Under the pieces are notes generated by a model. It saw only the letters and a program-made list of their open reading frames with translations. It did no database searches and was not told where the DNA came from. A DNA stretch of 39,030 bases from Cytophagales bacterium. Its GTDB lineage: Bacteria > Bacteroidota > Bacteroidia > Cytophagales > Thermoflexibacteraceae. How positions within the stretch are numbered: position 1 is the stretch's first letter; each line of letters begins with the position of its first letter. Below, in pieces: positions 1 to 39,030 of the stretch. The stretch is from assembly GCA_013298985.1 (NCBI GenBank), contig JAAFJS010000024.1, positions 1 through 39,030 of the forward strand, written 5' to 3'. The position numbers and the translations under genes were made by a program.

Positions 1-102
1 AGGTGCTAAGGGCTGTAAGTCCAATTTGCTTTCATTACAAGCAGTATAAATGCCAAATGAAAACAAAAAAGCAAGTGGTAAAACAATTTTGTATTTTTTC
101 AT
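1..102 (-). CDS. SusD/RagB-family lipoprotein, N-terminus only
   Basis: Only the first 34 codons lie in the window; the gene continues past the left edge. The ATG is at 102 on the minus strand. The peptide starts MKKYKIVLPLAFLFSFG and reaches a cysteine at residue 22 (context IYTACNES), followed by a hydrophilic stretch with LDLQP. A basic start, hydrophobic core and early Cys fit a lipoprotein signal peptide, and 'Cys then KLDLQP-like' is the usual beginning of SusD proteins. It lies directly downstream of the SusC gene on the same strand, 90 bp away, the standard position for the surface-exposed substrate-binding partner that caps the SusC channel. The residue three before the Cys is Tyr rather than Leu, so the lipobox is not ideal. 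The assignment rests mainly on context plus the N-terminus. Confidence 0.75.
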   Translation of the reverse strand, partial: MKKYKIVLPLAFLFSFGIYTACNESKLDLQPLAP

Positions 103-144
103 AATCAATTTAATTAAATATGTTTGAATTTTCAATTTACCGTC

Positions 145-190
145 AAAAACCTGAAGTTTAATTTTTTTGTTCTACTTCAGGTTTTTTTTT
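145..190 (-). terminator. Intercistronic hairpin between susC and susD
   Basis: A perfect 13-bp inverted repeat: 145-157 (AAAAACCTGAAGT) pairs with 174-186 (ACTTCAGGTTTTT), loop 16 nt. In the minus-strand transcript the core stem ACCTGAAGT/ACTTCAGGT is followed by five U. It starts 7 bp after the SusC stop codon and ends 43 bp before the SusD start. It could be a partial terminator that lowers SusD relative to SusC, or a stabilising 3' end. Its mirrored A/T flanks would also let it act on the plus strand, but no plus-strand gene ends here. Confidence 0.6.
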
Positions 191-192
191 TG

Positions 193-3100
193 TTAAAATG
201 TAGCAGATAAACCGAGTGTAAAGGTTCTTGCAGGTGGCAAGATGTTATTTTCGGGGTCTATGCCTGTCCAGTTGGTAAAGGTAAAGACGTTTGTACCGCT
301 TACAAATATTCTGCATCTGTCCATTACGCCTATCTTGGTCATTACGCTTTTGGGTACGCTATACCCTATTTGGAAGTTTTTGAGGCGCAAGAAAGCGGCA
401 CTTTCTACCCAACGGCTGGAGAATCTGGTATTGCCTGCGGGGTCGTTGCGGACTGCTCTTGGCATGGTCGTAGAAGGATTTTGCGGAGTCCAACGGTTTA
501 ATACGCTTGTCCACTGATTATTCCCTGTCCCAGCCATGCTTTCGCCGCCCCAGCGTTCGCCATTAATTTTATCTACATCACCCACGCCTTGGAAGAAGAT
601 GGACAAATCAAAGCCTTTCCAGTTAGCACTCAGGTTGATGCCGTAATAGAAACCTGCAATGGTTTTACCCAAATACACCCTATCAAAGGCATTGATTACG
701 CCATCTAAGGAATCTTTGTAGGTAGTGCCTGGTACAGAAGGCGCGCTACGGGTGTCTAAGAAGTACATATCACCAGGCTTAAAGTTGTCGCCATTGTTGG
801 CATCAGAGTTTGTTCTTCTCCAATTATTGATTTCTTCTTGCGTCTGGAAAATACCACCTGCTTTGTAGCCCCACAAATAGTTAAGCGAATAACCTTCTTC
901 TATTCTGCCTCCCTCGCCGCCAAAAGGCTGATTGCGGAATACGCTGACCGTATTATTTTTTACCGTAGTTAAGTTGCCACCTATGTTAAAGGTAAAATCA
1001 TCTCCTATTTTTCCGTTATAACCGAGTTGTAACTCTATCCCACTATTCCTGACCGAGGCAATGTTCAGAATAGGTTGATTCTGATTCCCTACACTTGCGG
1101 GTAGCTGTGCGCCTTGCAAAATACCTGTCGTCAGGCGACTGTAATACTCGACAGTTGCGGTAAGTCTGTTGTTTAAGAATACACCATCAAAACCTACATT
1201 GGTAGTATTGGCAACTTCCCAAGACAAATCTACCACAGGGAAATCAGGCAAAGCAACACCAAAGCGCAAGTTACCAATCGCATTGCCTGCGCCTGAGCCT
1301 GTAGAGTAGTCAGAAGAGGTAGAAACTTTAGAGAGGAAGGCAAAAGAAGCTGTTTCTTGGTTACCTAACTGTCCCCAGCCACCGCGTAGCTTTAGGTCAT
1401 TGATGAAAGTCAAATCTTTCATGAAGTTTTCTTGGCTAATTCTCCATGCCAGCGCAAAGGAAGGGAATGTTCCCCACTTATAGCCAGGGGCAAATCGTGA
1501 GCTACCATCGCGACGTACGGTTACGTCTGCGTAGTATTTGTTGCTGTATTTGTAGCTAATTCTGCCCATGTAGCCCTGCAAGGCATTCAACTCTCTGAAG
1601 GAAGCCCCATTACTGAAAGGTTGAATGTTATTTACGCCTCTAAACAAGGGGTCAGCCAAAGCAATTTGTGCAGAAGAAGCACTCACAAAGTCATATTTGT
1701 ATTGCTGGTCCATGGCGTTCAAAATCACATCAAAATTGTGTTCGCCAAAACTTTTATTGTAAGTGATGCTAAACTCTTTGACCAAGTTGGTATTGCGCGT
1801 ATGCCTTTCTCCATAGCCGCCTTTGGAAGTTCCATCATTGCCTGCGTAAGGATTCCCTGGTGTTTGCGAGAATAGGTACAAGTTAAAATCCTCCCACGAA
1901 TTTCGTCTGTTGTAATACCAATCCCCACTAAAAGTGCCTCGGAATTTCAAGCCTTTGAGAGGTTCTATTTGCAGGTAGGCTGTCCCCATGTTGCGGAGCA
2001 TATTATAACGCGTATCCCTGAGTGCTTGTTGAGCAAAAATATTATTATTGGTTTCTACTCCCCAAAGCAAGGAAGGGTCACCATCAAATACCTGAGCAGG
2101 AATAGGCAATAAAAATAGGGGTCTGGCTACCTGCTGTCCAAGTTCAGGATTGGGCTTGAACCTGGCACTAACCGAAGGCGCAAAGCCTGTGGGGTGCGTA
2201 GGGTCATAGATTTGCTGCCAAGGTGAAGTTTGTGCGGCATAGCCCAAGTCCGAGCCTGTATTGTCCAAGGCATTGATATACCCTAAGCGGTAAGTAGCCC
2301 CTACTTCAAAAATTTTAGAAATGCTACTCTTTACATTCGTGGCAAAGGTATAGCGTTCCATGTCATTCTGAATCAGCGTACTTTGGGTTTTGCCGTAGCC
2401 CGCTGAAACGTAATAGGTAGTAGCATCACTGCCTCCATAAACTTTGGCACTGTAATCTTCTATGATAGCATTTTTCTGCACCAAGGGATTCTGCCAATCT
2501 ACATTGGGGCGATTCCCCAAATACCGAGAGTCTGTCGCAATAAATTCAGGAGGAAGATTTTTTAACTCATCAGGATTATTGGCGTAAGACTCTTGGTAGA
2601 GGCGTGTGTATTGGTTTACATCAAGCATATCAAAGGTCTTGGCGATATTTTGTACGCCACGAGAAGCATTGAATTCTACCTTGGGTTTGCCTGACTTGCC
2701 GCGCTTGGTGGTAATCAAAATCACCCCATTAGATGCACGCACGCCGTAAATAGCTGAAGCGGAGGCATCTTTGAGTACGGTCATGGACTCTATGTCGTTT
2801 GGGTTTATCAGGTTCAGTACGTTTACGTTCCCGCGAATATCACCAGTGGCACCATCTGTTATCCCACTCCCAAACTCTGTAAGCGGAATGCCATCTACTA
2901 CATATAGCGGTTCTGCATAACCAAAGGTACTTACGCCGCGAATACGCACCGTAGGGCGGTCGTTAGGATTACCGCTTGGCGTAGAAACAAAAACACCCGC
3001 CATTCTGCCCTGCATTGCTAATTCGGGCTGCATTGCCACACTTTTAGAGATTTCTTCGGAATTAACTACGGAAACCGCCCCTGTCAAGTCTTTCTTGTCC

Positions 3101-3855
3101 CTTTCGCCATAGCCAATGACCACAATGTCTTGTAAAGTCTTAACATCCACACTTATTTTTACGTCAATATTGGTGCGGTTGCCTATCTGGATTTCTTGAG
3201 TTTCAAAACCTACATAAGAAAACACCAAAGTTGTTGTATTATCAGGAACAGAGATGACATATTTGCCGTCTGAATCTGTAATAGTACCAGTGCTTGTGCC
3301 TTTGGCAACTACGTTTGCACCTGGGACGGGGTTGTTATCCTCTGCCGAGGTTACTGTGCCTGAGATGCGTTTCTCTACTCTCATCAAACCACCTGAAATA
3401 ACGGTGTTTAACTGAGGAATCGTGGTGGTTTCCAGCGGAGTCAGCAAAGAAGAAGTAGGTGTAGGAAGTGCCTCTACTTTTTCCACTATTTTCTCGGGCG
3501 TGATGATGAAAAGCTGGCTTTCCATTTGCTGATAGCGCAAGCCAAAAGGTGTGAGCAAACCCTCTAATACTTGCTCAATCTTTTCGTTTTTAGGTACTTG
3601 CACAACCATTAATCTTTCTGCCTTGATAGCACCCGCATACACAAAATGGACTTTGTACTTATCTTCTAAGTTTTTGAGTACACTTTTCAGTGTTTGCGCG
3701 TTTGTTTTCTCAGGTTTTTCCGTTTGGAGGCGCGCTGTTAGGTCGTCCTGCCTGCGCGCTAAGGTCTGCGCCTGCAAACTCAAATGGAATAAAACTGTAA
3801 TTACCAGCGATAAACATAACCGCCAATAGGTTTGTCTTAGTAACTTCGTTTTCAT
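193..3855 (-). CDS. SusC/RagA-type TonB-dependent outer-membrane transporter with STN signalling domain
   Basis: A 1220-residue outer-membrane receptor that imports a ligand (glycan, peptide or other large nutrient) using TonB energy. Order of parts: signal peptide (residues 1-30, ending LSLQAQ); an STN (secretin/TonB N-terminal) domain at about 50-122; a carboxypeptidase-regulatory-like beta domain at about 163-240 (starts ISGTVTSAEDNNPVPGANV); a plug domain at about 250-385 (VVIGYGERDKKDLTGAV, then the typical LYVVDGIPL and ITTKRGKSGKPKVEF); and a long beta-barrel ending in LGLSATF with a terminal aromatic. Length is normal for the family. The STN domain is the part that contacts a FecR anti-sigma factor, and a FecR gene and ECF sigma gene lie immediately upstream (47 bp to FecR), so this is a transducer and not just a transporter. 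The substrate cannot be read from the sequence. No polysaccharide-degrading enzymes lie on the visible side. Confidence 0.95.
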   Translation of the reverse strand: MKTKLLRQTYWRLCLSLVITVLFHLSLQAQTLARRQDDLTARLQTEKPEKTNAQTLKSVLKNLEDKYKVHFVYAGAIKAERLMVVQVPKNEKIEQVLEGLLTPFGLRYQQMESQLFIITPEKIVEKVEALPTPTSSLLTPLETTTIPQLNTVISGGLMRVEKRISGTVTSAEDNNPVPGANVVAKGTSTGTITDSDGKYVISVPDNTTTLVFSYVGFETQEIQIGNRTNIDVKISVDVKTLQDIVVIGYGERDKKDLTGAVSVVNSEEISKSVAMQPELAMQGRMAGVFVSTPSGNPNDRPTVRIRGVSTFGYAEPLYVVDGIPLTEFGSGITDGATGDIRGNVNVLNLINPNDIESMTVLKDASASAIYGVRASNGVILITTKRGKSGKPKVEFNASRGVQNIAKTFDMLDVNQYTRLYQESYANNPDELKNLPPEFIATDSRYLGNRPNVDWQNPLVQKNAIIEDYSAKVYGGSDATTYYVSAGYGKTQSTLIQNDMERYTFATNVKSSISKIFEVGATYRLGYINALDNTGSDLGYAAQTSPWQQIYDPTHPTGFAPSVSARFKPNPELGQQVARPLFLLPIPAQVFDGDPSLLWGVETNNNIFAQQALRDTRYNMLRNMGTAYLQIEPLKGLKFRGTFSGDWYYNRRNSWEDFNLYLFSQTPGNPYAGNDGTSKGGYGERHTRNTNLVKEFSITYNKSFGEHNFDVILNAMDQQYKYDFVSASSAQIALADPLFRGVNNIQPFSNGASFRELNALQGYMGRISYKYSNKYYADVTVRRDGSSRFAPGYKWGTFPSFALAWRISQENFMKDLTFINDLKLRGGWGQLGNQETASFAFLSKVSTSSDYSTGSGAGNAIGNLRFGVALPDFPVVDLSWEVANTTNVGFDGVFLNNRLTATVEYYSRLTTGILQGAQLPASVGNQNQPILNIASVRNSGIELQLGYNGKIGDDFTFNIGGNLTTVKNNTVSVFRNQPFGGEGGRIEEGYSLNYLWGYKAGGIFQTQEEINNWRRTNSDANNGDNFKPGDMYFLDTRSAPSVPGTTYKDSLDGVINAFDRVYLGKTIAGFYYGINLSANWKGFDLSIFFQGVGDVDKINGERWGGESMAGTGNNQWTSVLNRWTPQNPSTTMPRAVRNDPAGNTRFSSRWVESAAFLRLKNFQIGYSVPKSVMTKIGVMDRCRIFVSGTNVFTFTNWTGIDPENNILPPARTFTLGLSATF

Positions 3856-3902
3856 AATTTACTTTATTTATTAGGTTAATTCTTACTTATTTTTATTTAT
3901 TT

Positions 3903-4982
3903 TCACTTGGTTTTCCGAGAAAAAACAACTTCTTTGTCCTTTTCTTTTTTGGTAATTTTTATATCAAGTGTGGTAGAAAGAACATCAAAAAATAATTGCT
4001 CATTTTTACAAGGAATCACCCCTGTAATAGTTTCTGAGGACATTTTTGTGTCTTGGAAAGTAACTTTTAGTCCATAGACATCTTCTATTTTTTTAGCTAC
4101 CTCAGCAAGCGGCGTACTTTCAAACACAAATTCTTGCGCTTTCCACGAGGTATAAAGTTTCGTTTTGATTTGCTTTTTGGTGAAACTCACCTGATTATTG
4201 CTTATTTCTACCATCTCATTGGGCAACATTTCTACTATTTGAGTAGGGGTGTCTTTGCCTTTGATATTTAGCTTTACCCTGCCCTCGTTCAGCACAACAG
4301 CTACATTATTTCTGCGATTCCAAACATTGAACTGCGTACCAAGTACCTCGACATCTACATTTGCCGAATGAACTATAAACTTGATAAGCCCTTGCTTTTC
4401 CCCATTTTTCTGTTTTTGTACCTCAAAAAATGCCTCTCCGTCAAGCCAAACTTCACGTGCTTCGCCTGCTTCCCAGGTATTTGGTACGCGTAGGTGAGAG
4501 TTGCTATTCAAAGTAACGACTGAGCCATCAGGCAGGTTAATTTTTTGGGTTTGTCCATAGGCAGTTTCGTAAGTGCTATTGGCTAAGTAGGTGTTTGTTA
4601 AGAAATAAGCCAATGCGCCCAGCGTGAATAAGATGACCAGCCCCGCCGCAATCCTTCGGAGGCGCGCAGGGAAAGTAAGTGCCTTAGTTTTAATAGGTCT
4701 TTCATTTTTAGCAACTTCAAAAACAGGCTTTTGGATTTGGAGATTTGCTTGAAAAAGTGTGATAGCGGCTTGGGTTTCATGCACATATTTCCCTGCTTGT
4801 TTGTTAGGAACAAGTGCATTGAGCAAACGCTTCGCTTCATTAATTTCGGATTGTTTCTCAGGATATTGGGTTACAAACTGCCCCCAAATACTTGCTACGG
4901 CTTTATCCTCTCCCAGTACCCACCTCTGGAAGGATTCATCTGCCACAAAATCTTCTACTTTATATGTAAGGTATTTTTCCAT
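3903..4982 (-). CDS. FecR-family anti-sigma factor
   Basis: A 359-residue inner-membrane regulator. It holds the neighbouring ECF sigma factor and releases it when SusC reports substrate through its STN domain. The N-terminal cytoplasmic part (about 1-108) binds sigma. A single membrane segment lies at about 109-129 (RRIAAGLVILFTLGALAYFL). The periplasmic FecR domain follows at about 138-245 (AYGQTQKINLPDGSVVTLNS and the WLDGEAFFEV motif), then a C-terminal STN-like domain (DUF4974 type) at about 275-350. An in-frame ATG 15 codons further upstream exists, but MEKYLTYKVEDF is the normal family start and is preceded by AAGGAAG four bases before the ATG, an unusually good ribosome-binding site for this phylum. 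It lies 92 bp after the sigma gene and 47 bp before susC, same strand, so one operon is likely. Confidence 0.93.
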   Translation of the reverse strand: MEKYLTYKVEDFVADESFQRWVLGEDKAVASIWGQFVTQYPEKQSEINEAKRLLNALVPNKQAGKYVHETQAAITLFQANLQIQKPVFEVAKNERPIKTKALTFPARLRRIAAGLVILFTLGALAYFLTNTYLANSTYETAYGQTQKINLPDGSVVTLNSNSHLRVPNTWEAGEAREVWLDGEAFFEVQKQKNGEKQGLIKFIVHSANVDVEVLGTQFNVWNRRNNVAVVLNEGRVKLNIKGKDTPTQIVEMLPNEMVEISNNQVSFTKKQIKTKLYTSWKAQEFVFESTPLAEVAKKIEDVYGLKVTFQDTKMSSETITGVIPCKNEQLFFDVLSTTLDIKITKKEKDKEVVFSRKTK

Positions 4983-5047
4983 TGACTTCCTTAATTGTGA
5001 AAAATTGATGTTTAACACAAAGAGCAAGACATTGAGGTTTTCTAATC

Positions 5048-5067
5048 AAAAAAATTTTTTTTTTTTT
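5048..5067. repeat. A7T13 homopolymer tract
   Basis: A run of seven A followed directly by thirteen T on the plus strand, in the 92-bp gap between the sigma and FecR genes. It is non-coding, so slippage would not change a protein, but it could change spacing or stability of the intercistronic RNA. Confidence 0.8.
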
Positions 5068-5074
5068 ACTGAAA

Positions 5075-5638
5075 CTAAAAAAGTAAAAGTAATAGCAGGC
5101 TGCACGCACTTAGGTACTCGCGTAACAGTTTTAAAGACTTGTAAATCAGGTTATAAAGTGGCTGGTAGGTGATGCCCATAATCTCGGCAATTTCTTCGTA
5201 GCTTAGTCCTTCATAGAACTTCAAGTAAATAGCCTCACGTTGGCGTTTGGAAAGTTGATTGAGAGCCTTGACTAATTTTTCTTGGCGTTCTTTTGTATTT
5301 TGTTCATGTATCAAAAAGTCTTCTTGGGAAAAAACCACATCAAAGTCTGCTTCCAAATTGTCTAATTCTTTCTTTTTCTGAGTTTTATGATAAACAATTC
5401 TTCGGCGCAAAGACTTAAAAAGATAGGGTTTAATATAATTGACATCACTGAGTTTTTCTCTTTTTGTCCAGATTTCCATGAATACCTCTTGGATACAGTC
5501 CTTACTCAAATCAGCATCACCTGCAATTTTTAAGCTATACTGATAGAGGTCAGCATAGTAATACTGCATCATTTCGCTGACCGCGTGTTCATCACCCTGT
5601 TTTAGCTGTTGCCAAAGTTCGTAATCGCTTTTTTTCAT
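5075..5638 (-). CDS. ECF-type RNA polymerase sigma factor (FecI-like)
   Basis: A 187-residue sigma-70 family factor of the extracytoplasmic-function group, first gene of the sigma/FecR/SusC/SusD operon. Region 2 is visible at about residues 20-90 (ADLSKDCIQEVFMEIWTKRE, promoter -10 binding and core contact). Region 4 lies at about 125-178 (LSKRQREAIYLKFYEGLSY, EEIAEIMGITYQ, a helix-turn-helix for the -35 element). Region 3 is absent, as expected for ECF factors. The protein ends in a short hydrophobic tail, SACSLLLLLLF, seen often enough in Bacteroidetes ECF factors that I do not treat it as a frameshift. It probably directs transcription of susC/susD and perhaps its own operon. Confidence 0.95.
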   Translation of the reverse strand: MKKSDYELWQQLKQGDEHAVSEMMQYYYADLYQYSLKIAGDADLSKDCIQEVFMEIWTKREKLSDVNYIKPYLFKSLRRRIVYHKTQKKKELDNLEADFDVVFSQEDFLIHEQNTKERQEKLVKALNQLSKRQREAIYLKFYEGLSYEEIAEIMGITYQPLYNLIYKSLKLLREYLSACSLLLLLLF

Positions 5639-5700
5639 GTAGAGGCAAAAAAATTATACGCAATTTCTGTAAAGTAAATGTAATAAACAATTAAGATTTG

Positions 5701-5737
5701 CATAACCTCTCACTTTTTTATTTGAGAGGCGGTTATG
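5701..5737. other. Inverted repeat in the divergent sigma / Tricorn intergenic region
   Basis: CATAACC at 5701-5707 pairs with GGTTATG at 5731-5737, and TCTCA at 5708-5712 with TGAGA at 5723-5727. This leaves a 3-nt bulge (5728-5730) and a loop of mostly T. It is 63 bp upstream of the sigma start and 112 bp upstream of the protease start, so it could be a 5'-UTR hairpin of the sigma mRNA or a protein-binding site. There is no U-run on either side, so it is not a terminator. Confidence 0.4.
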
Positions 5738-5848
5738 GGGGGCATAGATATTGAGCAATTATAAAAAGATTTTAAAACGCAGATACAACTATAAAAAAAT
5801 AACCTATTTTTACTTTTTAATTTTAAAAACTTAAATTTCAAAAAACGT

Positions 5849-8800
5849 ATGATGATGACAAAATTAATTTTTTGCTTTTTTTGTGTTGCTTTCAGCATTT
5901 TTACTGGTAGCACGCAGCTTGCCTTCGCGCAAGAAAACCCACTTTGGTTGCGCTATCCCGCGCTTTCCCCTGATGGGCAGACCATTGTGTTTGCCTACAA
6001 AGGTGATTTGTACCGTATGCCAAGCGCAGGCGGGCAGGCTGTCCCGCTTACCCTGCATGAAGGGTACGACTTTATGCCAATATGGTCGCACGATAGCAAA
6101 TCAATCGCCTTTGCCTCAGACCGTTATGGCAATTTTGATGTATTTGTGATGCCTGCCACAGGAGGCGAAGCCAAACGCCTCACTTTTCACTCTGGCGCAG
6201 ACCTGCCCAGCGACTTTTCTTCTGATGACAAAAATGTGATTTTCCAAGGCAATCGTATCTCTGGGGCAAAAAATAGCCAGTTCCCACGCCTTTTTGACCA
6301 GCTTTATGCAGTCCCTGTCATTGGTGGACAGGCAAAAATGGTTTTGGACTTTCAGGCGGAGTACGCCAAATACAGCAAAGACGGCAAAAAACTCCTTTTC
6401 CATGATTGGAAAGGCTATGAGGACGACTGGCGCAAGCACCATACCTCGTCCGTAACGCGCGATGTCTGGGTGTACGATATTCCCTCTGAAAAATATACGC
6501 AAATCTCTACCTTTAATGGCGAAGACCGCAATCCTGTTTTTGGAAAAAATGAAAGCGAAATTTATTATTTGAGTGAGCAATCAGGTTCGTTTAACATTTG
6601 GAAATCAAGCATTTCGGGTGCTAAAGGCGAGCAAATTACCAAGCTTTCAAAGCACCCTGTCCGTTTTCTGAGCAAGGCTGAAAATGGTACGCTTTGCTTT
6701 GGGTATAATGGTGAAATTTATACCATGAAAGAGGGCGCACAAGCCCAAAAAGTCAGTGTACAAATTATGATTGATGGAAGGCTGAATACTGAAAAAATAG
6801 TACCAATTAGCGGAGGCGCAACGGAAATGGCACTTTCCCCCAACGGAAAGGAAATTGCTTTTGTGTTTAGAGGCGAAATTTTTGTAACATCAGTAGAGGG
6901 CGGAATTACCAAAAGAATTACCAATACGCCACAGCAGGAAAGAACGGTGAGTTTTAGCCCCGATGGGAAATCTTTGGTCTATGCCGCCGAACGCAATAAC
7001 AACTGGGACGTTTACAAAACCACCATTGTTCGCAAGGAAGAACCCTATTTTTATGCTGCTACAATTTTAAAGGAAGAGCCTGTCGTAGCTACGCAGGCGG
7101 AGGAGTTCCAGCCTTCATTTTCTCCTGATGGCAAGGAAATAGCCTATTTGGAAGAGCGCACTACGCTGAAAGTCTATAACTTAGAAGGTAAAAATACAAG
7201 AACAGTGTTGAAAGGAACTTACAACTATTCCTATTCTGATGGCGACCAATATTATCAGTGGTCGCCTGATAGCAAGTGGTTTTTGGTGGATTTTATTCCC
7301 CAAGGCGGGCAGATATTTGTAGGCGAAATAGGCTTGGTCGCGGCAGATGGCAAAAGCGAGCCAACCAATCTCTCCAATAGTGGCTACTCCGACGGAAACG
7401 GCAAGTGGATGATGGAAGGCAAGATGCTTATTTGGTTTTCTGACCGCGACGGCATGAAAAATCATGGCTCTTGGGGCGGGGAAAATGACGTTTATGGTAT
7501 GTTTTTCACCCAAGACGCGTTTGACCGTTTCAAACTCAATAAAGAAGATTTTGCCCTTTTGAAGGAACAAGAAGAAAAAGAAAAGAAAGAGGAGAAAAAG
7601 GACGAGAAGAAAGAGGACAAAAAAGAGGAGAAAGCTGAACCTAAAAAACTCCCCTCGCCTAATGGAGAGGGGCAGGGGGTGAGGCTAAACTTTGAACTTG
7701 AAAATATTGCTGACCGCAAAGTGCGCCTGACCTTGCACTCCTCACGTTTGAGTGATGCCGTTCTTTCTCCCAATGGCGAAAAACTATACTATCTTGCACG
7801 TTTTGAGGGAGGTTCTGACCTTTGGGTTACGGAAACACGCACCAAAGAAACCAAATTATTGGTCAAAGGGGCAGGTTTTGGTATGGAAATGACCAAAGAT
7901 GGCAAATCTATTTTCATTATTTCAAATGGAAATATCGTAAAAATAGATGCAGAAAGCGGCAAACGCGACCCCGTCAGCATCAATGGGGAAATGAACCTGA
8001 ACTACTTGGTAGAAAAAGCCTATATTTTTGACCATGCTTGGCGACAAGTGGTGAAGAAATTTTATGTAACCAATTTGCATGGCGTAGAGTGGAAATTTTA
8101 TTATGATGAATACAAGCGTTTCCTGCCTTACATCAACAATAACTACGATTTTGCAGAAATGCTTTCCGAAATGCTGGGCGAGCTAAATGCCTCACACACA
8201 GGTAGTGGCTACCGTCGTCCTCAAAATGCCGAAGATGCAACTGCTTCTTTGGGTATTTTTTATGATGAAACTTTTACAGCAAACGGACTGAAAATCAGTG
8301 AAATTATCAAGAAAAGTCCTTTGGATAATGCCAAGTCCAAGGTAAAGGCTGGACACATCATCGAGAAAATAGACGGTGTAGATATTACAACGAGCATGGA
8401 TTTTTATGCACTACTGAATCGCAAAATAGGCAAACTGACCTTGCTTTCTGTTTTTGACCCTGCTACAAATACTCGATTTGAAGAAACACTAAAACCGATA
8501 AGCCGAGGTGAGGAAAATGAACTGCTTTACAAACGCTGGGTGGAGCAGCGCAGAAAAGAAACCGAAGAACTCTCTGGCGGAAAGGTGGGCTACGTACACG
8601 TGCGCGGCATGGACGATGGCAGTTTTCGCACCGTAGTTGATGAGGTGCTGGGTCGCAACAATGACAAGGAATCTCTCATTGTAGATACACGCTTTAACGG
8701 CGGCGGTTGGCTACATGATGATTTGGCGACTTTCCTCAGTGGCAAAAAGTACATGGACATGGTGCCAAGAGAACAGAAAATGGGCTTAGAACCCATGCGA

Positions 8801-9154
8801 AAATGGACAAAACCCGTAGCCCTTCTTATGGGTGAAAGCAACTACTCTGACGCACACCTTTTTCCGCTTGCTTTCAAGGCATACAGCATCGGCAATACGG
8901 TCGGTATGCCCGTCCCAGGCACTGGAACGGCAGTTTGGTGGGAAACGCAGATAGACCCTACGCTATACTTCGGGATTCCGCAGGTAGGCATGGTAGATAT
9001 GCAAGGCAAGTACGCAGAAAATACGCAGTTAGAGCCTGACGTAAAAATGAAAAACGAGCCAGCTATCCTCAAAAAAGGTAAAGACCAACAAATAGAAAAA
9101 GCAGTACAAGAATTGATGAAAAAAGGAGGGAAACCTGTAGGGATTGGTGAGTAA
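5849..9154 (+). CDS. Tricorn-like S41-family serine protease, exported
   Basis: A 1101-residue homolog of the Tricorn peptidase, which degrades oligopeptides. A signal peptide covers residues 1-27 (ending QLAFA), so in this organism the enzyme acts in the periplasm. Next come beta-propeller repeats (about 30-560) with many 'SPDG' blades (YPALSPDGQTIVFAY, FSPDGKSLVYAAERNNNWDV). A lysine/glutamate-rich linker lies at about 570-600, a second propeller part to about 700, a core domain, a PDZ-like segment (about 800-870) and the C-terminal S41 domain. All four catalytic positions of archaeal Tricorn can be matched: Ser782-His783 (NASHTGSG), Ser1000-Asp1001 (NYSDAHLFP) and Glu1057 (YAENTQLEPD), with spacings close to the archaeal ones. 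A palindromic repeat is inserted in frame at 7649-7686. The first three codons are all ATG, so the exact start is uncertain by two residues. Confidence 0.93.
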   Translation: MMMTKLIFCFFCVAFSIFTGSTQLAFAQENPLWLRYPALSPDGQTIVFAYKGDLYRMPSAGGQAVPLTLHEGYDFMPIWSHDSKSIAFASDRYGNFDVFVMPATGGEAKRLTFHSGADLPSDFSSDDKNVIFQGNRISGAKNSQFPRLFDQLYAVPVIGGQAKMVLDFQAEYAKYSKDGKKLLFHDWKGYEDDWRKHHTSSVTRDVWVYDIPSEKYTQISTFNGEDRNPVFGKNESEIYYLSEQSGSFNIWKSSISGAKGEQITKLSKHPVRFLSKAENGTLCFGYNGEIYTMKEGAQAQKVSVQIMIDGRLNTEKIVPISGGATEMALSPNGKEIAFVFRGEIFVTSVEGGITKRITNTPQQERTVSFSPDGKSLVYAAERNNNWDVYKTTIVRKEEPYFYAATILKEEPVVATQAEEFQPSFSPDGKEIAYLEERTTLKVYNLEGKNTRTVLKGTYNYSYSDGDQYYQWSPDSKWFLVDFIPQGGQIFVGEIGLVAADGKSEPTNLSNSGYSDGNGKWMMEGKMLIWFSDRDGMKNHGSWGGENDVYGMFFTQDAFDRFKLNKEDFALLKEQEEKEKKEEKKDEKKEDKKEEKAEPKKLPSPNGEGQGVRLNFELENIADRKVRLTLHSSRLSDAVLSPNGEKLYYLARFEGGSDLWVTETRTKETKLLVKGAGFGMEMTKDGKSIFIISNGNIVKIDAESGKRDPVSINGEMNLNYLVEKAYIFDHAWRQVVKKFYVTNLHGVEWKFYYDEYKRFLPYINNNYDFAEMLSEMLGELNASHTGSGYRRPQNAEDATASLGIFYDETFTANGLKISEIIKKSPLDNAKSKVKAGHIIEKIDGVDITTSMDFYALLNRKIGKLTLLSVFDPATNTRFEETLKPISRGEENELLYKRWVEQRRKETEELSGGKVGYVHVRGMDDGSFRTVVDEVLGRNNDKESLIVDTRFNGGGWLHDDLATFLSGKKYMDMVPREQKMGLEPMRKWTKPVALLMGESNYSDAHLFPLAFKAYSIGNTVGMPVPGTGTAVWWETQIDPTLYFGIPQVGMVDMQGKYAENTQLEPDVKMKNEPAILKKGKDQQIEKAVQELMKKGGKPVGIGE
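7649..7686 (+). repeat. GC-rich palindromic repeat inserted in frame in the Tricorn-like gene
   Basis: A 38-bp element encoding residues 601-612 (LPSPNGEGQGVR). It contains a hairpin (CCCCTC at 7651-7656 with GAGGGG at 7667-7672) followed by CAGGGGGTGAGGCT. The same end sequence, GGGGTGAGGCT, closes the repeat at 15817-15893 inside the alpha-2-macroglobulin gene. It sits at the end of the lysine/glutamate-rich linker, where an insertion would be tolerated. Confidence 0.75.
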
Positions 9155-9177
9155 AATAGGTGTTGAAATACCTTGCT

Positions 9178-9210
9178 GGGCGAGATTTACAATCTCGCCC
9201 TTATTTTTTG
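9178..9210 (+). terminator. Rho-independent terminator after the Tricorn-like gene
   Basis: A perfect 10-bp stem, GGGCGAGATT (9178-9187) with AATCTCGCCC (9191-9200), loop TAC, followed by TTATTTTTT. It lies 23 bp after the protease stop codon. Confidence 0.92.
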
Positions 9211-9303
9211 TGATTCCCTTATTCACAAATGATTTCATAGCTCACCACCACTACAATCAATAAAACAAAATGGGCTGCTAAACTGTTTAAACCTAAAAAA
9301 ACA

Positions 9304-9756
9304 ATGCTCACACTCAAAATTGGCGACAAAGCCCCCGATTTTATAGGAAAAGACCAAGACGGAAATCAAATCCAACTGTCTGATTTCCAAGGCAAAAAAT
9401 TAGTTTTGTATTTTTATCCCAAAGACCTGACTGCTACCTGCACTGAGCAGGCTTGCAACCTTCGCGACCATTATAGCGAGCTAACCAGCAAGGGCTTCGA
9501 GGTGGTAGGTATTAGTGCTGACAATGAGAAATCGCATCGTAAGTTTATTGACAAATATACCCTTCCTTTTAGGCTGATTGCTGATACAGATAAAAAAATA
9601 CACGAAATGTACGGCACGTGGCAGCAAAAGCAAATGTATGGAAAAACTTACATGGGAACTATCCGCACTACTTTTCTGATAGACGAACAAGGAAATATTG
9701 CTGACATCATAGAAAAAGTAAAAAGTAAAGAACATTCTAAGCAGATTATAAAATAA
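9304..9756 (+). CDS. bcp: Thioredoxin-dependent peroxiredoxin, Bcp/PrxQ type
   Basis: A 150-residue cytoplasmic peroxidase of the AhpC/TSA superfamily that reduces hydrogen peroxide and organic hydroperoxides with thioredoxin. The thioredoxin fold starts KIGDKAPDFIGKDQDGNQI. The peroxidatic Cys46 lies in the motif DLTATCTEQACNLRD, and the resolving Cys51 follows five residues later, the signature spacing of atypical 2-Cys BCP/PrxQ enzymes. The usual 'TPGCT' is TATCT here, so the active-site proline two positions before the Cys is replaced by Ala; the Thr three positions before the Cys is kept. Length is normal and there is no signal peptide. It stands alone, separated by a terminator from the upstream protease gene. 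Confidence 0.93.
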   Translation: MLTLKIGDKAPDFIGKDQDGNQIQLSDFQGKKLVLYFYPKDLTATCTEQACNLRDHYSELTSKGFEVVGISADNEKSHRKFIDKYTLPFRLIADTDKKIHEMYGTWQQKQMYGKTYMGTIRTTFLIDEQGNIADIIEKVKSKEHSKQIIK

Positions 9757-9946
9757 AATCAGTAACTTTCGCAGTTTTATTACTTCAAAAATGTTTTGTT
9801 TTTGATGTTTTTCACAAAAAAAACAAATTTTTGAGTGTTTGTATAAATATTTGCACCTTTTTTGAATAGAAGGTATTGAAAGTTTTTTTATTGAATCAAA
9901 AAAATTAAATAGCAATAAAGTGTTCATTTTTAACTATCCAAGAGCA

Positions 9947-11134
9947 ATGAGTAGATTATTAGCATTGTTTCTGTTATTGAGTGCTTCGCACCTAACTTGG
10001 GCGCAAGAAACCGACCCACGTATCGAGAACTTTCGCGTCAAGCTGAACGGCGGAAGCAAATATACCCAAAACGCGGTAGTCCCTCTGGAAATCATGGCTT
10101 CGGGTACGCCACGCGAAATGCGTATCAGTACGCATGAAGACTTCAAAGATAGCCCTTCTTGGCTACCTTTCAAGGCAAACGTAGGACAGTGGTCTTTCAA
10201 TAGTGGGGAAGGTGAAAAAGTGATTTATGTCCAACTCAAAGACAAGTTTGGCAATACGACCCCTGTGATGAAGGAAAGTGTATTTGTAGATAAAACTCCT
10301 CCTCAGAACGCCACCGTCAAGATTGTGGCAGAAAAAGGATTTATCAACAACCCTACCAAGCAGGTAACGCTTGATTTGGTAGCAGAAGATGCCAAATACA
10401 TGATGATAAGCAATGTCAAAGGCTTTTTGAAGGCACGCTGGCAGGCTTTCCGCCCAAGCACCAAATGGGCATTGGAAGGCTCGGCAGATGGCTTGCGCGA
10501 GGTCTATATCAAATACAGAGATGAGGCTGGTAACGAAACTGCTATCGTTTCTGCTCAAATTTTGGTCGATTCCGAACCGCCCTTAGACGGAAGAGTGAGC
10601 ATTAACGCTGATGCCAAAGTTGCTATACACAAGGAAGGCAAGGTAGGTTTGACCATTTTTGCTCGCGGTGCTTCTCACCTCAAAATTGCCGCTGATACTG
10701 CTATGTCTGCTGTGGCGTGGATTCCCTATGTAGCCTCTATGGACTGGAAATTGACCCAGCAAGGCAAAAACGAGGTGTATATAAAGTTCAAAGACGCATC
10801 TAACAATGAGGCTTCCAAACTTGCGTACGACGAAATTATTTGGGACAGTATGCCGCCCGAAGATTGTAGTGTGGTGGTAAATGATGGCGCAAAATATTCA
10901 GAAGACCCTGACGGCACTGTCAAACTTAAGTTACAAGCAAAAGGTGCGGTATTTATGATGATTAGCAATAGTGCCGATTTCTCTAACATAGGATGGGTGC
11001 CATTTCCCAAAAATCAACTGTATCAATGGAAACTCACACAGGGCAACGGAGAAAAGAAAATCTATGTGCGTTTCAAAGATGAAAACGGCAATGAAACAGA
11101 GGTTTTCACTGGTTCTATTATCCAAGCAATATAA
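9947..11134 (+). CDS. Secreted protein of four Ig-like repeats, function unknown
   Basis: A 395-residue exported protein. The start is placed at the ATG giving MSRLLALFLLLSASHLTWAQ, a complete signal peptide; a GTG nine codons earlier would add a poor leader. The mature protein is four tandem beta-rich repeats of about 90-95 residues. Each has a hydrophobic strand, a W-x-PF or W-x-x-F element, then W-x-L or W-S-F, and ends in a strand such as KVIYVQLKDKFGN, EVYIKYRDEAGNET, EVYIKFKDASNNEA or KIYVRFKDENGNET. Linkers are VDKTPP, VDSEPP and WDSMPP. This is an Ig-like/fibronectin-like architecture, also reminiscent of OmpL47-type modules. There is no enzymatic domain and no obvious T9SS C-terminal signal. 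A surface or periplasmic scaffold is plausible, but no specific function can be given. Confidence 0.85.
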   Translation: MSRLLALFLLLSASHLTWAQETDPRIENFRVKLNGGSKYTQNAVVPLEIMASGTPREMRISTHEDFKDSPSWLPFKANVGQWSFNSGEGEKVIYVQLKDKFGNTTPVMKESVFVDKTPPQNATVKIVAEKGFINNPTKQVTLDLVAEDAKYMMISNVKGFLKARWQAFRPSTKWALEGSADGLREVYIKYRDEAGNETAIVSAQILVDSEPPLDGRVSINADAKVAIHKEGKVGLTIFARGASHLKIAADTAMSAVAWIPYVASMDWKLTQQGKNEVYIKFKDASNNEASKLAYDEIIWDSMPPEDCSVVVNDGAKYSEDPDGTVKLKLQAKGAVFMMISNSADFSNIGWVPFPKNQLYQWKLTQGNGEKKIYVRFKDENGNETEVFTGSIIQAI

Positions 11135-11185
11135 AGAATTAACGGATTTGTGATTTCTTTTTCAGACTCTGCAAATCATAAAATA

Positions 11186-11220
11186 GGACTTACGCTATTG
11201 CACCAGCAAAACGTAAGTCC
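11186..11220 (+). terminator. Probable terminator after the Ig-repeat gene
   Basis: GGACTTACG (11186-11194) pairs perfectly with CGTAAGTCC (11212-11220) across a 17-nt loop. It lies 51 bp after the stop codon. The following sequence is AT-rich (CATATTTATTTAG) but not a clean U-run, so termination strength is uncertain. Confidence 0.55.
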
Positions 11221-11344
11221 CATATTTATTTAGTTTAGTCTATGTTTTTTTGAGTTTTGTGTAGTGGTATCCTAAAAATGAGTTACATGATATACGTAAA
11301 ATTTCTTGTTTGGGGTTAGAAAAACGCTAAAATTTGCCTACTCT

Positions 11345-11403
11345 CTAAAAAATAAAACGACTGTTAGCAGTTCCACTGTGGGGTCTATTGATCACTAACA
11401 GCG
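11345..11403 (-). terminator. Terminator-like hairpin after the duplicated A2M tail
   Basis: CTGTTAG (11361-11367) pairs with CTAACAG (11395-11401), extended by a CG/CG pair after a one-base bulge. In the minus direction it is followed by TTTTATTTTTTAG. The descending arm belongs to the duplicated tail sequence, so this hairpin probably came with the gene tail and now ends the glycosyltransferase transcript. Confidence 0.6.
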
Positions 11404-11446
11404 TTTCAAACCACTTCAAACCTATATTTTACTCCTTCACTTTCAC
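11396..11446 (-). repeat. Direct repeat copy A: 3' end and 3' flank of the alpha-2-macroglobulin gene
   Basis: These 51 bp match 13696-13746 with two mismatches. They contain the last codons and stop of the A2M reading frame plus 33 bp of 3' flank. Beyond 11446 the similarity continues with a 6-bp gap to about 11463. Read on the minus strand in the A2M frame the remnant ends HSEGVKVKE-stop, against HSEGVRVKVKE-stop in the intact gene. It starts only about 15 bp after the glycosyltransferase stop codon. Confidence 0.85.
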
Positions 11447-11478
11447 GCCTTCTGAATGAAGCTGAATTTGATGTAAAC

Positions 11479-13506
11479 TTATCTTTTATAACTACTTAAA
11501 GTATCTAAATAGAGATTATAAATGCAAGCACCTTTACGAGAGTTTTCTTTTAATTGTGGGTTATGTATAAAAAGAAAATCATTTTTACCTTCTTTAAGCC
11601 ATGTCTTACTTAAAACTAAATCCAATGTGTCACGATTATTATTCTTGCAAGTATCCACATAATGACTATGTTCTAAATTAATGAAAAACATCATTTCATT
11701 CTTATTATCTATTCCTTCTGCATCAATTTTAAATTTCACTTTATCATTTAAACGATTGATAATGTTACTATCTAAATTTACGATAAGCCCATCAGATTCT
11801 TTCCCACTTTTATATCTCCCAACTTCATAGAAAAAGACTTTTTTAGGCTCTATTATTCCATGCTCCCAGCTAAATACTTGCACATTGCCATCTGCTGTTG
11901 CATCAAAATGATATTTCATATTTTGAGTGATGTAATCAAATATACGAGGGTCAGTAGCTTGATTATAAAGATAATAATCTGCTAATATCCAGCCTCTTGG
12001 GTAAGTCTTTATCGTATTCATAAACTCCTCAAAAGAATTAGCACTTCTATTGCTATTTTTTGATTGATTAAGTACAAAAGATTCACTTTTTCTATCAAAA
12101 AAAAGCTGTCTAAATGCAAGTACGCTATCTGAGTTAAGATAAAAACCACAAATCCATTGATTTGTAGACATTATAATATCACTTTTTTTGAAGCTTCTCT
12201 TTACATAATTTGTTGCCTCCCGCCAATTACTTGTACTTGCATGTGTTAAGTCCATATCTATTATCTTTCCATGTTCCTTTGTATCTATTAGTTTCCAAAT
12301 ATCTTTAAAAGGAGATAAAAGAATTAATATGCAGGCTATTACTACATAATCTTTTATTTTTAAATTTAATTTGTTGATAAAATAAATTTTATCAACATAA
12401 AAAACAAGTTTTTCTGCAATAAAGTCAATCCCAACCGCAGAGGCAATCAAAAATAAAGGGTAGATATAAATAAGATATCTTGGACTTGCCATAGAATTGA
12501 AAACCAAAGACATTAAAATAAATGGTACTAAGAAATTGATAAGCAGATACAAGGCATTTTTCTTATTTAATCGAAAGGAAATGATAACACCTACAAAAGC
12601 AAATAGATATAAATAAATGTAATCTTTTACAAGTATATTAATATAGATAGAAAGCAAGACCTCTAACTTAGCTGGGTCAGCACCGTCTTCTAAGCTTAGT
12701 AAAGAAGGGACAAAAACGGCTATATGTTCTTGTGGTATAAAAAAGCCTAAAATATGCTTATAAGTACCTGTTAAAGTGATAATTAATAGCAGTATGCTTG
12801 AATAAAGTAATAATGCGTATTTGTTAATAAATTTATGATTCTCTGTACCAAAAAAGTAAAAAATGGTTATAAAAGACCCATATACTAAAATAGAGGGAAT
12901 AAAAAAAAGGGAGAGTCTATGAGAAAAAATAGACAATAAAAGAATAAGTATAAACGGAAAAAACCATGTCCAATTTAAGTCTTTGAATACCCGTTGAAGT
13001 ATATTTTTGGCTTCTATTGCTTTTTCCTTTGGTTCAAAAAATAGATGGAAAATTAACAGCAAAGCAAGATAAGTAAACTGAAAAGTAGCATACATTCGCC
13101 CCAGACGCGACCAAAAAATAAGATACAAAGAGAATGTCATCAAAAATGCAGCAATCATAGCAATACTATCCTTTTTGAATAGTCTTTGAGCAAGAATATA
13201 GGCTAATGGAATAGATGAGGCTCCTAAAATAACACTTCCAATTCGGGTAGTAAATTCACTTATTCCAAATAATTTGTAAAAAAGTGTAATAATAAAAGTA
13301 GTAAAGATTCCATTATTATCATCTGTGATTAATGACTGATTATTAAATAAAAAAGCCTTTGCAGTTTTAACATGAACAATCTCATCAACCCAAATACTGA
13401 GAAAATCAACACGATATAACCTAATAATAAAAGCTAAAAAGGAAATGCTTATAAGAAAGAAAAGTGTATGCTTTATATTAATAGTTTTCATTTTGTGATT
13501 TGTCAT
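11479..13506 (-). CDS. GT-C fold membrane glycosyltransferase (GT39/ArnT-like)
   Basis: About 675 residues. The N-terminal two thirds are hydrophobic membrane segments, and a soluble, presumably periplasmic domain follows from about residue 405. The first extracytoplasmic loop carries RVDFLSIWVDEIVH, with acidic Asp41-Glu42, the usual catalytic acidic position of GT-C enzymes such as protein O-mannosyltransferases and ArnT that use a polyprenyl-phosphate sugar donor. Acceptor and sugar are unknown. The start is set at MTNHKMKTINIKHTLFF; a reading frame 40 codons longer exists but the extra part is low-quality sequence, and the Met five codons later is an alternative. The gene is strikingly AT-rich (13 G/C in 60 bases at 12301-12360, against 28 in 60 at 15001-15060 in the next gene). 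It lies between two copies of the neighbouring gene's 3' end, both of which suggest acquisition by transfer. Confidence 0.8.
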   Translation of the reverse strand: MTNHKMKTINIKHTLFFLISISFLAFIIRLYRVDFLSIWVDEIVHVKTAKAFLFNNQSLITDDNNGIFTTFIITLFYKLFGISEFTTRIGSVILGASSIPLAYILAQRLFKKDSIAMIAAFLMTFSLYLIFWSRLGRMYATFQFTYLALLLIFHLFFEPKEKAIEAKNILQRVFKDLNWTWFFPFILILLLSIFSHRLSLFFIPSILVYGSFITIFYFFGTENHKFINKYALLLYSSILLLIITLTGTYKHILGFFIPQEHIAVFVPSLLSLEDGADPAKLEVLLSIYINILVKDYIYLYLFAFVGVIISFRLNKKNALYLLINFLVPFILMSLVFNSMASPRYLIYIYPLFLIASAVGIDFIAEKLVFYVDKIYFINKLNLKIKDYVVIACILILLSPFKDIWKLIDTKEHGKIIDMDLTHASTSNWREATNYVKRSFKKSDIIMSTNQWICGFYLNSDSVLAFRQLFFDRKSESFVLNQSKNSNRSANSFEEFMNTIKTYPRGWILADYYLYNQATDPRIFDYITQNMKYHFDATADGNVQVFSWEHGIIEPKKVFFYEVGRYKSGKESDGLIVNLDSNIINRLNDKVKFKIDAEGIDNKNEMMFFINLEHSHYVDTCKNNNRDTLDLVLSKTWLKEGKNDFLFIHNPQLKENSRKGACIYNLYLDTLSSYKR

Positions 13507-13657
13507 TTTTGAGAAAATTATATTTTTATATAAATCAGTTCGCTTAAAAATAGCAAACTTATGGATTATTTTGAATACTTTTATGCCTTTACTTTCTAAA
13601 AATTGCAATCTACCACAAAAATACAATAATTTCCTAATTATTTAATAAAACAGAAAT

Positions 13658-13702
13658 GCTGTCAATAAAGTCTATAAAATTTATTATAGACCTATTAACA
13701 GC
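13658..13702 (-). terminator. Hairpin after the alpha-2-macroglobulin gene
   Basis: An interrupted stem: GCTGT/ACAGC, then AATA/TATT, then GTCTATAA (13670-13677) with TTATAGAC (13684-13691), closing a 6-nt loop. It begins 27 bp after the A2M stop codon. The minus-strand tail is CATTTCTGTTTTATT, only moderately U-rich. Confidence 0.5.
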
Positions 13703-13746
13703 GTTTCAAACTACTTCAAACCTACATTTTACTCCTTCACTTTCAC
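13696..13746 (-). repeat. Direct repeat copy B: authentic 3' end of the alpha-2-macroglobulin gene
   Basis: This is the partner of 11396-11446 (49 of 51 positions identical). It covers the last 18 bases of the A2M coding sequence, including the stop, and 33 bp downstream. The two copies are in the same orientation and 2300 bp apart, bracketing the AT-rich glycosyltransferase gene. Confidence 0.85.
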
Positions 13747-16700
13747 CCTCACCCCTTCCGAATGGCTGCTGAACTCTGGGGCGTACATACATTGGATAGT
13801 AGTAACGCCATTGGAGAAGTCGCCCGCGTGCGATACGCGCAAGTCGTACTCAAAAACGTAAGTCCCTTGCCCTAAGTAGCCAAAGAAGAAGTTAGTAGCT
13901 GCGTCTTTGGTCGTTTCATAGTAGCCGAGTCCGTCTTGATATTTGTAGCGGGAAATCACATTGGTAGGCTCAAAACCTGCCGCCCTCATGTCTTTCATGT
14001 GTACGTATTCCATTGCTCGGTCGACTCTTAGCTCTATACGAACCTTCACCAAATCACCTACTTTGAGTGGTGTCCCTTCCACAATTGGACGACTGACTGG
14101 TCCCGTAGGGCTATTTTCTTGCACAAAAAGCTGTTTTTTCAGTTTCAACGGCGTTTCCGCAGGGGTAATCTTGTCTAACTGCTCAAAATACTGCCAATAC
14201 AAGCCTCCCCAAGCTACGCCTTTGTCGTTTTTCTTGACTGTAACTTTCCCCATCTCAGGCGTAATCGCTTCCTTATTCCACGAAGTTTTGAAGTAACCTG
14301 TACCTGCCTCTACTTTTACATCGTCCATCGCTTTTGGATTTACCTTGATGTTGCCAAGTGTAACCTCTACCAATTCATCACTTAGCAGCCAGTTATCTCC
14401 TTGTAAGAGAAGGGCATAGCACGCTTCGGAAGTTGCTTTGGTCGTTTCCCAATCTTGGGTTTGCTTTTGTTTGAGTAGCCAAACTTTGAGGTCATCTACT
14501 GCTTTTTCGTCTTTGGCAACTTCTGCAAATACCTCAATCATCAATGCCTGCGTTTCCACAGGAGCTTCGTACCACCAGTAGCCGCCTTTCATCATGTTTT
14601 TCCAATACATTCCCATTTCCTCACTATTCAAACTTCTCTCTTTCAATGACTTCACGATGTCTTTGGCGGTAGCTTCTTCTCCATTTCTATGCAAGACCAA
14701 TGCTAACATTCCCTCCATGTAAATTCCATTCTCTAACCAATATTTTTTTGCTTGCCCTAAGTAGAAATCGTAGGCTTTTTTATTCTTACCAGCCAAGGAA
14801 ATATCTTTGAAGAAAGAACGTGCGTACAAATAGTGAATTGCCTCATAACCAGCTTTTTGCTCTTCCAATTTGAGATTATAGCGTTTGCAATATTCCACCA
14901 AATTATCGTAATCTTCTCTCATGCGGTCGTCCAAGTACAGCGTTGCTTTTTCTATCATGCGCCAAGTTTTTTCAGAATCAATACCGTAATTAATTTGATT
15001 AGAGGCAGTTACATTAGGTCGCATGGTTTTCACGCCCAATTTGTCTAAGTGTCCCATACCCGCCACAATGTGTTGCGTAATCCAGCGAGAGTCTGGCATT
15101 CCATCAAACCAAGGGAAACCGCCATTGGAAACTTGCATTTGCTCTAACTTCGTCAAAGCCCGCCCTAATTCGCCCGCCATTCTGTTCAAATCGAACAAAA
15201 CTGCAATTTGCCTTTTTCTTGCTTGCTCATCTTGGGCATTGACCACCCAAGGCGTTTCCTGCAAAAGCAAGTATTTCAACTCCTGATTTTTCTCCAAATT
15301 GGAAAGGAAAGCAGAAGAGTTATTTCCATTTGTACTTGCAGGATTGTTCTTTTCCGCACTCGAACTGTGCAGTCCGCCCCAAGCATCAAACACATTTTTG
15401 ATTTTGGGGTGCGAATTGGCAACGTGGCTTGCAATACTATTGGCATAAAAACGGCTAAATGTCTGCTCTGCACATTCATACGGATATTCCATGAGGTAGG
15501 GCAATGCCTGTACCGCATACCATGCAGGGTTAGAGGTGAACTCCAACGTCAATTTGTGATTTTTCAAAGTCGTGGACTTGTTTTTCACCAATTTCGTCAG
15601 TTCATACTCCTTGGTTTGTCCGCCACGCACAGGCAAAGGCAAGGTTTCCGTAATCATCATTCTGTTAGTCAAAACAGGTATGCTCATTTCCTCGCCATCA
15701 GTAAACTCTCCCGCTTGGGCAACTACTCTGTACGTAATTGCTTGATATTTAGCATCTGGGATACGAATATTCCACTTTACGACTGTGCTTTGCCCTTTGG
15801 GAACGGTAAATACAACCTCCCCTTCCGTCCCCTCCTGCTGAGGGGAAACCTTTCCTCCCTCTCCTTTTGGGGAGGGCTGGGGTGGGGTGAGGCTTATCGG
15901 CTTCATAGAAATCGCATCAAAAAACAACACCTTTGCCTTACCTGTCAAATCCTTGTCAGAAATATTCGTGATTTTGGAGGCAAAAGTCATTTCGTCATTT
16001 TCTCTGAAAAAGCGAGGCGCATTAGGCACCACCATCAAATCTTTTTGCGTAACTAATTCATTTTGAGCAAATCCGTATTTTAAATCTTTGGTATGCGAAA
16101 AACCCATCATTTTCCAGCGTGTGAGGCTTTCAGGAATGGTAAACTTGATAATCACATTTCCTTCTGCATCAGTTTCCAAATGAGGCATAAAGAAGGCAGT
16201 TTCGTTGAAATTAGTACGTGCTTTTACGTCCTCTAATTTGGGTTCTTGTTTCCTCGATACCAAATCAACATCTATATCTTCCTCATCAGCCACCAAAAGC
16301 TCATCTGAAACCATGCCTGCGTCCATTTTTGCTTCTGGTTTTGACTTTTTCAGTGCTGCACTTTTTTTAGGAGAAGGCATATTTTTGTTTTGCTCTTCAT
16401 CTGACTCCATGCTTGCATCATCTGCAAAGCCTTCTTCCTCTGCCACTTCTGAGGCAGGAGCAGCCATCATCATATCCATGCCTCCTCTCAAATTATAGCC
16501 ATATCTGCCATTTTCTAAGCCAAACAAGAACAAATTGTCATAATACCTTTGTTGAACCCCATATTTATTGTTATTCCAAAGTGCAGAAATTTCTGAGCCT
16601 TGTGCGCCAAAACCATAGTTACTCCAACGCCTCGTAACCTGGTTGTAGTTCAAAATATCAAAGTCAAAGCGATTGGGTCGGAAAACGTCCAAAGAAGCAT

Positions 16701-19700
16701 CATACAAGGTTGCTAACATTTCTGCGGCAACTTTATCACCTTTCTTGCCCTTGATTTTGATTTTCCACTCCTCATTTGCCCCAGGGAAAAGTTTATTCCT
16801 GAATGTTTCAAAAGTAATGTCCAATTCCTTGTCAGTATGCGGAACAGAAATGCTTTGGTCGTATTTGTATGTCCTACCGTTTTGGATAAAAGTAAAATGC
16901 ACCCCAAAGTTGCCACGCATCGCTTCTGTAACAGGAATTTCTAAAATTCTCTGCTCGTTGTTTAAGGTAAGCCACTCTTTTTTAATCACATTGCCGTCTA
17001 TTTCTATTTCGTACAGGGCAGGTACATTTTGGTAAGCAGTTGCCACGCAAATTTGTGCGGTTTCGCCTACTTCGTACTTGGCTTTCATTGGCTTTGTCCA
17101 CTCTGCAAGGTTATAAACAGGCGTTTTTGCCTTGGGAGAATAGACTGTAAAATATTTCAAACCCTTTACTTCTTCACCGTATTTGTCTTTGGCAATCATT
17201 TCCAATACATATACGCCCGATTTTAAGTTGCTGAAATTGAGTGCTTTGTCTTTTCCTGTATCAAAACTCTGTTCTGTAATTTTTTCACCTTTTGCCCAAG
17301 TGTAAATACTACTTTCTTTTTCGTATTCATCATTTGGAAAAGCCTTGTAAAACTCTGATTTAGAGAGTAAAAACTTGTCAGGCTTTGCCCAAAGTCGCGC
17401 TCTAAATACTTTTATTGGCGTTTGCAAAGCGTGCAAGGTGTAAGTGCCTTGGGCGGGTTCAAATTCCCCACTCAAATTGGTAGAGCTAATTTCAAATGCC
17501 TTCATTTTTTCCAATTCTACCACATCGGGAATATTACTTTCTATTTCCAAGGCGGTATAGCCAATGCTCACACCCTGCGAATTGGAGCGCGTTTCACCAT
17601 TCAAATCTGTTACGTCTGCAAAAACTTGGTAAGTAAAGGTCGGTTTGGAAGTTTTGGGCAAACTCAAATCTGGAATTGCCTCAAAATCAACAGTAAATAC
17701 ACCGTCTTTGTCAGTAGTTGTATTGCCATTGCCAATTTCCATTTCAGGTGAAACTTGGAAATCGGGATACCACCACCACCACCAATACGGCAGCTTTGCC
17801 TTGCGGACTATGCGGTATTTCACTTGGGCATTGTCGATGTTTGCACCAGAATACGCCTTTGCCTTGCCCTCGATTTTTACCTTTTCACCCAATTTATAGC
17901 TTCCCTTCACTGGCTCAAAACTTACCTCAAACTTAGGTCGTTTGTACTCCTCAACCGAAATGCTGTGATTGCCTCCATAGCCATTATCTGTACGAATCGT
18001 CATCTCGCCGTTCAGCGCACCCACAGGCGCAAGGAACGAGCCACTGAAACTTCCGTATTCATTCGTTTTTACATCTAATTCGCTGACTTTTTGCCCATTG
18101 ACATCGTATAAATAGACTTTGAAAGAAGCATTTTTTATGATTTCGGGTTTCAATCTATCCAAACCTGGCAGGTTTTTATCTCTTTCTTGATTTTTAAAAT
18201 TTAATACAATTCCCTTGAAATAAATGGTTTGCGAAGGTCTGTAAATGCCTCTATCTGTGAAGAAAAAGGTTTTGTAGTAAGGTATAGGCGCGGTATTATA
18301 TGGCTCATACACATAAAAACTTTCTTCGGTGTGCAGTTTGTCTGTGCCGTTGGTCAGTTCTAAGTTGAAGTATTCATTTCCTCTTTTTTTACCATTGTAC
18401 TTCATACTCACATAACCGTCCTTGTCAGAAGGATAAATTCCGCCTTTTTTGTATTCATATTTACGAGAATTATAATTATATTCCCTATAAAATGCCTGTG
18501 CTTGCACATTTTTTACACCTTTGCCTGTGGTTCTGTTTAGCACATAAAATTCCTGCTCGCCTTTTTCAGCCCAAGTCCTACCTATCAAGCTGAGGTCAGA
18601 AACTACAAAATGCGACCAGACCAAGGTGTTTTTTTTGTAAGAAAAATTCTCACTGTCTGAGGCTAATAAAAAATAATAACCATGCGGCAATTCAGGAACA
18701 AGCATTTCCGTAGCGTGCGCCTGGAAGTCGCCATCATCAGTGGGTAGCTTCACATTCCAAGACTTGATGCCTTTGCGTGCAGCAAGCGCAGTGATGAGTT
18801 TTTCTCTTTGCTTGTAGTCATAATAATAGCCTGACATCATGCTTAACTCCTCATAATCAGTTGCTACGACTTTGAAAAACATTTTTTCCACATTGCGATA
18901 AGTAACTAAGGCGCGTTGGGTTTTTTGAGAAGGGCTGACTTTTTCTACTTTGAGTTCCAAAGACTTTGTTTTTACTAACTCTATGAGATGCTGACAGTTA
19001 TTTGCGCCTTGCGTATTAGGATATTTTTTGATTGCCTTTTCCGCCAATTCCAATGCTTCTTTGAGTTTCCAGCGATAGGTTTCGTTTGCCTTAGAAAAGT
19101 TATATTTTTCTCCCTGAGTTCTATACAAATCTGCAACTAAATAAGCAGCATCTGCGGCAATAGGTGAGCCTTCATAAATATTCTGAAAATCTTGTAAAAT
19201 CGTCAAATAAAGTGCTTCTTTTTGAGCGTGAACCGAATGGGCGTAGGCAAAAATAATGCGTTTCAAATCAGCATCAGCCAAAGCGTCCTTGTTGTTATCT
19301 GCCAAATGAAACTTTATCAAATCTTGTAAAAGTACAATGGCGTGAAATTTCATTGCCAATGTATCTTGGGTTTCTATTTTCAACGCTGCAAATTCCTTTG
19401 CCGAAGCGAAATAAGCTGCCTTATCTAACTCAAATTTGTAAGCTGGTCGGGTGATTTCGGGTTCTGAATTGCTAAAAAAGTCGACGGCTCGGTGCGCCAA
19501 AAAATCGTACAATGTAGGGCGTAGGTTGCGGTTTCTGTACTTTGCAAAACTTGCCACCGTACTGTCTGCATTTGCGCCTAAAACTTCATGGTAAATGTCT
19601 ATTTTTGAGGTTTTTAGCTTTTCCGTTTCTTGCAAAGACAGGTGATATTGTTTCACCGTTTCGTTCACAATGTCGTTGATAGACCAAGTTGCGATGTCCT

Positions 19701-20253
19701 CTTTGGCAAACTGTACGGTATTGCTGCGGTTGTAAAAACGCCAGCGATTTTGCTCGTAATACTGCCAGTACAAGCCTGCCAAAATGCTGTGCAACACTGG
19801 CTTTACAGGAAAGACTGAAATCGTAGCTTCGCTGTCTAACTTATTCAAAATCTTTACGTTAGCATCTTCTTGTGTAAAAGAGATGTACTTTGCCTGATAG
19901 ACCACTGCCTTGATAATTTGCTCAGAATTATTCTCTTTTTTTGCCTTTGCATAGATTTCGTCCACCACTTTTAGGGCAGATTTGGTCAATCCTTTGTTTT
20001 CCAAGGAATCAACTTTTTTCCAATCTTTTTTATAGTTTTTGCTGTCTTTGAGTCCCATAGTTGTTAGTTGTTGGTTGTTGCGGTTCGCCGCCGCGATTGT
20101 TGGTTTATCCAGTTTGTCCACTTGGAAAAGTTGTGCGGTTGCTGTTGTTAGTGCCTTCACAGACAAGAACTTAAATTCACTTTGGAATGCGTAAATACTT
20201 GCCATGAATGCAAGCAAAAACACAAGGGTAGTTAATATTTTTAGTTTCGACAT
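13729..20253 (-). CDS. Bacterial alpha-2-macroglobulin-family protein with thioester
   Basis: A 2174-residue exported protein of the type thought to trap foreign proteases in the periplasm. A Sec signal is at residues 1-22 (ends SIYA) with no lipobox Cys, unlike E. coli YfhM. The N-terminal ~550 residues are helical. MG domains follow (FTDRGIYRPSQTIYFKG near residue 665), then an acidic low-complexity region at about 1250-1350 that may serve as bait region. The complement-like thioester domain contains YPYECAEQTFSRF; Cys1594 and the Gln three residues later form the CxEQ thioester, so the trap chemistry appears intact. The C-terminal domain has VSHAGDFSNGVTTIQCMYAPEF, a receptor-domain-like end. 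Odd points: a palindromic repeat in frame at about residues 1454-1479, a run of five Trp near residue 825, and no pbpC (PBP1C) gene beside it. Confidence 0.93.
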   Translation of the reverse strand: MSKLKILTTLVFLLAFMASIYAFQSEFKFLSVKALTTATAQLFQVDKLDKPTIAAANRNNQQLTTMGLKDSKNYKKDWKKVDSLENKGLTKSALKVVDEIYAKAKKENNSEQIIKAVVYQAKYISFTQEDANVKILNKLDSEATISVFPVKPVLHSILAGLYWQYYEQNRWRFYNRSNTVQFAKEDIATWSINDIVNETVKQYHLSLQETEKLKTSKIDIYHEVLGANADSTVASFAKYRNRNLRPTLYDFLAHRAVDFFSNSEPEITRPAYKFELDKAAYFASAKEFAALKIETQDTLAMKFHAIVLLQDLIKFHLADNNKDALADADLKRIIFAYAHSVHAQKEALYLTILQDFQNIYEGSPIAADAAYLVADLYRTQGEKYNFSKANETYRWKLKEALELAEKAIKKYPNTQGANNCQHLIELVKTKSLELKVEKVSPSQKTQRALVTYRNVEKMFFKVVATDYEELSMMSGYYYDYKQREKLITALAARKGIKSWNVKLPTDDGDFQAHATEMLVPELPHGYYFLLASDSENFSYKKNTLVWSHFVVSDLSLIGRTWAEKGEQEFYVLNRTTGKGVKNVQAQAFYREYNYNSRKYEYKKGGIYPSDKDGYVSMKYNGKKRGNEYFNLELTNGTDKLHTEESFYVYEPYNTAPIPYYKTFFFTDRGIYRPSQTIYFKGIVLNFKNQERDKNLPGLDRLKPEIIKNASFKVYLYDVNGQKVSELDVKTNEYGSFSGSFLAPVGALNGEMTIRTDNGYGGNHSISVEEYKRPKFEVSFEPVKGSYKLGEKVKIEGKAKAYSGANIDNAQVKYRIVRKAKLPYWWWWWYPDFQVSPEMEIGNGNTTTDKDGVFTVDFEAIPDLSLPKTSKPTFTYQVFADVTDLNGETRSNSQGVSIGYTALEIESNIPDVVELEKMKAFEISSTNLSGEFEPAQGTYTLHALQTPIKVFRARLWAKPDKFLLSKSEFYKAFPNDEYEKESSIYTWAKGEKITEQSFDTGKDKALNFSNLKSGVYVLEMIAKDKYGEEVKGLKYFTVYSPKAKTPVYNLAEWTKPMKAKYEVGETAQICVATAYQNVPALYEIEIDGNVIKKEWLTLNNEQRILEIPVTEAMRGNFGVHFTFIQNGRTYKYDQSISVPHTDKELDITFETFRNKLFPGANEEWKIKIKGKKGDKVAAEMLATLYDASLDVFRPNRFDFDILNYNQVTRRWSNYGFGAQGSEISALWNNNKYGVQQRYYDNLFLFGLENGRYGYNLRGGMDMMMAAPASEVAEEEGFADDASMESDEEQNKNMPSPKKSAALKKSKPEAKMDAGMVSDELLVADEEDIDVDLVSRKQEPKLEDVKARTNFNETAFFMPHLETDAEGNVIIKFTIPESLTRWKMMGFSHTKDLKYGFAQNELVTQKDLMVVPNAPRFFRENDEMTFASKITNISDKDLTGKAKVLFFDAISMKPISLTPPQPSPKGEGGKVSPQQEGTEGEVVFTVPKGQSTVVKWNIRIPDAKYQAITYRVVAQAGEFTDGEEMSIPVLTNRMMITETLPLPVRGGQTKEYELTKLVKNKSTTLKNHKLTLEFTSNPAWYAVQALPYLMEYPYECAEQTFSRFYANSIASHVANSHPKIKNVFDAWGGLHSSSAEKNNPASTNGNNSSAFLSNLEKNQELKYLLLQETPWVVNAQDEQARKRQIAVLFDLNRMAGELGRALTKLEQMQVSNGGFPWFDGMPDSRWITQHIVAGMGHLDKLGVKTMRPNVTASNQINYGIDSEKTWRMIEKATLYLDDRMREDYDNLVEYCKRYNLKLEEQKAGYEAIHYLYARSFFKDISLAGKNKKAYDFYLGQAKKYWLENGIYMEGMLALVLHRNGEEATAKDIVKSLKERSLNSEEMGMYWKNMMKGGYWWYEAPVETQALMIEVFAEVAKDEKAVDDLKVWLLKQKQTQDWETTKATSEACYALLLQGDNWLLSDELVEVTLGNIKVNPKAMDDVKVEAGTGYFKTSWNKEAITPEMGKVTVKKNDKGVAWGGLYWQYFEQLDKITPAETPLKLKKQLFVQENSPTGPVSRPIVEGTPLKVGDLVKVRIELRVDRAMEYVHMKDMRAAGFEPTNVISRYKYQDGLGYYETTKDAATNFFFGYLGQGTYVFEYDLRVSHAGDFSNGVTTIQCMYAPEFSSHSEGVRVKVKE
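15817..15893 (-). repeat. GC-rich palindromic repeat inserted in frame in the A2M gene
   Basis: Read in the gene's direction it encodes LTPPQPSPKGEGGKV followed by SPQQEGTEGEV. It contains nested GC-rich inverted repeats, e.g. CCCTCC(CC)AAAAGGAGAGGG, and a second arm CCCCTCAGCAGGAGGGG. The proline/glycine/glutamate-rich peptide is foreign to the surrounding MG-domain sequence (FDAISMKPIS before, VFTVPKGQSTVVKW after). The plus-strand end GGGGTGAGGCT is shared with the repeat at 7649-7686. Confidence 0.8.
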
Positions 20254-20298
20254 ATATTTTTAAATAATTGTTAGTTGTTGATTGTTAAATGGTTAATC

Positions 20299-20928
20299 TT
20301 ATTTACAGTAAACATTTTTAAGTACATTTTCTAAACTATCTCCATCTTTTGAAGAACTGATACAACAATGTTTTTGAATAATCCAACTTTTATATTTGTA
20401 TTGCTTTGTGTTACAATCTATTTCACTTTCTATAAAATGACCAAATCCTAATTCTTTCTCGCTCAAATCTATCCTTGAATATGTTTTCACATTGGTCTTA
20501 GGCAGGTCTTCATTACATTCAGAAGAGGTAAGAAGTATGCCATTTTGAGGAATTGGTACTTCGTATGTCCAAGTAAAGAAATTAACAGGCAATTTGGGTG
20601 CATTTTCTACTCCATAAATAATTGTAATATATCCTTCTCCAAAATTATCAGGTATTAGTATTGTTTTTGTTCTTTCCATTCGTAAAAAGAGAAAGGTAAA
20701 CAATCCAATGATTGAAAATTCTATTAGTATAATCTTTTTATAATATTTTGTAGCCAATTGAATAATCCAATCTATTACCAAAATTATGATACTTACTCCG
20801 ATACAGTAAAATACAGCAAGAGAAGTAAAACCCATAGGGTCACTTTGAAAACGATGAATAAACAGCATTAATCCCCAAATAATTAAAAATGATGCTATTA
20901 AGTTAAATGGTGTTATTTTATATTTCAT
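20299..20928 (-). CDS. Membrane protein of unknown function, paralog of the next gene
   Basis: 209 residues. Two or three hydrophobic segments lie in the first ~85 residues (FNLIASFLIIWGLMLFIHRF; FYCIGVSIIILVIDWIIQLA; IILIEFSIIGLFTFLFL). A soluble C-terminal domain of about 115 residues follows, starting LIPDNFGEGYITIIYGVENA. Conserved cysteines (ECNEDLP, DCNTKQYKY, KHCCISS, VYCK) suggest disulfides outside the cytoplasm. It is clearly homologous to 21037-21672 over its whole length, including the ends MKYxITPFN and YCK. The 'LIPDxFGEG-x-TIIYG' start resembles a small uncharacterised domain (possibly Pfam DUF6843, recalled and not checked). Base composition is visibly more AT-rich than its paralog. 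It lies 45 bp upstream of the A2M start, same strand. Confidence 0.75.
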   Translation of the reverse strand: MKYKITPFNLIASFLIIWGLMLFIHRFQSDPMGFTSLAVFYCIGVSIIILVIDWIIQLATKYYKKIILIEFSIIGLFTFLFLRMERTKTILIPDNFGEGYITIIYGVENAPKLPVNFFTWTYEVPIPQNGILLTSSECNEDLPKTNVKTYSRIDLSEKELGFGHFIESEIDCNTKQYKYKSWIIQKHCCISSSKDGDSLENVLKNVYCK

Positions 20929-21036
20929 TTTCTAATTTTTATAACTTCTCGTTTTTGTCCGATTTTGAAAGCGGAGTACCGCCCAATAAAAAATATCTTA
21001 TAAAAAGTATTCACCTAAATTATTCATTACACATTT

Positions 21037-21672
21037 CTATTTACAATACTTATTTTGGAGTATAACTCTCGCACTATCAGCTTTTTGTGAGGAATATTCA
21101 CACCCTTTTTTTTGTATTACCCAATTTCTGTATTTGTAAATCTTGCCGCCACAATTCATTTCACTTTCGTACATACAGCCCGAAGTAAGTCCTTCGTTCT
21201 GCTCGTCTAAGTCTATTTTCGAATAGGTTTTTACCTTCGTTTCAGGCAAATCATCTTCGAACTTTGTAGAAGTCAGTAACACGCCACTTTTGGGAATTTT
21301 TACTTCATAGCTCCAAGTAAAAAAGCCAAGTGGGAGCTGGTCTGCGCCTTCCTTTCCATAGATAATAGTGAGGTTTCCTTCTCCAAAATCGTCAGGAATC
21401 AACAAGGTTTTGGCGCGCAGTGTGCTGGCTGCCCAAAAAACAACGCCCGCAATAATGAGCATTTCTATTGGAATAATTCTCTTGTATTCTCTGGCAATCA
21501 ACTGAATAACAACGTCTAAGACCAAGAGTACAAAACCTGCGCCCACTCCATAAAAGACTAAAAGCAGCCCCAAGCCGCCTGCGTCTGGTGCGCTTTGCAA
21601 AGCATAATCGCCAATGAGATAGATATTGATACCTACGGCAATGACATTGAATGGTGTGATTCTATATTTCAT
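21037..21672 (-). CDS. Membrane protein of unknown function, paralog of the previous gene
   Basis: 211 residues with the same layout as 20299-20928: N-terminal hydrophobic segments (LLLVFYGVGAGFVLLVLDVV; IEMLIIAGVVFWAASTL), then a soluble domain starting LIPDDFGEGNLTIIYG and ending VILQNKYCK. Shared motifs are GFFTWSYEVKIPKSGVLLTS, DLPETKVKTYSKIDL, and YESEMNCGGKIYKYRNWVIQ. The pair are tandem copies, 108 bp apart, on one strand, so duplication is the simplest origin. No function can be assigned. A role in envelope sensing is only a guess based on the membrane anchor and cysteine-rich outer domain. Confidence 0.8.
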   Translation of the reverse strand: MKYRITPFNVIAVGINIYLIGDYALQSAPDAGGLGLLLVFYGVGAGFVLLVLDVVIQLIAREYKRIIPIEMLIIAGVVFWAASTLRAKTLLIPDDFGEGNLTIIYGKEGADQLPLGFFTWSYEVKIPKSGVLLTSTKFEDDLPETKVKTYSKIDLDEQNEGLTSGCMYESEMNCGGKIYKYRNWVIQKKGCEYSSQKADSARVILQNKYCK

Positions 21673-21923
21673 TTTTTATGTTTTATTCAAATTTACCTTT
21701 CAACTACTTTTAAACTGCTCAAAATATTTCAAACAATCGCTACGGCGAACCGTTCAATCTATCTCAAACTTGTATTTAATAGCATGATACATTGATAACG
21801 CAAATTCCATAAAAGACAATGAATTATTTTTGTCTTATTGCTGGGATTTGGACGTTAAGGTAAGAAAAATAGTAAATTTTAGTGGTGAGGAAGGAAGGAA
21901 ATTATTAAAAAGCTCAACTTAGG

Positions 21924-23378
21924 CTAATCTTCTCGCCTGCCGCGAGGGTCAGGCTCAGACATTCGCACTATTTTGGGGCTAAATTTTGCCAGAATTTCTA
22001 CCAAATCGCTTTGGCTTTCCAGCACTTTGTTGATGTCTTTATAGACCATGGGGGCTTCGTCTATATCGCCGCCTATCAAGGTTACACCGTTTTCTGACAA
22101 AGCCTTTTTGATGTCTTGTTTGGTGATATTTTTTTGTGCCTGACTGCGCGACATGAGCCTTCCTGCGCCGTGCGAAGCAGAATACAAGGAAGAAAAATCG
22201 CCCTTGCCCCTGACCACAAACCCAGCCTGCGTCATGGAGGCGGGAATAATGCCCAAATCGCCTTTGCCTGCGGGGGTTGCGCCTTTGCGGTGAATGATAA
22301 CGGGCGTGCCATCTGCCAAAGTGCCTTCCCATGCAAAGTTGTGGTGATTCTCTACGCATACCAAAGGCTTGATACCCAAGGACTTTGCCATTTTTTGATG
22401 GATTTGGTGATGGTTTGCTGCCGAATAATCGCCTGCTAAGTTCATCGCTATCCAATATTCCTGCCCTGCTTCGGTAGCTAAATCCAGCCAAGCCAAGTTT
22501 CGTGCTTCTTTGGGCAGTTTAGTTCTTTCCAGTGCCAATTTTGAGTAATAATTAGCGATATTTGCACCAAAACCTCTTGAACCTGAGTGAGATAGTAAAG
22601 CCAAATAGCTACCAATGGGCAGTTTTAAGGCGGTGCTTTCGGTGCTAATTTCTATGATACCCCATTCTACAAAATGATTGCCCGTTCCTGATGTTCCTAT
22701 CTGTGTTTGCGCCCTGTGTTTCAAGTCTTTAATGATTTTGGTAGCTTCCCATTCGGGCTTATCAAATACCTCGTCGGGCATGGGCTTAGGAAACTTCCCA
22801 TCAATGCCAAAAAGTGTGTTTTCGCCTAAGTAGGTTTTGAGCATTTTGCTTTTTGACTCCAAATAATGTTTGTCCATCTCAAAGATAGACAGGCACATAC
22901 GGCAGGCAATGTCCACCCCAACAGCATACGGAATCACTACATTGGAGGTAGTAGCAAGCACGCCACCAATCGGTAGTCCATAGCCCAAATGTGCGTCAGG
23001 CATGAGCGCGCCCGCCACCGCTACGGGTAGGCGCATGGCATTATTCATTTGGTTAATTGCCTCTTTTCCAATATTTTCTATGCCATAGATTTTATATTCA
23101 GGAATTTCTTTTTTGAGTTCAAACGTATTTGCCTTTTGTTTTTCTGCACTTTCTATCGGCTGGAGTTCTTTGGTGAGTTCGGCAATGGTGGCAAAAAATT
23201 CATCAGTTAAAAACGCATCAGGATTGGAGAGTAAGGCTCTGTACTTCTCTAAAATTTCCTCTTTTTCAAAGGATTTGCTTTTAATAAGGCTTTTGGCGAG
23301 TCTGCCTGCGTGGTCTATGAGTTCGTCCTCATAGAAACCAATCGCTTTTAATTCATTGTTATTGAGTTTTTTAGACAA
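21924..23378 (-). CDS. rtcB: RNA-splicing ligase RtcB
   Basis: A 484-residue RtcB ligase that joins RNA 2',3'-cyclic phosphate (via 3'-phosphate) ends to 5'-OH ends using GTP and Mn2+. All family landmarks are present: PDAHLGYGLPIGGV; Cys159 in GVDIACRMC; His235 in GTGNHFVEW; His264 in LSHSGSRGFG; His345-His346 in VENHHNFAW; the HRKGATPAGKGDLGIIPASM GTP-binding segment; and His403 in SASHGAGR, the position guanylylated during catalysis. The length is at the upper end of the family, with an extra ~75-residue N-terminal helical part. No archease, rtcA cyclase or rtcR regulator lies nearby, so it stands alone here. Neighbours are unrelated membrane proteins. Confidence 0.96.
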   Translation of the reverse strand: MSKKLNNNELKAIGFYEDELIDHAGRLAKSLIKSKSFEKEEILEKYRALLSNPDAFLTDEFFATIAELTKELQPIESAEKQKANTFELKKEIPEYKIYGIENIGKEAINQMNNAMRLPVAVAGALMPDAHLGYGLPIGGVLATTSNVVIPYAVGVDIACRMCLSIFEMDKHYLESKSKMLKTYLGENTLFGIDGKFPKPMPDEVFDKPEWEATKIIKDLKHRAQTQIGTSGTGNHFVEWGIIEISTESTALKLPIGSYLALLSHSGSRGFGANIANYYSKLALERTKLPKEARNLAWLDLATEAGQEYWIAMNLAGDYSAANHHQIHQKMAKSLGIKPLVCVENHHNFAWEGTLADGTPVIIHRKGATPAGKGDLGIIPASMTQAGFVVRGKGDFSSLYSASHGAGRLMSRSQAQKNITKQDIKKALSENGVTLIGGDIDEAPMVYKDINKVLESQSDLVEILAKFSPKIVRMSEPDPRGRRED

Positions 23379-23422
23379 TTTTTATGTTTGTTTTGTATAA
23401 AATATAAACTGTTGGTAGTCTT

Positions 23423-23494
23423 AAAAATGTAATGATTGTTGTTGGTGTTGCACACCGCGTTTAAACACACAACAACGGCATCACAGCATTACAT
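23423..23494 (-). terminator. Long hairpin after the PspC/GIN gene
   Basis: In the minus direction ATGTAATG (23494-23487) pairs with CATTACAT (23434-23427). An inner pairing of the GTTGTTG-type arm near 23470-23476 with CAACAAC near 23436-23443 extends the structure. It is followed by TTTTTAAG. It lies about 100 bp after the PspC/GIN stop and just upstream of rtcB. This is an imperfect stem with internal loops, so the terminator role is likely but not certain. Confidence 0.5.
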
Positions 23495-23590
23495 CTTTGA
23501 CATTACCAAAGTGTTTTACATAAAAATTGGTTTTTTGTTTTTTAAGTTCATTTTGTGTTAAAAATTTGTAAAAATAGCTGTGTCGAGCTT

Positions 23591-26095
23591 TTACTCATTT
23601 CTAAATTCGCCTACGCCACTTACCACTTTGGGCTTGCCTTTATAGACCACTTCGCTTCTATCTGTGGTATTGATAGAAATACTTTTGTGGGCAAAGACTT
23701 GGGCATTGCTTCTGTCGCTTGCCGTTACAGTTACTTTATCTGCCTCAAAATCAAAGGCTTGTATCTCACATCTACCCTCTAAGACCGCAGAAAATTCTCC
23801 ACCCTTGCCAAGCAAGGAAAGTTCAGAACGGTCTTTGAGTGATACAGTGAGTAGCTTGGAATCAATCTCTGCCTCGCACTTGGCGCGGTCAGTCAGGGTA
23901 ATATTCATTGATTTTTCATTAAACCCATTGATGCGCGTATTAGACCTACTTTTTAGGCTCAAATCAGTCAGCGAAGGCATTTTGATATAGATTTTGATAG
24001 TCTGATTGCTCAAATTAAAATCTGTATTCGTCTTCGCAAAGGCAATTAATATTTCCTCTTTTTCTTGGGTGATTTTAACTTTCTCTACTTCTTTTTTGTC
24101 CCCACTTAGCTGGATAGAATATGCCTCTCCTTCCTCTATTTCTACCTCAAACCCATTGCTAATCAATACCTTACTAAAATTTTTAAATTGCGTTATTTCC
24201 TTGTTGAAATTGCCATCTTCTCCATGATGCTCCATTTCCTCAGCCTCAGATTGGTCTTCGGCATCAGCGCGGTCTTTCTTGTCTTCCTTGGGCGGGCAGG
24301 TTAGGCATTTCAATCCATTTTCATCAAATAACCATTTATTAGTTTCTTTCAAATCTTTCACGCCATACCCAAAAGGGTGCAAGGTGTGGTTCAGAATATC
24401 GCCTAATTCTCTTTTCATCACAAATTCTTTGCCGTAGGGAATAAATAATTCCATATTTACGTTCTGTATGCGGAAAGCGGCTCCCTTTTTCAACAATATT
24501 TTTTTATCAAAAACTAAAGAACTATCTTTCTGAACCACTTTATAATCAATCATTTGTGCATTTTCATTTGCTTCTTCTTGGCTTCCACCTCTGGCTTCTG
24601 TTTTTTGCACCAGCTTAATTTCTTTGCCATCATAACCTCTGATGGTCAGCTTGACAAAGCCCAAGCCTTCCTGTTGCTGTTCGTTTAGGTCAAGCGTAAG
24701 CAAGGGCGTTTGTGCTTTATACATAACTACATTTTTTTGGCTACTCTCGACCTGAAATGACTGCACAAAACTTGGAATCGTGGCTGATGCACCTATCAAG
24801 CCCAAAATCCAAAAGCCAAACAATGACCACGCCGCTATCGGGCTAACAACTCTGCGCTTGGCAATTACTGAGATTCCTGCTAAACCAAAAGTGAAAAACG
24901 GAATGATGAGTACGATAAGCAAGGCAACCAGCCCCCACATAGGTACGCTTTGGCGAATGAGGTCTAATGGTACACCGTCAATATGGGCATGAGAGGTATA
25001 AGAAGCTGAAAATAAGCCCAATACAGCCGCCAAAGCAATCAACAAAGCTACCACCACCACAAAGGAAGTCATGGTCAAGATGCCGCCTGAAAAAACCCTG
25101 ATGGTTTCCAAAAAGAAATTGCCGAGAGGTCTGAAATTTTCTGATAAAAAATTGAAAAACTTAGCAATGAGCTTGAAAGGGAAAACCAATAGCTGGGCAA
25201 AGATATTTTCCTTGTCATTTTCGTCTATATCAAGGCTTTCTTTAATCTTTTTCTCAATATTTGAAAGTGTAACAGGCTCGCCTTCCATCTGCATTCTGTC
25301 AGTGAGTGTTTTTGCCTCTGGCGTAATTGCCCACAGAATCAGGTAGATAATCAATCCTGCGCCGCCCAAAGGAATCCCTAACACAAAAAGTAAGCGAATC
25401 ACCGTTTCGTCAGCACCAAAGTAAGAAGAAAGCCCACTTGCCACACCTCCCAAAATCTGTTTTTCGGGATTGCGAAATAGTTTTTTGATTCTTGTATCTT
25501 CGGGCAAACTATCTGATACTGGGTTAATTATCCAAAGAGCAATGTAAGAAATGAGTGCAATCGTAGGGATAATTGATGCACCAAAAACGCCTAAGAAAGT
25601 AGCTGCAAAAGCCAAACGCACCCAAAGCGGGTCAATACTAAAATAATGTGCAATCCCTGCCGCTACGCCTGCAATCAGTTTGCGTTTTGTATCGCGATAA
25701 AGTCGTTTTTTAGGGCTGCTTTGTGCATATTCTTCTGCTTTTACGTCTTCGAAGGTATCATTTTCGAAATTAAAATTGGAATGATAATTTGTCTGCTGTT
25801 CTTTCTTGCTTTGTTGCTTTCCTTCACTTTCAACTGCCTCAAAATCATCAACCGTTCCCATGGTAGCAACCAGTTCTTGGACATCTTCGACTGTGATGAC
25901 CTGCTTATTTTGCCCCAGCTTTGCCAAAAATATTTCTGCAATGCGGTTTTCGATGTCCGCAATGATTTCTTCGCTTTCCTCATACGAAGAAAAGTAGTGG
26001 TGAATACTACTAAGATAGCCTTTTAACTTATCATATCCATCTTCCTCAATATGAAAAATGATACCACTAATATTGATACTTATATTTTTTTTCAT
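23591..26095 (-). CDS. PspC-domain membrane protein with C-terminal head-GIN (DUF2807-type) domain
   Basis: An 834-residue inner-membrane protein. Residues 1-90 form a cytoplasmic domain (IFHIEEDGYDKLKGYLSSI, typical of this Bacteroidetes group). Two PspC domains follow at about 130-195 (KRKLIAGVAAGIAHYFSIDP) and 205-263 (EKQILGGVASGLSSYFGADE), each with a membrane helix. Three further membrane segments lie at about 325-450. The long C-terminal part ends in a beta-helical head-GIN domain (about 640-825) with repeated short strands such as LTDRAKCEAEI, LKDRSELSLLG and ASDRSNAQVFA. A PadR-family regulator lies 81 bp upstream on the same strand, the usual pairing for these proteins in Bacteroidetes. 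By analogy with PspC, an envelope-stress or membrane-maintenance role is likely; the exact activity is unknown. Confidence 0.9.
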   Translation of the reverse strand: MKKNISINISGIIFHIEEDGYDKLKGYLSSIHHYFSSYEESEEIIADIENRIAEIFLAKLGQNKQVITVEDVQELVATMGTVDDFEAVESEGKQQSKKEQQTNYHSNFNFENDTFEDVKAEEYAQSSPKKRLYRDTKRKLIAGVAAGIAHYFSIDPLWVRLAFAATFLGVFGASIIPTIALISYIALWIINPVSDSLPEDTRIKKLFRNPEKQILGGVASGLSSYFGADETVIRLLFVLGIPLGGAGLIIYLILWAITPEAKTLTDRMQMEGEPVTLSNIEKKIKESLDIDENDKENIFAQLLVFPFKLIAKFFNFLSENFRPLGNFFLETIRVFSGGILTMTSFVVVVALLIALAAVLGLFSASYTSHAHIDGVPLDLIRQSVPMWGLVALLIVLIIPFFTFGLAGISVIAKRRVVSPIAAWSLFGFWILGLIGASATIPSFVQSFQVESSQKNVVMYKAQTPLLTLDLNEQQQEGLGFVKLTIRGYDGKEIKLVQKTEARGGSQEEANENAQMIDYKVVQKDSSLVFDKKILLKKGAAFRIQNVNMELFIPYGKEFVMKRELGDILNHTLHPFGYGVKDLKETNKWLFDENGLKCLTCPPKEDKKDRADAEDQSEAEEMEHHGEDGNFNKEITQFKNFSKVLISNGFEVEIEEGEAYSIQLSGDKKEVEKVKITQEKEEILIAFAKTNTDFNLSNQTIKIYIKMPSLTDLSLKSRSNTRINGFNEKSMNITLTDRAKCEAEIDSKLLTVSLKDRSELSLLGKGGEFSAVLEGRCEIQAFDFEADKVTVTASDRSNAQVFAHKSISINTTDRSEVVYKGKPKVVSGVGEFRNE

Positions 26096-26176
26096 AAACT
26101 TTTCGTGTTTCGTGCTTTGAGTGTTGGGTTTATTGCTTTGGTTTTTAGAACAGAAACTTTGAGCAACAAAAAGAAT

Positions 26177-26506
26177 TTATTGATGATTTGCAATCCGATT
26201 GGTAGAGCTAACTAATTCATTCCAAGTGCCTTGGAGTCCGCTAAGGAACTCCCGCCCGATGTGCGTGAGTGTGTAGTATTTGCGTGGGGGACCTGCAATG
26301 GATTCCACCCACTTATAATCTACCAATCCCGCCTTTCGCAAACGCGTCAGTAGCGGGTAAAGCGTACCCTCCACCACCATAATTTTGGCATTCGTCAGTT
26401 CTTCGAGCATATCAGAGGCATAAACCTCGCCTCTGGAAATAATGCTCAATATGCAAAACTCTAATACGCCTTTTCGCATTTGTACCTGTGTGTTTTCCAA
26501 GTTCAT
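26177..26506 (-). CDS. PadR-family transcriptional regulator
   Basis: A 109-residue winged-helix repressor. The core is MRKGVLEFCILSIISRGEVY, then the recognition region ASDMLEELTNAKIMVVEGTLYPLLTRLRKAGLV, a wing (YKWVESIAGPPRKYYTLT) and a C-terminal dimerisation helix. The GTLYPLLTRLxxxGLV and GPPRKYYxLT motifs are diagnostic. The short C-terminal part places it in the PadR-s2 subgroup. It is the first gene of a two-gene unit with the PspC/GIN protein. The promoter upstream carries a palindromic operator overlapping the -33 element (26726-26759), so autorepression is the simple model. Confidence 0.94.
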   Translation of the reverse strand: MNLENTQVQMRKGVLEFCILSIISRGEVYASDMLEELTNAKIMVVEGTLYPLLTRLRKAGLVDYKWVESIAGPPRKYYTLTHIGREFLSGLQGTWNELVSSTNRIANHQ

Positions 26507-26587
26507 GATTTTAAAAAAAAGGTTGAAGGTTGATAGGTTTTAACGGTTGTAGCTTCGTTTTTGTTTAAGTTTTTATATATTTGATAG

Positions 26588-26606
26588 TACCTTGTAATAC
26601 CAAGTT
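26588..26606 (-). promoter_or_regulatory. Second, weaker PadR-like operator in the 5' UTR
   Basis: TACCTTGTAATACCAAGTT shares TACCTTGTAAT with the operator at 26741 and keeps a CTTG-N6-CAAG inverted core. It lies between the candidate promoter and the PadR start, so it may act as a roadblock or cooperative site. Confidence 0.5.
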
Positions 26607-26725
26607 TGAAAATAAAAAAATAGATAGGTCTTAATTGTTGTTGCTAATGAAAGTTTAATTATTGATAATGAAGTATTTACAAACTGCTTAAAAATAATTA
26701 AACTCCTTTACTTACTTATACGCAA

Positions 26726-26756
26726 CAAATATATAAAAGTTACCTTGTAATGCAAA
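26726..26756 (-). promoter_or_regulatory. Promoter of the PadR-PspC unit
   Basis: On the minus strand TTTG (26756-26753), exactly 19 nt, then TATATTTG (26733-26726). This fits the Bacteroidetes housekeeping promoter TTTG-N19-TAnnTTTG at every defined position. Transcription would begin about 210 bp upstream of the PadR start, leaving a long 5' UTR. Confidence 0.7.
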
Positions 26757-26759
26757 GTA
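26741..26759 (-). promoter_or_regulatory. Putative PadR operator overlapping the -33 element
   Basis: TACCTTG-TAATG-CAAAGTA is a 7+5+7 palindrome with a single mismatched pair. It covers the -33 TTTG of the promoter, so a bound repressor would block RNA polymerase. The same 11-mer, TACCTTGTAAT, recurs at 26588-26598. Confidence 0.65.
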
Positions 26760-26796
26760 GTTGGTAAAATATTTTTGATTTACTAAAAAAGCTAAC

Positions 26797-27261
26797 TCAT
26801 TTTGTCCACTTCACAAAGATTTGGGTGAAGAAATATTTTCCATCTGCGCTTTTCACAACGGCAATTCCTGTATGTGTATAGGCTTTGCTGACCATATTTC
26901 TATGATGTCCTTTGCTGTTTTTCCATTGTAGGAAGGCAGTTTTGGCGGCATCTTCTTCGCCAAAGTTGTAGGCTACATTTTCAGCCCAAGCGGTAATTTT
27001 GATTTTTTGGCTGATATTTTTGGTGCGTTTGTCAAAACCGTCATGGTTCAGGTCATCATCTTGTGCCATTTCTTGGCTGTGTGCGAGGCACTGCTCTTCT
27101 ATCACGATTTCAGAAAGCAGAGGAGCTAAATTTCTGGATTGGCGATATTCATTGATGAGGCGTAGTGTTTCGGTTGCCACTGCTTGTTCCTCGGTTTGGG
27201 CAAAAGCAGAAAAACTAAAAAATAGAAATAGAAAGATTAAAAGGTTATTTGCTGTTTTCAT
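26797..27261 (-). CDS. Secreted CAP-domain (SCP/PR-1-like) protein
   Basis: A 154-residue exported protein. The start is placed at MKTANNLLIFLFLFFSFSAF, which gives a clean signal peptide cleaved near FAQ; an ATG 20 codons upstream lies in the preceding terminator region and is rejected. The mature part is a CAP domain: NEYRQSRNLAPL, HSQEMAQDDDLNHDGF, AWAENVAYNFGEED, WKNSKGHHRNMVSKAYTHTG and YFFTQIFVKW. The histidine in LNHDGF, the Glu in AENVAY and the His in GHHRNM are the conserved cleft residues of the superfamily. Bacterial CAP proteins are secreted, and their biochemical activity is mostly unknown (lipid or ligand binding has been proposed for eukaryotic members). It is separated from terC by a strong terminator, so it is transcribed on its own. 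Confidence 0.9.
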   Translation of the reverse strand: MKTANNLLIFLFLFFSFSAFAQTEEQAVATETLRLINEYRQSRNLAPLLSEIVIEEQCLAHSQEMAQDDDLNHDGFDKRTKNISQKIKITAWAENVAYNFGEEDAAKTAFLQWKNSKGHHRNMVSKAYTHTGIAVVKSADGKYFFTQIFVKWTK

Positions 27262-27282
27262 ATACTTTGTTTTTGATGTATT

Positions 27283-27319
27283 AAAAAAAAGAAAATGACA
27301 CTTTAAAAATGTCATTTTC
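27283..27319 (-). terminator. Rho-independent terminator after the TerC gene
   Basis: GAAAATGACA (27291-27300) pairs perfectly with TGTCATTTTC (27310-27319) around a 9-nt loop. On the minus strand it is followed by eight T. It lies about 30 bp after the TerC stop and ends just upstream of the CAP-protein gene. Confidence 0.93.
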
Positions 27320-27348
27320 AATGATTTATATATTTAAACTTTATTTTT

Positions 27349-28191
27349 TCATAATTGCTTTGTCGAAAACTCTTCTTTGCCTTTTGCGACACTGTCAGAG
27401 TTCAAATCTTCTGTAATGCGGGCAGAGGAGGCTTTTTTGGCGATTGCGGCGGCATTTTTTCTGCGAAGGCGAATATTGAGCATTTCCATCAAGAAGGCAA
27501 AAGCCATCGCAAAATATACATAACCTTTGGGAATATGCACATCTATTGCCTCACCCACCAGCAACATACCTATCATAATGAGGAAGGAAAGTGCCAGCAT
27601 TTTGATAGTGGGGTGTTCGTTTACAAAATCGCTAATTTTGCTCACAGCAGTCATCATCACAAACATAGAAATCACAACGGCAGTAATCATAATGCCCACT
27701 TGCTCAGGCGGTACCAAGCCGATAGCAGTAAGAATGGAGTCAAAAGAAAAAACAATATCTACCAATACTATTTGTATGATTATCAGTACAAAGCTTGCCT
27801 CTTTCTTCTTTGCACCGTCTTCATGCCCTACTTCTTCCATTTTGGCATGAATCTCTGAGGTACTTTTACCCATGAGAAATAGTCCTCCAAAAAGCAATAT
27901 CAAATCCCTTACGCTGATGCCTGTGTGAATATCGAATGCGTCAAAGTCGACTCGGAACAAGTCTTCTTTTAAGCTAATAATCCAGGTGATGGCAAAAAGT
28001 AGCCCAATACGTACAAACATCGCGCAAAATAAACCCACCAATCGAGCCATTTTACGTGATTTTTCGGGTAGCTTGTCGGCAATGATGGAAATAAAAATGA
28101 TGTTGTCAATGCCCAAGACAATTTCAAGAGCTGTCAGTGTGAGCAAACTGATTACTCCATGTGTCGTGAAGAGTGCGTCAAACATGTGCAT
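27349..28191 (-). CDS. TerC-family integral membrane protein
   Basis: A 280-residue polytopic membrane protein of the TerC group (tellurite-resistance-associated; related family members are linked to manganese export). It has about seven membrane segments. The family signatures are visible twice: LTALEIVLGIDNIIFISIIA near residues 20-37, and LVDIVFSFDSILTAIGLV near 147-164, with membrane-embedded acidic residues (Glu, Asp) that would coordinate a metal ion. It ends in a short basic cytoplasmic tail. No ter operon genes (terA/B/D/E/Z) are present, so this is the stand-alone chromosomal type. Met3 is an equally possible start. It lies 72 bp downstream of the beta-CASP gene, same strand. Confidence 0.92.
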   Translation of the reverse strand: MHMFDALFTTHGVISLLTLTALEIVLGIDNIIFISIIADKLPEKSRKMARLVGLFCAMFVRIGLLFAITWIISLKEDLFRVDFDAFDIHTGISVRDLILLFGGLFLMGKSTSEIHAKMEEVGHEDGAKKKEASFVLIIIQIVLVDIVFSFDSILTAIGLVPPEQVGIMITAVVISMFVMMTAVSKISDFVNEHPTIKMLALSFLIMIGMLLVGEAIDVHIPKGYVYFAMAFAFLMEMLNIRLRRKNAAAIAKKASSARITEDLNSDSVAKGKEEFSTKQL

Positions 28192-28263
28192 TTGGCTTTG
28201 ATTTTTGTTTTAAATTTAGTATGATTTTTTGTTGAAATGCTAAAAAAAAGAGATAAATTTTTA

Positions 28264-29730
28264 TTATAACTCGAAAGTTTGTCCTTTTTTAGGCATATCT
28301 ACTTGGTAGCCTTCGCTTTCCAGTTCATTTTTGAAGTTTTCCATTGATTCTGCCTCTCCATGCACCAAAAAGACTTTTTTCAATGTTTGTGGCTTTTGCG
28401 TTTTCACAAAATCAAGCAAATCGTCCAAGTCCCCATGCCCACTAAATGCGTCTATACGCGCAATGTGTGCCAGCACTGCCACTTCTTTGTCCTCAATCCG
28501 CACCATTTTTTCGCCCATCAGTAGTCGATGCCCCAGTGTACCTTCTGCCGCAAAGCCAATCATCAAAATCGTAGAGTATGGATTAGACAGATTGGTTCTG
28601 ACGTGGTGCTGTACCCTGCCGCCTTCTATCATGCCCGAAGAAGAAATGATAATACAAGGTTGCTGATAATCAGCGATTTGCTTGCTACTTTTGAGGTCTT
28701 CTACATATTCTAAGTTTTCAAAGTCAAACAAGTCCTCATACTGTTCCTGAAACTTTTGTGCTTCGGGGTTCAAAAACTTCTGGTATTTGGCATACGTTTC
28801 GGTACTTTTGTGCGCCAAAGGACTGTCAGAGAACACTTTGACGGGTGGTAATTGCTTTTTTACATACAATTTATTCAGTGTATAGAGCAAAGCCTGCGTT
28901 CTGCCCACACTAAATGCAGGAATGACCAACCGCCCAGGAATATCTACGCACGTTTTTTGGATTACTTCTGATAGGCGTTCTTCTGCGTCAATAATGGCAG
29001 ATTTCCTACCAAAGTCGTGCCTCCGATTGCCATACGTACTTTCACAAATCAAGTAATCTACCTGTGGAAGTGGCTGAGGGTCAATGTGTAATGGGTAGTT
29101 ATACCGCCCCACATCTCCTGAAAAAGCGATGGTTTTTTTCTCCCCATTCTCGATGATTTCCAAGATAATATTTGCCGCGCCAAGCAAATGCCCTGCGGGG
29201 TTAAAAGTAACCTCTACGCCTTGCTTTAACTTAAATTTTTTGTTAAAAGCAATCGGAACAAAACGTTCCAAAGATTCTTTTACATTCTTTTCCAAGTACA
29301 TTTCTGCCACTTGGGTTGGGGAAAGGGAAGGTTTTTTCTTTTTTCTATTTTTCTTTTTTTGGAAAGCATTGAGCCTACGGCGATGCAAGCTCGCCGAGTC
29401 CATCAAAAGAAGTTCCGAAAGGTCATAAGTAGGCGAAGTACATAGCACTTGACCTTCGTAACCCTCTCTAAATAAGTTCGGTATGTTGCCAGAGTGGTCT
29501 ATGTGTGCGTGGGTAAGCAAGACCACATTAACCATACTTGCCTCAAAAGGAAAAATCGTGTGGGCGGGTGTTGGCTCTGGGTTTGCCGTTCCATTTTGCC
29601 CGTTCTTCTTGGTGCGTTCTCTCTCCATGTCCAAGCCGCAATCTATCAAAATGCGGTATTCGTCCTCTAATTCTAACAAAAACATACTGCCCGTAACCTG
29701 CTGTGCCGCACCCCAAAAAGTTAATCTCAT
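28264..29730 (-). CDS. Metallo-beta-lactamase / beta-CASP RNA-processing hydrolase
   Basis: A 488-residue enzyme with the fold of CPSF-73/YsxA-like ribonucleases, which cut RNA with two zinc ions. Motif 2 is LTHAHIDHSGNIP (His74, His76, Asp78, His79). Motif 3 is in AGHLLGAANIILE. Motif 4 is in FSGDVGRYNYPL. The beta-CASP part is YLICESTYGNRRHDFG, VIPAFSVGRTQALLYTLNKL, then IISSSGMIEGGRVQHHV, and FSGHGDLDDLLDF plus VFLVHGEAESM at the C-terminus (RMMBL). All catalytic positions look intact. There is a lysine-rich insertion at about residues 120-140 (FQKKKNRKKKKPS) that may bind nucleic acid. No signal peptide is seen, so it is cytoplasmic. The physiological RNA is unknown. Confidence 0.94.
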   Translation of the reverse strand: MRLTFWGAAQQVTGSMFLLELEDEYRILIDCGLDMERERTKKNGQNGTANPEPTPAHTIFPFEASMVNVVLLTHAHIDHSGNIPNLFREGYEGQVLCTSPTYDLSELLLMDSASLHRRRLNAFQKKKNRKKKKPSLSPTQVAEMYLEKNVKESLERFVPIAFNKKFKLKQGVEVTFNPAGHLLGAANIILEIIENGEKKTIAFSGDVGRYNYPLHIDPQPLPQVDYLICESTYGNRRHDFGRKSAIIDAEERLSEVIQKTCVDIPGRLVIPAFSVGRTQALLYTLNKLYVKKQLPPVKVFSDSPLAHKSTETYAKYQKFLNPEAQKFQEQYEDLFDFENLEYVEDLKSSKQIADYQQPCIIISSSGMIEGGRVQHHVRTNLSNPYSTILMIGFAAEGTLGHRLLMGEKMVRIEDKEVAVLAHIARIDAFSGHGDLDDLLDFVKTQKPQTLKKVFLVHGEAESMENFKNELESEGYQVDMPKKGQTFEL

Positions 29731-29942
29731 AAAAAATTATTAAAATTGTGTTATATTATTTTGTAGTTGGTTGTTTAAGTTGGCTTCTACTATTAAAAAG
29801 GCGAGTTAAAAATAACATCTCTCTTAATTAACTCAACATTTTTAAGTTCTTTTTAAAAAATTATAAAATATTAATTATGAATCAATTATACATTAAAAAA
29901 TAATTAGAATTGTTTATATAATTAACCAGATGGATTTTTACT

Positions 29943-30419
29943 TTATTTTAATATTTCCAAATCATATACAGTAACTTCAATATCTTTTGCTATCAATTCT
30001 GTAATGATAATTTCTTCTATTTTCTCCCATTTTCCTCCCGCCAATCCTGCACCCATTCTTGGCATGTGCACAGAAGCATTTTTATTTTTTGCGTATTCTG
30101 CTACTGTTTTTAATGCAATAGCAACTGCTTCATAGCGTATTGGTGGGATTCCATGAATGGATTTAATACCTTTTTGACCAATAATATTTGCAATGATTAT
30201 TTGTGATTCGACCTCTATAAATTGCACCTGCCCCAATTCAAAGTTTGTCTTTTCTGCAAACCATTCTTTATATTTCTTTTCTGGTGTTTTCCATTTTTTA
30301 GAAATTGCCAAGACAAAGCCTTTGCCCCACCCTCCAATATCATTACAAATATGTGTGATAATTTTATTCCCTTCCCCTATTGGGTTTGTTGCATCACCTG
30401 CTAAATAATTGATTTTCAA
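29943..30419 (-). CDS. Macro-domain protein (Appr-1''-p processing / ADP-ribose binding)
   Basis: A 158-residue single macro domain that binds or hydrolyses ADP-ribose derivatives. It shows MKINYLAGDATNPIGEGNKI (the GDAT adenosine-ribose motif), then ITHICNDIGGWGKGFVLAIS, whose N-D-x-G-G-W-G-K-G-F element matches the Poa1/TARG1-like branch, IIANIIGQKG, and the second loop VHMPRMGAGLAGGKWEKIEE. Length and order are normal. Enzymatic specificity (deacetylation, de-ADP-ribosylation or ADP-ribose 1''-phosphate hydrolysis) cannot be told apart here. It lies 62 bp downstream of three Uma2 genes on the same strand, so it may be the last gene of that transcript. No ADP-ribosyltransferase (such as DarT) lies next to it. 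Confidence 0.88.
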   Translation of the reverse strand: MKINYLAGDATNPIGEGNKIITHICNDIGGWGKGFVLAISKKWKTPEKKYKEWFAEKTNFELGQVQFIEVESQIIIANIIGQKGIKSIHGIPPIRYEAVAIALKTVAEYAKNKNASVHMPRMGAGLAGGKWEKIEEIIITELIAKDIEVTVYDLEILK

Positions 30420-30481
30420 CTTGTCTAAATAGTTATATGAATAAGCAAGATTAATTATTAAACAAAAAACAGTATTAAAAT

Positions 30482-31078
30482 CTAATCTGCAAAAACCTTT
30501 TCCAAATTCACTTCTAATTGGGGAAAAACAAAGGAAGTTGCAATATCCTCAGTATTAAATATTTGGTGAAGTTCATATTTTTGCTTGTCGTTCAGCACAA
30601 ATTTGAGTAAATTTTCTTCGTAAGGATACACCACCCAGTATTCCTGCACGCCACTTTCTTCATAAAGTTCATATTTGAGTTTCATCTCTTTTTTAGAATT
30701 TCCCAAAGAAAGAATCTCAATAATGAGGTCAGGCGCACCTATGCAACCCTTCTCATCTATTTTTTCTCTATCACAAATCACACACAAATCAGGCTGAACC
30801 ACTGTAAATACTTCTTTGTTAGCTTTTTGTGATTTTTTGCTATCATACAAACGTACATCAAAAGGCGCAGCATAAAGCCTACATTGATTGTCGCTAAAAA
30901 AATTGAAAATTATACCATGCAGGCGCGATGAAATACGCTGATGTTTCTCGCTTGGCGCGGGCGACATTTTAAAAATCTTACCTTTGATGAGTTCGACTCT
31001 CTCCTCAAACCGCCAGAGCAAGTAATCTGCATAAGAATAAACTCCGTTTAAGTCCAGTTCTGATATATCTTTGACCAT
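30482..31078 (-). CDS. Uma2-family PD-(D/E)XK nuclease-like protein, copy 1
   Basis: 198 residues, Uma2 (DUF820) family of the restriction-endonuclease-like superfamily. The start is MVKDISELDLNGVYSYADYL, then RVELIKGKIFKMSPAPSEKHQ, the strand QPDLCVICDREKI, APDLIIEILSLGNSKKEMKL and SGVQEYWVVYPYE. The putative catalytic residues are the Asp of QPDL, the Asp/Glu of PDLIIEIL and the Lys of EMKLK. The usual 'rDlrrK' Asp is replaced by Glu and the 'VDP' Asp by Tyr, so activity is open. It is the last of three tandem genes. Residues 70-198 are almost identical to the other copies, while residues 43-69 differ strongly (SEKHQRISSRLHGIIFNFFS, then DNQCRLYAAP). Confidence 0.88.
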   Translation of the reverse strand: MVKDISELDLNGVYSYADYLLWRFEERVELIKGKIFKMSPAPSEKHQRISSRLHGIIFNFFSDNQCRLYAAPFDVRLYDSKKSQKANKEVFTVVQPDLCVICDREKIDEKGCIGAPDLIIEILSLGNSKKEMKLKYELYEESGVQEYWVVYPYEENLLKFVLNDKQKYELHQIFNTEDIATSFVFPQLEVNLEKVFAD

Positions 31079-31107
31079 TTTCCTTGAAAAAATTTAAAAT
31101 CAATTCC

Positions 31108-31704
31108 TTATTCTGCAAAAACCTTTTCCAAATTCACTTCTAATTGGGGAAAAACAAAGGAAGTCGCAATATCCTCAGTATTAAATATTTGGTGAAGTTC
31201 ATATTTTTGCTTGTCGTTCAGCACAAATTTGAGTAAATTTTCTTCGTAAGGATACACCACCCAGTATTCCTGCACGCCACTTTCTTCATAAAGTTCATAT
31301 TTGAGTTTCATCTCTTTTTTAGAATTTCCCAAAGAAAGAATCTCAATAATGAGGTCAGGCGCACCTATGCAACCCTTCTCATCTATTTTTTCTCTATCAC
31401 AAATCACACACAAATCAGGCTGAACCACTGTAAATACTTCTTTGTTAGCTTTTTGTGATTTTTTACTGTCATATAAACGTACATCAAAAGGCGCAGAAAA
31501 AACATCACACGTTTTATTTTCTAAAAAATTAAAAAACGTTACGTGCAAACGCGATGAAATACGCTGATGTTTCGTATTTGGCGCGGGCGACATTTTGAAA
31601 ATCTTGCCTTTGATGAGTTCGACTCTCTCCTCAAACCGCCAGAGCAAGTAATCTGCATAAGTATAAACTCCGTTTAAATCCAGTTCTGATATATCTTTGA
31701 CCAT
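31108..31704 (-). CDS. Uma2-family PD-(D/E)XK nuclease-like protein, copy 2
   Basis: 198 residues, same architecture as the downstream copy. Start codons of copies 1 and 2 are exactly 626 bp apart, and the 29-bp spacer between genes is nearly the same as the next one (TCCTTGAAAAAATTTAAAAT). Outside the variable window the protein differs from copy 1 only at residue 15 (Thr for Ser) and the last residue (Glu for Asp). In the window it reads NTKHQRISSRLHVTFFNFLE, then NKTCDVFSAP. The catalytic strand region is identical to the others. Uma2 proteins have no firmly established role; a DNA- or RNA-cleaving activity is predicted from the fold. Confidence 0.88.
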   Translation of the reverse strand: MVKDISELDLNGVYTYADYLLWRFEERVELIKGKIFKMSPAPNTKHQRISSRLHVTFFNFLENKTCDVFSAPFDVRLYDSKKSQKANKEVFTVVQPDLCVICDREKIDEKGCIGAPDLIIEILSLGNSKKEMKLKYELYEESGVQEYWVVYPYEENLLKFVLNDKQKYELHQIFNTEDIATSFVFPQLEVNLEKVFAE

Positions 31705-31733
31705 TTTCCTTGAAAAAATTTAAAATCACTCAC

Positions 31734-32339
31734 TTACTCTGCAAAAACCTTTTCCAAATTCACTTCTAATTGGGGAAAAACAAAGGAAGTCGCAACGTCT
31801 TCCGTATTAAATATTTGGTGAAGTTCATATTTTTGCTTGTCATTCAGCACAAATTTGAGTAAATTTTCTTCGTAAGGATACACTACCCAGTATTCCTGCA
31901 CGCCACTTTCTTCATACAGTTCGTATTTGAGTTTCATCTCTTTTTTAGAATTTCCCAAAGAAAGAATCTCAATAATGAGGTCAGGCGCACCTATGCAACC
32001 CTTCTCATCTATTTTTTCTCTATCACAAATCACACATAAATCAGGCTGAACCACCGTAAACACCTCTTTATTAGCTTTTTGTGATTTTTTACTGTCATAC
32101 AAACGTACATCAAAAGGCGCAGAAAAAACATTACAAGTTTCTCCTTGGAAAAAATTAAAAAAAGTGCCACTTAATTGCATAGAAATACGCTGATGCTTCG
32201 TATTTGGCGCGGGCGACATTTTAAAAATCTTACCTTTGATGAGTTCGACTCTCTCCTCAAACCGCCAGAGCAAGTAATCTGCATACGTATAAACTCCGTT
32301 TAAATCCAGTTCTGATATATCTTTGATGTGAGTAGGCAT
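31734..32339 (-). CDS. Uma2-family PD-(D/E)XK nuclease-like protein, copy 3 (promoter-proximal)
   Basis: 201 residues. The start is put at MPTHIKDISELDLNGVYTYA because it aligns with MVKDISELD of the other copies; a longer frame starting 42 codons upstream would run into the intergenic promoter region. The variable window reads NTKHQRISMQLSGTFFNFFQ, then GETCNVFSAP. Elsewhere it differs from copy 2 by about one residue (Val for Ile in EDVATSF). Its stop codon is 626 bp from that of copy 2, which in turn is 626 bp from that of copy 1. Being first in the transcript and having a unique upstream sequence, it is probably the ancestral gene from which the other two were copied. Confidence 0.88.
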   Translation of the reverse strand: MPTHIKDISELDLNGVYTYADYLLWRFEERVELIKGKIFKMSPAPNTKHQRISMQLSGTFFNFFQGETCNVFSAPFDVRLYDSKKSQKANKEVFTVVQPDLCVICDREKIDEKGCIGAPDLIIEILSLGNSKKEMKLKYELYEESGVQEYWVVYPYEENLLKFVLNDKQKYELHQIFNTEDVATSFVFPQLEVNLEKVFAE

Positions 32340-32371
32340 AAAAAATAATCTTTTTAAAACCAAATAACTTA

Positions 32372-32379
32372 CAAATATA
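32372..32379 (-). promoter_or_regulatory. Candidate -7 element for the Uma2 genes
   Basis: TATATTTG on the minus strand, matching TAnnTTTG, 32 bp upstream of the copy-3 start. No good TTTG lies 19 nt further upstream, so the call is weak. Confidence 0.35.
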
Positions 32380-32466
32380 GAGAATAAATTAGTGAAATGA
32401 ATAGTGTTTTTACAAAAAAATGCCTTTCGTAGTTTTTCTATGCAAGACAAATAAAAAATTGGCAAT

Positions 32467-32484
32467 AACTTGTATATACAAGTT
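32467..32484. promoter_or_regulatory. Perfect palindromic operator for the GntR regulator
   Basis: AACTTGTATATACAAGTT is an 18-bp perfect palindrome. CTTGTATATACAAG-like sites are typical operators of the GntR/HutC subfamily, to which the adjacent regulator belongs. It is 20 bp upstream of the regulator start and overlaps the candidate -33 element. It is also 127 bp upstream of the divergent Uma2 genes. Confidence 0.8.
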
Positions 32485-32500
32485 GTGTTTTATAATTTTG
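32470..32500 (+). promoter_or_regulatory. Candidate promoter of the GntR-deoC unit
   Basis: TTG at 32470-32472, 20 nt, then TAATTTTG at 32493-32500 (TAnnTTTG). The -7 element ends only 4 nt before the ATG at 32505, so transcription would start at or within a few bases of the start codon. Confidence 0.55.
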
Positions 32501-32504
32501 GAAG

Positions 32505-33215
32505 ATGAATGAAAAATTCTTATACAAACAAGTTTATAAAGACCTGAAAAACAGTATTTTGAGCGGTCAGTACAAGACAGGTAGCAAGTTGCCATCAGAA
32601 AGTGAATTGTGCGAATGTTATCATACTACACGTGCTACCATTCGCCAAGCGTTTAGTGAACTGATAAAAGAAGGTTTTATTTACAAACAACATGGTAAGG
32701 GAACTTTTGTAAAATCAGAAATGCGTTCTCTGGGTTTACTTTCTTTCAAGGGCTTTTCCGAAGTGGTGGGGGAAGAACACCAAGCCAAGACTACAATCTT
32801 ACAAGTGCCTGTTTATAAGCAGTTTCCATCTGATTTTTTTTACAAACTTTCCGCAGAAGAAAAGGAGTTAGGGTGCATTTACTTTGCGCGTTTGCGATTC
32901 GCTGATGATGTACCTGTGATGTTAGAATATACCTATCTACCTAACAATGAATTATTTAAACCTTTTGACGAGCAAGATATAAAAGATTCGTTTTTCAAAA
33001 CCTTACACACTAAGTTTGAAGTAGAGATTACAGGCTTGGCGCAGTCTATCAGGGCTATAGAATGTGAGAAATCAGTAGCTAAAGCACTGAAAATGAAGCA
33101 TAAAAGCCCTGTACTTTATATTAATAGACGTTATGCCACTAACAAGGCTAATCTTCACATTTACAGCACTTTGTACTGCAATACTGATAAATATGCCATG
33201 AGCCATAATTTTTAG
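32505..33215 (+). CDS. GntR-family regulator, HutC subfamily (UTRA domain)
   Basis: A 236-residue transcription factor. The N-terminal winged helix (about 5-70) shows YKQVYKDLKNSILSGQYKTG, KLPSESELCECYHTTRATIR and the wing GFIYKQHGKGTFV. The C-terminal UTRA effector-binding domain (about 90-230) includes LGCIYFARLRFADDVPVMLE, AQSIRAIECEKSVAKALKMK and SPVLYINRRYATN. The start is firm because the family begins 10-15 residues before the first helix and there is no later Met. The effector is unknown; UTRA domains usually bind a small metabolite, often a sugar phosphate. The gene is 35 bp upstream of deoC on the same strand, so a deoxyribose- or other sugar-linked ligand is a reasonable guess. A perfect operator lies in its own promoter, which implies autoregulation. 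Confidence 0.93.
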   Translation: MNEKFLYKQVYKDLKNSILSGQYKTGSKLPSESELCECYHTTRATIRQAFSELIKEGFIYKQHGKGTFVKSEMRSLGLLSFKGFSEVVGEEHQAKTTILQVPVYKQFPSDFFYKLSAEEKELGCIYFARLRFADDVPVMLEYTYLPNNELFKPFDEQDIKDSFFKTLHTKFEVEITGLAQSIRAIECEKSVAKALKMKHKSPVLYINRRYATNKANLHIYSTLYCNTDKYAMSHNF

Positions 33216-33250
33216 TTTTCATACATTTAAAATCATTTAACTATCTGACA

Positions 33251-34003
33251 ATGAACCAAATAAAAGCACTTGCAAAAATGATAGACCATTCACTTTTGCA
33301 CCCAACCATGACTGATGCCGAGCTAAAAGCAGGTTGCGACATCGCCAAAAAATATGAGGTTGCCTCCGTTTGTATCAAACCTTATGCTGTCAAAGATGCC
33401 GTAAAGTGGCTTGCAGGCTCAGATGTACTTGTTTGTACGGTCATTGGTTTTCCGCATGGCAATAGTACGGTGGCTATCAAAGTTGCTGAAACTGAGCAGG
33501 CTTGTAAGGACGGTGCCACTGAAATTGACATGGTGGTCAATATTGGGAAGGTTTTGGGTGAGGAATGGGCATATATTCAGGACGAAATCGCACAAATCCA
33601 TGATGTTTGCCTAAAAAATGGGGCAATTTTGAAGGTAATTTTTGAAAATGACTATTTACCAGAAGACAAATTCAAAATCAGACTGTGCGAAATTTGTAGC
33701 GAAATGGGCGCAGAATTCGTTAAAACCTCTACGGGCTACGGCTTCGTCAAGGGCAGTGATGGCAAATATAGCTACGAAGGCGCAACGGATAAAGACCTGA
33801 TATTGATGCGAAAACACAGCGCAACTTCTGTCCAAGTAAAGGCGGCAGGCGGCGTGCGTACCTTAGATGACTTGCTGAAAGTGAGGGACTTGGGCGTTAC
33901 GCGCGTAGGCGCAACCGCCACGATTGCTATGATAGAAGAAGCAAAAAAACGCTACGGAATTGCCTCCGAAAATGTAGTAATCACAGAAACAAAAGGCTAT
34001 TAA
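33251..34003 (+). CDS. deoC: Deoxyribose-phosphate aldolase
   Basis: A 250-residue class I aldolase (TIM barrel) that splits 2-deoxy-D-ribose 5-phosphate into glyceraldehyde 3-phosphate and acetaldehyde, the last step of deoxynucleoside catabolism. The Schiff-base Lys158 lies in EFVKTSTGYG. The partner Asp93 lies in EIDMVVNIGK, and Lys197 in VQVKAAGGVRT. The N-terminal MIDHSLLHPTMTD is also typical. Length is normal. The gene directly follows the GntR regulator. No deoA, deoB, deoD or nucleoside transporter gene is in the window. A strong terminator follows. Confidence 0.96.
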   Translation: MNQIKALAKMIDHSLLHPTMTDAELKAGCDIAKKYEVASVCIKPYAVKDAVKWLAGSDVLVCTVIGFPHGNSTVAIKVAETEQACKDGATEIDMVVNIGKVLGEEWAYIQDEIAQIHDVCLKNGAILKVIFENDYLPEDKFKIRLCEICSEMGAEFVKTSTGYGFVKGSDGKYSYEGATDKDLILMRKHSATSVQVKAAGGVRTLDDLLKVRDLGVTRVGATATIAMIEEAKKRYGIASENVVITETKGY

Positions 34004-34025
34004 AAATTTTAATTTGCCTTTTTGC

Positions 34026-34073
34026 AACAAAGATAAATAAGACCTTAACAGTTTTGTTTATCTTTGTTTTTTA
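34026..34073 (+). terminator. Rho-independent terminator after deoC
   Basis: AACAAAGATAAA (34026-34037) pairs perfectly with TTTATCTTTGTT (34057-34068). The loop is 19 nt and the stem is followed by TTTTA. It lies 23 bp after the deoC stop. Confidence 0.85.
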
Positions 34074-34131
34074 CTACTTTTCCCAAATTTAGATTAGACC
34101 ATCAGAATCGTCAATCATTCATTTTTTTAAT

Positions 34132-36315
34132 ATGAAAAAAGCAACTACATTTCTTCAAATCATTGGTTTACTGGTATTTACAAACCAACTGTTCGCTCAA
34201 AGCAAATTTACCTTAGCTGATATTTACGAAAAAGGAACATTTCGCCAGCAATCCGTCGCGGGCATCAACTGGATGAACGATGGCAAATTTTATACTGCCC
34301 AAGAAGGGAATGACCTCGTCAAGTTTGATGTAACCACAGGGCAAAAAGTTGAAACGATAGTGCAGGGTGCATCTTTAAGCCCAGCTATTGATTTTGACGA
34401 TTATACGTTTAGTGCCGACGAAAAGAAAATTTTGTTTACGACCAATACTGAGCCAATTTATCGCCGTTCCTTCAAGGCAAACTACTATGTTTATGACCTC
34501 ACTACTAAGCAGTTAAAGGAACTTTCCAAAGGTGGACAACAATCTTATGCTACTTTTTCGCCCGAAGGAAGCAAAGTAGCTTTTTGTAGAGGGAATAATC
34601 TTTATGTAGTTGATTTGCAAACAAATACAGAAGTTCAGATGACCAATGATGGCAAATGGAATTTCACCATCAATGGCAGTACGGATTGGGTATATGAGGA
34701 AGAATTTGGCTTTGCTCAGGCATTTTTTTGGTCGCCAGATGGACAAAAGATTGCCTATTATACCTTTGATGAAAGCAAGGTCAAAGAATTTAATATGCAA
34801 ATGTGGCGTGGCGGCAAGCTATACCCTGACGATTACAAGTTCAAATATCCCAAAGCAGGTGAAGCAAATTCGGAAATTACAATTTCAATTTATGACTTAA
34901 AATCTGGAAAAAGTACAAAAGTAGATATTGGTACAGAAAAAGACATTTACATTCCGCGAATCAAATGGACAAATAATGCAAATGTGTTAGCAGTGTTGAG
35001 CATGAATCGCTTGCAAAACAAATTGGAAATATTGCACGCAGACGCAGGTACGGGCGCGACCAAAGCCATACTGACCGAAGAAAGTACAGCATATTTGGAA
35101 GCAGATTTTTTTGATGATGTAATCTATCTAAAAGATGGCAAACATTTTATTTATTCTTCTGAAAAAAATGGATTTAAACACCTCTATCTGTATGATATAG
35201 CAGGGAAAATGATTCGCCAAATTACTGATGGAAAGTGGGAAGTAGTGAACTTTCTGGGCATAGATGAAAAGCAAAAAAAACCTCTTTTGTACTACACCTC
35301 TACTGAGGTTTCTCCTTTGGAACGTCAGTTTTACAGTATTGATATTCAAGGAAAAAACAAGAAAAAACTCTCTGCCGAACGCGGCACCAACTCGCCAAAT
35401 CTGAGCAAGGATTTTAAATATTATATTCTTTCGCAAAGCAATGCCCAAAGTCCCTTGCAAGTTACACTTTGGGAAACTCAAAAAAATACAATAATTAAAG
35501 AGTTGAAAAACAACAAAGAACTCTTGGAAAAGTACAAAGAATATGGTGTCAAAACAAGAGAATTTTTTAGTTTTAAAACTTCCGAGGGTGTGGATTTGAA
35601 CGGCTATATGCTCAAACCTGCAAACTTTGACGCAAGCAAAAAATATCCTGTACTGATGTTTGTTTATGGAGGACCTGGCTCGCAAAACGTGGCTGATGCT
35701 TGGGGCGGAAGTAGGGATTTGTGGCACAATTTCCTCACGCAGGAAGGCTATATCGTGGCTTGCGTAGATAATCGCGGCACAGGCTTTCGCGGTGCAGCGT
35801 TCAAAAAAATTACTTATGCTAATTTGGGGAAATATGAAGTCCAAGACCAAATCGAGAGTGCAAAACACTTGGGAAGTCTGCCCTACATTGACAAAAATCG
35901 GATAGGCATTTGGGGTTGGAGCTATGGCGGCTACATGAGTTCGCTACTGATGACGCTGGGGGCAGATTATTTCAAAGCTGGTATTGCGGTTGCGCCCGTT
36001 ACGAACTGGCGATATTACGACAGCATTTATACAGAAAGATACTTGAAACGCCCCCAAGATAATGCGGTGGGTTATGACAGCTACTCACCTGTTACTCATG
36101 CAGATAAGCTCAAAGGCGCATACCTGCTCGTGCATGGAACGGGAGATGACAATGTGCATTTTCAGAACGCAGTTTCCATGCAAAATGCCCTAATAAAGTC
36201 TGGCAAACAGTTCCAGTCTTTTTACTATCCAGACCGCAATCATGGCATTTATGGAGGCAATACGACCATGCACCTCTACAAAATGCTGACTGATTTTGTG
36301 TTGAAAAACTTGTAA
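34132..36315 (+). CDS. Dipeptidyl peptidase IV (S9B family serine peptidase)
   Basis: A 727-residue exported exopeptidase that removes X-Pro or X-Ala dipeptides from peptide N-termini. The signal peptide covers about 1-22 (ends NQLFAQ). An N-terminal beta-propeller (about 40-470) contains DWVYEEEF at 185-192, the double-Glu motif that anchors the substrate amino group. The C-terminal alpha/beta-hydrolase domain (about 480-727) has the triad Ser597 in GWSYGGY, Asp672 in HGTGDDNVHF and His704 in DRNHGIYGG. FVYGGPGSQNV and VACVDNRGTGFRG are also family hallmarks. All functional residues are intact and the length is typical. It is monocistronic, with a terminator before it and a convergent gene 8 bp after it. 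It probably works with other periplasmic proteases in peptide use. Confidence 0.96.
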   Translation: MKKATTFLQIIGLLVFTNQLFAQSKFTLADIYEKGTFRQQSVAGINWMNDGKFYTAQEGNDLVKFDVTTGQKVETIVQGASLSPAIDFDDYTFSADEKKILFTTNTEPIYRRSFKANYYVYDLTTKQLKELSKGGQQSYATFSPEGSKVAFCRGNNLYVVDLQTNTEVQMTNDGKWNFTINGSTDWVYEEEFGFAQAFFWSPDGQKIAYYTFDESKVKEFNMQMWRGGKLYPDDYKFKYPKAGEANSEITISIYDLKSGKSTKVDIGTEKDIYIPRIKWTNNANVLAVLSMNRLQNKLEILHADAGTGATKAILTEESTAYLEADFFDDVIYLKDGKHFIYSSEKNGFKHLYLYDIAGKMIRQITDGKWEVVNFLGIDEKQKKPLLYYTSTEVSPLERQFYSIDIQGKNKKKLSAERGTNSPNLSKDFKYYILSQSNAQSPLQVTLWETQKNTIIKELKNNKELLEKYKEYGVKTREFFSFKTSEGVDLNGYMLKPANFDASKKYPVLMFVYGGPGSQNVADAWGGSRDLWHNFLTQEGYIVACVDNRGTGFRGAAFKKITYANLGKYEVQDQIESAKHLGSLPYIDKNRIGIWGWSYGGYMSSLLMTLGADYFKAGIAVAPVTNWRYYDSIYTERYLKRPQDNAVGYDSYSPVTHADKLKGAYLLVHGTGDDNVHFQNAVSMQNALIKSGKQFQSFYYPDRNHGIYGGNTTMHLYKMLTDFVLKNL

Positions 36316-36323
36316 TTATTTCA

Positions 36324-36968
36324 CTAATTCCCTTTGGGTTTCAGGGAATTATAGAAATCGAACAGACGAATCAAATCGCCGCGCCTGTCCACGCGAATAC
36401 GATTGGCATTGACAAAGCTTTCTACTTCCTGTGTCTTATCTGCCATCAATTCATTCAGTTGCTTTTTGATGTCAGTAACTTTGATTACTTTTTCGTCTTT
36501 CATCTCTAAAATGTAGTAAGCATCTTCCAGCACAGGAATACTTACGGCACTCATCATGGGTCTATAGCCCCAGCCCCACATACCTGCGGGATAGGTAGTG
36601 CGGTAGGTAATGATTTCGCGGTTGAGCAAGGTAAGATAGCCCTCTGTGAAAAGTTCGAAAAAAGTAGGCGTTTCATAATCGCCTGCTTTGGTGTAAGGTA
36701 AGGCATAAAAAGAACGGGGCATTTTCATAATCTCATCAAAAAACTGGAATGATTCTACCTGAAAAGCACTAAAAGATTTGAGCGTTCCACCGTATTGGAC
36801 TTGAATATTGTCATTGTCCAGGTCATACCGCATCTTGCCTTTCAGCGTTTCTCCCGAAAACAAATTTACTTCTCCATCATGCCAAAAGTCGCGAGAAAGT
36901 TGCTGGGCATCAAGCCCCGAAAATGCTAAAATCAAGAGAATAAAAGAGATACTAATTGTTTTTTTCAT
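36324..36968 (-). CDS. Exported protein of unknown function
   Basis: 214 residues. A signal peptide is at about 1-21 (MKKTISISFILLILAFSGLD, then AQQ). The mature part is beta-rich: DFWHDGEVNLFSGETLKGKM, then YDLDNDNIQVQ, LKSFSAFQVESFQFFDEI, and a Gly/Trp/Tyr-rich loop YPAGMWGWGYRP. It ends in a charged helix (KKQLNELMADKTQEVESFVN). The 'G-E-V-x-L-x-x-G-E-x-L-x-G-x-x-x-Y-D' opening recurs in Bacteroidetes secreted proteins of unknown role. No catalytic motif is seen. It converges on the DPP IV gene with 8 bp between stop codons. A small hairpin, AATTCCCT/AGGGAATT at 36326-36350, overlaps its last codons. Confidence 0.8.
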   Translation of the reverse strand: MKKTISISFILLILAFSGLDAQQLSRDFWHDGEVNLFSGETLKGKMRYDLDNDNIQVQYGGTLKSFSAFQVESFQFFDEIMKMPRSFYALPYTKAGDYETPTFFELFTEGYLTLLNREIITYRTTYPAGMWGWGYRPMMSAVSIPVLEDAYYILEMKDEKVIKVTDIKKQLNELMADKTQEVESFVNANRIRVDRRGDLIRLFDFYNSLKPKGN

Positions 36969-37069
36969 TTTAGTAAAAGGTTGCTAATCATTTAACGATT
37001 AATCTGTATGATAAGGTTTCCTAAAAATGTTTAAAATTTGCATCTTCTTACTGATACAAGGCTGTATTT

Positions 37070-37126
37070 ACTGGTACAAGGCTCAGCCTTGTACCAGTAA
37101 AAAGGTGCAAGCGTTACGCTTGCACC
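37070..37126. repeat. Two adjacent palindromes in the intergenic region
   Basis: Palindrome 1: ACTGGTACAAGGCT (37070-37083), one base, AGCCTTGTACCAGT (37085-37098), a perfect 14-bp stem. Palindrome 2: GGTGCAAGCG (37104-37113), TTA, CGCTTGCACC (37117-37126), a perfect 10-bp stem. A partial copy of the first arm (CTGATACAAGGCTGTA) lies at 37051-37066. The pair sits 23 bp after the Gfo/Idh stop codon. No U-run follows in the minus direction, so these look like dispersed intergenic repeat units more than a normal terminator. Confidence 0.8.
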
Positions 37127-37149
37127 AGACAAGATTTTGTTGAAATTTC

Positions 37150-38304
37150 TCAAACATTTTTGAATTGATACCATTTTTGCGGGCTTTGGTTTGCGGCTAC
37201 CACCGTTTCGATGAAAGCCATGCCTCTCACACCGTCCTCTACGGTTGGAAAATCCAAATAAATAGGATTAGGCGTTTCTCCTTTCAGCACGCTTCGCAGG
37301 GTGCGCGCAAAATTGCGATAAATACTGGCGAATGCCTCTAAATAGCCTTCTGGGTGTCCTGGTGGAGGTACTCTGATGTGCGCCCTCGTTTGCTCTGAAA
37401 GATTGCCAACGCCTGTGCGTAGTATCTCTTTGGGTTTGCCCAAATGCTTCATCACCAGTGTATTCGGCTCTTCTTGTTTCCATTCCAGCCCGCCTGTTTC
37501 GCCATAAATACGAATGTTGAGGTTGTTTTCATCACCCACACAAATCTGGCTTGCGTGCAAAATTCCCTTTGCACCGCCTTCGAAGTGTAGCAACACATTG
37601 CCATCATCGTCCAGCTGCCTGCCTTCTACAAAAATGGTCAAATCGGCACATAACTCACTGATTTTCAAGCCTGTGATATACTCTGCCAGATTTTCTGCGT
37701 GTGTGCCTATGTCGCCCATACAGCCCGCGATACCCGAACGCATAGGGTCAGTGCGCCATGCCGCCTGCTTGTTGTCTACGTGCGTGGTGAGCCAGCCTTG
37801 CGGATACTCGACGATTACTTTTCTGATTTTGCCAAGCTGTCCACTCCTGACGATTGCTCGTGCCTCTTTGACCATGGGGTAGCCTGTGTAGTTGTGGGTG
37901 AGCGCAAAAAGCAATCCCGTTTTCTTGACCAATGCCTGCAACTCTTTCGCTTCTATCATATTGAAAGCCAAGGGCTTATCGCAAACTACATGAAAACCAT
38001 TTTCCAGAGCCATTTTTGCGGGAGGGAAATGAACGTGATTTGGGGTAACAATAGAAATAAAATCCATACGTTCACCCAAGGGAAGTTGTTTTTCCTTCAA
38101 AATCATTTCTTCGAAAGAGTCATATACGCGTTCGGGGGGCAGATAAAGTGCTGCCCCAGAAGCCTTTGATTTGGCGGGGTCGCTACTAAAAGCCCCACAG
38201 ACCAGTTCTATTTCTCCGTCAAGAGCCGCTGCGATACGATGAATGCCTCCAATAAAAGCACCCTGACCGCCGCCCACCATGCCCATTCGCATTTTCCTAT
38301 CCAT
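37150..38304 (-). CDS. Gfo/Idh/MocA-family NAD(P)-dependent oxidoreductase
   Basis: A 384-residue cytoplasmic sugar/polyol dehydrogenase-type enzyme. The N-terminal Rossmann domain has the dinucleotide motif GMVGGGQGAFIGGIHR near residues 8-23. FISIVTPNHVHFPPAKMALE and the family signature HVVCDKPLAFN (the EKP-type motif, here DKP, with the catalytic Lys) follow. The C-terminal alpha/beta domain (about 140-380) contains AWRTDPMRSGIAGCMGDIGT, whose G-D-I-G-T-H element carries the usual Asp and His of the active site. The substrate cannot be named. Met5 is an alternative start. No sugar transporter or kinase lies nearby. It is preceded by a transposase remnant on the other strand. Confidence 0.93.
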   Translation of the reverse strand: MDRKMRMGMVGGGQGAFIGGIHRIAAALDGEIELVCGAFSSDPAKSKASGAALYLPPERVYDSFEEMILKEKQLPLGERMDFISIVTPNHVHFPPAKMALENGFHVVCDKPLAFNMIEAKELQALVKKTGLLFALTHNYTGYPMVKEARAIVRSGQLGKIRKVIVEYPQGWLTTHVDNKQAAWRTDPMRSGIAGCMGDIGTHAENLAEYITGLKISELCADLTIFVEGRQLDDDGNVLLHFEGGAKGILHASQICVGDENNLNIRIYGETGGLEWKQEEPNTLVMKHLGKPKEILRTGVGNLSEQTRAHIRVPPPGHPEGYLEAFASIYRNFARTLRSVLKGETPNPIYLDFPTVEDGVRGMAFIETVVAANQSPQKWYQFKNV

Positions 38305-38512
38305 ATTTTTCTTGTTTAAAATGTTAAGGTACGAACAAAATTTGAAAGTGTGAAAATGTGATATTTCACTTGTTTTACAATTTTAAAAAAGATTCAATAA
38401 AAATGCTAAGGATTAGGAATGTTTTTATTCAAAATAGGAGTAAGTAAGGCGTAAAAAATAAGAGGAAAGATAATTGCTATTGTTTTAAGTGGTAAAACAG
38501 CCTCTGAAAATT

Positions 38513-39017
38513 ATGGCAAATAAAGCAAAAGAATTTTACAATTCTTCTGAAAAGTCCTTGCACTTATCATTATATAAAAGTTATCCTGAGAAGATGCAGC
38601 GTCACTTTTTAGCCAAAGAACGTATGCGTTTGGGTCTTGGTAGTGGTATATAACCATTGGCAATTCAGCGGAAACGGCGGACTTTGTGGTTGAAAACGTG
38701 GAACATTGGTGGATAACCTACGGTATTCATCTCTATCCTGATACCAATCAAATTTTGGTATTTTGTGATGGGGGTAGAGCTAATAATTATAGGCATTATC
38801 GTTTCAAATACCGTATGCAAGAATTAGCCAAAAGTATAGGAAAGACCTGTATTATTTGTCATTATCCACCACCACTTTAACAGGATTGAAAGTATTTGTC
38901 AGGATAAACAGAAAGGAATACAAAACAGGATTAGCATCAAGTCCATATTTATTAGATGAAAAACACTTTAGTCCTGCACTAAAATTACCTCAATTCTCTT
39001 ATTCATTTACACCATAA
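38513..39017 (+). pseudogene. Decayed, internally deleted transposase (ISAzo13-like)
   Basis: Three fragments of one transposase in three frames. Fragment 1 (38513-38653): 46 codons from MANKAKEFYNSSEK to RHFLAKERMRLGLGSGI, an N-terminal piece. Fragment 2 (about 38650-38880): TIGNSAETADFVVENVEHWW, LYPDTNQILVFCDGG, YRHYRFKYRMQELAKSIGKT and CHYPPPL-stop, part of the DDE catalytic core (the Asp of FCDGG). Fragment 3 (38883-39017): GLKVFVRINRKEYKTGLASS to FSYSFTP-stop, the C-terminus. Intact family members have about 400 residues, so two large internal stretches are missing, including the region after CHYPP where the final Glu lies. It cannot encode an active enzyme. IS ends and target-site duplication cannot be fixed from this window. 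Confidence 0.8.
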
Positions 39018-39030
39018 TCCATTCCGTTTA

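Follow-up and report, generated by a model that had tools for sequence, protein, structure and literature searches.

Three tandem Uma2 genes in a Cytophagales contig are nearly identical except in one sharply bounded segment of 28 codons, and the same part of the protein is the most divergent in most of the tandem Uma2 arrays that were scanned. We consider it probable (about 70%) that these genes undergo concerted evolution in which gene conversion homogenizes the flanks, old segment types are exempt and retained, and each copy owes its specificity to the helix that the segment encodes. The window examined here is the whole 39,030-nucleotide stretch of this contig, and "segment" refers throughout to codons 43-70 of the genes.

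The array and its divergent segment

The first-pass annotation described three tandem Uma2 genes that repeat with an exact 626-bp period. The open reading frames, the codon alignment and the Pfam profile agree with this description: the start-to-start distances are 626 and 626 bp, the intergenic gaps are about 29 bp, and all three copies score 104-107 bits against PF05685, for which the cut-off is 27 (Table 1). A small macro-domain-like gene flanks the array on one side, and a divergent GntR regulator followed by deoC lies on the other; the neighbors inspected were macro-domain-like, GntR, DeoC and peptidase genes. The gene at 29943-30419 that adjoins the array bears only a weak resemblance to the DarG antitoxin macro domain (PADLOC E = 1.6e-9) and scores far under the NCBIfam cut-off; Pfam gave no match for it at the threshold applied. 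The 6.1-Mb source genome (G000) has 42 Uma2 (PF05685) places, 41 of them over the cut-off, spread across many contigs.

Table 1. Uma2 copies in the array and their divergent segments.
Feature	Positions	Strand	Product or residues	Basis
Uma2 copy A	30482..31078	-	198 aa	ORF; PF05685 106.5 bits
Uma2 copy B	31108..31704	-	198 aa	ORF; PF05685 107.4 bits; model pLDDT 90.6
Uma2 copy C	31734..32339	-	starts MPTHIKDI..., N terminus slightly longer	ORF; PF05685 104.5 bits
Segment, copy A	30869..30952	-	codons 43-70: SEKHQRISSRLHGIIFNFFSDNQCRLYA	codon alignment
Segment, copy B	31495..31578	-	codons 43-70: NTKHQRISSRLHVTFFNFLENKTCDVFS	codon alignment; modelled helix 44-61, strand 67-70
Segment, copy C	32121..32204	-	codons 43-70 (B numbering): NTKHQRISMQLSGTFFNFFQGETCNVFS	codon alignment

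The three copies share 97-100% identity at residues 1-42 and 71-198 and 46-68% at residues 43-70. The sharply bounded variable stretch noticed earlier is therefore real, although its limits are codons 43-70 rather than 43-69 and its extent is partly variable. Within it the codon alignment has 14 amino-acid differences among 28 positions between copies A and B, 15/28 between A and C, and 9/28 between B and C. Only one to three replacements per pair are found among the 166 flank codons compared, and the remaining flank DNA changes are nearly all synonymous. The count of synonymous and nonsynonymous changes that had been proposed as a check finds both classes in excess inside the segment, with Fisher p = 5e-11 to 3e-19 for replacements and p = 0.01 to 2e-5 for synonymous changes. 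Between copies A and C, for instance, dS is 1.75 within the segment and 0.19 outside. Because synonymous changes are also in excess, the divergent island is more than an amino-acid effect; amino-acid change alone in recent duplicates would not make the synonymous sites of the segment older than the adjoining ones.

The contrast in dS and the skewed distribution of changes lead us to reject a simple recent triplication, which would be expected to place differences along the whole gene and not in an island. An assembly artifact is the other trivial explanation, and the source genome is indeed a 383-contig draft. Since the same architecture recurs in many other genomes, such an error in this contig is unlikely, and we give either of these explanations almost no weight.

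Recurrence in other Uma2 arrays

Uma2 relatives were collected across some 960 genomes plus a set of species genomes and comprise 184 full-length genes at 135 loci, including 32 tandem arrays; many of the genomes are MAGs. One pair per array with an overall identity of 80-99.5% was then scanned without using the reported segment (26 arrays, which represent seven or more families). In 23 of these 26 arrays, the 28 codons that diverge most begin at codon 36-50, compared to about 9% expected by chance. The corresponding binomial p = 1.7e-21 is nominal, as arrays from related genomes are not fully independent. The best-scoring divergent stretch has median limits of codons 44-70 in 31 near-identical pairs that were selected for low segment identity. 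The three deviating arrays have identical segments (L090), a peak near the C terminus (L073), and a peak slightly upstream (L085).

Several arrays have features of their own. In L090, copies 1 and 2 have DNA-identical segments and 94% identical flanks, and copies 1 and 2 of L069 are a recent, almost identical duplicate pair. Between other copies (3/5 of L069, 2/3 of L070, and those of L042 and L073) identity is 97-100% over the first 42 residues and only about 50-77% in the C-terminal parts, as if the 5' part had been homogenized separately. A 597-aa frame in L088 that appeared to encode a fused double Uma2 protein (G074) was rejected, as it crosses an N-filled scaffold gap. This gap (G074:C54, 2450-4240 of L088) joins two array copies with different segments, a sign of copies hidden by assembly. 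Carriage of these genes by phages was also rejected, with one partial match among 50,697 phage records.

The pattern is more than a matter of the segment tolerating change better than the rest of the protein. Segment identity averages 53% in tandem pairs whose flanks are at least 90% identical, the flanks averaging about 95-97%, and residues 151-198 are 95% identical in tandem pairs. Between unrelated Uma2 proteins the two regions are equally variable, averaging 32% identity in the segment and 30% in residues 151-198. The segment is thus the part that array copies do not share, though other regions of the family vary freely too.

This comparison also bears on a mechanical explanation that requires no selection. 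Gene conversion tracts stop at heterology, so that a stretch that is already divergent could block strand exchange while conversion continues elsewhere in the gene, and the buried positions of the segment are constrained as they would be in any helix. If heterology alone were responsible, however, then the island need not occupy the same protein position in nearly all scanned arrays when residues 151-198, for example, are equally free to diverge, and an island is also present in a single-copy syntenic gene. We judge this explanation improbable as a full account, although retention of the segment could be partly mechanical because divergent islands resist conversion.

We claim the pattern only for the Bacteroidota subfamily marked by the HQ...C...APFDVR motif and for close relatives of this subfamily. 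The claim stops there because a small set of homologues from elsewhere, five on Nostoc plasmids and one pair from Methylobacter, showed no such effect.

Age and inheritance of the segment types

In close tandem pairs, segment dS ranges from about 0.8 to saturated and flank dS is mostly 0.07-0.5. Between species whose flanks are 92-99% identical, segments may be anything from identical to as divergent as those of paralogues. Even where flank pS reaches about 0.5-0.7, same-type segments of different species remain 89-100% identical. Old, discrete types exist side by side and can last through speciation. For example, the segments of copy 2 in genomes G012 and G006 are 96% identical, whereas the copies within each genome have segments that are 46% (G006) and 36% (G012) identical and flanks that are 98% and 93% identical. 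Copy 1 of G350 and copy 1 of G276 follow the same cross-genome pattern, with segments 93% identical.

Maximum-likelihood trees of the G006/G010/G012 and G350/G276 arrays disagree between the two parts of the gene. Flanks cluster by genome, and some segments cluster across genomes. AU tests on the flank data reject the segment tree in each set (p = 0.0003 and 8e-5), and those on the segment data reject the flank tree (p < 0.002). Outside the segment, paralogues of one genome are closer to each other than to their orthologues, and for some copies the reverse holds inside it. Such a conflict is the classic signature of a family that evolves in concert while one segment is exempt, and it establishes recombinational homogenization of the flanks for these two array sets. 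The array in the Cytophagales contig has probably been homogenized likewise, with gene conversion as the likely process.

Two readings had been offered at first: homogenization of the flanks by gene conversion with the segment kept different, and targeted diversification. Saturated segment dS over low flank dS and the mutual rejection of the trees favor the former. Targeted diversification supposes active mutation of the segment, as by a diversity-generating retroelement or by repeated exchange of cassettes from silent copies. It would account for the sharp boundaries, the saturated difference between copies, and the fact that almost every gene has its own segment (177 of the 184 are distinct). 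Yet same-type segments are conserved between species to the degree given above, which speaks against a retroelement target in particular, and synonymous sites have diverged too. The genome also yielded no convincing orphan cassette outside Uma2 genes: every match to the segment below E = 0.1 lies in a frame of Uma2 length, and matches beyond this value are weak. In 18 shared-type pairs, divergence per nucleotide averages 0.080 in the segment and 0.109 in the flanks and is lower in the segment in 13 of the 18; these pairs were picked for similar segments and are consequently biased, so that they support only an absence of hypermutation. The first-pass annotation had named segments that evolve no faster than their flanks in relatives as an outcome that would count against it. 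This outcome is seen in relatives and counts against hypermutation, but not against conversion with retention. Targeted diversification is accordingly very unlikely.

Single-copy loci present a related island. Genomes G010 and G006 share a 19-kb collinear block that is 93.7% identical where ungapped. Its single Uma2 gene is 96% identical in the flanks and 46% in the segment, which is the least similar of the 5,928 84-nt stretches in the block. Syntenic single-copy orthologues have flanks that are 96-97% identical and segments that are 46-50% identical. At these loci the segment data conflict with the flank tree only marginally (p about 0.04-0.06), and the segment tree is not rejected by the flank data. 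Their segments may differ because different members of an ancestral array were kept or because blocks were exchanged directly.

If exchange were the general rule, then an otherwise vertically inherited gene would receive its segment as a cassette from another Uma2 gene or strain, much like restriction specificity domains. The single-copy orthologues are compatible with such block replacement, as are loci L130 and L131, where segments are 96% identical over 83% identical flanks. On the other hand, differential loss from an ancestral array accounts for the same data. Among pairs with segments at least 85% identical, a single MAG pair (86% segment, 68% flank) has flanks that are less than 80% identical, and therefore there is no clear transfer of segments between unrelated Uma2 backgrounds. 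We regard block replacement as unlikely, although it is the most credible of the alternatives to conversion with retention.

No tandem homologue of the present array was found in two congeneric genomes (G001 and G002). Synteny of their Uma2 homologues with this array was rejected, as none of the neighbor genes tested occurs within the 11 kb taken. The GntR-DeoC pair is present in G001 with no Uma2 gene in the 1.5 kb upstream; the corresponding stretch of G002 is short. The closest congeneric homologue (L076, G002:C24 at about 32100-32690) is broken by stop codons, which suggests turnover of these genes.

The variable helix and its possible role

Mapping the segment onto the predicted structure of copy B, as had been proposed, places it in helix A and the start of the next strand, both modelled with pLDDT 96-98. 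The predicted model matches the restriction-endonuclease-like fold of solved Uma2 proteins, the closest being 6okh (Z = 25.1, rmsd 1.8 over 174), followed by 9y1l (Z = 24.5), 3ot2 (Z = 19.4) and 1wdj (Z = 19.2). Foldseek matches below the Uma2 group (DrdV, BpuSI, HsdR and NucC, with Z about 5-9) reflect the common fold only. The putative active-site residues H46, P96-D97, E121 and K135 (H-PD-EXX-K) are invariant in the alignments. The segment had been thought to sit just before the catalytic core, but it actually contains the invariant His46. This residue is the counterpart of H43 of Feder and Bujnicki, a conserved histidine that these authors predicted to bind metal or substrate (PMC551604).

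Variation within the segment follows the helix. His46-Gln47 at the start of helix A is invariant in 184/184 genes, and positions 49, 53, 57 and 61 are almost always hydrophobic across the same set. The most variable helix positions are 51, 52, 54-56, 58 and 59, and entropy along the segment has a helical periodicity (p = 0.009). Variation falls on exposed positions, with the buried ones conserved. The exposed face has a mixed character, since variable positions 51, 54, 55 and 58 are often hydrophobic and the mean charge of the segment is +3.2, and it is compatible with a protein interface or a nucleic-acid contact alike.

The copies match the PADLOC PDC-S03 profile with E = 6e-56 over 183 residues (15-197). 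Judging from their fold and this candidate family, they are probably PD-(D/E)XK nucleases that act alone, and they possibly function in defense against phages or other foreign DNA. Open papers yielded no report of Uma2 nuclease activity and no published test of phage protection by PDC-S03. In earlier studies, the family has been suggested to be a selfish element (PMC551604) or a solo toxin whose paralogous genes form cassettes (PMC2701414).

Concerted evolution with a protected module would make the array a small multigene family in which recombination, through gene conversion and the gain and loss of copies, holds the Uma2 bodies of one genome, including their catalytic scaffold, at near identity. 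Roughly 28 residues comprising helix A and the start of the next strand are left out of this homogenization. The exposed face of the helix, beside putative active-site residue His46, may set what each copy recognizes, whether a nucleic-acid target, a component of an invader, or a partner subunit. A change in the segment may consequently alter the choice of partner or target, as was first supposed. Conversions that erase a segment type would then be lost by selection, which would retain different segments. Segment dN/dS does not exceed 1, and with dS saturated this ratio cannot be used to argue for positive selection.

Recognition variants that exist in parallel would fit a role in defense. We tentatively propose, as an idea with less than even odds, that Uma2 arrays in Bacteroidota are repertoires of such variants, each pairing a catalytic body that gene conversion keeps uniform with an exchangeable helix under long-term balancing selection and having its own target, and that they make up a simple modular innate defense. 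Uma2 is a very abundant bacterial family that has no settled function. The recurrence of an exempt helix that is shared across species points experimenters to the residues that probably carry specificity, and the arrays supply natural pairs that differ almost only in this helix, which makes a long-open question accessible to chimera experiments.

Among the closest parallels are other families in concerted evolution that have a protected variable recognition part, including MHC and hsdS specificity domains. The PDC-S03 family of PADLOC, with which the present copies share a profile match, is itself only a candidate for phage defense. With the Uma2 family as known before (COG4636/PF05685/DUF820; Feder and Bujnicki 2005, PMC551604; Makarova et al. 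2009, PMC2701414), the present genes share the fold, the H-PD-EXX-K residues, a high copy number, and tandem paralogues. Homogenized flanks around one exempt helix, as seen in the present arrays, do not appear in the accessible parts of these two papers, and a literature search limited to open papers found no published description of this pattern. Variable-exon clusters such as those of UGT1 and the protocadherins (PMC1885805) belong with MHC and hsdS in the group of concerted families named above, in which common parts are homogenized, one recognition segment retains its diversity, and types are found across species as they are here. Unlike these clusters, MHC or hsdS, the Uma2 arrays consist of whole, short bacterial genes for putative nucleases, and only one helix, with a putative active-site residue at its start, makes up their variable part.
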